Of a stretch of 64,000 nt of DNA, positions 1 through 64,000 are shown in pieces. How positions within the stretch are numbered: the first letter of the stretch is position 1; each line of letters opens with the position of its first letter. Source of the DNA: Comamonas antarctica (GTDB lineage: Bacteria; Pseudomonadota; Gammaproteobacteria; Burkholderiales; Burkholderiaceae_C); assembly GCF_013363755.1 (NCBI RefSeq), contig NZ_CP054840.1, positions 124,001 through 188,000 on the forward strand, in the 5' to 3' direction. Position numbers and translations under genes: made by a program. Below the pieces are notes generated by a model that was not told the origin of the DNA, ran no database searches, and saw nothing but the letters and a program-made list of their open reading frames with translations.

Positions 1-145
1 GCGTTTCGGGGCGCAGCTGCTGCTGCAGGCGCTCGGGCTCGCGGTGCTGCTCCGGGGCCCAGCCCAGGCTGGCCAGCGCGCCCTGGCTCCAGGCGAAATA
101 GCCGGCATTGGCCAGCAGCAGGATCAACAGGGCAATGCGCAGCAT
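1..145 (-). CDS. N-terminal part of a SPOR-type membrane-anchored protein (cut by window edge)
   Basis: Read on the minus strand from the ATG at 143-145; 48 codons are visible and the frame is still open at the window edge. The product begins MLRIALLILLLANAGYFAWS, a short positively charged start followed by a hydrophobic segment, then a Gln/Arg/Glu-rich linker. This start is what I know from single-pass SPOR-domain proteins lying next to birA in Comamonadaceae, which bind denuded peptidoglycan at the septum, but the SPOR domain itself lies outside the window. It begins 14 bases after the birA stop on the same strand, so it is probably the third gene of a SET-birA-SPOR operon. The functional name is inference. 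Confidence 0.6.
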   Translation of the reverse strand, partial: MLRIALLILLLANAGYFAWSQGALASLGWAPEQHREPERLQQQLRPET

Positions 146-159
146 CGAAGGCCTTTCTG

Positions 160-987
160 TCAGGCAGTGGGCGCGGTGCGGGGCCGCACGCTGATGTCCG
201 AACTGGTCACGGCGCGCAGGCCCGCGTCGGTCTGCACCAGCAGCGCGCCATCGGGACCCACGCCCTGGGCCAGGCCGCTCTGGCCGTCGCTCAGGTTGAC
301 GACACGGCCTTGCAGCAAGTCGCGTTCGGCAAAGCGCGCGCGCACCGGTGCAAAGCCGTGCTGTTCAAAGGCCTGCAGGGCCTGGACCAGCGGCGGCACG
401 ATGCGGCCCAGCGCCGTGGGGGCGTCGAGCGCGGGGTCGATGTCGTGCAGGCTGGCCGGCTTGGTCGACAGGCCTTCGGCCGCGGGTGCCCGCACGTTGA
501 GACCCATGCCGATCACCACATAGCGCGACGGGCCGCCGGGGCCGATGCCGTTGGCGGTCTCGATCAGGATGCCGCCAAGCTTGCGGTCGCCTTCGAGCCA
601 GAGGTCGTTGGGCCATTTGAGGCCCAGGCGTGCGCGCGCATCGCCCGCAGAGGGCAGCTGCGGCTGCAGGCTTTGCGCCAGGCTCACGCCCACGGCCAGC
701 GACAGTCCCGACCATTCGACCGGGTCCATGGGCAGGCCCAGCGAGAAGGTCAGCGAATCGCCGATGCCGCTGACCCACTGGCGGCCGAGCCGGCCGCGGC
801 CCGCGGTCTGGCTTTCGGTGACCAGCAAGATGGGTTCGCAGCGGCCGGCGCGCGCGCGGCGCATCAGCTCGGTATTGGTGGAATCGATCTCCGGCAGGAT
901 CTCGACGCTGAAGCCCTCGAGCAGCGGGCTCACGGCCTGCCAAAGCGTCTCGGCGGGCCAGCGGATGGGGTGGGCAGGCAGGCTCAT
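160..987 (-). CDS. birA: Biotin--[acetyl-CoA-carboxylase] ligase, catalytic-domain-only form
   Basis: Activates biotin to biotinyl-AMP and transfers it to the lysine of biotin carboxyl carrier protein in the cytoplasm. The 275-residue product shows the BPL signature GRGRLGR (63-69) and KWPNDL (124-129) followed by RKLGGILIE, the ATP/biotin-binding parts of the LplA/BirA fold. There is no room for the N-terminal winged helix that lets E. coli BirA (321 aa) repress the bio operon, so this one should be a ligase without repressor function. The start at 987 is chosen because its ATG overlaps the stop of the upstream SET gene as ATGA, implying translational coupling; a longer open frame upstream lacks homology to the family. 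Confidence 0.93.
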   Translation of the reverse strand: MSLPAHPIRWPAETLWQAVSPLLEGFSVEILPEIDSTNTELMRRARAGRCEPILLVTESQTAGRGRLGRQWVSGIGDSLTFSLGLPMDPVEWSGLSLAVGVSLAQSLQPQLPSAGDARARLGLKWPNDLWLEGDRKLGGILIETANGIGPGGPSRYVVIGMGLNVRAPAAEGLSTKPASLHDIDPALDAPTALGRIVPPLVQALQAFEQHGFAPVRARFAERDLLQGRVVNLSDGQSGLAQGVGPDGALLVQTDAGLRAVTSSDISVRPRTAPTA

Positions 988-1502
988 GCGGCGCGCTCCA
1001 GCTGGTCGCCAGGCATCGGCGGGCGCCAGCCGCGCTTGGGCGCGAGCAGCGTGCCGCGGCAGTTGGCAGCGCCGCAATAGCAGGGATACTCGGCCTTGAG
1101 CTTGGCGGTATAGCGTTCTTCGAGCATCAGGCCATAGTCGTAGTTCAGCTCCTCGCCGGCCGCAATGTTGCGCAGCGCGCGGATGAAGATGCGGCCGTCC
1201 TGCTCGTCGGTGTAGCAGTTGGGGTTGCAGCTGTGGTTGATCCAGCGCGACGAGTTGCCGCCGAAGTTGGCGTCGATCACGCGGTCTTCGTCGACGTGGA
1301 AGTAGAAGGTGTGGTTGGGCTGCAGCGGATCGTGCGGGTGGCGGTCCTGGGCCTGCTGCCAGGAAATGATTTCACCCGTGTACTCAATGAGGATTTCGCC
1401 CTCGGCAATATCCTGCACGGCAAAGACCCCCTTGCCATGCACGCCGGAGCGCCGGGTCTGGATGCGGCGCGAGGCCGGCGAAGAGGGCTGGGTGCGGGGC
1501 AT
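984..1502 (-). CDS. Bacterial SET-domain protein-lysine methyltransferase
   Basis: A 172-residue protein that is almost entirely a SET domain, the AdoMet-dependent lysine methyltransferase fold of eukaryotic histone methyltransferases. Visible motifs in order: SGVHGKGVFA (19-28, AdoMet site), NHSCNPN (89-95), GEELNYDY (116-123, catalytic tyrosine region) and a post-SET zinc knuckle with C141, C143 and C148 that would join C92. All essential residues are present, so activity is expected. The start is the ATG at 1500-1502; the open frame continues upstream without resemblance to the family. It overlaps birA by four bases and faces topB across about 120 bases. Bacterial SET proteins are known (for example in Chlamydia, Legionella and Burkholderia), with histone-like or ribosomal targets; the substrate here is unknown. 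Confidence 0.88.
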   Translation of the reverse strand: MPRTQPSSPASRRIQTRRSGVHGKGVFAVQDIAEGEILIEYTGEIISWQQAQDRHPHDPLQPNHTFYFHVDEDRVIDANFGGNSSRWINHSCNPNCYTDEQDGRIFIRALRNIAAGEELNYDYGLMLEERYTAKLKAEYPCYCGAANCRGTLLAPKRGWRPPMPGDQLERAA

Positions 1503-1522
1503 TGGAATCTCTGATACTTTGA

Positions 1523-1555
1523 ATATGCACACATGCGCGTGCGCGTGCACGCGTG
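1523..1555. repeat. 33-bp perfect alternating purine-pyrimidine tract (possible Z-DNA)
   Basis: Every base from 1523 to 1555 alternates purine and pyrimidine, mostly GC/GT/CA steps, the sequence type that converts most easily to left-handed DNA under negative supercoiling. It lies in the shared upstream region of the SET-birA genes (minus) and topB (plus), 21 bases before the SET ATG and 65 before the topB ATG. The alternation is seen directly; the Z-DNA reading is inference from known sequence preferences. Confidence 0.75.
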
Positions 1556-1620
1556 AGAATGGATTGTAGAAGCGCTTGCCAGCCCTTGAGGGAGGGCGCT
1601 TGAAATGACGAGAACACACA

Positions 1621-4536
1621 ATGACAAAAACACTGGTGATTGCCGAGAAGCCTTCCGTGGCGCAGGACATTGTCCGGGCGCTGACCCCTGTCGCGGGCAA
1701 GTTCGAAAAGCACGATGACCATTTCGAGAGCGACGGCTATGTGGTGACGAGCGCCGTGGGCCACCTGGTGGAAATCCAGGCCCCCGAGCAGTTCGACGTC
1801 AAGCGCGGCAAATGGAGCTTTGCCAATCTGCCGGTGATCCCGCCCTTCTTCGACCTGAAGCCCGTCGACAAGACCAAGAGCCGTTTGAATGCCGTGGTGC
1901 GGCTGGCCAAGCGCAAGGACGTCACGCGCCTGGTCAACGCGTGTGACGCGGGCCGCGAGGGTGAGCTGATCTTCCGCCTGATCGAGCAGTACGCGGGCGG
2001 CAACAAGCCGCTGGGCAAGCCGGTGCAGCGCCTGTGGCTGCAGTCGATGACGCCGCAAGCCATCCGCGCGGGCTTCGAGAGCCTGCGCAGCAACGAGCAG
2101 ATGCAGGGCCTGGCCGACGCCGCGCGCAGCCGTTCCGAGGCCGACTGGCTGGTGGGCATCAACGGCACGCGCGCCATGACGGCGTTCAATTCGCGCGATG
2201 GCGGCTTCTTCCTGACCACCGTCGGCCGGGTGCAGACGCCGACGCTGTCGGTGGTCGTCGAGCGCGAGGAGAAGATCCGCAAGTTCGTGAGCCGCGATTA
2301 CTGGGAGATCCACGGCACCTTCGGTGCCCAGGCCGGCGAGTACCTGGGCAAGTGGTTCAATCCGCAATGGAAGAAAAGCGAAGACGCCGAGCTGCGCGCC
2401 GACCGCGTGTGGAGCCTGGCCGAAGCCCAGGCGATTGCCCAGGCCGCGCGCGGCAAGCCGGCCGTGGTGACCGAGGAAAGCAAGCCCACGACCCAGGCCT
2501 CGCCGCTGCTGTTCGATCTGACCAGCCTGCAGCGCGAAGCCAACGGCAAGTTCGGCTTTTCGGCCAAGACCACGCTGTCGATCGCGCAAAGCCTTTATGA
2601 GCGCCACAAGGCCCTGACCTATCCGCGTACCGATTCGCGTGCGCTGCCAGAGGATTACCTGCCCGTGGCGCAGCAGACCTTCGAGATGCTGGCCAAGAGC
2701 GGCATGCGCCACCTCGAGCCGTTTGCGCAGCAGGCCCTGCAGAACAACTACGTGCGCCCGAGCAAGCGCATCTTCGACAACAGCAAGGTGTCGGACCACT
2801 TCGCCATCATCCCGACCACGCAGGCGCCGAGCGGCCTGAGCGAGGCCGAGCAAAAGCTCTATGACCTGGTGGTGCGCCGCTTCATGGCGGTGTTCTTCCC
2901 GAGCGCCGAGCACCAGGTGACGACGCGCATCAGCCGTGTCGAGAACAACCACTTCAAGACCGAAGGCAAGGTGCTGGTCAAGCCGGGCTGGCTGGCGATC
3001 TACGGCAAGGAAGCCGCGCACGAAGTCGAGGACGCCAAGGACGGCGACAAGGGCCAGAACCTGGTGCCGGTGCAGCCCGGCGAGCAGCCGCTGGCCAAGG
3101 CCGTCGATCCCAAGGGTCTCAAGACCAAGCCGCCCGCGCGCTACTCCGAAGCCACGCTGCTGGGCGCGATGGAAAGCGCGGGCAAGCAGGTCGAGGACGA
3201 GGAACTGCGCTCGGCAATGCAGGAAAAGGGCCTGGGCACGCCAGCCACGCGCGCAGCCATCATCGAAGGTCTGCTGACCGAGAAATACATGCTGCGCGAA
3301 GGCCGCGAGCTGATTCCCACGGCCAAGGCCTTCCAGCTGATGACGCTGCTGCGCGGCCTGGGCGTCGAGGAGCTGTCGCGCGCCGAGCTCACCGGCGAGT
3401 GGGAGTACAAGCTGTCGCAGATGGAAAAGGGCCAGCTGTCGCGCGAAGCCTTCATGCAGGAAATCGCCGGCATGACCGAGCGCCTGGTGAAGAAGGCCAA
3501 GGAATACGACCGCGACACCATTCCCGGCGACTACGCGACGCTGAACACGCCTTGCCCGAACTGCGGCGGCGTGGTCAAGGAAAACTACCGCCGCTACGCC
3601 TGCACCGGCGCCGACGGCAAGAGCAGCGGCTGCGGCTTCTCGTTCACCAAGTCCCCGGCCGGGCGCACCTTCGAGACGCACGAGGCCGAAGCCCTGCTGC
3701 GCGACCGGCGCATCGGCCCGCTGGAAGGTTTCCGTTCCAAGGCCGGCTGGCCGTTCGTGGCCGAAGTCGCCATCGTGCGCGACGAGGAGAACAACAACTA
3801 CAAGCTCGAGTTCGATTTCGGCGATGACGCCAACGCCGAGGACACGGGCGAGATCGTCGATTTCACGCGCCAGCAGCCGCTCGGCCCCTGCCCGAAGTGC
3901 GGCGCGCCGGTGTTCGAGCATGGCAGCAACTATGTCTGTTCCAAGGCCGTGCCCACGCCGGCCCAGGCCGTGCCCAGCTGCGACTTCAAGAGCGGCCAGA
4001 TCATCCTGCAGCAGCCGATCGAGCGCGAGCAGATGGCCAAGCTGCTCGCGACCGGCAAGACCGACCTGCTGGAGAAGTTCGTCTCCAACCGCACGCGCCG
4101 CGCGTTCAAGGCCTTCCTGGTCTGGGATGCGGCCGAGGGCAAGGTGAATTTCGAGTTCGAGAAGCGCGATTCGAAGTACCCGGCACGCAAGACCGCGGGC
4201 GCACCGGCCAAGAAGGCGCCGGCGGCCAAGAAGGTGGCGGCAGCGAAAAAGGTGCCGGCGGCAAAGACCGCGGTTGCCAAGGCCGCGGCCAAGACCCCGC
4301 GCAAGGTCGCGTCGAATCTCACGCCCAGCCCCGAGCTGGCGGCCGTGATCGGCGGCGACATGGTCGCGCGCACCGAGGTCATCAAGAAGGTCTGGGACTA
4401 CGTCAAGGCCAACAACCTGCAGGATGCGACCAACAAGCGCGCCATCAACGCCGACGCCAAGCTCAAACCGGTGTTCGGCAAGGACCAGATCACGATGTTC
4501 GAGCTGGCCGGCATCGTTGGAAAGCATCTCGCTTGA
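1621..4536 (+). CDS. topB: DNA topoisomerase III with zinc ribbons, H1-like tail and C-terminal SWIB domain
   Basis: Type IA topoisomerase that passes single strands through a transient nick to decatenate and relax DNA. TOPRIM motifs are IAEKPSVAQDI near the N-terminus and CDAGREGELI (D109 region); the catalytic tyrosine is Y334 in TYPRTDSR. After the core come two zinc ribbons (CPNCGG near 645, CPKCGAP near 757). The 971-residue length greatly exceeds E. coli TopB (653): residues about 853-895 form a Lys/Ala/Pro tail like histone H1 (repeats of AAKK and AAAK), and about 899-971 form a SWIB/MDM2 domain ending LAGIVGKHLA. SWIB is a chromatin-remodelling domain, known fused to topoisomerase in Chlamydia. 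The gene diverges from the SET methyltransferase. Name certain; role of the tail unknown. Confidence 0.95.
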   Translation: MTKTLVIAEKPSVAQDIVRALTPVAGKFEKHDDHFESDGYVVTSAVGHLVEIQAPEQFDVKRGKWSFANLPVIPPFFDLKPVDKTKSRLNAVVRLAKRKDVTRLVNACDAGREGELIFRLIEQYAGGNKPLGKPVQRLWLQSMTPQAIRAGFESLRSNEQMQGLADAARSRSEADWLVGINGTRAMTAFNSRDGGFFLTTVGRVQTPTLSVVVEREEKIRKFVSRDYWEIHGTFGAQAGEYLGKWFNPQWKKSEDAELRADRVWSLAEAQAIAQAARGKPAVVTEESKPTTQASPLLFDLTSLQREANGKFGFSAKTTLSIAQSLYERHKALTYPRTDSRALPEDYLPVAQQTFEMLAKSGMRHLEPFAQQALQNNYVRPSKRIFDNSKVSDHFAIIPTTQAPSGLSEAEQKLYDLVVRRFMAVFFPSAEHQVTTRISRVENNHFKTEGKVLVKPGWLAIYGKEAAHEVEDAKDGDKGQNLVPVQPGEQPLAKAVDPKGLKTKPPARYSEATLLGAMESAGKQVEDEELRSAMQEKGLGTPATRAAIIEGLLTEKYMLREGRELIPTAKAFQLMTLLRGLGVEELSRAELTGEWEYKLSQMEKGQLSREAFMQEIAGMTERLVKKAKEYDRDTIPGDYATLNTPCPNCGGVVKENYRRYACTGADGKSSGCGFSFTKSPAGRTFETHEAEALLRDRRIGPLEGFRSKAGWPFVAEVAIVRDEENNNYKLEFDFGDDANAEDTGEIVDFTRQQPLGPCPKCGAPVFEHGSNYVCSKAVPTPAQAVPSCDFKSGQIILQQPIEREQMAKLLATGKTDLLEKFVSNRTRRAFKAFLVWDAAEGKVNFEFEKRDSKYPARKTAGAPAKKAPAAKKVAAAKKVPAAKTAVAKAAAKTPRKVASNLTPSPELAAVIGGDMVARTEVIKKVWDYVKANNLQDATNKRAINADAKLKPVFGKDQITMFELAGIVGKHLA

Positions 4537-4572
4537 TGGCAGTCATCTGAGCTACACACGGCGCGGCGCGCA

Positions 4573-5370
4573 ATGCGCTACGCTGTGGCCATGGCTTCTA
4601 CGACTGCATCCCCGCTTCCATCCGGCACCAGTCTGCCGGCCCGTGTGCTGCGCCTCGAAGGCAGCAGCAACTTCCGCGACCTCGGCGGCTACACCACCGC
4701 CGACGGCCGCAGCCTGCAATGGCGGCGGCTGTTCCGCTCCGACCACCTCGCGGGCCTGTCGGCGGCCGACCTGCGGGCGCTGGCCGCGCTGAAGATCGGC
4801 CACAGCGTCGACTTCCGCGGCGCCAACGAGTGCGCGGTGCAGGGCTATGCCTGGCCGCAGTTCCAGCGCCATGCGTTCATGGTCGAGCCGACCGTGGTGC
4901 AGCGCACCCAGGAACTGCTGGCCGCGGGCCACCAGCTCACGGCCGCGGATACCGTGGGGCTGATGCAGGACACCTACCGCAGCTTCGTGCGCGACAACGC
5001 CGACCGCTTCGCGCGCCTGTTCCAGCTGCTGCTGCAAAGCGATGCGCCGCTGGTGTTCCATTGCACGGCCGGCAAGGACCGCACGGGCTGGGCCGCGGCG
5101 CTGATCCTGTACGCGCTGGGCGTCTCGCGCGAGCAGATCATGGAAGACTACCTGCTGACCAACGTCCATTACCAGCGGCCGGTGGCGGCCGTGGCGGGCC
5201 GGCTGCCCGAGGAGGTGCTCGAGGTGCTGTGGCGCGTGCAGAACGCATTTCTCGACAGTGCACTGGAGCTGGTCGACCGCGACCATGGCGGCATGGACCG
5301 CTACCTCGCCGAGGTGCTGGGCATGGACCGCGCCGCGCGCGCGCAACTCGCGCAGCGCTATCTCGAATAG
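4573..5370 (+). CDS. Tyrosine/serine phosphatase of the IphP (Y_phosphatase3) family
   Basis: Predicted cytoplasmic dual-specificity protein phosphatase. The 265-residue product contains NFRDLGGY near the N-terminus and the P-loop HCTAGKDRTGWAAAL, with the nucleophilic Cys and phosphate-binding Arg of the CX5R motif, typical of the IphP/LipA-type family that also dephosphorylates phosphoinositides in some pathogens. An internal ATG six codons later (4591) is an alternative start; neither has a convincing ribosome site. It follows topB on the same strand after 36 bases. The true substrate cannot be read from the sequence. Confidence 0.85.
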   Translation: MRYAVAMASTTASPLPSGTSLPARVLRLEGSSNFRDLGGYTTADGRSLQWRRLFRSDHLAGLSAADLRALAALKIGHSVDFRGANECAVQGYAWPQFQRHAFMVEPTVVQRTQELLAAGHQLTAADTVGLMQDTYRSFVRDNADRFARLFQLLLQSDAPLVFHCTAGKDRTGWAAALILYALGVSREQIMEDYLLTNVHYQRPVAAVAGRLPEEVLEVLWRVQNAFLDSALELVDRDHGGMDRYLAEVLGMDRAARAQLAQRYLE

Positions 5371-5439
5371 CTGCCGCACATCCCGTTACCGGCTTGTGCG
5401 TGCGCTGGTTAGCATCGGGGCTTGTTGACGGGAGTTTTC

Positions 5440-5586
5440 ATGAAGATTTGCATTCGATGGTGCGCGGCGCTGGCATGCGTTGCGGGGCTGGCGGGCTGCG
5501 CGGGCGGGGTGGCATCCTCGGAGAGTGGCGGCAGCGGGGTGACGGTGTTTGGTACGGTCGATGCCGGAGTGAGCCGGGTGCGCTAG
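5440..5586 (+). CDS. Small predicted lipoprotein (48 aa) with porin-like C-terminal motif
   Basis: A short gene with a good ribosome site (GGGAG at 5430-5434) ahead of ATG 5440. The product starts MKICIRWCAALACVAGLAGC, a charged start, hydrophobic core and a textbook lipobox (LAGC), so it should be cleaved before Cys20 and lipidated, leaving a mature peptide of only 29 residues. The mature part is Gly/Ser-rich and ends GVTVFGTVDAGVSRVR, which resembles the first beta strand of Burkholderiales porins (VTLYGxVDAG). It could be a genuine small lipoprotein or the remnant of a longer gene; no function can be assigned. Confidence 0.55.
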   Translation: MKICIRWCAALACVAGLAGCAGGVASSESGGSGVTVFGTVDAGVSRVR

Positions 5587-5603
5587 AGGTCTGGCCGTCC
5601 ATG

Positions 5604-5675
5604 CTTCGACAGGCTCAGCACGAACGGTTTTGAACCCGGCCCTGCTTAGACAAGCTCGGCACGACCGGTTTTTGA
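5604..5675. repeat. Two REP-like units (TTCGACAGGCTCAGCACGAA type)
   Basis: Two imperfect copies, at about 5604-5631 and 5643-5675, of a short element of the form CTTCGACA-GCTC-GCACGA-CGGTTTT. The same family recurs four times at 61.8-62.1 kb. It occupies the whole gap between the small lipoprotein gene and the putP stop. Such units are known as extragenic palindromic repeats in many Gram-negative genomes; the assignment is by pattern. Confidence 0.6.
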
Positions 5676-5700
5676 ACAGCCGCTTGTCAACGGGACCCTT

Positions 5701-7191
5701 TCAGCTGCCAAGCTGCGCGATCTCCCGGTCCACTTCCGCATGGAGTTCCCGTTGCCGCGCCGACGGCGGCTTGTCCAGCAGGCTCACGGCGGCGATGGCC
5801 AGCGTGGCGAAGGCAAAGCCGGGCACCAGTTCATAGAGCCCGAACCAGTGGTAGTGCCGCCACACGAGCACCGTGAGCGCGCCCACCACCATGCCGGCAA
5901 GCGCGCCGTTGCGCGTCATGCGCGGCCAGACCAGGCTCAGCAGCACCAGCGGGCCGAAGGCCGCGCCAAAGCCGGCCCAGGCGTAGCTGACCATGCCCAG
6001 CACGCGGCTGTCCGGGTCCTGGGCGATGAGGATGGCGATGAGGGTCACGGCCAGCACCATGGCACGGCCGAACCAGACCAGTTCGCGCTGGCCTGCATCG
6101 CGGCGCAGGAAGGCCTTGTACAGGTCCTGGGTCAGCGCGCTGGCGCAGACCAGCAACTGGCAGGACAGGGTGCTCATGATCGCGGCCAGCATGGCGGCCA
6201 GCAGCATGCCGCTGATCCAGGGGTTGAACAGCAGCTTGGCGACTTCGAGGAACACGGTTTCGGCGTTGCCGGCCACATTGGCAGCCAGTTCGGGGCGCTG
6301 GCCGAAGAACGCAATGCCGAAGAACCCCACGGCCACCGCACCTCCCAGGCACAGCACCATCCAGCTCATGCCGATGCGCCGCGCCGTGGGAATGCGCCGG
6401 ACCGACTCGGCGGCCATGAAGCGCACCAGGATGTGCGGCTGGCCGAAGTAGCCCAGGCCCCAGGCCAGCAACGACACGATGGCAACGGTGTCGAGCGAGG
6501 CGATCATGTCGAACGCGCCCGGACGTGTGCGCTCGATGACCGCGCTGCTTGCGGCCACGCCGCCATCGGCATGGATCACCATCAGGGGCGCGAGAATCAG
6601 CGCGGTGATCATCAGCGAGGCCTGCAGGGTATCGGTCCAGCTCACGGCCAGGAAGCCGCCGACCAGTACATAGGCCATGGTGGCAAACGCACCAACCCAT
6701 AGCGCCAGGCGGTAGTCCATGCCGAACATGCTCTCGAACAGCCGCGCGCCCGCGACCACGCCCGACGCGCAGTAGATGGTGAAGAACACCAGGATCACCA
6801 GAGCCGTGACGATGCGCAGCAGCTGGCTGCGGTCCTCGAAGCGGTTGGTGAAGTAGTCGGGCAGGGTCAGCGCGTTGCCGACCTTCTCGGTATAGACGCG
6901 CAGGCGCGCCGCGACAAAGCGCCAGTTGCACCACGCGCCGACGCACAGGCCGATGGCAATCCACGACGCCGACAGCCCCGACACGAACACCGCGCCCGGC
7001 AGGCCCATCAGCAGCCAGCCGCTCATGTCGGAGGCGCCCGCGGACAGCGCCGTGACCACGCTTCCCAGGCTGCGGCCGCCGAGGATGTAATCCGACAGGT
7101 TGGCAGTGGCGCGCCAGCCGAACCAGCCGATCAGCAGCATGGCCAGCAGATAGATGGCAAAGGTGACGGTCGTGGGCAGGTTCGCGCTCAT
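5701..7191 (-). CDS. putP: Sodium/proline symporter
   Basis: Inner-membrane sodium:solute symporter (SSS family) importing L-proline with Na+. The 496-residue product has the expected series of about 13 hydrophobic segments and the family features SDYILGGRSLGSVVTALSAG and ASDMSGWLLMGLPG near the N-terminus, the region that binds Na+ and proline in E. coli PutP (502 aa). The start at 7191 (MSANLPTT) is preceded on the minus strand by GGAGA four bases away, better than an ATG 14 codons upstream. It stands alone, with no putA beside it; proA, the biosynthetic counterpart, lies far away at 62.5 kb. Confidence 0.93.
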   Translation of the reverse strand: MSANLPTTVTFAIYLLAMLLIGWFGWRATANLSDYILGGRSLGSVVTALSAGASDMSGWLLMGLPGAVFVSGLSASWIAIGLCVGAWCNWRFVAARLRVYTEKVGNALTLPDYFTNRFEDRSQLLRIVTALVILVFFTIYCASGVVAGARLFESMFGMDYRLALWVGAFATMAYVLVGGFLAVSWTDTLQASLMITALILAPLMVIHADGGVAASSAVIERTRPGAFDMIASLDTVAIVSLLAWGLGYFGQPHILVRFMAAESVRRIPTARRIGMSWMVLCLGGAVAVGFFGIAFFGQRPELAANVAGNAETVFLEVAKLLFNPWISGMLLAAMLAAIMSTLSCQLLVCASALTQDLYKAFLRRDAGQRELVWFGRAMVLAVTLIAILIAQDPDSRVLGMVSYAWAGFGAAFGPLVLLSLVWPRMTRNGALAGMVVGALTVLVWRHYHWFGLYELVPGFAFATLAIAAVSLLDKPPSARQRELHAEVDREIAQLGS

Positions 7192-7308
7192 GGCATCTCC
7201 GGACAGGGCGGGGGATTGCCCGATTGTGGGCACCCGCCTGCCGCGCGCGAGCCAGGGCCGGGGCCGGGCGCAAGCCAGACGGCTGCGCGCCCTGCCGAGG
7301 CGCTGCGC

Positions 7309-9777
7309 CTAGGGCGCGGTCCAGGCTTCGGCGGGCGCGTCGGCCGGCACCGAGTACAGGCTGCCGCGCGTGAGCGGCAGCAGCGGCGTGCTTTCCTCGA
7401 TGGCTTCGCCCGGCATGGGCAGGCCGGTGGCCGGCACCACGGTGATGCGCTGCGGCGGCTCGGGAGCCGGTTCGGGCTCGGGTTGCGCCGGCGCGGCGTC
7501 GGGACGGGGCTGGGGCCGCAGCTTCGGCGTATCGCCTGGGATGGGCGGTGCCGGTGCCCACCAGTCGTTCCAGCGGCTTTGCAATGCTGCGCCCAGGCCG
7601 CTCCACCAGTGGTTTTCCACGGGTTCGGTGAACTTCGCCTTGGCGTCGATCACGCGTGCGCGCAGCGCGCGCGCCGTGAAGTCGCCGACAATCGGCAGCG
7701 CGCTGCGCGCACCCTGGCCCCATTGCTCGTTGCGCAGGTTGATGCGGCTGTCGTTGAAGCCGGCCCAGGCGCCCACCACCAGTTCAGGATGCATCAGGAT
7801 GAACCAGCCGTCGGCATTGTTCTGCGTGGTGCCGGTCTTGCCGGCGACATCGGCGCGGATGCCGTATTGCTGGCGGATGGCGCGCGCCGTGCCCTTGTCG
7901 ACCACGCCGCGCAGCATGTCGACCAGCGCATAGCTGAGGCGCGCGTCGAACACCTGTTCGGCCTTCGTCGGCGCGAATTCCGCGAGCACCTCGCCGTCGC
8001 GGTTCTCGATGCGCGTGACCCACATCGGTTCGTGATAGCTGCCGCCATTGGCCAGCGTGCCATAGGCGCTGACCATTTCCTTGAGCGTGACCGGGCTGCT
8101 GCCCAGCGCCAGTGCCGGCACCGGCTCCAGCGGGCTCTGGCGCACGCCCAGCGCGCGCGCCAGTTGCACGACCCGGCCCACGCCGACTTCCTGCATCAAC
8201 TCGGCGGTGATGGTGTTCTTCGAATAGGCCAGCGCGTCGGCCAGCGTCATGTCCCTGCCGCTCGGGGGGCCGGCATCGGCCGGGCGCCAGACCTCGCCGC
8301 CGGCCAGCGTGATTTCCACCGCCTGGTCGGGGCGCTGGTCCTGTGCGCGCAGGCCTTGCTGGAGCGCGGCGCCATAGACAAACGGCTTGAAGGTCGAGCC
8401 TGGCTGGCGCCGCGCCTGCTGCACGTGGTCGAAACCGTCCAGGCTGAAGTCGCGGCTGCCGACCCATGCCCGCACCGCACCCGTGGCCGGGTCCACGGCC
8501 AGGAAGCCGGCTTCAGGCCGCAGCTTGTCGGCGCGCAGCCGGCGCATGAAGGCCTGGTCCTTGAGCAGGGCCTGCAGCGCCTCGTCGGGGCCGAGCTTCG
8601 ACTTGCGGAATTCAGCCGACTCGCGCACCAGCATCTGGACCAGCGGATTGTCGGCACTCCATCCGCCGCGCTGGTTCCAGCCGGCATTGGCCACGCCCTG
8701 CAGCGTGCGGCCCTGGCGCGCCACGGCCTGGGTGGCCCAGGCCTGCAGCCGCATGTCGAGCGTGGTGTGCACCACCAGGCCGTCGGTGTGGATGTTGTAG
8801 CCGTTGCTGTCGGCCCAGGCGATGAGCCATTTGCGCAGCTGCTGCGTGAAATGCGGCGCCGGGCCCGTCGGTTCTTCCTGGCGTTCGAAGTCGATGCGCA
8901 GCGGGCGCTTCTTCAACTGCTCGAACGTGGCGGCATCGAGTTCGTCGCGTTTGACCATCTGCGACAGCACGGTGTTGCGCCGCGCCACCGAGCGCTCGGG
9001 ATTGAGTACCGGGTTGTAGTAGCTCGTGCCCTTGAGCATGCCGACCAGCGTTGCCGATTCGATCACGTTCAACTGCTTCGCCGGCTTGTCGAAATAGGTG
9101 CGCGCCGCCATCTCGATGCCATAGGCGTTGTAGAGGAAGGGAACGGTGTTGAGGTAGGTCTCGAGGATTTCGTCCTTGGAGTAGAGCGCCTCGATCTTGA
9201 ACGCGGTGATGGCTTCCTTGAGCTTGCGCGTGAGCGTCGGCGCGCGGCCGATTTCCTCGGGGTAGAGGTTGCGCGCGAGCTGCTGCGTGATGGTCGAGCC
9301 GCCCTGGCGGTCGCCGCTCAGCGTGTAGACCAGCGACGAGGCCGTACGCCGCCAGTCGAGCCCATGGTGCTGGTAGAAGCGGTGGTCCTCGGTGGCAATC
9401 AGCGCCTTGACCACGGCCGGCGCGATCTGTTCGAGCGCCACCCAGTCGCGGTTGCTGCGCTTGAACACGGCCAGTTCCTTGCCGTCCTGGCTCAGGATCT
9501 GCGCCGGCTGCTCGAGCCGGGCCTTGCGGATGTCGCGGATGCCCGGGGTGAAGGGAATCAGCACCAGCACATACAGCAAGCCCAGAGCGGGCAGCGCCGC
9601 CAGGCCCCACAGCCACTGGCGCCGCGTGGGGCGGCGCAGCGCGGCAAGGCGCGCGCGCGTCGGGAACCAGGGCCGGGCCTGCGCATGTTGCCATGCGGCC
9701 GCCACGCGGGCGGGCAGCTTCAAGTCATTCACGGAAAAGCGCACGGTGCTGAGCAGGCCAGGCTGCTGAAAATCCAA
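7309..9777 (-). CDS. Class A penicillin-binding protein (PBP1A type, bifunctional)
   Basis: Polymerises lipid II into glycan strands and cross-links the stem peptides; anchored in the inner membrane with the bulk in the periplasm. In order: cytoplasmic N-terminus rich in Arg, one membrane segment (about 56-77), a GT51 transglycosylase domain with catalytic E130 in ATEDHRFYQHHG and GGSTITQQLARNLY, then a transpeptidase domain with S461 in PGSTFKPF, SKN in AYSKNTITAE, and K647 in GKTGTTQ. A Pro/Ala-rich C-terminal tail follows. Length 822 is normal for PBP1A-like enzymes. The start is a TTG at 9777; a GTG a few codons inside is possible. E. coli-type outer lipoprotein activators are not encoded nearby. 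Confidence 0.92.
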   Translation of the reverse strand: MDFQQPGLLSTVRFSVNDLKLPARVAAAWQHAQARPWFPTRARLAALRRPTRRQWLWGLAALPALGLLYVLVLIPFTPGIRDIRKARLEQPAQILSQDGKELAVFKRSNRDWVALEQIAPAVVKALIATEDHRFYQHHGLDWRRTASSLVYTLSGDRQGGSTITQQLARNLYPEEIGRAPTLTRKLKEAITAFKIEALYSKDEILETYLNTVPFLYNAYGIEMAARTYFDKPAKQLNVIESATLVGMLKGTSYYNPVLNPERSVARRNTVLSQMVKRDELDAATFEQLKKRPLRIDFERQEEPTGPAPHFTQQLRKWLIAWADSNGYNIHTDGLVVHTTLDMRLQAWATQAVARQGRTLQGVANAGWNQRGGWSADNPLVQMLVRESAEFRKSKLGPDEALQALLKDQAFMRRLRADKLRPEAGFLAVDPATGAVRAWVGSRDFSLDGFDHVQQARRQPGSTFKPFVYGAALQQGLRAQDQRPDQAVEITLAGGEVWRPADAGPPSGRDMTLADALAYSKNTITAELMQEVGVGRVVQLARALGVRQSPLEPVPALALGSSPVTLKEMVSAYGTLANGGSYHEPMWVTRIENRDGEVLAEFAPTKAEQVFDARLSYALVDMLRGVVDKGTARAIRQQYGIRADVAGKTGTTQNNADGWFILMHPELVVGAWAGFNDSRINLRNEQWGQGARSALPIVGDFTARALRARVIDAKAKFTEPVENHWWSGLGAALQSRWNDWWAPAPPIPGDTPKLRPQPRPDAAPAQPEPEPAPEPPQRITVVPATGLPMPGEAIEESTPLLPLTRGSLYSVPADAPAEAWTAP

Positions 9778-9867
9778 AGCGCGCAGTGTGGCTGAAAACG
9801 CCCGAAGCTGCTCAGGCGCCGCCGCCTTGCCTCTGGCAGCGGCCGTTTGGCCCTGTGCCGCGTGGCG

Positions 9868-10431
9868 TTATGCGGGCGCCAGCCAGTCGGCTAGTTGCTC
9901 GGCGTGGTGCTGTTCCTGTTCGAGGATGGACTCCAGCAGCCGGCGCGTGGTCGGATCCTTGTCGCCGATCAAGGCCACCATCTGGCTGTAGGCCTCGACG
10001 GCCACGCGCTCGGCAATCAGGTTGGCGCGCAGCATGGCCTGCAGGTCGCGCACCGGGCTGTAGGCGGCGTGGCTGCGCTGGGTCAGCGTGTCGGGGTTGA
10101 AGTCGGGCTCGCCGCCGAGCTGCACGATGCGCCGCGCAAGCCGGTCGGCGTGACGGGCCTCGTCGTTGGCATGCACCATGAACTCGCTGGCAATGGCGGG
10201 CGACGCCAGCCCGACGGCGGTGAAATGGTGGCGCCTGTAGCGCAGCACGCAGACCCATTCGGTGGCCAGCGCATCGTTGAGCAGGGCAATGATTTCCTCG
10301 CGCCAGAGGCCGAAATGCGGGGTCACGGCGCCGGTCTGCAGATCGCTCCTGGCGGCTTCGAGGCCAGCCTGGTTCAGGGCCAGGCGCTCGCGCGCTGCAG
10401 CGGCATCGAGGTGCGCTCTGGAGTGTTTCAT
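9868..10431 (-). CDS. Ferritin-like diiron protein (bacterioferritin/Dps-related)
   Basis: A 187-residue four-helix-bundle protein. Four helices carry the ligands expected of a diiron site: E in LATEWVCVLRYRRHHF, the ExxH-like EARH in NDEARHADRL, E in IAERVAVEAY and EQHH in LEQEQHHAEQL. This spacing matches ferritin-like oxidases and the bacterioferritin-like proteins annotated in Burkholderiales. It probably oxidises or stores iron, or acts in stress protection. The ATG at 10431 has a purine-rich upstream stretch. It is flanked by unrelated genes and has no ferredoxin partner (bfd) nearby; Fur is encoded 43 kb away. Confidence 0.8.
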   Translation of the reverse strand: MKHSRAHLDAAAARERLALNQAGLEAARSDLQTGAVTPHFGLWREEIIALLNDALATEWVCVLRYRRHHFTAVGLASPAIASEFMVHANDEARHADRLARRIVQLGGEPDFNPDTLTQRSHAAYSPVRDLQAMLRANLIAERVAVEAYSQMVALIGDKDPTTRRLLESILEQEQHHAEQLADWLAPA

Positions 10432-10623
10432 GGCCGTCTCTCCGTCCCCGCAGGGGAGTCTCTAGAGCGTAGACGGGGGCAGGCGCACCGGGTGTGGGAA
10501 AACCGCGCATGGCCAACCGTGAAAAAGGCGCGATGCAGCCGCCCGGGCGCAGCGTAAAGACCCGGGGCCGGCGCCAGGGCCGGGTGCTGGGCGATACTCG
10601 GCTGCTTGGGAAGAGGCGCCGCC

Positions 10624-11247
10624 ATGGCGCAAGGAGTGGGCGTGAAATCTGCAAGTGACAGTTGGTTCGACGAGGCGTACTACGAGCGCTATTACTTCGA
10701 CAAGAAGACCAGCGTGGTCGACCCCCAGCACATGGAGCGCCTGGGCAACTTCGTCTGCAGCTACCTCAAGTACCTGCGCGTGCCGGTACAACGCGTGCTC
10801 GACGTCGGCTGCGGCATCGGACTGTGGCGCGACATCATCGCGCGGCATTTCCCCGACGCCACGTTCCACGGCGTCGAATACAGCGCCTATCTGTGCGAGC
10901 GCTTTGGCTGGGAGCGCGGATCGGTGGTCGACTACCGCGCCGATGAACCCTTCGACTTCGTCATCTGTCAGGGCGTGCTGCCCTATCTGAGCGCTGCCGA
11001 CCTCAAGCACGCACTGCACAATTTCTCCCGCCTGAGCCGCGGCGCCCTGTATATCGAGGCGGTATCGCACGAGGATTGGGAGCGCGACATCCTCGACGAG
11101 ACGCTGACCGACCCGCGGCTGTTCCGCCACCGCGCGGCGCTCTACCGGCGTGGACTGTCGCAGGGCTTCATCGAGCTGGGCGGCGGCATCTGGCTGAGCC
11201 GCGCTGCCGAGGTGCCGCTGTTCGAGCTCGAATGCGCAGCCCGCTGA
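10624..11247 (+). CDS. Class I SAM-dependent methyltransferase
   Basis: A 207-residue cytoplasmic enzyme with the glycine-rich AdoMet motif VLDVGCGIG (58-66), an acidic residue after the second strand (VEYS) and a third motif FDFVICQGVLPYL. An aromatic N-terminal stretch (SWFDEAYYERYYFD) is characteristic of small methyltransferases of this type in Burkholderiales. The start at 10624 has AAGAGG 8 bases upstream. Its TGA overlaps the ATG of the DTW-domain gene (TGATG), so the two are translationally coupled and may act on a common substrate, perhaps RNA; that is inference. Confidence 0.82.
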   Translation: MAQGVGVKSASDSWFDEAYYERYYFDKKTSVVDPQHMERLGNFVCSYLKYLRVPVQRVLDVGCGIGLWRDIIARHFPDATFHGVEYSAYLCERFGWERGSVVDYRADEPFDFVICQGVLPYLSAADLKHALHNFSRLSRGALYIEAVSHEDWERDILDETLTDPRLFRHRAALYRRGLSQGFIELGGGIWLSRAAEVPLFELECAAR

Positions 11248-11999
11248 TGGACCAGCACACCCCGCCCCACGCGGTATCGCGGCTGCGCACGGCACGCCTG
11301 GCGCGCAGCGTCAAGCCCTTCCTGGCGCGCGGCGGGCCGCGCGGCGAGCGCTGCGCGGGTTGCCGGCTGCGTCCGAGCCATTGCCTGTGCGCGCTGCGTC
11401 CCACGCAGGCCACGCAGGCTGGCGTCTGCCTGCTGATGGCCGATACCGAGCCGCTCAAGCCCAGCAACACCGGCTGGCTCGTGGCGGATGTGGTGCAGGA
11501 CACGTTTGCGTTCGGCTGGTCGCGTACCGAGGTCGACCCGGCGCTGCTGGCGCTGCTGGACGATCCGCAATGGCAGCCGTTGGTGGTGTTTCCCGGCGAG
11601 TATGCGGAGCAGGCGCGCGTGGTGCATGCGGTCGAGCCCGCGGCGCGCGCAGGCCGGCGCCCGCTGTTCGTGCTGCTGGACGCGACCTGGCCCGAAGCGC
11701 GCAAGATGTTCCGCAAGAGTCCCTACCTGAACCGTTTTCCGGTGCTGAGCCTGCTGGCCGAACAGGTGTCGCGCTACCAGCTGCGCCGCTCCCGCCGCGG
11801 CGACCATTTCTGCACCGCCGAGGTCGCGGCGCTGTGCCTGGAGCTGGGTGGCGACACGCGTGCGGCGCAGGCGCTCGAAGCCTATTTCGACGTGTTCACC
11901 CACCACTACCTGCAGGCCAAGCACCAGCTGCCGCCGGACCTGGAAAGCGCGCCGCACCGGCAGCTGCAGGCGCTGGCAGCGGCCCGGCCGGCAGCCTGA
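11247..11999 (+). CDS. DTW-domain tRNA-uridine aminocarboxypropyltransferase
   Basis: Predicted to transfer the 3-amino-3-carboxypropyl group from SAM to uridine 47 of tRNA (acp3U), the activity established for the DTW/TapT family. The 250-residue product shows a zinc-binding CxxC...CxC cluster (C36, C39, C46, C48) in GERCAGCRLRPSHCLC and the family signature DATWPEARKM (D145, W148), plus SxRxGD near 183. The ATG at 11247 shares a base with the stop of the methyltransferase gene; a second in-frame ATG lies at 11232. The coupling suggests a two-gene RNA-modification unit. Confidence 0.85.
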   Translation: MDQHTPPHAVSRLRTARLARSVKPFLARGGPRGERCAGCRLRPSHCLCALRPTQATQAGVCLLMADTEPLKPSNTGWLVADVVQDTFAFGWSRTEVDPALLALLDDPQWQPLVVFPGEYAEQARVVHAVEPAARAGRRPLFVLLDATWPEARKMFRKSPYLNRFPVLSLLAEQVSRYQLRRSRRGDHFCTAEVAALCLELGGDTRAAQALEAYFDVFTHHYLQAKHQLPPDLESAPHRQLQALAAARPAA

Positions 12000-12113
12000 A
12001 CGCCAGGCGCTTTCACCCTGCAGGATGCTGCGCCGCAGGGCTTGCGGCACAATCACGCCCCTTGCGGTGTTCGTGTGCCGCGCCGATACCTGCCACTTAC
12101 GCTCCCGACCGCC

Positions 12114-12362
12114 ATGACCCAGAACCGCTCCGCCACGTCCGACCAATCGCCTGAACTGTGCGCCTCCTGCGCGGGCATCCAGCGCAACTGGCGCCGCGCG
12201 CCTGGCCATGTCGAGCTGCAGCAGCATGGCAACCGCAAGGAAGAACGCGCTTCGGGCCTGGTGACCGTCACGCGCTACCAGTGCGACCAGTGCGGCACGA
12301 TCTGGGACTACGAGAACGACAAGCAGAACCAGCACGCAGGCTGGTCCATCGTCAAGCGCTGA
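12114..12362 (+). CDS. Small zinc-ribbon protein of unknown function
   Basis: An 82-residue protein with two CxxC knuckles, CASCAG near residue 17 and CDQCGTIWDYE near 58, which would bind one zinc ion. The segment between is basic and carries RNWRRAPGHVELQQHG. I do not recognise a named family; it looks like a conserved Burkholderiales hypothetical. The start at 12114 is the first ATG that keeps both knuckles. It follows the DTW gene on the same strand after 114 bases, with a CACAAT hexamer between, so it may be separately transcribed. Confidence 0.62.
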   Translation: MTQNRSATSDQSPELCASCAGIQRNWRRAPGHVELQQHGNRKEERASGLVTVTRYQCDQCGTIWDYENDKQNQHAGWSIVKR

Positions 12363-12886
12363 GCGCAGGGCCCCGGCAAAGCGGCAGCCGCCCGCGCCGC
12401 CAAGCCCCACGGCACCTGCCGGCGCCGGTGGCTGCCAGGCCACGTTGCATCATTTTTCATTCGATACAAGTCCTGCTGCACCGGCTCTCCCGGAGCCTGC
12501 AGCATTTGGCGTTTCCCTCGCGCCGCAAGCACCCAGCTTTCTACTATTGCTTACAGGCGCTGTAGGCTTTTTTCCCTTGTTGGTCCTTTTGATTGCCTTT
12601 AAATTTCATAGCACGGACTTGAGCTGAAACCGTGGTTAGAATGAAACACAGCTGATCTTTTTCAGCTTTCTCGGCGCCTACCAGCCGCAACGCTGTGCCA
12701 CCGCTTCCGGCGGGCCGCAGCATCTGCAAGACCTGGGTCATAGGCGTCCAATTCACCCGCTTTTGCGTCGTGTGCCGTTGTTCGCACTGCTGCCGATGAA
12801 TGGAGCCAGTGCTGGCCGAGCGTGCGCAGGCTACGCCTGCCGTGCATCTGCTTTTCCCCTGTTGTCAGCCGGGCCGTGCCCGTCGA
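12363..12886. other. Long non-coding stretch, AT-richer than its surroundings
   Basis: No convincing gene in 524 bases. The middle (about 12440-12660) is clearly AT-richer than the neighbourhood, with runs such as CATCATTTTTCATTC and CTTTTTTCCCTTG. A short hairpin with arms AGCTGA/TCAGCT around a T-rich loop sits near 12650-12666. Short open frames on both strands are hydrophobic or low in complexity and have no ribosome site. It probably carries the promoter of the acyltransferase gene. Confidence 0.5.
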
Positions 12887-13978
12887 ATGAAAGGTTCCCC
12901 GGGTTTGGCTTTGCAAGACTTCAAACTGCGCTACAACCCAGCCCTTGACGGGCTGCGCGGCGTGGCCATCGTGCTGGTGCTGCTGTCGCATGCCCATGTG
13001 CCGATGTTCGAGGGCGCGTTCCTGGGCGTCGACCTGTTCTTCGTGCTCAGCGGGTTTTTGATCACCTCGTTGCTGCTGCAGGAGTTCCAGAGCAATGACC
13101 GCCTGGACTACTGGCGCTTCTACCGCCGGCGCTTCTTCCGGCTGATGCCGGCGCTGCTGCTGTTCCTGGCGGCCTATGTCCTGATTGCCCCGCTGCTCTG
13201 GCCCGACCTGGACGATGTCCACCAGGACGCGCTGGTTTCTGCGCTTTATCTCGCCGATTACGGCATCGCCTTCTTCGACAGTCCCGAAACGCTGCTGCAC
13301 ATGTGGTCGCTATCGGTCGAGGAACACTTCTATCTGGTGTGGCCGCCACTGTTGGTGCTGCTGCTGCGCAAGGTCCAGCCGGGGCAGCTGTGGCGGCCCG
13401 TGCTGCTGCTGTGGCTGCTGAGCACGCTGTGGCGCCTGTTCTGGGTCGGCCAGGACCAGCATTTCTATGAAATCTTCTTCCGTTTCGATACCCGCGCTTC
13501 GGGCCTGCTGGCAGGCAGCCTGCTGGCCGCGCTGGTGATCGAGAAGCCGGTGTGGATCCAGGCGCTGCAAAAGCGCATGCCGCACGTGATGTGGCTGCCG
13601 CTTGCAATTCCGCTGCTGATGCGCCTCGAATGGGACAACCAGGCGGTGATGGTCTGGGGCCTGACGGTGGTCGAATGCGCGGCGCTGGTGCTGCTGGTGG
13701 CGGTGCAGCAGCAGCGCGGCCTGGTCTACGAGATGCTGCGCGCGCCGCTGCTGGTGCAACTGGGCCGGCTCTCGTATGGCGTCTATCTGTGGCATTACCC
13801 GGTGGTGCGCTATCTGCGGGCCGAGTATTCCTGGCCCGTGGTCGTGGTGGCCGGGCTGGCCATCTCGATTGCGCTTTCGGCACTGTCGTTCTACACCATC
13901 GAACGCTGGGCCCTGCGCTGGCGCGACCGGCCCAAGCGCGCGCCCGACGAGCGCCGCGTGCCGGCCACCGCCGGCTGA
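12887..13978 (+). CDS. Membrane acyltransferase, acyltransferase_3 (OafA/NodX) family
   Basis: Multispanning inner-membrane enzyme of about 363 residues that would O-acylate an exported sugar such as O-antigen, exopolysaccharide or peptidoglycan. The N-terminus carries YNPALDGLRGVAIVLVLLSH, with the conserved Arg and His of the family, then GVDLFFVLSGFLI and the signature HMWSLSVEEHFYLVWP; about ten hydrophobic segments follow. There is no SGNH extension, unlike full-length OafA, so it is the short membrane-only form. Start 12887 is chosen to begin just before the first motif; an upstream ATG adds 29 residues without homology. No polysaccharide genes are adjacent. Confidence 0.87.
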   Translation: MKGSPGLALQDFKLRYNPALDGLRGVAIVLVLLSHAHVPMFEGAFLGVDLFFVLSGFLITSLLLQEFQSNDRLDYWRFYRRRFFRLMPALLLFLAAYVLIAPLLWPDLDDVHQDALVSALYLADYGIAFFDSPETLLHMWSLSVEEHFYLVWPPLLVLLLRKVQPGQLWRPVLLLWLLSTLWRLFWVGQDQHFYEIFFRFDTRASGLLAGSLLAALVIEKPVWIQALQKRMPHVMWLPLAIPLLMRLEWDNQAVMVWGLTVVECAALVLLVAVQQQRGLVYEMLRAPLLVQLGRLSYGVYLWHYPVVRYLRAEYSWPVVVVAGLAISIALSALSFYTIERWALRWRDRPKRAPDERRVPATAG

Positions 13979-13981
13979 AGG

Positions 13982-14608
13982 CTAGAACCCCGCGCCAGGC
14001 TGGGCCAGGTATTCCTGTTCCTCGGGCGTGCTGGGCCGGCCCAGGATCGGATTGCGGTGCGGAAAGCGGCCAAAGCGCGTGATCACGTCCTGGTGCTTGT
14101 GCGCGTAATCCAGCGTGCCGGCAAAGAAGCTGCGCGTGTCAGGGGTGGCCAACTCGTGCAGCTTGCCGAACAGGCCCACGCTCTGCGCCTGCAGCGGCCC
14201 GTCTTCGGCATGCTCCAGCGGCAGGTAGAAGAAGATGCGTGCCACGCTGGGCACGTCCGGGTCGGTGTCGTGGCCTTCGAGAATGCCGTCCAGCGCCAGT
14301 TGCAGCGCCTGCGCATCGCCGGCAAAGCTTTTTGGCGTGCCGCGGAACAGGTTGCGCGTGAACTGGTCCAGCAGCAGGATCAACGCCAGGCGCCCCTTTG
14401 GCGTGCCGGCCCAGCCGTCGAGCGCGCCCGACAGCGCCTGCTCGACCAGCGGGCCGAAGCGCGAGCCGATCTCGGCATCGGTGGCGGCCGATTTGGTGAA
14501 CCACAGCGCCTGGCGCGCGAGCGCATCGGCATCGGTGGGGGCGGCAGCACCGAACCAGTAGGTGAACAGTTCGGCGATGCGCGGGTCTGTGGGCAGGGCT
14601 TGGGGCAT
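13982..14608 (-). CDS. DUF924 family protein
   Basis: A 208-residue soluble all-helical protein of the DUF924 family. Recognised from LFTYWFGAAAP at the N-terminus, ALILLLDQFTRNLFRGTP in the middle and FFYLPLEHAED and FGRFPHRNPILGRPSTPEE towards the C-terminus, which are the conserved blocks of that family. Its biochemical role is not known. The stop lies three bases from the stop of the convergent acyltransferase gene, leaving no room for a terminator between them. Confidence 0.88.
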   Translation of the reverse strand: MPQALPTDPRIAELFTYWFGAAAPTDADALARQALWFTKSAATDAEIGSRFGPLVEQALSGALDGWAGTPKGRLALILLLDQFTRNLFRGTPKSFAGDAQALQLALDGILEGHDTDPDVPSVARIFFYLPLEHAEDGPLQAQSVGLFGKLHELATPDTRSFFAGTLDYAHKHQDVITRFGRFPHRNPILGRPSTPEEQEYLAQPGAGF

Positions 14609-14707
14609 GGACAGTGTTCCGGAAGCGGCAAAGTTTCATTGTGCCGCTGCGCCACGCGCAGCCGCGTAGGTCGCCGGCGCCAGCGCCGGCGGGCCCCGCT
14701 GCGGTCT

Positions 14708-15793
14708 TCAGAAAAAGTGCGTGATGCCCAGGCTGATGCCGTTTGAACGGTCCTTGTTGCCCACGCCCTGGTAGCCGGCCTTCCACTTCGTGGTGTCGAG
14801 TTCGAGGTAGAGGCTGCTGCGGCGCGACAGCTGGTAGTCGACAAAACCGATGACGCGCGTGTAGCCATCCTTGTTCAGGCCGGTGCGCTCGCGGTCCACC
14901 TTGTAGTAGCCGCCGTTGAGGCTGAGCTGCTGGGTCAGAGGGTAGGTGCCGCCCAGTGCCAGCACCTTGTTCGTGGTCTGCGCCGTGGTGCTGGTGTCGC
15001 CCTGGTTGCGGCCGAAGTTCAGCGTGAGACGCAGGTCGCCGGTCTTCCACGCCGCGCCGATGTTGGCCGCATCGAGCTCCAGTCCGTTGGCGTCCTGGAA
15101 CTGGGTATAGGCGCTGACCAGCACCAGGCCGCCGTTTGCATAGTTCAGGCCCAGGCCCCGGGACTCCTGGCGCCGGCTCGATATCGCGGACTCGCCGAAG
15201 CTGTACATTGCGCGCGCGGTCACGCCGCCAAACGTGCCCGAGTATTTGACCGAGTTGTTGACGCGGTTGGATGCGCCCGTGCTGTTGGTCGTGCCGTACT
15301 CGATGCCCAGGCGGTGGCCGGTCAGGCTTGTGACCTGGATGTTGGGGTTCAGGGAGGCAAAGCGCAGCCCGATCGCATCGATGAGCGTCACCGAGTCCGC
15401 GACCAAGGTGTTCTGGCGGCCCGCGGTGACCGCGCCCCAGTTGCCGGTCAGGCCGACGATGGCTGCACGATCAAAAAAGCCCGCGGCCGAGCCGGAAGTG
15501 CCCGTGTCGACGCCGAGCGTGGATTCCAGGTTGAAGGTGGCCTTGAGGCCGCCGCCCAGGTCTTCCTGGCCACGCAGTCCCCAGCGGCTGGTGGGACCCA
15601 CACCGCTGTTGATGACCCTGGAGTTGTCTGGCGCGTTCGCATAGCTTGCGGTGAAGCCGGTCTGGGAGCGCATGGCGACGTCCACGATGCCATAGATGGT
15701 GAGGCTGCTCTGCGCCGGAGCTTGCTGGGCCTGTGCCAGTGCGGGCAGGCTTGCGCTCAAAGCCGCGATGGCAAGTGCTGAAATTTTGTGCAT
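14708..15793 (-). CDS. Gram-negative porin (Burkholderiales Porin_4 type)
   Basis: Outer-membrane trimeric beta-barrel. The 361-residue precursor begins MHKISALAIAALSASLPALA with a cleavable signal peptide ending AQA, followed by the first strand SSLTIYGIVDVAM, the RWGLRGQEDLGGGLKA turn region and DRAAIVGLTGNWGAVTAGRQ typical of loop 3 porins. The last residue is Phe (ITHFF), the BAM recognition signal. It is divergently placed from a Bug-type receptor gene, with two inverted repeats in the 360-base gap. Substrate selectivity cannot be read. Confidence 0.92.
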   Translation of the reverse strand: MHKISALAIAALSASLPALAQAQQAPAQSSLTIYGIVDVAMRSQTGFTASYANAPDNSRVINSGVGPTSRWGLRGQEDLGGGLKATFNLESTLGVDTGTSGSAAGFFDRAAIVGLTGNWGAVTAGRQNTLVADSVTLIDAIGLRFASLNPNIQVTSLTGHRLGIEYGTTNSTGASNRVNNSVKYSGTFGGVTARAMYSFGESAISSRRQESRGLGLNYANGGLVLVSAYTQFQDANGLELDAANIGAAWKTGDLRLTLNFGRNQGDTSTTAQTTNKVLALGGTYPLTQQLSLNGGYYKVDRERTGLNKDGYTRVIGFVDYQLSRRSSLYLELDTTKWKAGYQGVGNKDRSNGISLGITHFF

Positions 15794-15874
15794 TTGTGTC
15801 TCCTCGATGTAATTGTGGGTAAAACGCAGCGCCGAGTTTCTTTGGGTTTTTGGTCACGACTTATGCTTGAAAGG

Positions 15875-15895
15875 CATAGCTGATATATGGCTATG
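15875..15895. promoter_or_regulatory. Inverted repeat CATAGC-N9-GCTATG upstream of the porin gene
   Basis: Arms CATAGC (15875-15880) and GCTATG (15890-15895) flank an AT-rich centre, 82 bases before the porin ATG. The T-N11-A spacing inside the element is like a LysR-type regulator site, though no regulator gene is nearby. Candidate operator, by pattern only. Confidence 0.45.
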
Positions 15896-16065
15896 GCGTT
15901 TTTGATCTGTTGTGGTGTCGGCATTGGACTATCTGCATAGGGAGAAATGCCGAATGAAGACGGAGGATGCCTCGGGGAAGCGGTGCGATGTTGCGAGAAG
16001 CCTAGGGTTTACCCCTGTTGGAAATTGCCCAATGCTGCACGCGCAGGGTCAATAATGCAGTGCGC

Positions 16066-16090
16066 TAGATATGCGGTTCTGGCATATCTA
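16066..16090. promoter_or_regulatory. Perfect inverted repeat TAGATATGC-N7-GCATATCTA upstream of the Bug gene
   Basis: Nine-base perfect arms at 16066-16074 and 16082-16090 separated by 7 bases, 63 bases before the ATG of the Bug-type receptor. Flanking GCGC and AGCG extend the partial symmetry. There is no T run, so it is not a terminator; it is the strongest operator candidate in this intergenic region. Confidence 0.55.
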
Positions 16091-16153
16091 AGCGTGCTTT
16101 GCCAGCGCAGGGCCCGGGCCCCTGGCAGAACCTCTTCGACTGCACATACCGCC

Positions 16154-17119
16154 ATGAAAATCAAACATCTCCTCGGCACCCTGATGGCTGCCGCGTTCCT
16201 CTCGCCCATGGCTATCGCCCAGAGCTTTCCCACCAAGCCGGTACGCATCGTGGTGCCGTTCGGGGCGGGCGGCGTGGCCGATGTGACCGCACGCGTGGTG
16301 GCGCAGAAGATGGCCGAGTCCCTGGGCCAGGCCGTGGTGATCGAGAACAAGCCGGGCGCGGGCGGCATCGTCGCGGGCGACTCCGTGGCCAAGGCCGAGC
16401 CCGACGGCCATACGCTGCTGCTGATGTCCAATGGCACGGCCGTGAGCGAAGGCCTGTTCAAGACCCTGCCGTTCAAGACGCTGCAGGACTTCGCGCCGAT
16501 ATCGACCATTGGCTACTTCGATCTGGCCGTGGTCACAGCGGCGAATTCACGCTTCAAGACCTTTGGCGAACTGCTGGCGTTCGCGAAGGCCAATCCGGGC
16601 CGGTTGAACCTGGGCTCGATCAATGTCGGCAGCACCCAGCATCTCACGGCGGAAATGTTCAAGTCGGCCTCGGGCGCCGAGGTGCAGATCGTTCCGTTCA
16701 ACGGCACTCCGGCCGTGGTCACGGCGCTGCGCGGTGGTCAGATCGACGCCGCCGTGGAAATCGTCGCGCCCGTGCTTACGCAGATCCAGTCCAAGGCCTT
16801 GCGCGCACTTGCGGTGACCAGCGACCGGCGTGCGCCGGTGCTGCCCGATGTGCCGACGACCAAGGAAGCCGGCCTGCCTGGGTACGTGGCGCGCAGCTGG
16901 AATGGCCTGGCCGCGCCCGCGAAGACGCCGCCGGCAGTGATCGCACGCTTGAACCAGGTGGTGGTTGCCGCGCTGAACTCGCCTGACGTGAAGAAGAAGC
17001 TGCAGGATCTGAATGTCGATCCGCAGTCGAGTACCCCGCAGGAGGCCGCAACGCTGCTGGCGTCGGAAGTCAAGCGCTGGGGCGAGGTGATACGCGCGGC
17101 CAAGATCGCGCCCCAGTGA
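16154..17119 (+). CDS. Bug-family (TctC-like) periplasmic substrate-binding protein
   Basis: Tripartite tricarboxylate transporter-type receptor, 321 residues. Signal peptide MKIKHLLGTLMAAAFLSPM ends AIAQ; the mature protein starts with FPTKPVRIVVPFGAGGVADV, the conserved Bug motif for carboxylate binding, then VIENKPGAGG and PDGHTLLLMSNGTA. Start 16154 is the only ATG giving a proper signal peptide. No TctA/TctB membrane genes are adjacent, as is usual for the many orphan Bug receptors of Burkholderiales. The ligand is unknown; a palindromic element lies in its promoter region. Confidence 0.92.
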   Translation: MKIKHLLGTLMAAAFLSPMAIAQSFPTKPVRIVVPFGAGGVADVTARVVAQKMAESLGQAVVIENKPGAGGIVAGDSVAKAEPDGHTLLLMSNGTAVSEGLFKTLPFKTLQDFAPISTIGYFDLAVVTAANSRFKTFGELLAFAKANPGRLNLGSINVGSTQHLTAEMFKSASGAEVQIVPFNGTPAVVTALRGGQIDAAVEIVAPVLTQIQSKALRALAVTSDRRAPVLPDVPTTKEAGLPGYVARSWNGLAAPAKTPPAVIARLNQVVVAALNSPDVKKKLQDLNVDPQSSTPQEAATLLASEVKRWGEVIRAAKIAPQ

Positions 17120-17262
17120 CCGGCTGAGGCGCCGGACCGCGGGGCCGGGCCGACAGCGGGAACTTTGTGCGCAGGGGGCGCACCAAAAGCCACAGACAGC
17201 GGCCTGCGCGTGCAGGCGCTATCCTTGTTGCCTTTTGTTGATCTCTCACAAGTCTGTCTGCC

Positions 17263-17832
17263 ATGCTTCGCCGCTGTTTTCTGCTGGGTTCCCTGGTGTC
17301 CACCGCCTTGCTGTCCACTGCCTGTTCGGGCAAGTCGCTGCCGCGCCATGTGATGGTGTCGCCCGAAAAACTGCAGCAGGCCGTGGCCGCGCATTTCCCG
17401 CGCCCCTATCCAGTGGCGGGGCTGCTGCAGATGCAGCTGCAGGCACCGCGCCTGCAACTGCTGCCGGCCTCCGACCTGCTCAAGGCGCAGCTCACGGCCA
17501 CGCTGTCGGGGCCGGTGCTCAAGCAGAGCTACGACGGCCGCATGGAAGCCGACTTTGCGCTGCGCTATGAAGCGTCGGACCGCACCGTGCGCGCGCAGCG
17601 CGTCAAGGTCCACAGCCTGGCGCTCGATGGCCTGCCGCCGGCCCTGACCGAGATGCTCAACACCTACGGCCCGTCTATTGCCGAGCAGGCGCTGGGTGAT
17701 CTGGTGCTCTACCAGATGCAGGAAAAGGACCTGGCGCTGATGGATGCGCTCGACATGCAACCCGGCGCGATGCGCGTCACGCCCCAGGGCCTGGAGATTG
17801 CGCTCGAGCGCAAGGCGCAGCAGCCACGCTGA
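17263..17832 (+). CDS. DUF1439 (YceB-like) lipoprotein
   Basis: A 189-residue precursor with a signal sequence and lipobox STAC, so Cys21 is expected to be lipidated. The mature part has the alternating hydrophobic pattern of the DUF1439/YceB family, with MVSPEKLQQAVAAHFPRPYPV and LKAQLTATLSGPVLK, proposed to be lipid-binding barrels with a SRPBCC/TULIP-like shape. Function unknown. It stands between the Bug receptor and a glutathione transferase on the same strand, with gaps of 143 and 95 bases, so co-transcription is possible but not shown. Confidence 0.85.
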   Translation: MLRRCFLLGSLVSTALLSTACSGKSLPRHVMVSPEKLQQAVAAHFPRPYPVAGLLQMQLQAPRLQLLPASDLLKAQLTATLSGPVLKQSYDGRMEADFALRYEASDRTVRAQRVKVHSLALDGLPPALTEMLNTYGPSIAEQALGDLVLYQMQEKDLALMDALDMQPGAMRVTPQGLEIALERKAQQPR

Positions 17833-17927
17833 AGGGCGCGTACCATGCAGCAAGGCCGGCGCCACGCACTGGCCGTCGGGGACTGCCGTGCCTGCGGCAG
17901 TCGTTTGTCCACAGCAACCCTGCCTTG

Positions 17928-18638
17928 ATGTCCATGACCGATCTGTCCCAGTTTCCCATCACCCGCAAATGGCCGGCCCAACACCCGGAACGCCTGCAGC
18001 TGTACTCGCTGCCCACGCCCAACGGCGTCAAGGTGTCGATCATGCTCGAGGAGACCGGCCTGCCGTACGAGGCGCATACGGTGCGTTTCGACCAGCAGGA
18101 CCAGTTGTCGCCCGCGTTCCTGTCGCTGAACCCGAACAACAAGATTCCCGCGATCCTCGATCCGCATGGCCCGGGCGGCAAGCCGCTGGCGCTGTTCGAG
18201 TCGGGCGCGATCCTGGTCTACCTGGCGGAGAAGACCGGGCAGTTCATGCCGCTGGACGCGGTGGCGCGCTACGAGACGCTGCAGTGGCTGATGTTCCAGA
18301 TGGGGGGCGTCGGCCCGATGTTCGGCCAACTCGGCTTCTTCCACCGCTTTGCCGGCAAGGACTACGAGGACAAGCGCCCGCGCGACCGCTACGTGGCCGA
18401 GGCGCAGCGCCTGCTGAAGGTGCTGGACCAGCGCCTCGAAGGCCGCGACTGGATCATGGGCCGCGACTACACCATTGCCGACATCGCCATCCTGCCCTGG
18501 GTGCGCAACCTGGTGGGCTTCTATGGGGCCGCCGACATCGTTGGCTGGGAGAACTTCGGCGAGTTGCGCCGCGTGCTGGAAAAATGGCAGCAGCGCCCGG
18601 CGGTGCAGCGCGGGTTGGAGATTCCGCCGCGCGGGTAG
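17928..18638 (+). CDS. Glutathione S-transferase family protein (YghU/nu-class like)
   Basis: Two-domain glutathione-dependent enzyme, about 236 residues. N-terminal thioredoxin-like domain: LYSLPTPNGVKVSIMLEETGLPYEAH, with the TPNG sequence that marks the YghU/YfcG group active as disulfide-bond reductase, then NKIPAILDP and the ESGAILVYLAEKTG glutathione-binding turn. The C-terminal helical domain contains YTIADIAILPWVRN. An ATG two codons later (17934) is an equally possible start. Probable role in thiol redox or detoxification. Confidence 0.9.
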   Translation: MSMTDLSQFPITRKWPAQHPERLQLYSLPTPNGVKVSIMLEETGLPYEAHTVRFDQQDQLSPAFLSLNPNNKIPAILDPHGPGGKPLALFESGAILVYLAEKTGQFMPLDAVARYETLQWLMFQMGGVGPMFGQLGFFHRFAGKDYEDKRPRDRYVAEAQRLLKVLDQRLEGRDWIMGRDYTIADIAILPWVRNLVGFYGAADIVGWENFGELRRVLEKWQQRPAVQRGLEIPPRG

Positions 18639-18796
18639 CGCCGCGCGGCTAGACCTGCCGCGACCGGCCTGGCGCGACACACCGTCCCACGCGTGGAACT
18701 TCTCTTTGCGGCGGATGGTCGCATCTAATGGGCATATCTTTTTCGTTTCGGCCCGTGGCGCATGCGCCCTGGGCCGGCCATTGCAAGGAGCCGCCA

Positions 18797-19852
18797 ATGA
18801 CCACCGCCACCCAACCCGTACTGCGCGCCCAGCCCCTGGGCCCGCAATGGCCCACGCTCGATCCCTTTCTGTTCTGTGCCCACCATGACGACAGCTACCC
18901 GGCCGGCGACGGCCGCATGGGCGTGCAGTCGGTGGAATTCGAAGGCCGGCAGATGGGCAGCGACTTCAGCCGCAAGGACGGCTGGAGCATGTACCACGGC
19001 GACAGCGTGCCCGGTTTCCCAGGCCACCCGCACCGCGGCTTCGAGACCGTGACGCTGGTGCGCAAGGGACTGATCGACCATTCCGATTCGCTGGGCGCGG
19101 CCGCGCGCTTCGGCCGCGGCGACGTGCAGTGGCTCACGGCCGGCAAGGGCGTGGTGCACTCGGAAATGTTCCCGCTGCTCAATACCGACCAGCCCAATCC
19201 GCTGGAACTGTTCCAGATCTGGCTGAACCTGCCCGCGGCCTCGAAGATGGTGGCGCCGCACTTCACCATGTTCTGGGACGAGCGCATTCCGCGCCTGGTG
19301 CACACCGACGCGGGCGGCAAGTGCACGACGGTCACGGTGGTGGCCGGCGCGCTCGAAGGCGCCGCTGCCGCGCTGCCGCCGCCGCCCGAATCCTGGGCGG
19401 CAAAGGACGCATCGGACCTGGCGATCTGGACGCTGCTGCTTGAACCCGGCGCGACCTGGACGCTGCCGGCGGCGCGTGGCAAGGGCACGCGCCGCATGCT
19501 GTACTTCTTTGGCGGCGAGCAACTGCAGATCGGCAATGCGCTGGCGGACCGGCATGCGGCGCTGGAAATCGTCGCGGGCCAGGACTGGCAGCTGGCGAAC
19601 ACCGGCAGCACGCCGGTCGAATGCCTGCTGCTGCAGGGCCAGCCGCTGAACGAGCCGGTGGCGCGCTACGGCCCGTTCGTGATGAATACCGAGCAGGAGA
19701 TCATGCAGGCGCTGCAGGACTACCGCAGCACCCAGTTCGGCGGCTGGCCCTGGCCCGAGCAGGACCCGGTGCATGGCAATACGCCACGCCGGTTCGCGCG
19801 GTATCCGGGCCAGAGCGAGGATGAAGTTCCTCCCAGCGGCAACGGGAACTGA
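18797..19852 (+). CDS. Pirin family protein (long form)
   Basis: A 351-residue bicupin of the pirin family. The N-terminal cupin has the metal ligands in HPHRGFETVTLVRKG and GKGVVHSEMF (His, His, His, Glu). Bacterial pirins include quercetinases and modulators of pyruvate dehydrogenase; function here is open. AAGGAG nine bases before ATG 18797 supports this start. A second, distinct pirin lies at 21.9-22.8 kb. Confidence 0.87.
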   Translation: MTTATQPVLRAQPLGPQWPTLDPFLFCAHHDDSYPAGDGRMGVQSVEFEGRQMGSDFSRKDGWSMYHGDSVPGFPGHPHRGFETVTLVRKGLIDHSDSLGAAARFGRGDVQWLTAGKGVVHSEMFPLLNTDQPNPLELFQIWLNLPAASKMVAPHFTMFWDERIPRLVHTDAGGKCTTVTVVAGALEGAAAALPPPPESWAAKDASDLAIWTLLLEPGATWTLPAARGKGTRRMLYFFGGEQLQIGNALADRHAALEIVAGQDWQLANTGSTPVECLLLQGQPLNEPVARYGPFVMNTEQEIMQALQDYRSTQFGGWPWPEQDPVHGNTPRRFARYPGQSEDEVPPSGNGN

Positions 19853-19932
19853 CCAGGGCCGTCCAGACGGCGCCGCAATCGGGGACAATTCAGGCGCCGG
19901 GCTGGACGCAGCCCTTGAACGGACACTTATTC

Positions 19933-20403
19933 ATGAACATCAGCAAAGACACTGCGGTCACCATCCACTACACCATCACCGATCCCCAGGGCAAGCGCCT
20001 CGACGACGGCGATGTGGCCTATCTGCATGGCGGCTATGACAACCTGTTTGCCAAGGTCGAAGAAGCGCTCGAAGGCAAGTCCGTGGGCGACGCGCTGACC
20101 GTGGACCTGGCCGTCGAGGACGCGTTCGGCGCGCGCGACGAAAGCCTGCAGCGCACCATCCCCAAGGCCGAGTTCCCGCCAGGCGTCAAGGTTGGCGGCC
20201 AGCTGCGCGGCACCGATGACCAGGGCCAGCCACAGATCTACCACGTGATGAAGATCAAGGGTCCGGTGGTGCTGCTGGACGGCAACCATCCGCTGGCCGG
20301 TCTCGCGCTGCGCTTCAGCTGCAAGGTCACCGAGGTGCGCGCCGCGACCTCCGAGGAAATCGCCCACCGCCATGTGCATGGCGGCCATGGCCACCATCAT
20401 TGA
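19933..20403 (+). CDS. slyD: FKBP-type peptidyl-prolyl isomerase, SlyD family
   Basis: Cytoplasmic prolyl isomerase, chaperone and metal (Ni) carrier. The 156-residue product has the split FKBP fold: VTIHYTITDPQGKRLDDG, GGYDNLFAKVEEALEGKSVGD, then the insert-in-flap chaperone segment (about 65-125) and LAGLALRFSCKVTEV. The last 12 residues contain seven histidines (HRHVHGGHGHHH), a metal-binding tail as in SlyD. Start 19933 is six codons inside a longer frame and matches the family beginning. Confidence 0.9.
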   Translation: MNISKDTAVTIHYTITDPQGKRLDDGDVAYLHGGYDNLFAKVEEALEGKSVGDALTVDLAVEDAFGARDESLQRTIPKAEFPPGVKVGGQLRGTDDQGQPQIYHVMKIKGPVVLLDGNHPLAGLALRFSCKVTEVRAATSEEIAHRHVHGGHGHHH

Positions 20404-20415
20404 TTTGCGGGCGTG

Positions 20416-20474
20416 CCTCCCCTTGGGGGCCGGGATAGAGGCAGCGACCCCACGAAGTGAGGGAGCGTGGGGGG
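20416..20474. repeat. GC-rich dispersed intergenic repeat, copy A
   Basis: The gap between slyD and the convergent amidotransferase gene is filled by a GC-rich element with GGCAGCGACCCCACGAAGTG and GGGAGCGTGGGGGG. Variants occur at 31.5-31.7 kb and, inverted, at 49.47-49.56 kb. Same-family relation is by eye. Confidence 0.6.
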
Positions 20475-21350
20475 TTATCTCCTGCGCAGCAAGGCTCTTT
20501 TGAGCAAGCGCGCGGCCCGGTCCCGGATCTGGAACGGGCTGTGGCCCGGAAACGGGAAGGTGCGCGTGCGGCTGCAGGCCTGCAGGAAGTCGTCCAGCAG
20601 CGCCGAGTCGTCCAGCGTGCTGCCGTCCTCGCTGCGGAATTCCGGATGCCACTGCGTGGCCGCGATGTAGCCGCCGCCCGGGCGCGGGGCGCGGCGGATG
20701 GCTTCGGGGATATGGTCGGGAATGCTCCAGGCCTCGACCTCGAAATTCGGCGCGATCTGCTTGATGCCCTGGTGGTGGATGCTGTTGACGCGTGCGCGCA
20801 GCTGGCCCGGGTAGAGCTGGGACAGGCGTGAGCCGGACACCAGCGCGATGTCATGCGCATGGCGGTCGTATTGCTTGGCATCGCGGTGCACCTGCGCGCC
20901 CGGCACCTGGGTCAGCAGGTCCTGGTAGAGCGTGCCGCCAAACGCCACGTTGATCAGTTGCAGCCCGCGGCAGACGCCGAAGATCGGCTTGCCGGCCTGC
21001 GAGAAGGCCTCGACCAGCGCCAGGTCGTACAGGTCGCGCACGCGGTCTCCAAGCCATTCGGGGCGCAGCGGCTCCTCGCCATAGCTGCCGGGCCAGACAT
21101 CGGCGCCGCCATGCATGACCACGCCGTCGAGCCAGTCGGCGTAATGCGCGAGCGTCACGTCGCCGCGCGCGGTCTCGCCCGTGGGGCAGGGCACCATGAC
21201 CACCATCGCACCCGCCGACATGATCCAGTGGGCGATCGACTGCTCGACGTATTGCAGGGTCTTGCCGGTGAACAGGGAGCGGTCGGGGTCGGCGTGGGAA
21301 AAGCAGGCCGACAGGCCGATCTTGAGGCGTCGCGATGCGGGCAGGGACAT
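20475..21350 (-). CDS. Class I glutamine amidotransferase, gamma-glutamyl-GABA hydrolase (PuuD) type
   Basis: A 291-residue enzyme of the peptidase C26 family that hydrolyses gamma-glutamyl amides such as gamma-glutamyl-GABA in polyamine breakdown. The nucleophile is in FGVCRGLQLINVAFGG; the catalytic His/Glu pair is in ATQWHPEFRSED; VVMHGGADVWPGSYGEEP is the typical PuuD block near residue 78. The start at 21350 (MSLPASRR) fits the family; the frame extends upstream without homology. No other puu genes are adjacent, so the physiological substrate is uncertain. Confidence 0.88.
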   Translation of the reverse strand: MSLPASRRLKIGLSACFSHADPDRSLFTGKTLQYVEQSIAHWIMSAGAMVVMVPCPTGETARGDVTLAHYADWLDGVVMHGGADVWPGSYGEEPLRPEWLGDRVRDLYDLALVEAFSQAGKPIFGVCRGLQLINVAFGGTLYQDLLTQVPGAQVHRDAKQYDRHAHDIALVSGSRLSQLYPGQLRARVNSIHHQGIKQIAPNFEVEAWSIPDHIPEAIRRAPRPGGGYIAATQWHPEFRSEDGSTLDDSALLDDFLQACSRTRTFPFPGHSPFQIRDRAARLLKRALLRRR

Positions 21351-21533
21351 GGCGGGGTGGCGGGCGCAGGGCGCCGGTTCGCTGCGGATGGTTGGGATTA
21401 TGCTTGCGGCCCGGGCTGCTTGCGTGTAGGCCAACCGAGGTTGCGTGTCCAACCATTACGCGATGTCAGGGCAATGACGCGCGCGCTTTTTGGGCTAGGA
21501 TGGGTACCGGACCAATCAGCCAAAGGAGAGAGC

Positions 21534-21890
21534 ATGCAGATCCAGGTGCACACGGACCATCTCGTCGAAGGCGGGGAATCACTGGCGAAATGGGTACAGG
21601 GCGAGCTTCAGTCGCGCCTGTCGCGGTTCAAGGAGTACACCACGCGGGTCGAAGCGTTCCTCTCGGACACCGATGCGCGCAAGACCCAGGGCGGCCTCAA
21701 GCGCTGCGTCCTCGAGACCCGGGTCAACGGCCGCCAGCCGATCGCGGTGAATGCCGAAGCCGAGAAGATGGCGGACGCTGTTACGGCCGCCACCGAGAAG
21801 CTGATGCGCGCGCTGGAAACCGATCTGGGCCGCCTCAAGGACAAGAACGGCCGCGAAACCATCCGCACGCAAGAGCCTCTCGACGAGTAG
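21534..21890 (+). CDS. HPF/RaiA (YfiA) family ribosome-associated protein, divergent
   Basis: A 118-residue protein with the beta-alpha-beta-beta-beta-alpha pattern of ribosome hibernation factors: MQIQVHTDHLVEGGESLAKWVQGELQ, then SRLSRFKEYTTRVEAFLSD and a C-terminal helix ADAVTAATEKLMRALETDLG. An AAAGGAG ribosome site precedes ATG 21534. It is more divergent and differently ended (acidic tail) than the canonical hpf at 50.9 kb. It may bind ribosomes under stress, but the acidic tail leaves this uncertain. It stands seven bases from the stop of the convergent pirin gene. Confidence 0.78.
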   Translation: MQIQVHTDHLVEGGESLAKWVQGELQSRLSRFKEYTTRVEAFLSDTDARKTQGGLKRCVLETRVNGRQPIAVNAEAEKMADAVTAATEKLMRALETDLGRLKDKNGRETIRTQEPLDE

Positions 21891-21897
21891 CGGACCC

Positions 21898-22824
21898 TCA
21901 GCCGGCGCGCAGCCGGCCTTCGAGGGGCGGCGCCTTGAGCGGCGCCAGTGGCGAGGCCACGGCTGGGCCGAAGCGGCCCTTGCCGTCCGGCCCGGGCCCG
22001 GCCTGCCAGTCGGCCAGCGCCTGGGCGATCTCTTCCTGCGTGCGGCCAACGAAATTCCACCACACCAAAACGTCTTCGTGCATGGGCGCGCCGCCGACCA
22101 GCAGCAGCCGCGTGCCGGGCGTGCATTCCAGGCGCAGGATGCCGCGGCCCGCGGGAAGGAACAGCAGTTCGTCGGGCACTGCCGCCATGCCGTCGGCATT
22201 GATCTCTCCGGTGAGCCCCAGCACCGCGTATTCGAAATCCGCGCGCAGCGCCAGTTCGGTGGCCACCGGGGCGGGCGCATCGGCGGGCAGGTGCAGATCG
22301 AGCGCCACCAGCGGGCTGTGCACCTGTACCGGCGACACCGCGCCCAGCGCTTCACCGGCCAGCACGCGGATCTCCAGCCCGTCCTGGCTGCAGCGCGGAA
22401 TGTCGGGGTAGTGCTGAAAGCGCGGCCGCATGCCGCGCTCGCCGCCCGGCAGCGCGATCCAGAGCTGGGCCGCATGGATGTGCGGGCTGCCCAGGCTTTC
22501 CTCGGAGTGGGCAATGCCATGGCCGGCGGTCATCAGGTTGACTTGGCCCGGGCGGATCACCTGCTCCGAACCCAGGCTGTCGCGGTGCAGCACCTCGCCT
22601 TCGATCATCCAGGTGAAAGTCTGCAGCCCGATATGCGGATGCGGACCGACCTGCAGGCTGTGGTCGCCGCGCTGCACTGCGGGCCCGAGATGGTCGAGAA
22701 AGCACCAGGCACCGACCTTGCGCAGCGCGCGCTGCGGCACGGCGCGGTGCACGGGCAGGCCGCCGACATCGGCCATGCGGGTGCTCAGGCGCTGGGGAGA
22801 GGAGGAGGCAGCGGACATGGACAT
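21898..22824 (-). CDS. Pirin family protein (second, classical form)
   Basis: A 308-residue bicupin with the classical pirin blocks GAWCFLDHLGP, PHPHIGLQTFTWMIEGEVLHRDSLGS and TAGHGIAHSEES, which hold the three His and one Glu metal ligands. The C-terminal cupin includes LLLVGGAPMHEDVLVWWNFVGRTQEEI, the region shared with quercetin dioxygenase-type pirins. Its sequence differs clearly from the pirin at 18.8-19.9 kb, so the two are not a recent duplication. A GTTAAATTAAC palindrome lies 56 bases upstream of its start. Confidence 0.9.
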   Translation of the reverse strand: MSMSAASSSPQRLSTRMADVGGLPVHRAVPQRALRKVGAWCFLDHLGPAVQRGDHSLQVGPHPHIGLQTFTWMIEGEVLHRDSLGSEQVIRPGQVNLMTAGHGIAHSEESLGSPHIHAAQLWIALPGGERGMRPRFQHYPDIPRCSQDGLEIRVLAGEALGAVSPVQVHSPLVALDLHLPADAPAPVATELALRADFEYAVLGLTGEINADGMAAVPDELLFLPAGRGILRLECTPGTRLLLVGGAPMHEDVLVWWNFVGRTQEEIAQALADWQAGPGPDGKGRFGPAVASPLAPLKAPPLEGRLRAG

Positions 22825-22997
22825 TTTCCTTCAGGGACGTTAAAAAGCGCATGGCTGACAAACAGGATGGCGCACAGACGTTAAATTAACAGATGCATCC
22901 ATATCCCCGGCCCGGGCCTGCTGCCGCGCTGGCAGACTCTGGCTTATCGGTGCCTTGTCCGCGGACCCAGCGCTTTTCCATCTTTCAGGAGATTTAC

Positions 22998-23282
22998 ATG
23001 ACCACTCCCAGCACTGAGCCTCGCGCCGCTTATCCCGAGAAATTCCAGGCCCGCATCAAGGGTCGTGTGCAGCACCGCGTTGGCGACGGCCCGCTCGAGG
23101 ACATTCCCGCGGGGCAGACGGTGGATGTCGCCACCGCCATCGCCAGCCTGGTGCTGTCGTGGGAATCCGAAGGTCAGCCCATCACCGTGACCCTGGCCAA
23201 GGACGAATTCGAGCTGTATGTGAGCCAGGGTGATATCGAGCTGCTCCATTCCGATGCCAACACCGCTGCCGCCTCCGCGTGA
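22998..23282 (+). CDS. Conserved small protein of unknown function
   Basis: A 94-residue soluble protein starting MTTPSTEPRAAYPEKFQARI, with a CAGGAGA ribosome site 7 bases before ATG 22998. The C-terminal half (ITVTLAKDEFELYVSQGDIELLH) predicts beta strands. I do not recognise a named family. It is followed by a strong terminator, so it is a monocistronic unit or the end of one. Confidence 0.6.
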   Translation: MTTPSTEPRAAYPEKFQARIKGRVQHRVGDGPLEDIPAGQTVDVATAIASLVLSWESEGQPITVTLAKDEFELYVSQGDIELLHSDANTAAASA

Positions 23283-23310
23283 GGCCGCCATGCTCTCCGC
23301 ACCACCCCGC

Positions 23311-23333
23311 AAAGCCCCGCAAGGGGCTTTTTT
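23311..23333 (+). terminator. Rho-independent terminator
   Basis: Stem AAAGCCCC/GGGGCTTT with a 4-base loop (GCAA) followed by further T residues, 29 bases after the stop of the 94-residue protein gene. Confidence 0.88.
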
Positions 23334-23443
23334 CATGGCTGCGCGGCCGGGACAAGCGCAGGGGCCGTTCTCCGACAGACCCCGCGCGGGAGGATGAATA
23401 GAGTCGGTGCATCACCCTTTCAAGCGTTCACCAGGAGATGCAC

Positions 23444-23944
23444 ATGGCCGACAACAATCCACGCGAAACCCTTTGGAAACTGGTCAAGGGAATCCGCTTC
23501 GCAATGATCACCCACCGCCACCCCGACGGCGCACTGCATGCCTGCCCCATGACCATGGCCAACAAGGAAGGCATGGACGAGCATGTGAGCTTCTATTTCC
23601 TGCTGGACAAGAAAACCGATCTGGCGCAATGCGTGACCAAGGACAACCAGATCCAGATCAGCTTTGCCGATCCGGGCGAAGACAGCTATGTGTCGGTCAG
23701 CAGCGCCGCGCATCTGAGCGAAGACCGCGCGCTGAAGGAAAAGCTCTGGTCCACTGCGGCCCAGGCCTGGTTCCCGGGCGGTGTCGAAGACCCCGACCTG
23801 ACGGTGCTGGTAGCGCCCGTGTCCTCGGCCGAGTACTGGGACGTCAAGGAAAACCAGCTGGTCCAGCTGTTCAAGATGGCCAAGGCCGCCATCACTGGCG
23901 AACCGCCCAAGGGCATGGGCGAGCACAAGACGATCCAACTTTGA
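23444..23944 (+). CDS. Pyridoxamine 5'-phosphate oxidase-like (general stress protein 26) protein
   Basis: A 166-residue flavin-binding split-barrel protein. Typical features are ETLWKLVKGIRFAMITHRHPDGALHACPM, FYFLLDKKTDLAQCV, QIQISFADPGEDSYVSVSSAAHL and the C-terminal PVSSAEYWDVKENQLVQLFKM, matching the general stress protein 26 group that binds FMN/FAD. The start at 23444 is preferred over the ATG six bases earlier because AGGAG stands at the correct distance only from the second. Probable role in oxidative or general stress; substrate unknown. Confidence 0.87.
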   Translation: MADNNPRETLWKLVKGIRFAMITHRHPDGALHACPMTMANKEGMDEHVSFYFLLDKKTDLAQCVTKDNQIQISFADPGEDSYVSVSSAAHLSEDRALKEKLWSTAAQAWFPGGVEDPDLTVLVAPVSSAEYWDVKENQLVQLFKMAKAAITGEPPKGMGEHKTIQL

Positions 23945-24003
23945 GGCCGGGCCCGGCCCTTTGCGGGCCGGCCCCGGCGCAGGATTTCAGGGGCCCGCGG
24001 TCC

Positions 24004-24978
24004 TTACTCCACGCGCGCGCCTGAAACCTTCACCACGTTCCCCGCCGTCACCCAGTCCTTGGCCAGCAGCGCCTTGAAGCCTGCGGGCGTGTCGGTGGCG
24101 GTTTCCGCGCCCAGCTTGCGCACGCGCTCCTGCACCACGGGATCGGCCAGCACCTTGTTGACCGCGGCGTTGAGCTTGCCGATTTCGGCTGCCGGCGTAC
24201 CGGCCGGTGCCAGCAGTCCGTACCAGGTGTCGAACTGAAAGCCCGGGAAACCCGATTCCGCGACCGTGGGCAGGTCGGGCAGGAAGGGCGAGCGCTTCGG
24301 TCCGGTGTAGGCCAGCAGCTGCACGCGCGGATCGTCTTTGAAGGCAATCAGCCCGGTGGTCGCTGCCGTCACGCCCTGGACGCGGCCGGCCAGCAGTTCA
24401 CGCACGGCGTCGCCTGTGGATTTATAGGGAATGTGCTGCTGCTCGAGCTTGGCTTGTGCCAGGAACGACGCCATGCCCAGATGCGAGGCGCTGCCATTGC
24501 CGGCCGAAGCGTAGTTCCAGGGCGTGGGGCTGGCCTTGGCAGCCGCCACCCATTGCGCCAGATTGCGTGCCTGGCCCGCAGGCGCGGCAATCACATAGCC
24601 CGACGAGGCGACCAGCGCCACGGGCTCGAAATCATTGACCGGGTGAAATCCCAGCCGCGGGTACATGTGGCCCGTGAAGTTGTGGCTTGCCGCGGCCATG
24701 ACCAGCGTGTTGCCGTCGGGCTTGGCGCGCGCCACGCCCTGCGTGCCCAGCGTGCCGCCCGCGCCGGGCTTGTTCTCAATCACGATGCTCGCCTGCAGCG
24801 CCTGGCCCAGTTCATTGCTGAATGCGCGCAGCACGGTGTCTTGCACAGCGCCCGCGCCAAACGGCACGACGATATGGATGGTGCGGTCGGCGGCCTGGGC
24901 CAGGCCGCTGGCAGCGAGGCCCCAGGCAAGGGCGGTGGAGGCCAGAAGGCGGCGGCGGGTCAGGGCAGGCAGATGCAT
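24004..24978 (-). CDS. Bug-family (TctC-like) periplasmic substrate-binding protein
   Basis: A 324-residue orphan receptor. Signal peptide with an Arg-rich start (MHLPALTRRRLLAS), possibly Tat-type, ending GLAQAA; then TIHIVVPFGAGAVQDTVLRA and VIENKPGAGGTLGTQ, the conserved Bug core. PSFLPDLPTVAES-type blocks are present near 230. No TctAB genes adjoin it. Compared with the Bug protein at 16.2 kb it shares the fold motifs only. An inverted repeat lies about 92 bases upstream. Confidence 0.9.
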   Translation of the reverse strand: MHLPALTRRRLLASTALAWGLAASGLAQAADRTIHIVVPFGAGAVQDTVLRAFSNELGQALQASIVIENKPGAGGTLGTQGVARAKPDGNTLVMAAASHNFTGHMYPRLGFHPVNDFEPVALVASSGYVIAAPAGQARNLAQWVAAAKASPTPWNYASAGNGSASHLGMASFLAQAKLEQQHIPYKSTGDAVRELLAGRVQGVTAATTGLIAFKDDPRVQLLAYTGPKRSPFLPDLPTVAESGFPGFQFDTWYGLLAPAGTPAAEIGKLNAAVNKVLADPVVQERVRKLGAETATDTPAGFKALLAKDWVTAGNVVKVSGARVE

Positions 24979-25069
24979 GGGATGAGAAAGGCGGTGTGAA
25001 CGTCAGGCGCAGGCGCCTGTGAATCAGCCAGTCTAGGGACCCATGCTTATGCGGCCAACGCATTCTTTC

Positions 25070-25094
25070 GCATGAAGTTATGAGGATTTCATGC
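25070..25094. promoter_or_regulatory. Inverted repeat GCATGAA-N11-TTCATGC upstream of the Bug gene
   Basis: Arms at 25070-25076 and 25088-25094, between the Bug gene start (24978, minus) and the gap terminator. AT-rich centre; candidate operator or hairpin. Confidence 0.4.
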
Positions 25095-25110
25095 TTGAGC
25101 GTCAGGCAAG

Positions 25111-25142
25111 AAAAAAGCGCCAGCCCTTGCGGAACTGGCGCT
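25111..25142 (-). terminator. Rho-independent terminator of tkt-gap
   Basis: On the minus strand an 8-bp stem AGCGCCAG/CTGGCGCT is followed by TTTTTTC, 37 bases after the gap stop codon. Confidence 0.9.
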
Positions 25143-25178
25143 CTACAGTCACCCTGCGCTCGTCAGCGCAGAACCTGC

Positions 25179-28259
<3,081 letters not shown>

Positions 28260-28344
28260 CTGGGCGCTCCAAAAAGGAGAGTATTTGTCAGGGGAAGCCC
28301 GGCATTTTAAGCGGCGGCTGGTTTTGCCCGGCAACGCGGGGCAA

Positions 28345-28358
28345 TGCACTACAGTGCA
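28345..28358. promoter_or_regulatory. Perfect palindrome TGCACTACAGTGCA between tkt and the murU-like gene
   Basis: A 14-bp symmetrical site in the divergent promoter region, 86 bases before tkt and 51 before the nucleotidyltransferase ATG; it also contains TACAGT, a possible -10 hexamer. Candidate operator. Confidence 0.4.
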
Positions 28359-28408
28359 GCCCATGGTCAAACCCCTGGCCAGCCTGCCTTTTTCGGAGTT
28401 CCCCGCGC

Positions 28409-29188
28409 ATGTCTTCTGCCCCTGTTTTCGCGCCATCGGCGCTGCTCCAGCCGCCGGCAATGCTGCTGGCCGCAGGCCGCGGCGAGCGCATGCGCCCGCT
28501 CACCGACCATTGCCCCAAGCCGCTGCTCGAAGTGCAGGGGCAGCCGCTGCTGCAATGGCATCTGCAGGCGCTGGCGGCGGCCGGCGTGCCGCGCGCGGTG
28601 ATCAATACCGGCTGGCTTGGCGCGCAGATTCCCGCGCGCCTGGGTTCGGTGTTCGAGGCCGCGGGTGCGGCCCTGCCGCTGGCTTATTCGGATGAAGATC
28701 CGTCGGGCCAGGGATCGGCGCTGGAAACCGCGGGCGGCATCGCGCGCGCGCTGCCGCAGCTCGGGCCGGTGTTCTGGCTGGCCGCGGGCGATGTGTTCGC
28801 GCCCGATTTCACGTTCGATGCTGCCGCAGCCGCGGCGTTCGCCGCCAGCGAGCAGCTGGCGCATCTGTGGCTGGTGCCCAACCCCGAGCACCATCCACTG
28901 GGCGACTTCGGTCTCAGCGCCGAAGGCCTGGCGCTCGATCTGCCCGCCGGCGATCCGCGCCCGCGCTGGACCTACAGCACCATCGCACTGCTGCGTGCCG
29001 AGCTGTTTGCCACCCCTTGGTGCGATATTCCGGCCGGCAATCCGCAGGGCGTACGCGCCGCGCTCGGGCCGCTGCTGCGCCGCGCCATGGCCTCGGGCCG
29101 GGTCGGCGCATCGGTCTATTCAGGGCGCTGGACCGACGTCGGCACGCCCGAGCGGCTGCAGTTGTTGAACACCTCGCTGCCCCTGTAG
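28409..29188 (+). CDS. murU: Nucleotidyltransferase, MurU-like (N-acetylmuramate-1-phosphate uridylyltransferase)
   Basis: A 259-residue enzyme of the sugar nucleotidyltransferase family. [26 protein letters not shown] is the nucleotide-binding signature, and GDVFAPDF holds a metal-binding Asp. The length and the sequence match MurU of Pseudomonas putida, which makes UDP-MurNAc in a cell-wall recycling route that by-passes de novo fosfomycin-sensitive synthesis. The partner kinase AmgK is not visible in the window; it may lie elsewhere. A glucose-1-phosphate or mannose-1-phosphate transferase role is the alternative. Confidence 0.75.
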
Positions 29189-29223
29189 GACAGGGGCGCT
29201 TACTGAACGCACCGCAGAGAAGA

Positions 29224-29268
29224 TTGCAAATAGTGGTCAATCCAATAAATCGGGGGATACATTTGCAA
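29224..29268. promoter_or_regulatory. Inverted repeat TTGCAAAT...ATTTGCAA before pepP
   Basis: Eight-base perfect arms at 29224-29231 and 29261-29268 with 29 bases between, covering the probable pepP promoter (TTGCAA followed by AATAAAT). Could form two half-sites for a looping regulator; by pattern only. Confidence 0.35.
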
Positions 29269-29293
29269 GCAAGTGCGCAGTACGATAGCCGGC

Positions 29294-30682
29294 ATGACCT
29301 CTGTTTATGCCCAACGCCGCGCGCGCCTGGCTGCCCAACTGGGACCCCAGGCCGTGGCCATCATCCCCACGGCGCCGCTGCGCCAGCGCAACCGCGACAC
29401 GGATTTCCTTTACCGGCATGACAGCTACTTCTATTACCTGACCGGTTTCACCGAGCCCGACGCGTGCCTGGTGCTCAAGGGCGATGGGCAGAGCACGCTG
29501 TTCTGCCAGCCCAAGGACCTCGAGCGCGAGATCTGGGACGGCTACCGGCTGGGTCCCGAGGCGGCCGTGGCCACGCTGGGTGTCCACCAGGCCTTCTCCA
29601 GCGCCGACATCAACGCCCGGCTGCCGCGGCTGCTTGAAAACACCGAGTGCGTGTGGTTTCCATTTGCCACCCACGCCGGGCTGGCCGCTCAGGTGGAAAC
29701 CTGGCTGGCCCAGGTGCGCAACCGCGTGCGCATGGGCGTGCAGTCGCCGATCCACCAGGGCGACCTGTGTGCGCTGCTGGACGAGATGCGCCTGGTCAAG
29801 GATGCACACGAGCAGGACATCATGCGCCGCGCCGCGCGCATCAGCGCCAAGGCGCATGTGCGTGCCATGCAGCGTTCGGCACGCATGCTGCGCGCGGGCG
29901 AGGAGGTGCGCGAGTACCACCTCGACGCCGAACTGCTGCATGAATTCCGCCAGCAGGGCTCGCAATATCCGGCTTATGGTTCTATCGTTGCCGCGGGTGC
30001 CAACGCCTGCGTGCTGCATTACCAGGCCGACAAGGCGCTGGTGCGCCCTGGCGAACTGGTGCTGATCGATGCCGGCTGCGAACTCGATGGCTATGCCAGC
30101 GACATCACGCGCACCTTCCCGGCCGACGGCAAGTTCACCGGCCCGCAGCGCGCGGTGTACGACCTGGTGCTGGCCAGCCAGGATGCGGCAATTGCCGCCA
30201 CGCGCGCCGGCGCGCGCTTCAGCGATGCGCACGACGCGACGCTCGCGGTGCTGGCGCAGGGCCTGCTCGATCTGCGCATCCTCGATGCCGACCGCGTCGG
30301 CACGGCCCAGGACGTGATCGACACGCGTGCCTATTTCCCGTTCTACATGCACCGCACCGGCCACTGGCTGGGCATGGACGTGCACGATTGCGGCAGCTAT
30401 GTCGAGCCCAATGCGGAGGACACCGCCCCGCCGCGCAGCGATCCGGCCACGGGGGAAAGCCTGCGCCAGCGTCCGAGCCGCATCCTGCGCGCGGGCATGT
30501 GCACCACCATCGAGCCGGGCCTCTATCTGCGCGCCAGCGCCGATGTGCCCGAGGCGTTCCACAACATCGGCATCCGCATCGAGGATGACGCCATCGTCAC
30601 CGAGCAGGGCTGCGAGCTGATCACGCGCGACGTTCCGGTCAAGGCCGACGAGATCGAGGCGCTGATGCGCGACCTGGCGTGA
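29294..30682 (+). CDS. pepP: Xaa-Pro aminopeptidase (proline aminopeptidase P)
   Basis: Dimetal M24B exopeptidase cutting an N-terminal residue before proline. The 462-residue product has the creatinase-like N-terminal domain (RDTDFLYRHDSYFYYLTGF) and the pita-bread domain with metal ligands Asp in LIDAGCELDGY and DITRTFP, His in HRTGHWLGMDVHD, Glu in TTIEPGLY and IRIEDDAIV. Start ATG 29294 rather than the upstream GTG. In E. coli pepP precedes ubiH; here it is followed instead by a CPBP-like gene. Confidence 0.95.
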   Translation: MTSVYAQRRARLAAQLGPQAVAIIPTAPLRQRNRDTDFLYRHDSYFYYLTGFTEPDACLVLKGDGQSTLFCQPKDLEREIWDGYRLGPEAAVATLGVHQAFSSADINARLPRLLENTECVWFPFATHAGLAAQVETWLAQVRNRVRMGVQSPIHQGDLCALLDEMRLVKDAHEQDIMRRAARISAKAHVRAMQRSARMLRAGEEVREYHLDAELLHEFRQQGSQYPAYGSIVAAGANACVLHYQADKALVRPGELVLIDAGCELDGYASDITRTFPADGKFTGPQRAVYDLVLASQDAAIAATRAGARFSDAHDATLAVLAQGLLDLRILDADRVGTAQDVIDTRAYFPFYMHRTGHWLGMDVHDCGSYVEPNAEDTAPPRSDPATGESLRQRPSRILRAGMCTTIEPGLYLRASADVPEAFHNIGIRIEDDAIVTEQGCELITRDVPVKADEIEALMRDLA

Positions 30683-30741
30683 GCCGCGCCAGCCACGGCG
30701 CCCGCGGCAGCCTGCGTCTTCTTCCTTCCTGACTGTTCTCC

Positions 30742-31518
30742 ATGCCCGACGCCTCCAGCCTGACTTCCGCGCCACCGCGCCTGCAGTGGCGCATTTTCAC
30801 GGTGCTCTGGCTGCTGGGAATGCCGGGCATCTCGGCCCTGGTCTGGTCCATCATTCCCGACTGGCGCTACAGCCATGCGCTGGCGCCGCTGCCAGGCCAC
30901 TTGCCGCTGCTGCAGATGGCGGGGCTGTCGATGGTGCTGGCGCTGGCGGTGGGCATCGGTGTGCTGCTTGCGCCGCGCGTGGGCATGGCGGCGCCGGTCC
31001 TGACCACCTGGATCGCCGGTCGCTCGCCGCGCGAAGCTTTCCGCCGCGTCTGGCTGCCGGGCGTGGCCGGGGGCGTGGCCGGCGCCGCCTGCCTGGTGAC
31101 CCTGGCCATCGTCTGGCCCGAAAGCCTCAAGGCCGCCGAACCGCTCTACACCATGCCGCTGCTGTCCAAGCTGCTGTATGGCAGCCTGACCAACGAGCTG
31201 CTGGTGCGCTGGGGCCTGCTGGCCTGCGTGTTCTGGGCGCTCTGGCGCTTGGCCGGCGGCAAGTTGCCGCCATCGCCGACCATGGGCTGGACCGCCATCG
31301 TGCTGTGCGCGCTGCTCTGGGCGGCGCTGCATTGGCTGCTGACCTACTGGCTGCTGGGCCCGTTGCCCGGCCTGCTGCAGCTGCATGTGGTGCTGGGCAA
31401 GGTGGTCTACGGGCTGCTGTCCGGCTTCCTGTGCTGGCGCTTCGGCCTCGAAGCGGCCATCCTGGCGCACATGGTGACCTTCCTGCTGTCGCATGGGTTG
31501 ATTGGGCCAGTGCTGTAG
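30742..31518 (+). CDS. CPBP/CAAX-protease-like integral membrane protein with altered motif
   Basis: A 258-residue protein with about seven hydrophobic segments. It resembles the CPBP (Abi, Rce1-like) family in the blocks NELLVRWGLL (151-160), LHWLLTYW (H197) and LEAAILAHMVTFL (H243). The canonical first motif is EExxxR; here it is N151-E152...R156, so the first Glu is Asn and activity as an intramembrane endopeptidase is not assured. 59 bases after pepP on the same strand. Confidence 0.72.
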   Translation: MPDASSLTSAPPRLQWRIFTVLWLLGMPGISALVWSIIPDWRYSHALAPLPGHLPLLQMAGLSMVLALAVGIGVLLAPRVGMAAPVLTTWIAGRSPREAFRRVWLPGVAGGVAGAACLVTLAIVWPESLKAAEPLYTMPLLSKLLYGSLTNELLVRWGLLACVFWALWRLAGGKLPPSPTMGWTAIVLCALLWAALHWLLTYWLLGPLPGLLQLHVVLGKVVYGLLSGFLCWRFGLEAAILAHMVTFLLSHGLIGPVL

Positions 31519-31525
31519 GGAGGCA

Positions 31526-31680
31526 CTGGGGGGCTGCTCCCCCCGGCGCGACCACACGCGGTGAGGGAGGGTGGTGGTTGCCGCCGCCGCCGGGCCGTCC
31601 CAAGGCGGCGGACGGCCCCCTGGGGGGAGGCCCGCTTAGGGGCAGCGAGCCACACGCAGTGGGCGAGCGTGGGGGTGCTA
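31526..31680. repeat. GC-rich dispersed intergenic repeat, copies B
   Basis: Two tandem variants of the element also seen near 20.4 kb: GACCACACGCGGTGAGGGAG near 31548 and GGCAGCGAGCCACACGCAG followed by GGGCGAGCGTGGGGG near 31640-31676. The stretch fills the gap between the CPBP-like gene and the pyk promoter. Confidence 0.6.
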
Positions 31681-31694
31681 ATTTCGTACCCGGT

Positions 31695-31723
31695 TTGTAA
31701 CTGCTTCCGTGTGAGAATTGAAT
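31695..31723 (+). promoter_or_regulatory. Candidate pyk promoter
   Basis: TTGTAA (31695-31700), a 17-base spacer and TTGAAT (31718-31723), ending 26 bases before the pyk ATG. Four of six matches in each hexamer; plausible but unproven. Confidence 0.4.
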
Positions 31724-31749
31724 TCCGATTCCTCTCTCGCGAAAGCCTC

Positions 31750-33192
<1,443 letters not shown>

Positions 33193-33345
33193 AGCACCCC
33201 CTGAGCCGCTACGCGGCGGGGCCGCCCCGGCTTCCCCCTCTCAACCTTCGGTGGAGGGGGACGGCAGCCTCGGTGCGGGGGGCGGCCCGCCTAGGGGCGG
33301 CCCTTCCTCGCTGCGGGGCGGCCATCCGCCCCCATGCTGGGCTGC
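33193..33345. repeat. Long intergenic repeat, copy C (forward)
   Basis: A GC-rich element beginning AAGCACCCCCTGAGC and containing a 36-base block (33245-33280) that recurs exactly, inverted, at 38188-38223. It is followed by CGGCCCTTCCTCGCTGC, also found in the second copy. The rest of the 366-base gap before fba (33346-33558) holds the fba promoter region and no gene. Confidence 0.8.
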
Positions 33346-33436
33346 GCCAGTTTCCAACGTTCTCACTCATTCACCAGCGATTGGTGGTAAGTGCAGTGGC
33401 GCATGGATGGTGCTGGTGCGGGCTTTTGAGTCGGGC

Positions 33437-33442
33437 TAAAAT
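33437..33442 (+). promoter_or_regulatory. Candidate -10 hexamer of the fba promoter
   Basis: TAAAAT in GGGCTAAAATCCCGGG, 117 bases before the fba ATG. The same hexamer with CCGG just after it occurs before leuS, tkt and, with one change, purE. No good -35 is visible. Confidence 0.4.
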
Positions 33443-33558
33443 CCCGGGTTACACAGCGGTTACCGCCGCTGGGCCCGGACTCACGCCGCGGCGCGGGTGG
33501 GCCGCGTACGGCAAATGTGCTGCGCGGGCTGTTTACCACCCTGAATTGGATCCACGAC

Positions 33559-34623
33559 ATGTCCCTCGTCTCGATGCGCGAACTGCTCGACCATGCTGCC
33601 GAAAACGGCTATGGCATTCCTGCTTTCAACGTCAACAACCTGGAGCAAGTCCAGGCGGTGATGGCTGCCGCCGATGAGGTCGGCGCACCCGTGATCCTGC
33701 AAGCCAGCGCCGGCGCGCGCAAGTATGCGGGCGAAGCCTTCATCAAGCACCTGATCCAGGCCGCGGTCGAACAATATCCGCACATCCCGCTGGTCATGCA
33801 CCAGGACCACGGCCAGTCGCCCGCGATCTGCCAGGGCGCGATCGACCTGGGCTTCTCGTCGGTGATGATGGACGGCTCGCTGATGGAAGACGGCAAGACC
33901 CCGGCTTCGTTCGACTACAACGTCGACGTGACGCGCAAGGTCGTCGAGATGGCGCACCGCGTGGGCGTCACGGTCGAGGGCGAACTCGGCTGCCTGGGTT
34001 CGCTGGAAACCGGCGAAGCCGGTGAGGAAGACGGCATCGGCGCCGTCGGCAAGCTGGACCACAGCCAGATGCTGACCGACCCCGAGGAAGCCGCGCAGTT
34101 CGTCAAGGCCACGCAGCTCGACGCGCTGGCCATCGCCATCGGCACCAGCCACGGCGCCTACAAGTTCACGCGCAAGCCCACGGGCGACATCCTGTCGATC
34201 CAGCGCGTCAAGGAAATCCACGCCCGCCTGCCCAATACCCACCTGGTGATGCACGGCTCGTCGTCGGTGCCCCAGGAACTGCTGGCCATCATCCGCCAGT
34301 ACGGCGGCAACATGAAGGAAACCTACGGCGTGCCGGTCGAGGAAATCCAGGAAGCCATCAAGTACGGCGTGCGCAAGATCAACATCGACACCGACATCCG
34401 CCTGGCCATGACCGGCGCGGTGCGCAAGTTCCTGTTCGAGAACCCCGAGAAGTTCGATGCGCGCGAATGGCTCAAGCCCGCGCGCGAAGCCGCCAAGCAG
34501 ATCTGCAAGCAGCGCTACATTGAATTCGGCTGCGAAGGCCAGGCCGGCAAGATCAAGGGCCACAACCTGCAGGTCATCGCCGGCATGTATGCCGACGGCA
34601 CGCTCAAGCAGGTCGTGAACTGA
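33559..34623 (+). CDS. fba: Fructose-bisphosphate aldolase, class II
   Basis: Zinc-dependent aldolase splitting or making fructose 1,6-bisphosphate. The 354-residue product shows [29 protein letters not shown] with the zinc-binding His and catalytic Asp, [19 protein letters not shown] and the C-terminal HGSSSVP block that bind the bisphosphate. This is the longer class IIA-B form typical of Burkholderiales and of Calvin-cycle CbbA relatives. Start 33559 (MSLVSMREL) follows a long leader. A probable terminator lies 25 bases after its stop. Confidence 0.96.
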
Positions 34624-34647
34624 TCTCACCGCGCATGCCAATCCAAT

Positions 34648-34680
34648 AGCCTCCTGGCCTTCCAGCCCGGGGGCTTTTTT
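34648..34680 (+). terminator. Probable rho-independent terminator of fba
   Basis: Imperfect stem AGCC..CTGG/CCAG..GGCT with loop CCTT followed by TTTTTTC, 25 bases after the fba stop. Confidence 0.6.
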
Positions 34681-34794
34681 CATTTGCGTGACGGGTATCC
34701 GTTGCCTTTTTGCCGGCCTGCGTGCAGCATGGCGGTTGGCTGAAAAATCCATGGGGCAGGCGATGCGCCTGTGCCTTGCGCAGGGAGACTCGCA

Positions 34795-35496
34795 ATGAAG
34801 AGAATGGGAGCGCGTTTTGCGCTTTTGGGAGCAGGGGTCTTGCTGGTTTTGGCGGGATGCGCCACACAGACATCCTCCGTGCCGTCCGCCGGCCATTACG
34901 CCGCAGGTCGTGCGCAGCTGGCGCTGCCTGCCGGAGCCTGGGCCGACCTGGGCGCAGCCGACGAGGCCTGGGCGCCGTTGCCCAGCGCCGGTGCCCAGGT
35001 GGCGCTGAAGAGCCGGGCACTGGTGCTGCAAGGCGCAAAACAGGAGCCTCTGGCGGTGGTGCTGGTGCGCAGCAATGCCTCCAACCTGTTCTGGCGTTCC
35101 GTGTCGTGGGGCGTGAGTTGCCCGCGCGAACTCGATGTACTCATGTTCGACGAGGCCGCAGGCAGCCCCGATCGCATGGATTGCCTGCGCCTGCGGCGCA
35201 ACGCGCAGGCCCAGCAGTGGCTCAAGCGCACCAAGCCCGAGACCCAGGCCTGGCTCGAGCAGCGCCGCCAGTTGCCGCAGCTGCCCTACAGCCACCTGAG
35301 CTACCGCTTTGCCACCGAGGACGGCGGCATGGTGGAACTGCAGATCCTTGCCGACCAGCGCCTGCTGCAGCCGGAAAAGGGCAGCCAGGGCCGGCAGTTG
35401 CGCGACTGGGCGCAGGCCGTGGCCAGCGCCGCGCGCGACAGCCTGTCATCCATCGATGGTGCGCTGGTGCTGCCGCCGTTTCCCGGTTCGGTCTGA
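34795..35496 (+). CDS. Predicted lipoprotein of unknown function
   Basis: A 233-residue precursor with ribosome site CAGGGAG before ATG 34795, a hydrophobic leader and lipobox LAGC (Cys22). The mature protein has no domain I recognise; it is rich in Ala/Leu/Arg, contains one further Cys pair (VSCPRELD and DRMDCLRL) about 20 residues apart that could form a disulfide, and includes LPYSHLSYRFATEDGGMVEL. Periplasm-facing, probably outer-membrane anchored. It lies between fba and fadD, each with its own signals. Confidence 0.75.
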   Translation: MKRMGARFALLGAGVLLVLAGCATQTSSVPSAGHYAAGRAQLALPAGAWADLGAADEAWAPLPSAGAQVALKSRALVLQGAKQEPLAVVLVRSNASNLFWRSVSWGVSCPRELDVLMFDEAAGSPDRMDCLRLRRNAQAQQWLKRTKPETQAWLEQRRQLPQLPYSHLSYRFATEDGGMVELQILADQRLLQPEKGSQGRQLRDWAQAVASAARDSLSSIDGALVLPPFPGSV

Positions 35497-35601
35497 GCGG
35501 CGCTGTGCGTTTGGTCCTAGGGTAACTACAGACTGCGAGCTTCCAGGGCTCGGCTGACAATGCTTCGAGCATTGGCAACAACTACTGGAGGTTTCTAGAC
35601 C

Positions 35602-37278
35602 ATGAGTGATCGTCCCTGGCTGAGCGCATACCCCCAAGGGGTGCCTGCGGAAATCGACGCGACGCAATATCCGTCGCTGGTGGCCCTGATGGAAGAGGCC
35701 TTCACGAAATACCGCGACCGGGTGGCGTACAGCTTCATGGGCAAGGAACTGACCTTCGCCCAGACCGATGCACAGAGCCGGGCCCTGGCGGCGTACCTGC
35801 AGGGGCTGGGCCTGGTCAAAGGCGACCGCGTGGCGCTGATGATGCCCAACGTGCCGCAGTATCCGGTGGCCGTGGCCGCGGTGCTGCGCGCGGGCTTCGT
35901 GGTGGTCAATGTGAACCCGCTCTACACCGCCCGCGAACTCGAGCACCAGCTGCGGGACTCGGGCGCCAAGGCCATCATCATCATCGAGAACTTCGCCACC
36001 ACGCTGCAGGCCTGCATTGCCGCCACGGCCGTCAAGCATGTGGTGCTCTGCGCGATGGGCGACCAGCTGGGCCTGTTCAAGGGCGCATTGGTGAACTATG
36101 TGGTGCGCAAGGTCAAGAAGATGGTGCCGGCATTTCAGCTGCCGGGCGCGGTGCGCTTCAACGATGCGCTGGCCAAGGGCGCGGGGGCCACTTTCCAGGC
36201 GCCCCAGCTGCTGCCCGACGACATCGCGCTGCTGCAATACACCGGCGGCACCACGGGCGTGAGCAAGGGCGCGGTGCTGCTGCACCGCAACATCATCGCC
36301 AACGTGCTGCAGTCCGAAGCCTGGAATGCGCCGGTCATGGACAAGATCCCGAGCGGCGAGCAGCCGACCAGCGTCTGTGCGCTGCCGCTCTACCATATCT
36401 TCGCGTTCACGGTGAACATGATGCTGTCGATGCGCACCGGCGGCAAGACCTTGCTCATCCCCAATCCGCGCGACCTCAAGGCCACGCTGGCCGAACTGTC
36501 CAAGCACCGCTTCCACAGCTTCCCGGCCGTGAGCACGCTGTTCAACGGCCTGGCCCACCACCCGGACTTCAACACCGTCGACTGGACGCACCTCAAGGTG
36601 TCGGTCGGTGGCGGCATGGCGGTGCAAAGCGCGGTCGCGCAGCTGTGGCTCGAGAAGACCGGCTGTGCGATCTGCGAGGGCTACGGCCTGTCGGAAACCA
36701 GTCCGTCGGTCAGCTGCAACCCGGTCACCGTGAGCCGGTTCACCGGCACCATCGGCGTGCCGCTGCCCAGCACCTACATGAAGCTGATCGACGATGCGGG
36801 CAACGATGTGACGCAGCCCGGCCAGCCCGGCGAGATCGCCATCAAGGGACCGCAAGTGATGGCCGGCTACTGGCAGCTGCCCGATGAAACCGCGCGTGCC
36901 TTCACGGCCGATGGCTTCTTCAAGTCCGGCGACATCGGCACCATCGATGAAAACGGCTTCTTCAAGGTCGTCGACCGCAAGAAGGACATGGTGCTGGTCA
37001 GCGGCTTCAACGTCTACCCCAACGAAGTCGAGGATGTGGTCGCCAAATGCCCGGGCGTGCTCGAATGCGCGGTGGTCGGTGTGCCCGACGAAAAGACCGG
37101 CGAGTCGGTGAAGCTGGTGATCGTGAAGAAGGATCCGGCGCTGACCGAGCAGGCGGTGCGCGACTTCTGCCGCTCGCATCTCACCGGCTACAAGCAGCCG
37201 CGCATCATTGAATTCCGCACCGAGCTGCCGAAAACCCCGGTGGGCAAGATCCTGCGCCGCGAGCTGCGCAGCAGCTGA
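35602..37278 (+). CDS. fadD: Long-chain fatty acid--CoA ligase
   Basis: Adenylate-forming enzyme that activates long-chain fatty acids with ATP and CoA at the inner membrane. The 558-residue product has the P-loop motif YTGGTTGVSKGAV (213-225), the adenylation signature GYGLSETSPSV, DGFFKSGDIGTIDENGFF and VDRKKDMVLVSGFNVYPNEVED, and the catalytic Lys in PKTPVGKILRREL. Length matches E. coli FadD (561). A GGAGG-like ribosome site precedes ATG 35602. It ends at a clear terminator before mtnN. Confidence 0.95.
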   Translation: MSDRPWLSAYPQGVPAEIDATQYPSLVALMEEAFTKYRDRVAYSFMGKELTFAQTDAQSRALAAYLQGLGLVKGDRVALMMPNVPQYPVAVAAVLRAGFVVVNVNPLYTARELEHQLRDSGAKAIIIIENFATTLQACIAATAVKHVVLCAMGDQLGLFKGALVNYVVRKVKKMVPAFQLPGAVRFNDALAKGAGATFQAPQLLPDDIALLQYTGGTTGVSKGAVLLHRNIIANVLQSEAWNAPVMDKIPSGEQPTSVCALPLYHIFAFTVNMMLSMRTGGKTLLIPNPRDLKATLAELSKHRFHSFPAVSTLFNGLAHHPDFNTVDWTHLKVSVGGGMAVQSAVAQLWLEKTGCAICEGYGLSETSPSVSCNPVTVSRFTGTIGVPLPSTYMKLIDDAGNDVTQPGQPGEIAIKGPQVMAGYWQLPDETARAFTADGFFKSGDIGTIDENGFFKVVDRKKDMVLVSGFNVYPNEVEDVVAKCPGVLECAVVGVPDEKTGESVKLVIVKKDPALTEQAVRDFCRSHLTGYKQPRIIEFRTELPKTPVGKILRRELRSS

Positions 37279-37329
37279 GCGACATAGGCCCGTGCCGCAC
37301 CTGCTTCCTGCAATCGCCGCACAATGGCA

Positions 37330-37353
37330 ACCGCCGCCCTGTGCGGCGGTTTT
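37330..37353 (+). terminator. Rho-independent terminator after fadD
   Basis: Perfect 8-bp stem ACCGCCGC/GCGGCGGT with a 5-base loop followed by TTTTA. It ends 22 bases before the mtnN ATG, so it could also act as an attenuator in the mtnN leader. Confidence 0.8.
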
Positions 37354-37374
37354 ATCTTTCAGCGTGAAAAGCAG

Positions 37375-38109
37375 ATGACGATTGCGATTTTGAGTGCCCT
37401 GCCCGAAGAGCAGGCGGGTTGGGTCGAGGGCTTGCATGGCCTGCGCGCCACGCGGCACGCCGGCCGGCAGTTCTGGCAGGGGCGCTGGCAGGGCCAGGGC
37501 GTGGAGCATGAACTGGTCTGCGCGCTGTCGGGCATAGGCAAGGTGGCCGCGGCGACCACGGCCGCGGCGCTGATCGAGCGCTTCGGCGCCACGCGCATTG
37601 TCTTCACCGGCGTCGCCGGGGGCGTGGGCCCGGGCGTGCGCGTCGGCGATGTGGTTGTCGCCAGCGAATACCTGCAGCATGATTTCGATGCCTCGCCGCT
37701 GTTCCCGCGCTGGGAGCTACCCGGCTATGGCCGTGCGCGCCTGGCCTGCAATCCGGGCATGAGCGCGGCGCTGCATGCGGCCAGCCGGGACTGCGTGGGC
37801 AACCCGCTGCGCGCGCACCATGGGCTGGTGGCCAGCGGCGACCAGTTCGTCGGCACCGCCCAGGCTTCGCAGGCGTTGCGCCACCGCCTCGAGGCCGCGG
37901 GCCACGCGGTGCTCGCGGTGGAGATGGAGGGTGCCGCCGTGGCGCAGACCTGCCACGACTATGGCGTGCCGTTTGCCGCGATGCGCACCATTTCCGATGG
38001 CGCCGACGACAGCGCCGCGGTCGACTTCACGGAATTCGTGCGCGATGTCGCGAGCCGGTATGCGCAGCAGATCCTCACAGGATTCCTGCAGCGGCTTCTT
38101 CACACCTGA
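37375..38109 (+). CDS. mtnN: 5'-methylthioadenosine/S-adenosylhomocysteine nucleosidase
   Basis: Cleaves methylthioadenosine and S-adenosylhomocysteine, relieving product inhibition of methyltransferases and feeding methionine salvage. The 244-residue product begins MTIAILSALPEEQAGWVE (the Glu of this motif is catalytic), has VFTGVAGGVGPGVRVGDVVVA and the purine/ribose-binding AVEMEGAAVAQTCHDYGVPFAAMRTISDGAD with its catalytic Asp. All catalytic residues are present. A long inverted repeat follows it. Confidence 0.93.
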   Translation: MTIAILSALPEEQAGWVEGLHGLRATRHAGRQFWQGRWQGQGVEHELVCALSGIGKVAAATTAAALIERFGATRIVFTGVAGGVGPGVRVGDVVVASEYLQHDFDASPLFPRWELPGYGRARLACNPGMSAALHAASRDCVGNPLRAHHGLVASGDQFVGTAQASQALRHRLEAAGHAVLAVEMEGAAVAQTCHDYGVPFAAMRTISDGADDSAAVDFTEFVRDVASRYAQQILTGFLQRLLHT

Positions 38110-38165
38110 CATGAAATACCATCTGCCCAGCTGATCGCTATCTATGCAACTGGCCTGTCCCAGGT

Positions 38166-38263
38166 CAGGGGCAGCGAGGAAGGGCCGCCCCGCACCGAGG
38201 CTGCCGTCCCCCTCCACCGAAGGATGAGAGGGGGAAGCGCCGCAGGCGCTCAGGGGGTGCTTC
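38166..38263. repeat. Long intergenic repeat, copy D (inverted relative to copy C)
   Basis: The 38171-38262 stretch is the reverse complement of the element at 33191-33314, with four shared blocks of 15, 14, 36 and 17 bases; copy C carries two extra inserts. The 36-base block (38188-38223) is exact. It fills the gap between mtnN and the convergent corA. Confidence 0.82.
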
Positions 38264-39250
38264 CTATTTCAACCAGCCGCGCTTGCGGAAGTAGAGCATG
38301 GGACCGACCGCGCTGGCCGCCATCAGCAGCAGCGCGAACGGGTAGCCCAGCGTCCATTCAAGCTCGGGCATGAACTTGAAGTTCATGCCGTAGGCGCTGG
38401 CCACCAGCGTCGGCGGCAGCAGCGCGACGCTGGCCACCGAGAAGATGCGGATGATCTTGTTCTGGTTGATGTTGATGAAACCAACGGTCGCATCCATCAG
38501 GAAGTTGATCTTCTCGAACAGGAAGGCGGTGTGGCTGTCGAGCGATTCGATGTCGCGCAGGATCTGGCGCGCCTCCTCGAACTGCTCGGCGTTGAGCATC
38601 TTGCTGCGCATCATGAAGCTTACCGCGCGGCGCGTGTCCATCACGTTGCGGCGGATGCGCGAGTTCATGTCTTCCTGGCGCGCAATGGCCGACAGCACGT
38701 CGCTGGCGCGCGCATCGTCGACCTCGCCGGACAGCACCTGGGTGCTGACTTTTTCCAGCGCGTCGTAGATGCGCTCGAGCGTGTCGGCCGAGTACTCGGC
38801 GTCGGCATCGAACAGCTTGAGCAGCACTTCCTTCGCATCCTCGAGCAGGCCCGGTGCGCGGCGCGCGCGCATGCGCAGCAGGCGGAACACCGGCACGTCC
38901 TCGTCGTGGATGGAAAACAGCACGCCGCGGCTCTTGAGCTCGGCGTTGTGCTGGTTCAGGATGAAGGCCACGCGCACCGAGCGCGGGTCGTCGTCATCGT
39001 CGATCAGGAAGTCGCTGCGGATGTGCAGCTCGCCATTGTCTTCTTCATAGAAACGCGCCGATTCCTCGATGTCCTCGTCCATCGCGTCTTCGGGGATCGA
39101 CAGGCCGTAGTGCTGCTTGATCCAGCGCTTTTCCTCGAGCGTGGGCGACTCCAGGTCGACCCAGATGGGCTGAAACCGTGCCAGGTCTTCCAGCGAGTCG
39201 ATTTCTCCCTGGACCAGGCGGCCATTGGTCAGCGTAAAGATGTTGAGCAT
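38264..39250 (-). CDS. corA: Magnesium/cobalt transport protein CorA
   Basis: Pentameric inner-membrane Mg2+ channel. The 328-residue product has a large acidic cytoplasmic funnel (for example DAMDEDIEESARFYEEDNGE and IDDDDDP), the long stalk helix, then two membrane segments near residues 268-287 and 302-320; the first ends with the selectivity signature YGMNF (287-291), and MPEL occupies the periplasmic loop. The C-terminus is basic (FRKRGWLK). All hallmark residues are present. A stable hairpin lies in the 5' region. Confidence 0.95.
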   Translation of the reverse strand: MLNIFTLTNGRLVQGEIDSLEDLARFQPIWVDLESPTLEEKRWIKQHYGLSIPEDAMDEDIEESARFYEEDNGELHIRSDFLIDDDDDPRSVRVAFILNQHNAELKSRGVLFSIHDEDVPVFRLLRMRARRAPGLLEDAKEVLLKLFDADAEYSADTLERIYDALEKVSTQVLSGEVDDARASDVLSAIARQEDMNSRIRRNVMDTRRAVSFMMRSKMLNAEQFEEARQILRDIESLDSHTAFLFEKINFLMDATVGFININQNKIIRIFSVASVALLPPTLVASAYGMNFKFMPELEWTLGYPFALLLMAASAVGPMLYFRKRGWLK

Positions 39251-39297
39251 TGCTCACTCCCATATCTTTTTTTACGTGCGGCGGTGAATGAGGTCTT

Positions 39298-39336
39298 GCT
39301 TTCAACCCCCGCAGCAGCGCAATGGGAGTTGAAAGC
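39298..39336 (-). promoter_or_regulatory. Hairpin in the corA 5' region (candidate leader structure)
   Basis: On the minus strand GCTTTCAACTCCC and GGGGGTTGAAAGC pair over 13 bases with one mismatch around a 13-base loop, ending 47 bases before the corA ATG. There is no T run after it. A smaller CTACC/GGTAG inverted repeat lies immediately upstream. Magnesium transporter leaders are often regulated; that role here is inference. Confidence 0.5.
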
Positions 39337-39457
39337 TACCAACTAGGGTAGGTTTCCACGGAGCAATCTCCAGTTGTTCTTGAAGTCCGCAATTATGGCA
39401 TTGGACGCACCGGGCGCGCGGCACGAGGGCTGCGCGCACCGGTTATCCGGGTTGTCA

Positions 39458-40255
39458 TCAGCGTGTCTCGGGCGGATGTGCGAGCGCCTGGGCTCGGCAC
39501 AGGTCGGCCCAGGCCGCGGGCTTGGCGTGCGCGGCGCGCAGCAGGTAGCCGGGATCGTAGGTGACCACGGCGGGGCGGCCCGCCACGCGGTGCGGCTCGG
39601 CGCGCAGCCGGCCCAGCGCGTCGCTGCGGCCGAGCACGGCGCGTGCCGCGGCCAGGCCCAGCACCAGGATGCGCGCGGGCTGCAACTCCTGCACCATGGC
39701 CTGCAGGCCGGCGTCGAGCGGCGGACAGTCCGCGGCCGCTGCCGAGGCCTGGGCGCCTTCGCGCTCCAGCGCCGCGCTCCAGACGCGCGGGTGCCGGTGC
39801 AGGCGCAGCGCGCGCAGCATGTTGTCCAGCAGGCGCGCGGCATCGCCCTCGAGGGCCGTGCCGGTCGCCGCAGCGGATGCCGGCGCGGATACACCCTGGG
39901 CCGTGGGATGCTCCAGCAGGATCAGCCAGCCGCCATCGGCCGTGGCCGAAGCATCCGCCAAGGGCGCATATACCGGGCGCGCGGGATGCAGGCGCCAGCC
40001 CATGGCCGCAGCGCCTTCGGCGGGCTGGACAGCTGCCGAAGGCTGGGGACGGGGCGCGGCCGGGGCGGGCATGGCGGGCGCGGCGCGCGGCGCCGGCTGG
40101 GCCGGCGGCGGTTCGGCGCGCGCGGGCCGCTGCGGCGGCGCCGCGGTGGCCGCGGCCATGGGCTCGGGGGCTTCTGGCCGCGGTTCGGGTTGCCAGACCG
40201 TGATGCCCATTTCCTGCAGCATGGCGCGCTGGCGGAGGTCGAGATTCAGGGCCAT
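39458..40255 (-). CDS. Uracil-DNA glycosylase-superfamily protein, degenerate
   Basis: A 265-residue protein. Residues 1-85 are a Pro/Ala-rich low-complexity linker behind a short MALNLDLRQRAMLQEMGI start. The C-terminal part follows the family 4/5 UDG fold: ILLEHPT, AARLLDNMLRALRL, ILVLGLAAARAVLGR, PAVVTYDPGYLLRAAHAKPAAWADL. The GEAPG and HPS motifs that hold catalytic residues in active enzymes are replaced (LLEHPT, YDPG) and the four iron-sulfur cysteines are absent, so glycosylase activity is doubtful. Its start overlaps the rimI stop by ten bases in the tsaB-rimI set. Confidence 0.72.
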   Translation of the reverse strand: MALNLDLRQRAMLQEMGITVWQPEPRPEAPEPMAAATAAPPQRPARAEPPPAQPAPRAAPAMPAPAAPRPQPSAAVQPAEGAAAMGWRLHPARPVYAPLADASATADGGWLILLEHPTAQGVSAPASAAATGTALEGDAARLLDNMLRALRLHRHPRVWSAALEREGAQASAAAADCPPLDAGLQAMVQELQPARILVLGLAAARAVLGRSDALGRLRAEPHRVAGRPAVVTYDPGYLLRAAHAKPAAWADLCRAQALAHPPETR

Positions 40256-40731
40256 AGGTTGAGGCTCATGATGATGGCGTGCTCGCGTTGGCCATCGGCC
40301 GCCGGGTAATAGTTCTTGCGCTCGGCAATCTGCTGGAAGCCATGCTTTTCGTAGATCGAACGCGCGCGCGCGTTGCTGGTGCGCACTTCAAGCCACAGCC
40401 AGGCGGCCTGGCGCTGGCGCGACCACAGTGCCAGGCCGTCAAGAATGACGCGGGCCCAGCCCCGGTGCTGGTGCGCGGGGGCCACGGTGAGGTTCAGCAG
40501 ATGGACTTCGTCGAGCACCGTCATGGCCACGAAGTAGCCCAGCAACTGCTGCTCCGAATCAACCAGCAGCTGCGCTTCATAGCCCGCGGCCAGCGCGTCG
40601 ATGAAGTTGCCGCGCGTCCAGGGATGGCTGTAGGCCTGCTGTTCCACAGGCAGCAGCGTGTCCAGCCAGGCTTCGGTCAGCGGCACGAAGCGGATGGCTT
40701 GCTGGTCGGCGGGCAGGCGGGCAGGGCTCAT
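40246..40731 (-). CDS. rimI: Ribosomal-protein-alanine N-acetyltransferase
   Basis: GNAT acetyltransferase that acetylates the N-terminal alanine of ribosomal protein S18. The 161-residue product has WTRGNFIDALAAGYEA, LLGYFVAMTVLDEVHLLNLTVAPAHQHRGWARVIL (acetyl-CoA pyrophosphate loop QHRGWA) and LEVRTSNARARSIYEKHGFQQIAERKNYYP, the conserved RimI end. It overlaps tsaB as ATGA and the downstream UDG-like gene by ten bases, so the three are translated together. The tsaB-rimI pair is common across bacteria. Confidence 0.93.
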   Translation of the reverse strand: MSPARLPADQQAIRFVPLTEAWLDTLLPVEQQAYSHPWTRGNFIDALAAGYEAQLLVDSEQQLLGYFVAMTVLDEVHLLNLTVAPAHQHRGWARVILDGLALWSRQRQAAWLWLEVRTSNARARSIYEKHGFQQIAERKNYYPAADGQREHAIIMSLNLWP

Positions 40732-41414
40732 GGCGTGGCGGCAAGGCGTGCGGCGGCACGTTCGGCGGTGGTCTGCGCGACTTTATCGCGGATATACAAA
40801 GGCAGGGCCGCGGCCGCCGGCAGGCTGCCCTGGGCTGCGAGCAGTGCGGGCGCGAGGCGCAGCAATGCCGCAGAAGTCGGCAGCGCCACGAGGTGCCGGG
40901 CTTCGGGCGCGAGGCGTTCGCCATAGGCGGCCTGGGCATTGCCCGCCACGCTCCAGCCCGCCGGCACTTGCAGCAGTTCGGGGGCGCAGACCCCGGCTTC
41001 GCCTGCGGACTGCCAGGCGCCGTCGTGCCAGCGGTAGGCGGCGTGATAGACCTCGTTCATGCGCGCATCGAGCACGGCCACGAGCTCGGTGCAGCCATGT
41101 TCGGCGCGCGCGGTCTCGGCCACGGCCAGCAGCGTGTCGACCGGCAGCACCGGCACATCGGCGCCAAAGGCCAGGCCCTGGGCGATGGCGCAGGCGGTGC
41201 GCAGGCCGGTGAACGATCCCGGGCCGCGGCCGAAGACGATGGCATCGAGTTGCTTGAACTCGAGACCGGCTTCGTCCATCAGCCGGCGGATGGCCGGCAG
41301 CAACTGGGCCGATGACTGGGCACCGCCAGGCCCGCGGTGCTGCCAGAGCGCATCGCCGCGCTGGACGGCAATGCAAAGGATGTCGGTGCTGGTGTCGAAG
41401 GCAAGCAGGTTCAT
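40728..41414 (-). CDS. tsaB: tRNA threonylcarbamoyladenosine biosynthesis protein TsaB
   Basis: Non-catalytic partner of TsaD/TsaE in making t6A37 in ANN-decoding tRNAs. The 228-residue product has the ASKHA fold start MNLLAFDTSTDILCIAVQRGD, FGRGPGSFTGLRTACAIAQGLAFG and LDARMNEVYHAAYRW, the typical TsaB blocks. Start 41414 is clear; the frame extends upstream without homology. A Sua5-type tsaC, which makes the threonylcarbamoyl-AMP for the same pathway, lies 4.3 kb away at 45.7 kb. Confidence 0.94.
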   Translation of the reverse strand: MNLLAFDTSTDILCIAVQRGDALWQHRGPGGAQSSAQLLPAIRRLMDEAGLEFKQLDAIVFGRGPGSFTGLRTACAIAQGLAFGADVPVLPVDTLLAVAETARAEHGCTELVAVLDARMNEVYHAAYRWHDGAWQSAGEAGVCAPELLQVPAGWSVAGNAQAAYGERLAPEARHLVALPTSAALLRLAPALLAAQGSLPAAAALPLYIRDKVAQTTAERAAARLAATP

Positions 41415-41562
41415 GGAGGGGGCCGGAAGAGGCGGCTGGGCGGCGGCCGGGCGGCCGCAGATGCGCAAGTCCTTGATTATCGGTGCCCGCGGCGCGGCTT
41501 GTGCGCCAAGCCGGGAAAGCCCGGTGCGCACGCATCCGTCGGCCGGGCCCTAAACTGGACGC

Positions 41563-43047
41563 ATGCCTCTGCCGTCAGTCCCGGCGCGCCTGCGCGCCCG
41601 CTTCCTTGCCCTCGTGGGCATCCCTTTGTCGATGGCGCTGTGCGCCCCGGCGGTCCTGGCCGCCGAGGCGCTGCCGCCGTCCGCGGCCCCGGCCCTGCCG
41701 CCGGCCGTGACCGCCGCGCTGGCGCGGGCCCAGCTGCCCGCCGACGCGCTGTCGGTGCTGGTCGTCGAAGCCGAACCCAGGGGTGCCAAGCCGCGCCTGT
41801 CGTGGCAGCCCGAGCGGCCGATGAATCCGGCATCGGTCATGAAGCTGGTGACCACGTTTGCGGCGCTCGACCAGCTGGGCCCGGCCTACACCTGGCGCAC
41901 GCCCTTTTACTTTGGCGGACCGGTGCAGGCCGGCGTGCTGCGCGGCCCGCTCTACATCCAGGGCCAGGGCGATCCGCGGCTGGTGATGGAGCGCTTGTGG
42001 CTCGCCCTGCGCCGGCTGCAGGCGATGGGCGTGCGGAGCATCGAGGGCGACATCGTTCTCGACCGTTCGGCCTTTGCGCTGGCCGCGCACGACCCGGGGC
42101 TGTTCGATGGCGAGCCGTTGCGGCCCTACAACGTTGCACCCGATGCACTGCTGGTCAACTACAAGTCGCTGGTGATGGGTTTTCTGCCGGACGTGAAGGG
42201 GGGCCTGGCGCGCATCCAGTACGACCCGCCGCTGGCCGGCATGGCACTGCAGGCCAGCGTGCCGCTGGCGCCCGAAGGCACGCCCTGCGGCGACTGGCAT
42301 ACGCGCCTGCAGGCTTCGCTGGAGCTGCCCGGGCGCATGGATTTCGCCGGCAGCTATCCCGCGGCCTGCGGCGAGCGCAACTGGTCGGTGGCGCCGGTCG
42401 ACGGCGCACGCTTCGCGGCGCGCGCCATCGAAGGCATGTGGCGCGAACTCGGCGGCCAGTTCGGCGGCGTGGTGCGCGACGGCCGGGTGCCGGCCGGGCT
42501 CGCGCCGGCGCTGGTGATCGAGTCGGAAACCCTCGCCCAGGTGGTCAGGGATATCAATAAATATAGCAACAACGTCATGGCGCAGCAGGTTTTCCTGACC
42601 ATGGGCTGGCAGCGCAGCGGGGTGGGGAGCTGGGACAGCGCGCAGGCCGCGCTGCGCCAGTGGTGGCAGCAGCGGGTCGGCGCTCAGGCCGTGCCCGTGG
42701 TGGAGAACGGCGCGGGCCTGAGCCGCGAGGAGCGGGTCACGGCGCAGGGCCTGGCGCGCATGCTGCAGCTCGCCTGGGCCTCGCCGGTGATGCCCGAATT
42801 CCTGGCCTCGATGCCGGTGCTGGGCGTGGATGGCACGCTGCGTCGCAGCCAGGCACGTGCCAGCGGCCAGGCCCACCTCAAGACCGGCACCTTGCGCGAC
42901 GCCTCGGCCATTGCCGGCTTCGTGCATGCGGCCAGCGGCCGGCGCTATGTGCTGGTGGCGCTGGTCAACGACCCGCGCGCGGCGGCCGCACGTCCGACCT
43001 TGGAGGCATTGGTGGAATGGGTGGCCGGCGACCTCGCCGCCCGATAA
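41563..43047 (+). CDS. dacB: D-alanyl-D-alanine carboxypeptidase/endopeptidase (PBP4 family)
   Basis: Periplasmic class C penicillin-binding protein that trims and opens peptidoglycan cross-links. The 494-residue precursor has a signal peptide ending VLAAEA, the SxxK motif S91-V-M-K94 in NPASVMKLVTT, the SxN motif S335-N-N in NKYSNNVMAQQ and the KTG motif at K440 in HLKTGTLRDASAI. The large domain insert between SxxK and SxN (about 240 residues) is the mark of PBP4. It is divergent from tsaB. Confidence 0.94.
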   Translation: MPLPSVPARLRARFLALVGIPLSMALCAPAVLAAEALPPSAAPALPPAVTAALARAQLPADALSVLVVEAEPRGAKPRLSWQPERPMNPASVMKLVTTFAALDQLGPAYTWRTPFYFGGPVQAGVLRGPLYIQGQGDPRLVMERLWLALRRLQAMGVRSIEGDIVLDRSAFALAAHDPGLFDGEPLRPYNVAPDALLVNYKSLVMGFLPDVKGGLARIQYDPPLAGMALQASVPLAPEGTPCGDWHTRLQASLELPGRMDFAGSYPAACGERNWSVAPVDGARFAARAIEGMWRELGGQFGGVVRDGRVPAGLAPALVIESETLAQVVRDINKYSNNVMAQQVFLTMGWQRSGVGSWDSAQAALRQWWQQRVGAQAVPVVENGAGLSREERVTAQGLARMLQLAWASPVMPEFLASMPVLGVDGTLRRSQARASGQAHLKTGTLRDASAIAGFVHAASGRRYVLVALVNDPRAAAARPTLEALVEWVAGDLAAR

Positions 43048-43104
43048 GGTGTTTCGAGGCCGGCGCCACGCCTGGCCCATCACACCAGACGAGGGAGGTA
43101 CGGC

Positions 43105-44667
43105 ATGAGGATGCATTGGAGGTCCATCTGGCAGCTGGGTGTCATCCCGGCGGTCCTGGCGCTTGCGGCCTGCGGTGGCGAGGACGATGAACCCGGGGTT
43201 CAACCGGGCACGCAGCGCGGCCTGCTGCTGCAGTCTCCGCCGCCGCGCACGCTCGATGCGTCAGCGCCCGAGTTGCAGGCCCGGCTCGGCACCACACCTG
43301 CGGGGCGGGAGCTGCTGGCGCAGGCCGGCGCACCGGTCTGCGGCGTGCAGGTGCATTCGATCGAATACGCCACGGTGGGAGCCCGCGGCGAGCAGACCAA
43401 TGCCACGGCGGCGTTGATGCTGCCGCGCGGCAGTGGCGCCGCCTGTACGGGTCCACGCCCGATCCTGCTCTACGGCCATGGCACCGATCCAGAGCGCGCC
43501 TACAACCAGGCCGAGATTTCCGACCTGACGCGGCCGGGCGCGGCGGCCGGGCTGCAGCTGGCGGCGACGTTTGCCGCCCACGGCTATATCGTCGTGGCGC
43601 CCAACTATGCGGGCTACGACCGCTCGCGGCTCGGTTACCACCCCTACCTCGTGGCCGACCAGCAGTCCAAGGACATGGTCGATGCGCTCACCGCCGCGCG
43701 CGTTGCGCTGCCCGCGCTGGAGGCGCGCGACAGCGGGCAGTTGCTGCTGTCTGGCAATTCGCAGGGCGGGTATGTGGCGCTGGCCACGCACCGCGCGCTG
43801 CAGGCCGCGGGCCTGCATGTCACGGCATCGGCGCCGATGTCCGGGCCGTATGCGCTGGCCAGCTATGGCGATGCGATCTTCCATGGCCGCGTACCGCTGG
43901 GCAGCACGGTGTTCACGCCGCTGCTGGTGACCGCTTACCAGCAGGCCTACGGCAGGATCTACCGCCAGCCGGACGAAGTCTATGCGCCGCGTTATGCGCC
44001 CCATATGGCCGCGCTGCTGCCGGCCGATGTGCCGCTGGCGCAGCTCTGGCGCCAGGGCCGGCTGCCGGTGAGCGCGCTGTTCAGCACCACGCCGCCGGCG
44101 CGCGGGCTGGAATCGATCACGCCGCCGACCACGCCGCTGGCCCAGGCGCCGTTGTTTGCGCTCGGCTTCGGCCCCGATCCGCTGCTGAGCAATGCGCAAC
44201 GCCTGGCCTACCTCGAGGATGCGGCGCTGCGGCCCGACGGCCTGGTGCCCGAGCGCACGACCGGCATGCCCGCGGCAATGCCCGGACATCCGATGCGCCA
44301 GGCGCTCAAGGCCAACGACCTGCGCGACTGGGTGCCGCGGCGGCCCATGCTGCTGTGCGGCGGCCAGGCCGACCCGACGGTGTTCTTCGCCCTGAATACC
44401 GGCGCGCTGCAGGCGCTGTGGTCGCCGCCCTCGCCCGCGGCCATGCCGCCCGGCATGCTGAGCGTGCTCGATGTCGACGCGCCGATCAGCGGATTCAATG
44501 ATCCCTATGCCGACGTCAAGGCCGGCTTTGCGCTGGCCAAGGCCACGGCCGCAGCCCAGGGCGGACCCGCAGCAGCGCTGCTGCTGTACCACGGCGCGCT
44601 GGTGCCGCCGTTCTGCCACCTCGCGGCACGCAGTTTCTTTGCGCGCGTGCTGGCTTCTGGTGAATGA
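43105..44667 (+). CDS. Secreted lipoprotein of the alpha/beta-hydrolase (lipase-like) type
   Basis: A 520-residue precursor with ribosome site GAGGGAGG before ATG 43105 and a lipobox-type leader ending LAAC (Cys23). The mature protein has an alpha/beta-hydrolase core: PILLYGHGTDPERAYNQ (oxyanion HG), IVVAPNYAGYDRS, and the nucleophile elbow SGNSQGGYVALATHRAL (GNSQG, Ser). Late candidates for the acid and histidine are in CGGQADPTVFF and LYHGALVPPFCH. It resembles secretory lipases that act on fatty esters or polyesters; the substrate is unknown. Convergent with the SGNH-like lipoprotein gene. Confidence 0.8.
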   Translation: MRMHWRSIWQLGVIPAVLALAACGGEDDEPGVQPGTQRGLLLQSPPPRTLDASAPELQARLGTTPAGRELLAQAGAPVCGVQVHSIEYATVGARGEQTNATAALMLPRGSGAACTGPRPILLYGHGTDPERAYNQAEISDLTRPGAAAGLQLAATFAAHGYIVVAPNYAGYDRSRLGYHPYLVADQQSKDMVDALTAARVALPALEARDSGQLLLSGNSQGGYVALATHRALQAAGLHVTASAPMSGPYALASYGDAIFHGRVPLGSTVFTPLLVTAYQQAYGRIYRQPDEVYAPRYAPHMAALLPADVPLAQLWRQGRLPVSALFSTTPPARGLESITPPTTPLAQAPLFALGFGPDPLLSNAQRLAYLEDAALRPDGLVPERTTGMPAAMPGHPMRQALKANDLRDWVPRRPMLLCGGQADPTVFFALNTGALQALWSPPSPAAMPPGMLSVLDVDAPISGFNDPYADVKAGFALAKATAAAQGGPAAALLLYHGALVPPFCHLAARSFFARVLASGE

Positions 44668-44707
44668 AGCAGGCCTGCGGCACTGCCAACGTGGCCCGGC
44701 AATGAAA

Positions 44708-44729
44708 AAACCGACCCGAAGGTCGGTTG
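44708..44729. terminator. Bidirectional rho-independent terminator
   Basis: Stem AACCGACC/GGTCGGTT with loop CGAA, an A run on the left and GCTTGC on the right. On the minus strand it is followed by TTTTTTCATT. It sits between the convergent lipase-like and SGNH-like genes and serves mainly the latter. Confidence 0.85.
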
Positions 44730-44747
44730 CTTGCCGGGCGTGGCCGA

Positions 44748-45704
44748 TTACCAGCGCAGGCGCAGCTTGTCGTAGGCGTACACACCGAACTGGCGGTAGG
44801 CCGAGGGGGTCAGGTAGACCTTGTCGGCAAACAGGTAGGTGTCCTGGTTGGCACCCGCGATCAGCGTCGAGGTGGTGCACAGCGAGGAATTGATCTCGCC
44901 GGCGCCGATGCCGATGCCCGGACCCGCGTCGACCGAGGTGCAGACCGGCGTGGTGGCATTGTTGAACCCATAGGAATTGGGCGAGTAGGTGTAGAGGTTC
45001 ACGTAGTAGGCCAGGTCGACGTACAGCGCGGAATCGCCCAGGTCGTTGACGCCGATCAGCAGCGCTTCGTTAAAGGCCTTGCTCGCGGCTTCGGCGGCCG
45101 GGACCTGGACCTTTTCGACGGCCCAGCGCGACTTGCCGAGGTCGTAGCTGCCGGAGAACACGACGTGCTTGGCGCCGGCATTGGTCAGGCGGCGGATCTG
45201 GTCCGCGTACTGCGCGCCCAGCGAGCGGGCCGAAGCTTCGTACTGGGCGGCGGTCTGCGTGCCCGCGATCACGGCCGACAGGCCCACGATCAGGTCGCTG
45301 GTGCCGGCGCTGAGCAGCACCACATCGTCCTTCTGCAGCGCGCCGCCCGAAGCCAGGAAGCTGTCGATCTGCGCTGCCACCGTGGGGGTGGCGGCATTTC
45401 CCGCGGCGTCGGGCGTGGCGGCAATGCGCGCGTTGCCGAAAGCGTAGCTGAGTCCGCCCTGGTTCGAGGGCTTGAGTTCCTTGCCGTACTGCGCGGCCAC
45501 ATAGCGGGTCCAGTTGTTCAACGAACTGTCGTTGACGGTGTAGCTGGCGCCGTTCTGGCCGACATCGGCGGCGGCGTCGCCAAAGGCAATGAAGCGGCTG
45601 GGCGAAAGCGCCGATTCCGTGGTGCTTGAGCCGCAGGCGGCGAGCAGTACCGCCGTTGCACAGGCGGTGACCAACGCGGTCCGACGCATCCAATTTGCTG
45701 CCAT
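44748..45704 (-). CDS. SGNH/GDSL-like lipoprotein with lost catalytic residues
   Basis: A 318-residue precursor; signal and lipobox LLAAC (Cys24). The mature part follows the SGNH hydrolase layout: block I is FIAFGDAAADVGQ where the nucleophilic Ser of GDSL is Ala44; block III is LLSAGTSDLIVG, with Ser in place of the Asn of GxND; and the C-terminal block is DKVYLTPSAY, Asp294 with Tyr297 in place of the catalytic His. So it keeps the fold but should not be a classical esterase. A GGAG site precedes ATG 45704. It ends at a clear terminator; sua5-type tsaC lies upstream on the other side of a 35-base gap. Confidence 0.82.
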   Translation of the reverse strand: MAANWMRRTALVTACATAVLLAACGSSTTESALSPSRFIAFGDAAADVGQNGASYTVNDSSLNNWTRYVAAQYGKELKPSNQGGLSYAFGNARIAATPDAAGNAATPTVAAQIDSFLASGGALQKDDVVLLSAGTSDLIVGLSAVIAGTQTAAQYEASARSLGAQYADQIRRLTNAGAKHVVFSGSYDLGKSRWAVEKVQVPAAEAASKAFNEALLIGVNDLGDSALYVDLAYYVNLYTYSPNSYGFNNATTPVCTSVDAGPGIGIGAGEINSSLCTTSTLIAGANQDTYLFADKVYLTPSAYRQFGVYAYDKLRLRW

Positions 45705-45739
45705 GAGATTCTCCAGAAGGGATATGGACAAGAGTTTAA

Positions 45740-46732
45740 CTAGGCCGCTGCCGCGCGCTGCAGGCGGTCGCGCACGCCTTCCCATGCGGGTGTGGCGGGC
45801 GGGGTTTCAATCCAGAGCAGGCGCACGCCCGCGGCATCGAATTCGCGCAGCTGCGAGAACAGTTCCTGGGCGGTGGCCGCAGCATCCTCGGGCATGCGGC
45901 GCAGCTCCACCCCGGCACCGGCCTGCAAAGGGCTCCGAGCATACACCCCCAGATGCGCGGCGTCGGCGCCCAGCAGGTCCAGGCCGGCCTGCAATTGCGC
46001 GGCATCCATGAGCCGCACCTTCGCGTCGGGCGCGTAATGCGCGAGCAGCGTGCCCGAGGCGCGTGGCGTGTTGTCGGGCAGTTCGTCCTTGGACAGCGGC
46101 TTGAGGCCGCAGGCCCGCTCGATGTCATCGCGCGAGACCGCGCCCGGGCGCAGCAGCACCGGCACGCCGCGCGTGCAGTCGACGATGGTCGACTCGATGC
46201 CCACGGCGCATTCGCCGCCATCGAGCACCAGCAGTTCCGGGCCGAACTCGCTTTGCACATGCGCGGCCGTGGTCGGGCTCACGCGGCCGAAGCGGTTGGC
46301 GCTGGGCGCGGCAACGCCCCAAACCGGCGGTTGCAATTGCATACAAGCTTGCAGCAAGGAATGTGCAACCGGATGTGAAGGACACCGCAGTCCCACGCTG
46401 TCCTGCCCGCCCGTGGCGGCCGCCACCATGCCGGCGCGGCGCGGCAGGATCAGCGTCAGCGGCCCGGGCCAGAAGGCATCGATCAACTGCTGGGCAAAGA
46501 CCGGCACTTCCTTGGCAAAGCGCGTGATGGCGGGGGCATCGGCCACATGCACGATCAGCGGGTGGTTGCTGGGCCGGCCCTTGGCGGCAAAGATCGCGGC
46601 CACGGCGGCATCGTTTTCGGCGTCGGCAGCCAGCCCGTAGACGGTCTCGGTCGGCAGGCCCAGCAGCGCGCCGCGCTGCAGCGCGCGCGCGACCTCGTCA
46701 ATGGCCGTGGGCAGGTTTCCTGGGAGGATCAT
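45740..46732 (-). CDS. tsaC: Threonylcarbamoyl-AMP synthase (Sua5/YrdC/YciO family, long form)
   Basis: Makes threonylcarbamoyl-AMP from threonine, bicarbonate and ATP for tRNA t6A modification. The 330-residue product carries the YrdC domain (ALQRGALLGLPTETVYGLAADA, KGRPSNHPLIVHVAD, WPGPLTLILPRR, PSANRFGRVSPTTAAHV) in the first ~200 residues and a C-terminal Sua5 domain (TPRASGTLLAHYAPDAKVRL). Start ATG 46732 follows GGATC-type sequence without a strong ribosome site. It is 13 bases from the purK stop and on the same strand, so it may be the end of a purE-purK-tsaC operon. Confidence 0.93.
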   Translation of the reverse strand: MILPGNLPTAIDEVARALQRGALLGLPTETVYGLAADAENDAAVAAIFAAKGRPSNHPLIVHVADAPAITRFAKEVPVFAQQLIDAFWPGPLTLILPRRAGMVAAATGGQDSVGLRCPSHPVAHSLLQACMQLQPPVWGVAAPSANRFGRVSPTTAAHVQSEFGPELLVLDGGECAVGIESTIVDCTRGVPVLLRPGAVSRDDIERACGLKPLSKDELPDNTPRASGTLLAHYAPDAKVRLMDAAQLQAGLDLLGADAAHLGVYARSPLQAGAGVELRRMPEDAAATAQELFSQLREFDAAGVRLLWIETPPATPAWEGVRDRLQRAAAA

Positions 46733-46745
46733 TGCGGGGTCTTGT

Positions 46746-47927
46746 TCAGAACGGCGCGATGCCCAGGATGGCGGCTGCCTGCAGCGCCACGGCACGCGCC
46801 TGCTCGGGCGTGGCGGCCGTGATGTTGAGGTGGCCCATCTTGCGTGCCGGCTTGGCTTCGGCCTTGCCATAGAGGTGCAGATGCACGCCCGGCAGCGCCA
46901 GCACCTGGTCCCAGGCAGGCGTGCTCGCGGCGGCCGTGCCGTCCTTGAACCACAGGTCGCCCAGCAGGTTCAGCATGATGGCGGCGCTGTGCTGGCGCGG
47001 CTGCACCAGCGGCAGGCCGGTCATGCAGCGCACCTGCAGCTCGAACTGCGAGACATCGAGGGCGTTCTGGCTGTAGTGGCCGCTGTTGTGCGGGCGCGGT
47101 GCGATCTCGTTGACCACCAGGCTGCCGTCCTCGAGCACGAAGAACTCGACGCACAGCACGCCGACGTAATCGAGACCTTGCGCGACCGACTGCGCCGCGG
47201 CCACGGCTTGCTGGGCCTGCGAGGCGGGCACATTGCCGGCGTGGACTTCGGTCACGGCCAGGATGCCGTCGCGGTGCAGGTTGCGCTGCACCGGCAGGTT
47301 GACGATGCTGCCGTCGCGTCCGCGCGCCACGATCACCGAGCATTCATGCGCCAGCGGCAGCATCTTCTCGAGCACGCAGGCCACGCGGCCCATGTCGTCC
47401 CAGGCGACGGCCAGTTCGGCGGGCGTGCGCACCCGGGCCTGGCCCTTGCCGTCATAGCCCATGCGCGCCGTCTTCAGGATGCCCGGCAGCAGGCTCGCAT
47501 CGACCGCCGCAAGCTGCGCCGGCGTGGTGATTTCGGCATAGGGCGCGCAGGGCACGCCGCAGCGCACGAAATGCGCCTTCTCGGCGGCGCGGTCCTGAGC
47601 AATGGCCACGGCCTCGCCGGCGGGGGCCACCGGACGCGTCAGCGCCAGCGTCTGCAGCGCGGCCGCGGGCACGTTCTCGAATTCGGTGGTCACGGCAGCG
47701 CAAAGCCGCGCCAGTTCGGCCAGGCCCTGCGGGTCTTCGTAGCCGGTGCGTATATGGCGGTGGCTGACCAGGCCCGCGGGGCTGGTTGCGTCGGCATCCA
47801 GCACGGCCGTGAAGTAGCCCATGGACTGCGCCGCATGCACGAACATGCGTCCGAGCTGGCCGCCGCCGAGCACGCCCAGCGTGGCGCCGGGCAGGATGGG
47901 GGCATTCATTACGCCGGCCGCACTCAT
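46746..47927 (-). CDS. purK: N5-carboxyaminoimidazole ribonucleotide synthase
   Basis: ATP-grasp enzyme that carboxylates AIR to N5-CAIR in purine synthesis, using bicarbonate. The 393-residue product has [25 protein letters not shown] at the N-terminus, ATP-grasp blocks ([60 protein letters not shown]) and GDLWFKDG. The ATG at 47927 overlaps the purE stop (ATGA); an ATG at 47909 is an alternative. purE-purK is the usual coupled pair. Confidence 0.95.
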
Positions 47928-48421
47928 GCCGCCACCGGGGGCAGCGTCATGGCGCGTGCCGCCGCCGTCTGCTCGGCGCGGAAGGCTTCGAGCTTTGCGC
48001 GCAGGGCAGGGTCCTCGCTGGCCAGCAGCGCCACCGCAAACAGCGCGGCGTTCGCGGCGCCGGCCTGGCCGATGGCAAACGTCGCGACCGGCACGCCCTT
48101 GGGCATCTGTACGATGGAGTGCAGCGAATCGACACCTTGCAGATGGCGGCTCGCGACCGGCACGCCCAGCACCGGCACGGTGGTCTTGGCGGCAATCATG
48201 CCCGGCAGGTGGGCCGCACCGCCCGCGCCGGCAATGATGGCTTTGAGGCCGCGGTTTGCCGCAGCTTCGGCATAGGCGAACATATCGTCTGGCATGCGGT
48301 GCGCCGAGACGACCTGCGCTTCATGGGCGATGCCAAATTGCTGGAGAATCTGCACTGCGTGCTGCATGGTGTCCCAGTCGCTGCTGGAGCCCATGACCAC
48401 GCCGATTTGAATGGGTTTCAT
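47924..48421 (-). CDS. purE: N5-carboxyaminoimidazole ribonucleotide mutase
   Basis: Converts N5-CAIR to CAIR, class I PurE. The 165-residue product has [34 protein letters not shown] and [26 protein letters not shown], the conserved mutase motifs with the active-site His in SAHRMP. Start 48421 fits the family; a TTG-initiated extension is unlikely. A TAAAAT hexamer lies 47 bases upstream and a perfect 18-bp palindrome stands in its leader. It is divergent from the thioredoxin-TPR gene. Confidence 0.96.
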
Positions 48422-48430
48422 GTCGAGCGG

Positions 48431-48448
48431 GGCGGCTGTACAGCCGCC
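48431..48448. promoter_or_regulatory. Perfect 18-bp palindrome in the purE leader
   Basis: GGCGGCTGTACAGCCGCC, symmetrical with no spacer, 9 bases before the purE ATG and between it and a TAAAAT hexamer (minus strand, 48468-48473). It is not the PurR operator known from enterobacteria. As RNA it would form a hairpin close to the ribosome site. Confidence 0.55.
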
Positions 48449-48513
48449 GTCCAAAGTGGAACCCGTGATTTTACTTTTCCCTTATCCACCAGCCCGTCAA
48501 AGGGCTTCGAGCC

Positions 48514-49470
48514 ATGATCGATGTCACGATAGAAAATTTTGAAGCCGAGGTGGTTGCCGCCTCGATGGAAGTGCCCGTGCTGGTGGACTTCTGGGCGCCC
48601 TGGTGCGGCCCATGCAAGACCCTGGGGCCGCTGCTGGACAAGCTCGAGGCCGACTATGGCGGCCGTTTCAAGCTGGCCAAGATCGACTCCGACCAGGAGC
48701 AGCAGCTGGCCGGCATGTTCGGCATCCGCTCGGTGCCGACCTGCGTGCTGATGATGGGCGGCCGTCCTGTGGACGGCTTCATGGGCGCGCAAAGCGAGGC
48801 CCAGCTGCGCGCGTTCCTCGACAAGCACCTGCCCTCCGAAGCGGCCATGGCGGCCGAGTCCGATGTCGATGAAGCCCAGCAGCTGCTCGAGGCGGGCGAC
48901 ACCGGCGCGGCGCTGCAAAAGCTGGCCGACGCGCTGGCTGCCGATCCCGGCAATGACGACGCCCGCTTCGACTACCTGCGCCTGCTGATCGCCACCGGCG
49001 GCTTCGAAGAGGCCGAAGCGCTGCTGCGCGAGCCGCTCAAGCGCATTCCGCTGGCGCTGCGCTTCGACGCGCTGTCGCGCTGGCTCGACGCGCTGAAGTT
49101 CGTCGACAGCAGCGAACGCGGCAACTGGCCGCTCGAGGAGTTCGATGCGCTGATTGCCGCCAACCGCCGCGACTTCGAGGCCCGTTTCGACAAGGCACGG
49201 GTGCTGGTGGCGGAAGGCCAGTGGACCGAAGCCATGGACGAACTGCTGGAAATCATCATGCGCGACAAGACCTGGAACCAGGACGCGGCGCGCAAGCTGT
49301 ATGTGGCCGTGCTCGAGCTGCTGACCCCGCCCAAACCCAAGGCCGAGGCCAGCGTCCCCGGCAAGACTGCCGGCGGCATCGAACTGATGGGCAAGTCGGC
49401 GCAGCAGGAGGATGAAAACACGGCCATGCTCAACAGCTATCGGCGCAAGCTGAGCATGGCGTTGAACTGA
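48514..49470 (+). CDS. Thioredoxin with TPR-like tail (CnoX/YbbN-type co-chaperone)
   Basis: A 318-residue cytoplasmic protein. The N-terminal thioredoxin domain has the active site W30-CGPC (31-34) with PVLVDFWAPW before it and RSVPTCVLMMGG after (cis-Pro). From about 120 on it has TPR-like helical repeats (DVDEAQQLLEAGDTGAALQKLADALAADPGNDDARFDYLR) as in E. coli YbbN/CnoX, which protects clients under oxidative stress and passes them to GroEL/DnaK. Unlike E. coli CnoX the WCGPC site is intact, so it may also reduce disulfides. Divergent from purE. Confidence 0.88.
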   Translation: MIDVTIENFEAEVVAASMEVPVLVDFWAPWCGPCKTLGPLLDKLEADYGGRFKLAKIDSDQEQQLAGMFGIRSVPTCVLMMGGRPVDGFMGAQSEAQLRAFLDKHLPSEAAMAAESDVDEAQQLLEAGDTGAALQKLADALAADPGNDDARFDYLRLLIATGGFEEAEALLREPLKRIPLALRFDALSRWLDALKFVDSSERGNWPLEEFDALIAANRRDFEARFDKARVLVAEGQWTEAMDELLEIIMRDKTWNQDAARKLYVAVLELLTPPKPKAEASVPGKTAGGIELMGKSAQQEDENTAMLNSYRRKLSMALN

Positions 49471-49562
49471 CCCCCCACGCTTGCTCGCTTCGCGTAGCTG
49501 CGCTGCCCCCCCCGAGGGAGGCGCTCGCGGCTTGGGGCGGCCCGGCGCCGCTCGGGCCGCCC
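49471..49562. repeat. GC-rich dispersed intergenic repeat, copy E (inverted)
   Basis: Begins CCCCCCACGCTTGCTCGCTT and contains CTGCGCTGCC followed by a C-run and GAGGGAGGCGCTCGC; this is the inverted arrangement of the copies at 20.4 and 31.6 kb. It fills the space after the thioredoxin-TPR gene; the remaining bases to 49675 hold the purC terminator. Confidence 0.58.
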
Positions 49563-49633
49563 TTCGCACACGCCCACTGAGCGCCCGGGGCGCTCGCAGC
49601 TAGCGCTGGCGGGGAAACAAGCCACAAAAGCAA

Positions 49634-49654
49634 AACCGGCCACTAGGGCCGGTT
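49634..49654 (-). terminator. Rho-independent terminator of purC
   Basis: Stem AACCGGCC/GGCCGGTT with a 5-base loop; on the minus strand it is followed by TTGCTTTTG, 22 bases after the purC stop codon. Confidence 0.75.
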
Positions 49655-49675
49655 CAGTGAGACGCGCAGGAAGAA

Positions 49676-50596
49676 TCAAGCCGTCAGGCGATCCAGCGCT
49701 TCGCGGTATTTTGCCGCGGTCTTGTTGATCACGTCCTGCGGCAGGCGCGGCGCCGGAGCGGTCTTGTCCCAGGCCTTGCCGTTGACCTTGGCCTGCTCGA
49801 GCCAGTCGCGCACGAACTGCTTGTCGTAGCTTGGCGGATTTTCGCCGGCGGCCAGCGCCGCGGCGTAGCCTTCGACGGGCCAGTAGCGCGAGCTGTCGGG
49901 GGTCAGCACTTCGTCCATCAGCACCAGTTCGCCGTCGTCCGTGAGGCCGAATTCGAACTTGGTGTCGGCAATGATCATGCCCTTGGTCAGCGCGATGGCC
50001 GCGGCTTCGCGGTAGATCTGGATGCTCAGGTCGCGGATGCGTGTCGCCAGTTCTTCACCGACCATCTCGACCGTGCGCTCGAACGTGATGTTCTCGTCGT
50101 GGTCGCCCATCTCGGCCTTGGCGGCCGGGGTGTAGATCGGCTCGGGCAGCTTGGCGGCGTTGGTCAGGCCCGCGGGCAGCGGCACGCCGCAGACCGACTG
50201 GGTTTCCTGGTATTCCTTCCAGCCGCTGCCTGCCAGATAGCCGCGGACCACGGCCTCGACCAGGATCGGCTTGAGGCGCTTGACCAGCATCGAACGGCCT
50301 TGCACCTGGGGCAGCTCGGCCGGCGTCACCACGCTTTCGGGCGCTTCGCCGGTCAGGTGGTTCGGGCAGATATGGCCCAGCTTGTCGAACCAGAACAGCG
50401 CCATCTGCGTCAGCAGCACGCCTTTGCCGGGAATGGGTTCGCCCATGATGACGTCAAAGGCCGAGAGGCGGTCGCTGGCCACCATCAGGATGCGGTCGTC
50501 GCCCACGGCGTAATTGTCACGGACCTTGCCGCGCGCCAGCAGGGGCAGCGAAGTCAGGGCAGAGGTGTGCAGGGCGGAAAGGCTGGGCTGGTTCAT
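49676..50596 (-). CDS. purC: Phosphoribosylaminoimidazole-succinocarboxamide synthase
   Basis: Joins CAIR and aspartate using ATP to SAICAR, the step after PurE. The 306-residue product has [69 protein letters not shown] and [13 protein letters not shown], the SAICAR synthetase signatures. A TAAAAT hexamer (50654-50659 on the minus strand) lies 58 bases upstream. The purine steps PurK, PurE and PurC are all within 4 kb but purC is separated from purEK by the thioredoxin gene. Confidence 0.96.
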
Positions 50597-50723
50597 GGGT
50601 ACGAATGGTTGCGGTCGAGACCTGGGCAGGGTGCGGGACCCTTACCTGGCAGGATTTTAAGGCCCGGCGCCGGCCCCGTGCCCGCTGCCCGGGCATGCTG
50701 CATCAACTCCAATGATTGTGCGT

Positions 50724-50759
50724 GGTTTTGCGCTGCTTGGCGAAGCTCTCCGCAAAACC
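50724..50759. promoter_or_regulatory. Long nested hairpin in the purC/hpf intergenic region
   Basis: GGTTTTGCG (50724-50732) pairs with CGCAAAACC (50751-50759), and inside it GCTT pairs with AAGC around GGCG. There is no T run, so it is not a simple terminator. It lies 128 bases from purC and 149 from hpf in a 312-base gap that otherwise shows no gene; function unknown. Confidence 0.4.
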
Positions 50760-50908
50760 TACTGCGGAATGCCGTTATCGCATTGCATTTGGATGGTGCC
50801 GGGCGCATAGTGAAACCAAGCGACGAATGCGCATTCCAGCTTGCGAGCCTAGCCAGTGACTCTGTTGCCGGCAGGGGCTTTCTTTACCTTGGGCAAGGAG
50901 GCTTTCGT

Positions 50909-51256
50909 ATGAATTTGATTATCAGTGGTCACCACCTGGAGGTGACCCCAGCGCTGCGCAACTATGTAGTGAGCAAGCTGGAGCGGATACTTCGGCACTT
51001 CGATCAGGTGGTGGATGTCAAGGTTCTGCTGACCGTCGAGAAACAAAAGGAAAAGGAAAAACGCCAGCGTGCGGAATGCACCGTGCGGGTCAAGGGCAGC
51101 GACCTGTTCGCCCAGAGCGCACACTTCGATCTGTATGCTGCGGTCGACTGCCTGGTCGACAAGCTCGACCGCAAGGTGGTGGAACACAAGACGCGCCTGC
51201 AATCCGGCCGTTTCGATACCCCGAAGCGCGATGCCATGGTGCTGTCACTGGCCTGA
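50909..51256 (+). CDS. hpf: Ribosome hibernation promoting factor
   Basis: A 115-residue short-form HPF that promotes 100S ribosome dimers in stationary phase. Blocks: [36 protein letters not shown], the basic [16 protein letters not shown] and [24 protein letters not shown]. Start 50909 has GCAAGGAG about 10 bases before it. It is followed by a strong terminator and then ptsN, the order known in proteobacterial rpoN-hpf-ptsN clusters; rpoN itself is absent from the window. Confidence 0.93.
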
Positions 51257-51306
51257 TTTGCACTTCGCCACGACACGATGGCGAACTATGGATGCCATCT
51301 GACCGC

Positions 51307-51331
51307 AAAAGCCGCCGCCAGGCGGCTTTTT
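51307..51331 (+). terminator. Rho-independent terminator of hpf
   Basis: Stem AAGCCGCC/GGCGGCTT with a 4-base loop followed by TTTT, between hpf and ptsN. The upstream A run makes it possibly bidirectional. Confidence 0.85.
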
Positions 51332-51393
51332 CGTGTCCCTCGGGTATTCCCGGCACTATCAAGGCGGAGCGTGCATAATTCCTCCTTAACACC

Positions 51394-51867
51394 ATGAACC
51401 GTCTAGCCTCCATCCTGCCCGCCGCTCAAGTCCTCGTGAGCGTTGACGCCACCAGCAAGAAACGCGCTTTCGAAGAAGCCGGGCTGTTGTTCGAGAGCCT
51501 GCATGGCTTGTCGCGCGCGCTGATCACCGACAGCCTGTTTGCGCGCGAGCGCCTGGGCTCGACCGGTCTGGGCCATGGCGTTGCCATTCCCCATGGCCGC
51601 ATCAAGGGATTGAAGTCGCCGATGGCGGCGGTATTCCAGCTGGCCAACCCGATCGGCTTCGATGCACCCGACGAGCAACCGGTGGGCCTGCTGATCTTCC
51701 TGCTGGTGCCCGAAGCGGCCACGCAAAAGCATCTCGAGATCCTGTCCGAGATTGCCGAGCTGCTCAGCGACACCGCGCTGCGCGAGAAGATCAAGGCCTG
51801 CGACGACGCCGAACTGCTGCACGAGATGCTCGAGCGCTGGCAATCGACGGCCGCTCCGCTGTCCTGA
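51394..51867 (+). CDS. ptsN: Nitrogen-regulatory PTS IIA component
   Basis: Phosphoryl acceptor of the PTS-Ntr chain that modulates potassium transport, nitrogen and carbon balance rather than sugar uptake. The 157-residue product has GLGHGVAIPHGRIKGL with active-site His67 and the fold of the mannitol/fructose EIIA domain (LTFLLVPEAATQKHLEILSEIAELL-type end). Located directly before hprK (19-base gap), so HPr-phosphorylation control and EIIA-Ntr are co-expressed. The HPr gene is outside the window. Confidence 0.95.
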   Translation: MNRLASILPAAQVLVSVDATSKKRAFEEAGLLFESLHGLSRALITDSLFARERLGSTGLGHGVAIPHGRIKGLKSPMAAVFQLANPIGFDAPDEQPVGLLIFLLVPEAATQKHLEILSEIAELLSDTALREKIKACDDAELLHEMLERWQSTAAPLS

Positions 51868-51886
51868 CCGCTGAGCCCCCGTCTCC

Positions 51887-52834
51887 ATGCGACCCAACGC
51901 CATCAGCGCCGACCTGCTGTTCCAGGCGTTCCGTGCATCGCTGCGCTGGGAATGGGTGGCGGGGCTGGGCGCCTCGGAGCGGCGCTTCGATGAAATGGCC
52001 GTGCGTTCGGCGCGTTCGGGCGCCGACCTGGTGGGTTACCTCAACTACATCCATCCCTACCGCCTGCAGGTGCTGGGCGAGCGCGAGATCGCCTATCTCT
52101 GCAAGTCGACCTCGCTGGACTGCCAGCGCCGTGTAGCGCGCATCGTGACGCTGCAGCCGCCGGTGCTGGTGCTGGCCGACGGCCAGGTCGCCCCGCCCGA
52201 GCTGCTGTCCATGTGCGAGGAAGCGCAGATTCCGATGTTCTCGACCGATGAGGCCGCGGCATTCGTGATCGATGTGCTGCGCGCCTACCTGTCGAAGCAC
52301 TTTGCCGACCGCACCACCATGCATGGCGTGTTCATGGACATCCTGGGCATGGGCGTGCTGATCACGGGCGAGTCGGGGCTGGGCAAGAGCGAGCTGGGGC
52401 TGGAGCTGATCTCGCGCGGCAACGGCCTGGTGGCCGATGATGCGGTCGACCTCTACCGCATCAACCAGGCGACGATCGAAGGCAAGTGCCCCGAGCTGCT
52501 GCAGAACCTGCTGGAAGTGCGCGGCATCGGCCTGCTCGACATCCGCGCGATCTTTGGCGAGACCGCAGTGCGGCGCAAGATGCGCCTGAAGCTGATCGTG
52601 CATCTGGTGCGCAAGGAAACACTGGAGCGCGAATACGAGCGCATGCCTTATGAGCCGCTGACCCAGGATGTGCTGGGCGTGCCCGTGCTCAAGGCCGTGA
52701 TCCAGGTGGTGGCCGGGCGCAACATTGCCGTGCTGGTCGAAGCCGCGGTGCGCAACACCATCCTGCAGTTGCGGGGCATCGATACCTATCAGGAGTTCAT
52801 TGACCGGCACCGCCGTGCGATGGAAAAGGAATGA
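51887..52834 (+). CDS. hprK: HPr kinase/phosphorylase
   Basis: Bifunctional enzyme that phosphorylates and dephosphorylates HPr at serine. The 315-residue product has an N-terminal regulatory domain, the Walker A loop GESGLGKS (161-168), [11 protein letters not shown] and the HprK signature [17 protein letters not shown] (about 208-224). In beta-proteobacteria HprK acts together with PtsN and an incomplete PTS. Length is normal. It ends at a terminator shared with the convergent fur gene. Confidence 0.96.
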
Positions 52835-52837
52835 AAC

Positions 52838-52863
52838 AAAAAAGGCGCCGAGGCGCCTTTTTT
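52838..52863. terminator. Bidirectional rho-independent terminator between hprK and fur
   Basis: An A run, GGCGCC, two bases, GGCGCC and a T run (52838-52863), symmetrical for both strands and 13 bases from the fur stop codon. Confidence 0.88.
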
Positions 52864-52876
52864 GTGTGCTGTTGTT

Positions 52877-53308
52877 TCAGCGGTGGGCGCTAGCGGTTTT
52901 GGCGCAGGTGGTGCACTGTCCATACAGCGACATCGCGTGGTCATGGATGACCCAGCCCTTGGACTTGGCGATCTGCACCTGGCGCTTTTCGATTTCGGCG
53001 TCGTAGAACTCCTCGACCTTGCCGCAAACCGTGCAGATGAAGTGGTCGTGGTGGTGGCCTTCGTTGAGTTCGTAGACCGCCTTGGCGCTTTCGAAATTGC
53101 TGCGGATCAGGATGCCCGCCTGTTCGAACTGCGTGAGGACACGGTAGACCGTGGCCAGGCCGATGTCCGAGCGCTCGTCGAGCAGCACGCGAAAGACATC
53201 TTCGGCCGTCATGTGGCGTTGCGTGCCCTTCTGGAAGATCTCCAGGATCTTCAGGCGGGGCAGGGTGGCCTTGAGGCCCGTGCTTTTGAGTTCGTCGATA
53301 TTCGTCAT
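52877..53308 (-). CDS. fur: Ferric uptake regulator
   Basis: Fe2+-dependent repressor of iron uptake. The 143-residue product has the winged-helix domain ([50 protein letters not shown]), the [12 protein letters not shown] metal-binding turn and a C-terminal CTTC. The ATG at 53308 gives the standard N-terminus [19 protein letters not shown]. It is divergent from bamE, the order known in many proteobacteria. A palindrome near the bamE -10 may be its own operator or bamE's. Confidence 0.96.
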
Positions 53309-53428
53309 GACAGGGTCTTTCGGGAGTGCCTGCGGGCGCATCAGGCACCGGCGCAGCACAGTCAACGGAAATGGCCCTCGCACCGAGGGTGGGGAGAATG
53401 CCGAGGACTGGAAGGACCAGCCGCTACA

Positions 53429-53442
53429 ATGATTTGAATCAT
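53429..53442. promoter_or_regulatory. Palindrome ATGATTTGAATCAT overlapping the bamE -10
   Basis: Arms ATGATT and AATCAT around TG, overlapping TACAAT (53425-53430), a good -10 candidate for bamE, and 19 bases before the bamE ATG. The pattern partly resembles a Fur box (GATAATGATAATCATTATC), but matches only the inner part. Confidence 0.45.
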
Positions 53443-53460
53443 ATCCCCTAAGCCATACCC

Positions 53461-54021
53461 ATGCATGTCCAAGCCCGTTGCAGTGCCCGTCTGGCGCTGA
53501 CTTTGGTGGTCGCTGCCGTCCTGGCTGCCTGTGGCAGCCTTGACAACGCGAGCCAACGCATCGCCAGCGCTGCGAGCGCTGTCACTCCTTACAAGGTCGA
53601 AGTGGTCCAGGGCAATTTCGTGTCCCGCGAACAGGTCGAGGCGCTCGCGCCCGGCATGAGCCGCCAGCAGGTGCGCGACATCCTCGGCACGCCGCTGGTG
53701 ACCAGCGTGTTCCATGCCGACCGCTGGGAATATGTGTTCACGCTCAAACGCAAGGACGTCGAGATCCAGACCCGCAAGCTGACGGTGTTCTTCGAAGGCG
53801 ACCGCCTGGTGCGCCATGAAGGCGACGAGATGCCTTCCGAGGCCGACTTCGTTGCCACGCTGGGCTCGAAGCGCGCCGGCGGCAAGGTGCCGGTGCTCGC
53901 CGCCACGCCCGAGCAGCTCGCGCGCTTCCCCGCGCCGGCGCAGTCGCCGGCGGAGGCCGAAGCGCTGCCTCCTGCCGACGCCTCCAAGCAGTACCCGCCG
54001 CTCGAAGCGCCAGGCCGCTGA
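53461..54021 (+). CDS. bamE: Outer membrane protein assembly factor BamE (SmpA/OmlA)
   Basis: Lipoprotein subunit of the BAM complex that inserts outer-membrane beta-barrels. The 186-residue precursor has lipobox LAAC (Cys24) and the BamE core [37 protein letters not shown], with [35 protein letters not shown]. The C-terminal ~45 residues are a Pro/Ala-rich tail beyond the E. coli length (113 aa), common in beta-proteobacteria. Divergent from fur. Confidence 0.95.
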
Positions 54022-54079
54022 ATTTCTTGCCGGCGCCGCGCCCATGGCGTGCCCGGCTGCTTTCCCAGGATTACCACCA

Positions 54080-54910
54080 ATGACCGAGAACCTCTCGCTC
54101 GCCCCCGGGCGCCACCGCGTTGCCGTTGCCGGCGCGTCCGGCCGCATGGGCCGCATGCTGATCGAAGCCATCCACAACAGCGACGACTGCGTGCTGGCCG
54201 GCGCGCTGGATGTGCCCGGCAGCCCGGCACTGGGCATCGATGCCACGGCTTTCCTTGGCAGCAACAGCGGCGTTGTCATCACTTCCGACCTGCAGCTCGG
54301 CCTGGCCGAGGCCCAGGTGCTGATCGACTTCACACGCCCCGAAGGCACGCTGGCCCATCTCGCGGCCTGCCAGGCGCTGGGCGTGAAGCTGGTCATCGGC
54401 ACCACCGGCTTCAGCGACGAACAGAAGCAGGCACTGGCCGAAGGCGCGAAACAGGTCGCGGTCATGCTGGCGCCCAACATGAGCGTGGGCGTCAACGTCA
54501 CGCTCAAGCTCTTGGAAATGGCGGCGCGCGCGCTGTCCACGGGCTACGACATTGAAATCATCGAGGCCCACCACCGCCACAAGGTCGATGCGCCCTCGGG
54601 CACGGCGCTGAAAATGGGCGAAGTCATTGCCGATGCGCTGGGCCGCGACCTGGCCGAATGCGCGGTCTACGAGCGCTACGGCCATACCGGCGCGCGCGAT
54701 CCTTCGTCGATCGGCTTCGCCACGGTGCGCGGCGGCGACATCGTCGGCGACCACACGGTGCTGTTTGCCGGCACCGGCGAGCGCATCGAGATCACGCACA
54801 AATCCTCGAGCCGCGAAACCTATGCCCAGGGCAGCCTGCGCGCCGTGCGCTTCCTGGCCGACAAGCCCCAGGGCATGTTCGACATGTTCGACGTGCTGGG
54901 TCTGCGCTGA
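54080..54910 (+). CDS. dapB: 4-hydroxy-tetrahydrodipicolinate reductase
   Basis: NAD(P)H-dependent enzyme of the lysine/diaminopimelate pathway. The 276-residue product has [18 protein letters not shown] (nucleotide-binding), [26 protein letters not shown] and the catalytic [20 protein letters not shown]. The real start is ATG 54080, 58 bases after bamE; an in-frame upstream extension is non-homologous. Co-directional with bamE and the exbB-exbD pair; all three concern the cell envelope. Confidence 0.96.
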
Positions 54911-54918
54911 ACCTGCCC

Positions 54919-55593
54919 ATGGAACGCTGGCACTGGCTTGCGCAAGGCGACGCGGTCACGCAGGCCACGGCCTTGCTGCTGCTGGCGCTGTCGGTGGCCA
55001 GTTGGGTCGTCATGCTCTACAAGGGCTGGCTGCTGGCGCGCAGCCGGCGCCAGGTGCCGCGTTGCGTGGCCGCGTTCTGGCAGGCCGATGACCTGGCCAC
55101 GGCGCGCAACCGGGTCGCGGCCATCGATGGCCGCGGCCTGGTGCTGCCGCTGGTCGATGCGCTGCAAGCGCAGCGCATGCCTGCCGCAGCGGTCCGCCCG
55201 CTGGCGCAGCAGGGGGCAGCGTCCGCACAACTCACGCGCGGTCTGCGCGCCGCGCTGCAATCCGCCAGCGGCCCGCTGCAATGGGGCCAGGTGCTGCTGG
55301 CTTCGATAGGCACGCTGGCGCCGTTCGTGGGCTTGCTCGGCACCGTGTGGGGCATCCACCATGCGCTGAGCCTGCTGGCCGACAGCCAGAGCATCGGCAT
55401 CGCGCAGCTTGCCGCGCCCGTGGGCGAAGCGCTGGTCATGACGGCTGCGGGCCTGGCCGTGGCCATTCCCGCAGTGCTGGGCTACAACCTGCAGGGCCGC
55501 AGCGCCGGCCGCATCGAAGCCGAACTCGAAGGCTTTGCGCATGATCTGCAGGCCATGTTTGGCGACGGCGCGCCGTCCGCCGCGATGGCCTGA
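54919..55593 (+). CDS. MotA/TolQ/ExbB proton-channel family protein
   Basis: A 224-residue inner-membrane protein with three membrane segments (about 15-33, 128-145 and 160-185). The channel motifs are WVVMLYKGWLLARS, GTLAPFVGLLGTVWGIHHAL and GEALVMTAAGLAVAIPAVLGYN, as in ExbB/TolQ. It follows dapB by 8 bases and precedes an ExbD/TolR-type gene by 16, so it energises an outer-membrane process with the proton motive force. No TonB or TolB is in the window, so whether it serves TonB or Tol is open. Confidence 0.9.
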   Translation: MERWHWLAQGDAVTQATALLLLALSVASWVVMLYKGWLLARSRRQVPRCVAAFWQADDLATARNRVAAIDGRGLVLPLVDALQAQRMPAAAVRPLAQQGAASAQLTRGLRAALQSASGPLQWGQVLLASIGTLAPFVGLLGTVWGIHHALSLLADSQSIGIAQLAAPVGEALVMTAAGLAVAIPAVLGYNLQGRSAGRIEAELEGFAHDLQAMFGDGAPSAAMA

Positions 55594-55609
55594 TAGCGGT
55601 TGCCGCGCC

Positions 55610-56065
55610 ATGGCATTCGGCCGCTTCGACCACCGCAGCGCCGCTCGGCCCGAGCCCTTGAGCGGCATCAACGTCACGCCGCTGGTGGATGTGATGCTGG
55701 TGCTGGTGGTCATCCTGATTCTTGCCGCGCCGGTACTGGCGGCGGCGCTGCGCGTGCAATTGCCCCAGGCCCAGGGCACGTCCCCGGTCACGCCGCAGGC
55801 GCCGCAGCAGGCGCTGGCGCTGGAGGTCGATGCGCGCGGCGGCCTGTCGATCGATGGCGAAGCGCTGGACGATGCCGCGCTGCGCGCGCGCCTGGCGGCG
55901 CTGGCGGCGGCCCATCCCGATGCCGAGCTGCAACTGCGTGCCGATGCCGATGTGCCCTACGGCCGCGTTGTGGCGGTGATGGGCTGGGCCAATGCGGCCG
56001 GGCTGGCGCGCATTGGCTTCGTGGCCGCGCCTGAAACGCCGCCTCAGGCCGCTCCCGGGCGCTAG
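55610..56065 (+). CDS. Biopolymer transport protein, ExbD/TolR family
   Basis: A 151-residue protein with a short cytoplasmic N-terminus, INVTPLVDVMLVLVVILILAAPVL as the single membrane helix (with the conserved Asp for proton conduction) and a periplasmic domain ending in FVAAPE. It is the partner of the ExbB-like protein upstream. Its TAG overlaps the TAG of the mechanosensitive channel gene on the other strand, the four bases CTAG serving both. Confidence 0.9.
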   Translation: MAFGRFDHRSAARPEPLSGINVTPLVDVMLVLVVILILAAPVLAAALRVQLPQAQGTSPVTPQAPQQALALEVDARGGLSIDGEALDDAALRARLAALAAAHPDAELQLRADADVPYGRVVAVMGWANAAGLARIGFVAAPETPPQAAPGR

Positions 56066-57321
56066 TTCTGCGCTGCGCGCGGGCCGCGGCCCTGTGCCAG
56101 CGGCCCCAGGCCCGAGAGCACATCGCTGCCCGAAGGCCGCTGGTACAGCCTCAGGCCGAACTCCGGCAGCACGCCGATCAGGTGGTCGAAGATGCTGCCC
56201 TGGATGTTTTCATACTCGACCCAGACCGAGGTAGAGGTATAGCAGTACAGCTCCAGCGGCACGCCCTCGGTGGTCGGCTCCAGCGTGCGCGCCAGCAGAT
56301 AGGTGTCATGCTGGATGCCCGGGTGCACGTTCAGATAGGCATACGCGTAGGCGCGCAGCAGCTCCAGGTTGGTGAGCTGCAGCGGGTGGAAGGGCGCGGA
56401 CTGCGCCATGGCAGAAGCCGGCAGCGCCGCGGCCTGGGCCCGCTTGGCCGCCACATAGTCTTTCAGCAGCGCGATGCGCGACAGCTGCTCGAGCTGGGCC
56501 TCGTCCAGCACGCGGATGGTGTCGGCATCGATGCGCAGCGCGCGCCGGATGCGGCGCACGCCCGACTGCGACATGCCGCGCCAGTTCTTGAAGCTGTCGC
56601 TCATCAGCTTCCAGGTGGGGATGGTGGTAATGGTCTTGTCCCAGTTCTGCACCTTGACGATGTTCAGCGCGATGTCGATCACGAAACCGTCGGCGCCGAC
56701 CTGGGGCATCTCGACCCAGTCGCCCACGCGGATCATGTCGTTGGAGCCCAGCTGCACGCCCGCGGTGAACGAGAGGATGGTGTCCTTGAAGACCAGCATC
56801 AGCACCGCCGACAGCGCGCCCAGGCCCGACAGCAGCAGCAGCGGGGACCGGTCCAGCATGGTCGCCAGCACCAGCACGATGGCCACCAGGATCGCCAGCA
56901 GCTTGCCCAGCTGCACATAGCTCTTGATCGAATGCGTCGAATCCTTGCGCCGCTCCTTGCGGTCGTGGGTCTCGTTCATGGCGTCGAGCAGCGCATTGAA
57001 GGTGCGCAGCAGCATCACGATGCTCACCGCGACCGCCAGGTTCAGCAGCAGCCCATGCAGCCGCGCCGGCAGATGCGGCACGTCGGCCATGCCGATCTGC
57101 ACCACCAGCCAGGGCACGGTCTGCGTGAGCCGGCGCAGCACCTTGTCATGCAGCAGGATGTCGGTCCAGTTGGCCGCCAGGCCCAGGCGCACGCGGCGCA
57201 CCACGCGCTGCAGCACGAACTGCGCGAGGTAGCGGCTGGCAATGGCCAGCAGCGCCAGCAGGGCCAGGCCGGCTACGGCTTGCATCCATGGATCGAGTTC
57301 GGAAATCAATGACCAACGCAC
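56062..57321 (-). CDS. Mechanosensitive ion channel of the MscS superfamily (YbdG-like)
   Basis: Inner-membrane channel released by membrane tension. The product has five N-terminal membrane segments, the pore helix region SGLGALSAVLMLVFKDTILSFTAGVQL and the beta-domain DMIRVGDWVEMPQVGADGFVIDIALNIVKVQNWDKTITTIPTWKL, close to YbdG. A large C-terminal cytoplasmic domain follows. I prefer the GTG at 57321 because AAGGAG stands nine bases before it; an ATG at 57396 adds 25 residues of non-membrane, Pro-rich sequence. Total length about 419 residues is consistent with YbdG (415). Confidence 0.87.
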   Translation of the reverse strand: MRWSLISELDPWMQAVAGLALLALLAIASRYLAQFVLQRVVRRVRLGLAANWTDILLHDKVLRRLTQTVPWLVVQIGMADVPHLPARLHGLLLNLAVAVSIVMLLRTFNALLDAMNETHDRKERRKDSTHSIKSYVQLGKLLAILVAIVLVLATMLDRSPLLLLSGLGALSAVLMLVFKDTILSFTAGVQLGSNDMIRVGDWVEMPQVGADGFVIDIALNIVKVQNWDKTITTIPTWKLMSDSFKNWRGMSQSGVRRIRRALRIDADTIRVLDEAQLEQLSRIALLKDYVAAKRAQAAALPASAMAQSAPFHPLQLTNLELLRAYAYAYLNVHPGIQHDTYLLARTLEPTTEGVPLELYCYTSTSVWVEYENIQGSIFDHLIGVLPEFGLRLYQRPSGSDVLSGLGPLAQGRGPRAAQN

Positions 57322-57451
57322 CAGAAGAGACTCCTTGGAAGACAGGGGGAACGGGAAAAGAAGCGGTGTGACCGGAGGCGGCGGCGCAAGTTCCATGCAG
57401 GCTTTGCACGGCGAGATAGCCGCTCACGGCAGTGCGATGTGGCGTCGGGCC

Positions 57452-57457
57452 TAAAAT
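57452..57457 (+). promoter_or_regulatory. Candidate -10 hexamer of the leuS promoter
   Basis: TAAAAT in GGCCTAAAATCCCGG, 55 bases before the leuS ATG, the same form as before fba. No good -35 is visible. Confidence 0.4.
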
Positions 57458-57512
57458 CCCGGTTGAACTTGGCTTTGACCGGCGCATCCGCAGCCGGAAC
57501 CCGCTCTCCACC

Positions 57513-60227
57513 ATGCAAGACAAATACAACCACATCGAGCTCGAGCGCGCGGCGCATGAGCACTGGAACGCACGTGACGCCTACCGTGTCACCGAAGACG
57601 ACAGCAAGAAGAAGTTCTACGCCTGCTCGATGCTGCCCTATCCCAGCGGCAAGCTGCACATGGGCCATGTGCGCAATTACACCATCAACGACATGCTCGC
57701 GCGCCAGCTGCGCATGAAGGGCTACAACGTGCTGATGCCCATGGGCTGGGACGCGTTCGGCCTGCCCGCGGAAAACGCGGCGCTGAAGAACAAGGTGCCG
57801 CCCGCGCAGTGGACCTACGACAACATCGCCTACATGAAGAAGCAGATGCAGTCGATGGGCCTGGCCATCGACTGGAGCCGCGAGATCGCGACCTGCGACC
57901 CCGACTACTACCGCTGGAACCAGTGGCTGTTCCTGAAGATGCTGGACAAGGGCATTGCCTACCGCAAGACCCAGGTCGTGAACTGGGATCCGGTCGACCA
58001 GACGGTGCTGGCCAACGAGCAGGTCATCGACGGCCGCGGCTGGCGCACCGGCGCGCTGGTCGAAAAGCGCGAGATCCCGGGCTACTACCTGAAGATCACC
58101 GATTACGCGCAGGAGCTGCTCGAGCATGTGCAGGTCGGCAACGACAAGGCCACGCTGACCGGCTGGCCCGACAAGGTGCGGCTGATGCAGGAGAACTGGA
58201 TCGGCAAGTCGAGCGGCGTGCGCTTCGCGTTCACGCACGGCATCCAGGACGCCCAGGGCCAGCTGATCCAGGACGGCAAGATGTACGTGTTCACGACGCG
58301 TGCCGACACCATCATGGGCGTGACCTTCTGCGCGGTGGCGCCCGAGCACCCGCTGGCCATGCATGCCGCGGCCGGCAACCCGGCGCTCGCCGCCTTCATC
58401 GAGGAATGCAAGAAGGGCGGCACCACCGAAGCCGAACTCGCGGTCAAGGAAAAGGAGGGCATGCCCACGGGCCTGTTCGTCACCCATCCGCTGACCGGCG
58501 CGCAGGTCGAGGTCTGGGTCGGCAACTACGTGCTGATGGGCTATGGCGATGGTGCCGTCATGGGCGTGCCCGCGCATGACGAACGCGACTTCGCGTTCGC
58601 GAAGAAATACGACCTGCCGATCCGCCAGGTCGTGGCGGCCTCCGGCGAAAGCTTCTCGACCGAAGCCTGGGCCGACTGGTACGGCGACAAGCAGAAGGCG
58701 GTCTGCGTCAACTCCGGCGCGCTGGACGGCCTCACGCACGCGCAGGCCGTGGACAAGGTCGCCGAACTGCTGGCCGCCAAGGGCCTGGGCGAGAAGAAGA
58801 CCACCTGGCGCCTGCGCGACTGGGGCGTGAGCCGCCAGCGCTACTGGGGCACGCCCATCCCTATCATCCATTGCGCCGATTGCGGCGCCCAGCCGGTGCC
58901 CGAAAAGGACCTGCCCGTGGTGCTGCCGCAGGACCTCGTGCCCGATGGCTCGGGCAACCCGCTGGTCAAGAGCGAAGCCTTCCATGCCGGCGTGGTCTGC
59001 CCCTGCTGCGGCAAGCCCGCGCGCCGCGAGACCGACACCATGGACACCTTCGTGGACAGCTCGTGGTACTTCATGCGCTATTGCGACGCGAAGAACAGCG
59101 CGCAGATGGTCGGTGCGGGCACCGAGTACTGGATGCGCGGCAACGGCATGGACCAGTACATCGGCGGCATCGAACACGCCATCCTGCACCTGCTGTACGC
59201 GCGCTTCTGGACCAAGGTCATGCGCGACCTGGGCCTGGTGACGTTCGACGAGCCCTTCTCGCAGCTGCTGACGCAGGGCATGGTGCTCAACCACATCTAC
59301 AGCCGGCGCACCGCCAAGGGCGCGAAGGAATACTTCTGGCCCAAGGATGTCGAGCATGTGTTCGACGATGCCGGCAAGATCGTCGGCGCCAGGCTCAAGG
59401 CCGAAGTCGACAGCGCCGACGGCCTGCTGCCCGTGGGCACGGCCATCGACTATGAAGGCGTGGGCACCATGTCCAAGTCGAAGAACAACGGCATCGACCC
59501 GCAGGAGCTGATCGAGAAGTACGGCGCCGACACGGCGCGCCTGTACACCATGTTCACCGCACCGCCCGAAGCCACGCTGGAGTGGAACGACGCGGCCGTC
59601 GAAGGCAGCTACCGCTTCCTGCGCCGCGTCTACAACTATGGCGTCAAGCTGCTGGGTGGCGACTACGCGGCCGCCGATGCGGTCGGCGCGAGCGCGCGCG
59701 ACCTGAAGAACGTGGCGTTCGGCAAGGATGCGCAGGCGCTGCGCCGCGAGATCCACACCGTGCTCAAGCAGGTCGACTACGACTACCAGCGCATGCAGTA
59801 CAACACCGTGGTCTCGGGCGCGATGAAGATGATCAACGCGCTCGAAGGCTTCAAGGGCACCGACACGCCCGACGGCCAGATCGCGGCCATCGAAGGCTTC
59901 GGCATCCTGCTGCGCTGCCTGTATCCGGCCACGCCGCACGTCACGCACGCGCTGTGGAGCGGCCTGGGCTACAGCCAGCATCTGGGCGAACTGCTTGACG
60001 CCCCCTGGCCGCAGGTCGATGCCGCGGCGCTGGTGCAGGACGAGATCGAGCTGATGCTGCAGGTCAACGGCAAGCTGCGCGGCTCGATCCTCGTGGCCGC
60101 GACGGCCGACAAGGCCGAGATCGAACGCGTGGCCCTGGCCAGCGAGGCTTTCGTGAAACAGGCCGCAGGTGCCACGCCCAAGAAGGTCGTGGTGGTGCCG
60201 GGCCGCTTGGTGAACGTGGTGGTCTGA
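57513..60227 (+). CDS. leuS: Leucyl-tRNA synthetase
   Basis: Class I aminoacyl-tRNA synthetase charging tRNA-Leu. The 904-residue product has the HIGH motif as HMGH (49-52) in [16 protein letters not shown], an editing domain ([21 protein letters not shown] with the threonine-rich site), the KMSKS motif as MSKSKNNG (653 on), and the C-terminal anticodon-binding domain. Start 57513 (MQDKYNHIE) is standard for the family; the frame extends upstream without homology. It is followed 1 base later by lptE, then holA, a widely conserved trio. Confidence 0.97.
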
Positions 60228-60228
60228 T

Positions 60229-60732
60229 ATGCGCAAACGCACGCTGCTCTCGCTGGTGTCCGTGGTCCCTCTGATGGCGGCGTGCGGGTTCCGCCTGCGC
60301 GGCGTGCCGCAGTTCGCCTTCCGTTCGCTGTTCATCCAGGCGCCGCGCGGCTCGCTGCTGGCGCGTGAACTCGAGCGCACGCTGTCCTCGGCGACGGAGC
60401 AATTGACGGTGCTGCGCGACCCGCGCTCGCCCGATGATGCCGAAGTCATCTTCGAGCTGCTGAGCGAGCGCCAGGAGCGCGTGGTCGTGGGTCTCAATGC
60501 CTCCGGCCAGGTGCGCGAATTGCAACTGCGGCTGCGCGTGCGTTTCCGGCTGCGCAAGCCCGATGGCGATGAGGTGCTGCCTGAAACCGAACTGCTGCAG
60601 CAGCGCGATATCAGCTACAACGAGACCATCGCGCTGTCGAAGGAAGCCGAGGAGCTGCTGCTGTTCCGCAACATGCAGACCGACCTGGTGCAGCAGCTGC
60701 TGCGCCGGCTTGCGGCGGTGAAGTCATTGTGA
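60229..60732 (+). CDS. lptE: LPS-assembly lipoprotein LptE
   Basis: Outer-membrane lipoprotein plug of LptD in the final step of lipopolysaccharide export. The 167-residue precursor starts MRKRTLLSLVSVVPLMAAC (lipobox, Cys19), then GFRLRGVPQFAFRSLFIQAP, and the beta-strand-rich remainder ends in the helix LFRNMQTDLVQQLLRRLAAVKSL as in other LptE. It overlaps the context of leuS (stop and start one base apart) and precedes holA by 7 bases. Confidence 0.93.
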   Translation: MRKRTLLSLVSVVPLMAACGFRLRGVPQFAFRSLFIQAPRGSLLARELERTLSSATEQLTVLRDPRSPDDAEVIFELLSERQERVVVGLNASGQVRELQLRLRVRFRLRKPDGDEVLPETELLQQRDISYNETIALSKEAEELLLFRNMQTDLVQQLLRRLAAVKSL

Positions 60733-60739
60733 GCGTGCC

Positions 60740-61786
60740 ATGCAGCTGGGCCTGAATCAGCTCCAGGGCCATCTGGGCAAGGGCCTGCGCTCGCTCTATA
60801 CCCTGCACGGCGACGAGCCGTTGCAGCAGCAGGAGGCCGCCGACGCGATCCGCGCCGCGGCGCGCGCTGCGGGCTACTCCGAACGCAGCAGCCACACCGT
60901 GGCCGGCGCGCACTTCGACTGGAGCGCGGTGCTGGCGGCGGGCGGTTCGCTGTCGCTGTTCGCCGACCGGCAGATCCTCGAGATTCGCATTCCATCCGGC
61001 AAGCCGGGCAAGGATGGCAGCCAGGCGCTGCAGCAGATTGCCGAGTCCGCGCAGGGCAACGACAGCACGCTGACGCTGGTCATGCTGCCGCGCCTGGACA
61101 AGGCGACCAAGAGCGGTGCCTGGTTCTCGGCGCTGGACGCCAATGGCGTGACGCTGCAGATCGAACCGATCGAGCGCGCGGCGCTGCCTTCCTGGATTGC
61201 GCAGCGGCTCGCGGCCCAGGGCCAGCGCGTCGCGCCGGGCGAGGAAGGGCAGCGCACGCTGCAGTTCTTTGCCGACCGCGTCGAAGGCAACCTGCTGGCC
61301 GCGCACCAGGAAATCCAGAAGCTGGCGCTGCTGTACCCGGCCGGCGAACTGCAGGGCGAGCAGATCGCGCAGGCCGTGCTCAATGTCGCGCGCTACGACG
61401 TGTTCAAGCTCTCGGACGCCGTGCTGTCAGGCCAGTTGGGTCGCGTGCAGCGCATGCTTGACGGCTTGCAGGCCGAAGGCGTGGCCGAGGTGCTGGTGCA
61501 TTGGTCGCTGGCCGAGGACATCCGCGCGCTCAAGCGCGTCAAGGACGCCATGGCTGCGGGGCGCCCGCTGCCGATGGCGCTGCGCGAGCAGCGCATCTGG
61601 GGCGCGAAGGAGCGGCTGTTCGAGCGCATCGTGCCGCGCCTGGGCGACCAGGCCGCGGCGCAGTTGCTGCAATCGGCGCATACCGTCGACGGCATCGTCA
61701 AGGGCCTCAAGGCCCCGGGATGGCCGCAGGACGGCTGGCAGGCGCTGCGCCGGCTGGCGTTCGAGATGGTGCAATCCTTCAAATAA
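60740..61786 (+). CDS. holA: DNA polymerase III, delta subunit
   Basis: Subunit of the clamp loader that opens the beta clamp. The 348-residue product has the AAA-type core (LGKGLRSLYTLHGDEPLQQQEAADAIRAAAR), LSLFADRQILEIRIPSGKPGKDG and the C-terminal clamp-loading domain (DVFKLSDAVLSGQLGRVQRMLDGLQAEGVAEVLVHWSLAEDIRAL). No walker loop, as expected for delta. It closes the leuS-lptE-holA operon; a repeat-rich gap follows. Confidence 0.95.
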   Translation: MQLGLNQLQGHLGKGLRSLYTLHGDEPLQQQEAADAIRAAARAAGYSERSSHTVAGAHFDWSAVLAAGGSLSLFADRQILEIRIPSGKPGKDGSQALQQIAESAQGNDSTLTLVMLPRLDKATKSGAWFSALDANGVTLQIEPIERAALPSWIAQRLAAQGQRVAPGEEGQRTLQFFADRVEGNLLAAHQEIQKLALLYPAGELQGEQIAQAVLNVARYDVFKLSDAVLSGQLGRVQRMLDGLQAEGVAEVLVHWSLAEDIRALKRVKDAMAAGRPLPMALREQRIWGAKERLFERIVPRLGDQAAAQLLQSAHTVDGIVKGLKAPGWPQDGWQALRRLAFEMVQSFK

Positions 61787-61828
61787 GGCGCTGTTTCAAG
61801 TTCGAGGGCCGGGCGTTCGTGTATCCCC

Positions 61829-62109
61829 CGTTCGCCCTGAGCGATTTAGACGAGGCTCGTTTCGCTTTGCATTGTCAAGAAACAGCAGAGCCGGTGCTGG
61901 TTTTCGTTCGTCCTGAGCTTGTCGAAGGATGAACGTACGTCCTATGCCGCGGGCAAAGTCTGTTGCTATGGGGTAGTCATCTAACGCAGACTCCGCCATA
62001 AAACGCCCTTCGACGGGCTCAGGGCGAACGGTATTTGTTTGCTTGGTGCGGCTGTTTCTGGTTTGAGTGCAGGCCGTTCATGGTTCGACGGGCTCGTCAC
62101 GAACGGGGG
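61829..62109. repeat. Cluster of REP-like repeats after holA
   Basis: Four copies of the TTCGAC-GGCTC-GAACGG family in a 340-base non-coding gap: a degenerate inverted unit at about 61829, an inverted unit at 61905-61935 whose ends pair (CGTTCGTCCT with AGGATGAACG), a unit at 62005-62033, and one at 62073-62109 with CCGTTCATG/TCACGAACGG arms. The same family occurs at 5.6 kb. No gene is visible in this gap. Confidence 0.7.
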
Positions 62110-62126
62110 CTTGAGCAAAGGGGCTG

Positions 62127-62429
62127 TTATTCCGGCACCTGAGGCGTCAGTTCCAGCGTCTCCTGCGCCTTGTCGGCCCAGCCCTGCAAATGGGTCAGCA
62201 GATCGCCCTGGCTGAACGAGCAGCTTTCCTCGGTGAACAGCGCGCTGGCTTCAAGCCGGTCCAGCAGGTCCTGCAGCACCGCCGCATAGCGCGGCGGCAG
62301 CCGGTCTTGCAGGTGCGGCGTGGCGCGTGCCTGCGCAATGAGTTCGGCGGCCGTGATCTTGCCGGCCGCGAGCTGCTGCAGCGCCTGTTGCAGCGCATGC
62401 AGTTCGAACAGTGCGGTGTTGACGGTCAT
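62127..62429 (-). CDS. Conserved small protein of unknown function
   Basis: A 100-residue soluble, mostly helical protein beginning MTVNTALFELHALQQALQQL, with a Gln/Leu/Ala-rich first half and an acidic C-terminal end (ETLELTPQVPE). It has one Cys and no known motif. I take it as a real gene because it keeps normal amino-acid composition over 100 codons beside proA; its promoter region overlaps that of proA divergently. Confidence 0.6.
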   Translation of the reverse strand: MTVNTALFELHALQQALQQLAAGKITAAELIAQARATPHLQDRLPPRYAAVLQDLLDRLEASALFTEESCSFSQGDLLTHLQGWADKAQETLELTPQVPE

Positions 62430-62558
62430 GTCGGTGTCTTTTTCCCTGGAAGCAACGCGCCCATTGTGCCGTCAAGCCCGCGGGCGACGCGCAGGTTGGA
62501 ATGAGGCTTCTGCGCCACCTGCGGGCCGGCGCGCTGCAACTCGGTCAAAATCGCGGCT

Positions 62559-63839
62559 ATGAACGCGCTCAATATCGTGGAATACACCCATACCCTCGGT
62601 GCCCAGGCCAAAGCCGCCTCGGCCCGGATGGCCCGCGCCTCGTCGGCCAGCAAGAGCCGCGCGCTGCTGGCGCTGGCGCGGCTGCTGCGGGAAAACACCG
62701 CCGCCTTGCAGGATGACAATGCGCTGGACCTGGCTCCGGCCGAAGCCAACGGCCTGCCGGCCCCCATGGTCGACCGCCTGCGCCTGACCCCCAAGGTGCT
62801 CGAAACCTGCGCCCAGGGCTGCGAGCAGCTGGCCGCCATGCCCGACATCATTGGCGAGATCCTGGGCATGAAACAGCAGCCCAGCGGCATTCGCGTGGGC
62901 CAGATGCGCGTGCCGATCGGCGTGTTCGGCATGATCTACGAGAGCCGCCCCAATGTCACCATCGAAGCCGCGAGCCTGTCGATCAAGAGCGGCAACGCCT
63001 GCATCCTGCGCGGCGGCTCCGAAGCCATTGCCTCGAACAAGGCGCTGGCGCGGCTGGTGCAGCAGGCGCTGGCCGAAGCCGGCCTGCCCGAGCATGCGGT
63101 GCAGCTGGTGCAGGTCACCGACCGCGAGGCCGTGGGCCAGCTGATCGCCATGCCCGAATACGTCGACGTGATCATTCCACGCGGCGGCAAGGGCCTGATC
63201 GAGCGCATCAGCCGCGAGGCCAAGGTGCCGGTCATCAAGCACCTCGACGGTAATTGCCACACCTATGTTGACGACCCGTGCGACATCGCGATGGCCGTCA
63301 AGGTCGCCGACAACGCCAAGACCAGCAAGTACAGCCCCTGCAATGCCAGCGAAAGCCTGCTCGTGGCGCGTGGCGTCGCGGCCGAGTTCCTGCCGGCGAT
63401 TGGCGCGGTGTACGCGGCCAAGGGCGTGGAGATGCGCGGCTGCCCCGAGTCGCTGGCGCTGCTGCAAGGCGTCGCGGGTGCCCGTCTGGTACCCGCCACC
63501 GAGCAGGACTGGAGCGAGGAATACCTGGCGCCGATCATCAGCATCAAGGTCGTGGCCGGCGTCGATGAAGCCATTGCCCACATCAACCGCTACTCCAGCG
63601 CGCACACCGAAGCCATCCTCACGACCGACTTCCGCCACGCGCAGCAGTTCCTGCGCGAAGTCGATTCGGCCAGCGTCATGGTCAACACCAGCACCCGCTT
63701 TGCCGACGGCTTCGAATACGGCCTGGGCGCGGAGATCGGCATCAGCACCGACAAGTTCCATGCGCGCGGCCCGGTGGGCATCGAGGGCCTGACCTCGCTC
63801 AAGTACGTCGTGCTCGGCGACGGCGAAATCCGCGTCTGA
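62559..63839 (+). CDS. proA: Gamma-glutamyl phosphate reductase
   Basis: Second step of proline synthesis, reducing gamma-glutamyl phosphate to glutamate semialdehyde with NADPH. The 426-residue product has the aldehyde dehydrogenase fold, [69 protein letters not shown], catalytic Cys261 in [13 protein letters not shown] and [26 protein letters not shown] at the end. proB is not adjacent. It precedes trkA by 34 bases. Confidence 0.95.
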
Positions 63840-63873
63840 GCGCGGCCCGCGCGCGGCACCAGCAGTGAATTCC

Positions 63874-64000
63874 ATGAAAATCATCATCCTGGGAGCCGGG
63901 CGCGTAGGCTTCAGCGTGGCCGAAAGCCTGGTGTCCGAACGCAATGACATCACCGTCATCGACACCGATGCGCGCCGGCTGCGCGAACTCGAGACGCGCT
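63874..64000 (+). CDS. trkA: Start of Trk potassium transport NAD-binding protein TrkA (cut by window edge)
   Basis: The first 42 codons from ATG 63874: [20 protein letters not shown] then [20 protein letters not shown], a Rossmann fold with GxGxxG and the acidic end of the second strand, the typical RCK start of TrkA that gates the TrkH/G channel with NAD(H) and ATP/ADP. The gene continues beyond the window. Confidence 0.9.

Follow-up and report, generated by a model that had tools for sequence, protein, structure and literature searches.

In a Comamonadaceae-type family of bacteria, the genes for a SET-domain protein and a birA-like biotin–protein ligase (SET-birA) form a conserved divergent unit with topB, the gene for a SWIB-bearing DNA topoisomerase III, and the short region between them carries a tract of alternating purines and pyrimidines. 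Such tracts are rare elsewhere in these genomes. We put at close to an even chance the proposal that this region is a torsion-sensitive divergent promoter serving both topB and SET-birA, with the Z-DNA-prone tract between. More tentatively, we suggest that it is a natural, family-wide bacterial Z-DNA switch between the starts of topB and the SET operon, conserved in its alternation, by which DNA torsion would set the dose of both enzymes.

The ‘window’ is the whole stretch of Comamonas antarctica DNA that was analysed, 64,000 nucleotides in length. The features of interest within it are these:

160–987, minus strand: gene for a birA-like biotin–protein ligase (275 aa) whose start overlaps the SET stop (ATGA), the two genes presumably forming one SET-birA operon.
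984–1502, minus strand: SET-domain protein-lysine methyltransferase-like gene (172 aa) with intact catalytic motifs, by profile and homologue comparison.
1512–1520, plus strand: extended −10-like box TGaTACTTT directed towards topB, by sequence pattern only; predicted transcription start near the tract's left edge, at about 1527.
1523–1555, strandless: perfect alternating purine–pyrimidine (Z-DNA-prone) tract, 33 bp.
1563–1568, minus strand: −10-like box TACAAT directed towards SET-birA, likewise by pattern alone; predicted transcription start near the tract's right edge, at about 1556.
1621–4536, plus strand: topB, encoding a SWIB-bearing DNA topoisomerase III of 971 aa (NF011313/PRK14724).
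4168–4317, plus strand: H1-like TopB linker rich in Lys and Ala, roughly residues 850–899.
4318–4530, plus strand: SWIB/MDM2 domain of TopB, residues 900–970.

The SET and SWIB-topoisomerase genes were originally predicted to be divergent neighbours sharing one intergenic region, and the coordinates bear this out: the first (984–1502, minus) and the second (1621–4536, plus) are separated by 118 bp. The start of birA overlaps the stop of SET (TCAT at 984–987), and so the two look like a single operon. Of the family genomes sampled, 137 have both genes, and 132 of these keep the divergent SET–topB pairing, spanning 123 sampled genera; it is also kept in 79/79 named loci that extend to topB. The prevailing layout, birA-SET divergent from topB, is found in 94 of 101 loci, and birA is linked in 97/101, as tightly as SET. 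Beyond the unit, order decays. The gene on topB's other side recurs in only 1 of 77 loci, and the six reachable genes beyond birA are found in 48, 0, 1, 2, 43 and 26 of 77. Measured against that 1/77, the 132/137 for SET and topB is not chance. Neutral inertia of gene order, with SET-birA lying beside topB since the family's ancestor and SET and topB functionally untied, is a rather doubtful explanation. The equal linkage of birA is what inertia would produce, birA directly adjoins topB in three SET-less genomes, and outside the family SET and topB are mostly non-adjacent (from listed coordinates); yet inertia fits poorly with the decay of the flanking order, and SET and topB also adjoin, in a different orientation, in one genus that belongs to another family.

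The tract at 1523–1555 is the sole place in the 5.03-Mb genome with an alternating purine–pyrimidine run of 24 bp (‘RY24’). Alternating runs of at least 14 bp are present in 115 of 133 family SET/topB intergenics, representing 105 of 123 genera, and in 0 of 44 topB upstream regions outside the family. The longest run averages 24.4 bp across the 133 intergenics versus 9.5 bp in dinucleotide shuffles, and beats all 100 shuffles in 100 of them. Within 96 family loci (1.77 Mb), all 64 runs of at least 20 bp are upstream of topB, at no more than 800 bp from it. Of 433 RY24 matches in 132 genomes, 285 are at the SET/topB intergenic; 81 of these genomes have any RY24, 67 have one at the SET/topB site, and 49 have none elsewhere. 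RY24 runs occur elsewhere too, or elsewhere only, in 32 of the 132, and six such sites, fetched from a longer list, had no shared gene by eye. The tract is not indispensable, since it is lacking from some loci and from some SET-less genomes: 6 of 79 named loci are without it; 18 of 133 intergenics have no 14-bp run (with interruptions allowed, 4 of these surpass every one of 200 shuffles and the remaining 14 fail to); and, among SET-less genomes with upstream sequence, topB retains a run of 17–21 bp in 3 of 6, while G274, G286 and G339 have no such run there.

The tracts are mixtures of CG, TG, CA and TA, with no clean repeats. Their base use is lopsided in the topB sense (T 554, A 306; G 1264, C 938), a skew in T/A and G/C that Z-DNA does not predict and that an RNA hairpin with G–U pairs does. 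The B–Z transition is estimated to occur at |sigma| 0.029–0.043 in the 115 tracts, an accessible range of superhelical density, using junction, CG and CA/TG energies that agree with a published table and assumed TA and twist values. The tract is thus a Z-DNA-prone element, and it is predicted to adopt the left-handed form in cells.

What is conserved in the tract is the purine–pyrimidine alternation rather than the sequence. Identity between genomes is 0.799, versus 0.797 in alternation-preserving shuffles. Substitutions inside a reference tract comprise 44 transitions and 6 transversions, compared with 117 and 121 in the flanks, and indels are 18 even and 0 odd, compared with 40 even and 63 odd in the flanks. 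The transversion deficit is milder in a one-sided test corrected for the selection of intact references (12% seen, 34% expected, p = 4e-4). Even-length indels can also be yielded by slippage.

Several other readings of the tract bear on these figures. It could be a mutational by-product, of a dinucleotide slippage hotspot or of codon or dinucleotide bias, and the 18 even indels of 18 are as slippage would leave them. Others, as related in the accessible part of PMC4060949, found such patterns over-represented in β-proteobacteria under a simple null; under a more realistic one, that same part reports, they are suppressed there. Slippage leaves the bias towards transitions unexplained, the composition is mixed, and the same site carries a run in 105 of 123 genera although such runs are rare elsewhere; we consider a by-product improbable. 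That the tract is the binding site of a sequence-specific regulator is more improbable still: the flanking boxes are conserved in sequence, as such a site might lead one to expect, but the tract itself is no more alike between genomes than its shuffles. The tract could, finally, act as RNA—the topB (or SET) mRNA folding into a hairpin in its 5′ leader, or the two overlapping antisense leaders pairing with each other—and this is unlikely rather than far-fetched. Alternating purines and pyrimidines are self-complementary as RNA, and the excess of T over A in the topB sense suits G–U pairs. Hairpins of 8–9 bp are predicted on both strands of the window's tract, and the 115 tracts are slightly stabler than shuffles that keep the alternation (mean z −0.25 and −0.22). 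This extra stability is, however, small and equal on both strands, and the presumed leaders in the window fold with no advantage over dinucleotide-shuffled sequence (z −0.45 and −0.49). Perfect alternation over 20–56 bp would also exceed what a hairpin needs, and its loops and bulges should allow odd indels and transversions.

On either side of the tract, conserved −10-like boxes oppose each other. A TTGTA box occurs in 116 of 133 family intergenics versus 3.5 expected, and a TGnTAnnnT box in 72 of 122 left flanks versus 6.6 expected, being absent from the other 50. A search of the SET/topB intergenic turned up no sigma-70 promoter having both hexamers. From the boxes, both transcripts probably begin at the tract's edges. 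In the torsion-sensitive promoter that we favour, the promoters of SET-birA and topB would face each other across the Z-DNA-prone tract. When gyrase, or two diverging polymerases, raised the negative torsion, the tract would flip to Z-DNA, absorbing supercoils and impeding RNA polymerase at both transcript starts; topoisomerase activity would then return it from the Z form. Because it would flip with torsion and be reverted by a topoisomerase, the tract would be a torsion-sensitive switch, coupling to local topology the output of topB and also of SET and birA, which are co-regulated with it. It may, in short, serve as a built-in twist sensor.

The SET reading frame runs from an ATG at 1502 to a stop at 984–986. 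Its 172-aa product matches the Pfam SET domain at 1.1e-25, and among solved structures its top matches are SET domains of the MLL type (1.1e-27). The characteristic features (NHxCxPNC, ELxYDY and the post-SET CxCx4C) are present, and residues N89, H90, C92, N95, C96, D122, Y123, C141, C143 and C148 are each kept in at least 97% of 134 family homologues, for which reason the enzyme looks intact; lysine methyl transfer is its predicted activity. No second SET-domain match besides 984–1502 was found in the 5.03-Mb genome. Comamonadaceae-type bacteria are largely free-living, and conservation of the gene across such a family, encoded with birA, indicates a role inside the bacterium. Most probably the protein is a lysine methyltransferase with a housekeeping role, regulated together with topB, and the conserved block offers a clean system for finding its native substrate. 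The genome also encodes a standalone SWIB protein of 100 aa with a Lys/Ala N-terminus, another possible substrate; a Chlamydia-type HC2 histone was not found in it at E ≤ 0.1.

The original prediction went further and cast the two neighbours as a possible writer and substrate, with SET methylating lysines in the TopB tail and thereby tuning the topoisomerase. The setting survives—two chromatin-type proteins encoded head to head and conserved as neighbours—but the tail as substrate is unsupported, Lys-rich tails being equally common without SET. Within the family, SET-bearing TopBs have at least four tail lysines in 135 of 136 cases (SWIB counted), and at least eight are still present in all 73 SWIB-bearing proteins when SWIB is removed; SET-less TopBs retain 8–12 lysines outside SWIB in 5 of 6 that were readable. 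Outside the family, at least four tail lysines occur in 23 of 24 SET-less TopBs examined (median K fraction 0.26) and in 17 of 21 SET-bearing ones (median 0.22). The four exceptions belong to one genus, in which SET and topB lie tail to tail and the tails are Arg-rich, with 0–1 Lys. The comparison of tails with and without SET thus does not show the pattern expected of a substrate, in which lysines would persist beside the writer and be relaxed in its absence. Nor does linkage give topB special status as a partner of SET, since birA is linked as tightly. A check for co-loss of SET and SWIB saw none, among few pairs: the hint of it from alignment ends was gone once full proteins were read, and on the tree, from which G339 was left out for its broken TopB frame, SWIB followed SET in none of three independent SET/SWIB pairs, too few for a test. 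The conserved adjacency, the near-universal Lys-rich tails of SET-bearing family TopBs, the intact SET motifs and one genome outside the family, examined in detail, in which SET is placed between gyrB and topB all lean the other way. So does a chlamydial parallel: cpnSET is reported to methylate the H1-like Hc1, although NUE did not methylate it, both according to the accessible text of one review (PMC3980110). On balance, methylation of the tail by SET seems improbable, and the tail is just one weak candidate among SET substrates.

How does this locus compare with known systems? The TopB protein is a familiar one. It matches the NCBIfam model NF011313/PRK14724, ‘DNA topoisomerase III’, over its full length (2019.6 bits; cut-off 1088), with the same architecture and C-terminal SWIB, and we saw no difference in the protein; the model entry mentions neither the SET linkage nor the promoter tract. 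Chlamydial cpnSET/NUE and Hc1/Hc2 likewise join, within one bacterium, a SET enzyme to chromatin-type proteins that are Lys-rich or carry SWIB. TopB also matches the topoisomerase I/SWI fusion model PRK06319, at 188.6 bits, well short of the cut-off of 868. The chlamydial case differs in that the enzyme here is topoisomerase III, and the comparison does not support action of SET on TopB. In the open-licence literature, a single paper, on Waddlia, brings up SET, SWIB and topoisomerase together for bacteria. The sole NCBIfam match of the SET protein, NF043024 (AnkI/LegAS4), scores 45.8 bits where the cut-off is 550, which does not place it among the LegAS4/AnkI-type effectors. Unlike effectors of that kind, it is a protein of 172 aa, encoded alongside birA and present family-wide; BtSET of Burkholderia thailandensis, named in the part of PMC3980110 available, is a possible orthologue.

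The supercoiling-autoregulated promoters of E. coli gyrase and topoisomerase I, and of mycobacterial topoisomerase I, follow the same logic for topoisomerase genes, and there too divergent transcription supplies torsion; as described in the accessible sections of PMC4770202, they act through the −10 region, the spacer, an overlapping promoter and effects of neighbouring genes, unlike the tract. The term ‘Z-DNA’ is absent from the main text of that paper. Among the matches listed in the open-licence literature, we found none for Z-DNA at topB, a weak claim given that scope, and none for Z-DNA in Comamonas. Alternating purine–pyrimidine patterns are suppressed in prokaryotes, and B-to-Z transitions have been suggested to be ‘generally undesirable’ there, according to the available part of PMC4060949. 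The tract runs counter to this suppression, at one site in 105 of 123 genera, before a gene for an enzyme of DNA topology. Relatives supply natural variants of tract length, and a function for Z-DNA, which is not known to have an established physiological role inside bacteria, can be put to a direct test in laboratory bacteria that grow in culture. In work by Peck and Wang in 1985, alternating CG reportedly blocked RNA polymerase where supercoiling had induced a structure in it. Their tract, like this one, was alternating and reportedly hindered polymerase under negative supercoiling, as ours is proposed to do; theirs is said to have been an artificial insert, whereas the present one is a natural, family-wide element.

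The SET-domain lysine-methyltransferase-like gene and topB lie head to head in the window and diverge from one intergenic region, as the original prediction had it. The features read from the window are:

160-987, minus strand: birA-like (biotin--protein ligase-like) gene, its start overlapping the SET stop
984-1502, minus strand: SET protein, 172 aa
1523-1555, no strand: perfect alternating purine-pyrimidine tract, 33 bp
1621-4536, plus strand: topoisomerase III (topB), 971 aa, with a Lys/Ala-rich linker and a SWIB domain

The host genome (5,025,439 bases) belongs to a Comamonadaceae-type family, and its sole SET-domain match is the one beside topB. Across 134 family homologues, no catalytic residue of SET falls below 97% conservation. 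The nearest named loci come mostly from Acidovorax, Comamonas, Delftia, Simplicispira, Curvibacter, Rhodoferax and their kin. The closest of these (L254, NZ_CACSJA010000009.1) has a SET of 93% identity and a 33-bp tract with one base different; its record title, Pantoea sp. 18069, does not fit, and the assembly is probably mislabelled or mixed. The host genome also carries a second, distant topoisomerase III (G000:C1:2158154-2160040; 34% identity over query residues 5-655).

In a sample of 150 family genomes, SET is matched in 141 and TopB, at E <= 1e-200, in 144. The two genes are divergent neighbours in 132 of the 137 genomes with both, representing 123 genera, with a gap between match ends of 36-807 (median 160). 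The same holds in 79/79 of the named loci that reach topB (79 of 80), so that conservation as neighbours is borne out within the family, more strongly than could be known from the window. In the five exceptions the genes are on different contigs (G293, G313, G375 and G384) or 8 kb apart (G327). SET is missing from seven family genomes that have topB, and four with SET show no topB match. In G266 the topB-adjacent SET (G266:C1:2638183-2638461) matches query residues 10-102 only and is possibly a decaying copy; the same genome has another SET match at a different position. The birA gene is linked as tightly: where the locus extends 2.5 kb or more upstream of topB (101 loci), SET is present in 95, birA in 97 and both in 94, and birA directly adjoins topB in three SET-less genomes (G274, G321 and G272). 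Outside this SET-birA-topB block gene order decays. Of the genes past birA, the 20-kb loci reach six, which recur in 48, 0, 1, 2, 43 and 26 of the 77 loci. On topB's other side, the next gene downstream is found in one of the 77.

The noteworthy feature of the locus is the tract, which is held at this one place across most of the family. No other place in the host genome has an alternating run of 24 bp; the only other run of at least 16 bp in the window has 17 bp (38861-38877). In 133 intergenics from the family, the longest run has a mean length of 24.4 bp (maximum 56), against shuffle expectations of 7.5 (mononucleotide) and 9.5 (dinucleotide), and in 100 it exceeds all 100 dinucleotide shuffles. 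Runs of at least 14 bp occur in 115 of the 133 (105/123 genera) and in 73/79 named loci. They are absent from 18, of which 14 are still not above all shuffles when interruptions are allowed. Family loci of 12 kb or longer number 96 (1.77 Mb together); in these, all 64 runs of at least 20 bp fall within 800 bp upstream of topB, as does the longest run of the locus in 79. When 132 genomes were scanned for 24-bp runs, 81 had at least one, 67 had one at the SET-topB intergenic and 49 had them nowhere else; this intergenic accounts for 285 of the 433 matches. Matches occur elsewhere in 32 genomes, and six such sites, compared by eye, have no gene in common. Outside the family the longest run upstream of topB is 12 bp (median 8; 44 of 45 loci, one being too short).

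By sequence comparison, the conserved feature of the tract is its alternation, not its sequence. Identity between genomes is 0.799, versus 0.797 for alternation-preserving shuffles. Changes were counted in 42 close, independent pairs, a tract being required in a randomly chosen reference. Inside the tracts transitions number 44 against 6 transversions, where the flanks have 117 against 121; all 18 indels inside are of even length, while in the flanks 40 are even and 63 odd. With the choice of an intact reference taken into account, transversions make up 12%, against 34% expected (p = 4e-4); slippage could be the source of the even indels. Within the tracts of 115 family genomes, T exceeds A (554 vs 306) and G exceeds C in the topB sense. 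The T excess is better matched by G-U-paired RNA hairpins, or by a strand bias in mutation, than by Z-DNA alone. Hairpins are possible in the window's presumed leaders, yet these fold no better than shuffles, and the tracts fold just slightly better than alternation-preserving shuffles.

The flanks, by contrast with the tract, are conserved in sequence. GGATTGTAG, beside the tract, is TACAAT facing SET; TTGTA lies 3' of the tract in 116/133 family intergenics (3.5 expected), and an extended -10-like TGnTAnnnT faces topB in 72/122 (6.6 expected). A -35 is not evident. If these are -10 boxes, both predicted transcripts would start at the tract edges (~1527 and ~1556), one reading in from each side. 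Upstream of topB, 200 bp or more of sequence is available for six SET-less genomes: three (G321, G381 and G272) keep a run of 17-21 bp there, G286 has an interrupted run, and G274 and G339 have none. The TTGTA box is kept in all but G339, and would act for birA where that gene is adjacent. The tract thus follows topB, not SET.

The original prediction also made the Lys/Ala-rich TopB tail a candidate substrate of SET. Such a tail is a general trait of these TopBs, found both with and without SWIB (present in 73/144 family TopBs). Where family TopBs come with SET and the tail is readable, 135 of 136 have at least four Lys (SWIB included), as do 63 of the 64 among them that lack SWIB; every one of the 73 SWIB-bearing proteins has eight or more ahead of the SWIB part. 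Five of the family's six readable SET-less tails have 8-12 Lys outside SWIB, and the sixth (G272) has 0 Lys and 6 Arg. Outside the family, TopB is matched in 123 genomes, and the comparison covers 45 of these for which loci were taken: at least four Lys occur in 23/24 SET-less and 17/21 SET-bearing proteins. The four SET-bearing exceptions (G005, G055, G100 and G140; Arg-rich tails, 0-1 Lys) are the SET-bearing genomes of one genus in another family, in which the SET and topB genes are tail to tail. In its single locus read in detail (L227, G005; 4733-12558) the order is dnaN, gyrB, SET, topB, dprA, with SET and topB convergent. This genus is the exception beyond the family, where, among the coordinates listed, the genes are mostly non-adjacent (~1.6 kb apart in G217, 4-17 kb in several others). 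The G217 SET protein (L231 12945-13592) has a Lys/Ala-rich N-terminal tail of its own. Relatives of SET (<60% identity) are found on plasmids or chromids in 52 records, most of them from Paraburkholderia (29) and Caballeronia (12); this kind of SET is thus also carried by replicons away from the topB setting. On the TopB tree SET changes five times and SWIB six, and SWIB followed SET in no independent pair, the pairs being too few for a test. Lys-rich tails thus occur with and without SET alike and nothing ties the tail to SET; the proposed substrate is unsupported, and a methylation-controlled topoisomerase seems improbable from this comparison. A free-standing SWIB protein of 100 aa, Lys/Ala-rich at its N-terminus (L234 1960-2262; G000:C1 about 2495959-2496261), is a possible alternative substrate, and possibly the source of the TopB SWIB. 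SWIB matches occur in 148/150 family genomes, many with a second, TopB-fused SWIB.

The tract is probably a structural, torsion-sensitive promoter element. B-Z transition energies in PMC3024258 are 5 kcal/mol for a junction, 0.7 for CG and 1.3 for CA/TG. With these, and with assumed TA and twist values, onset in 115 tracts is estimated at |sigma| ~0.029-0.043 (median 0.034). Bacterial DNA can reach this range, particularly between polymerases that move apart. Lying at both transcript starts, the tract would take up negative supercoils. Peck and Wang reportedly found in 1985 that a left-handed tract blocks RNA polymerase. Once left-handed, this tract would do likewise; judged from sequence, the response could run either way. 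Autoregulation by supercoiling is known for topoisomerase genes (PMC4770202).
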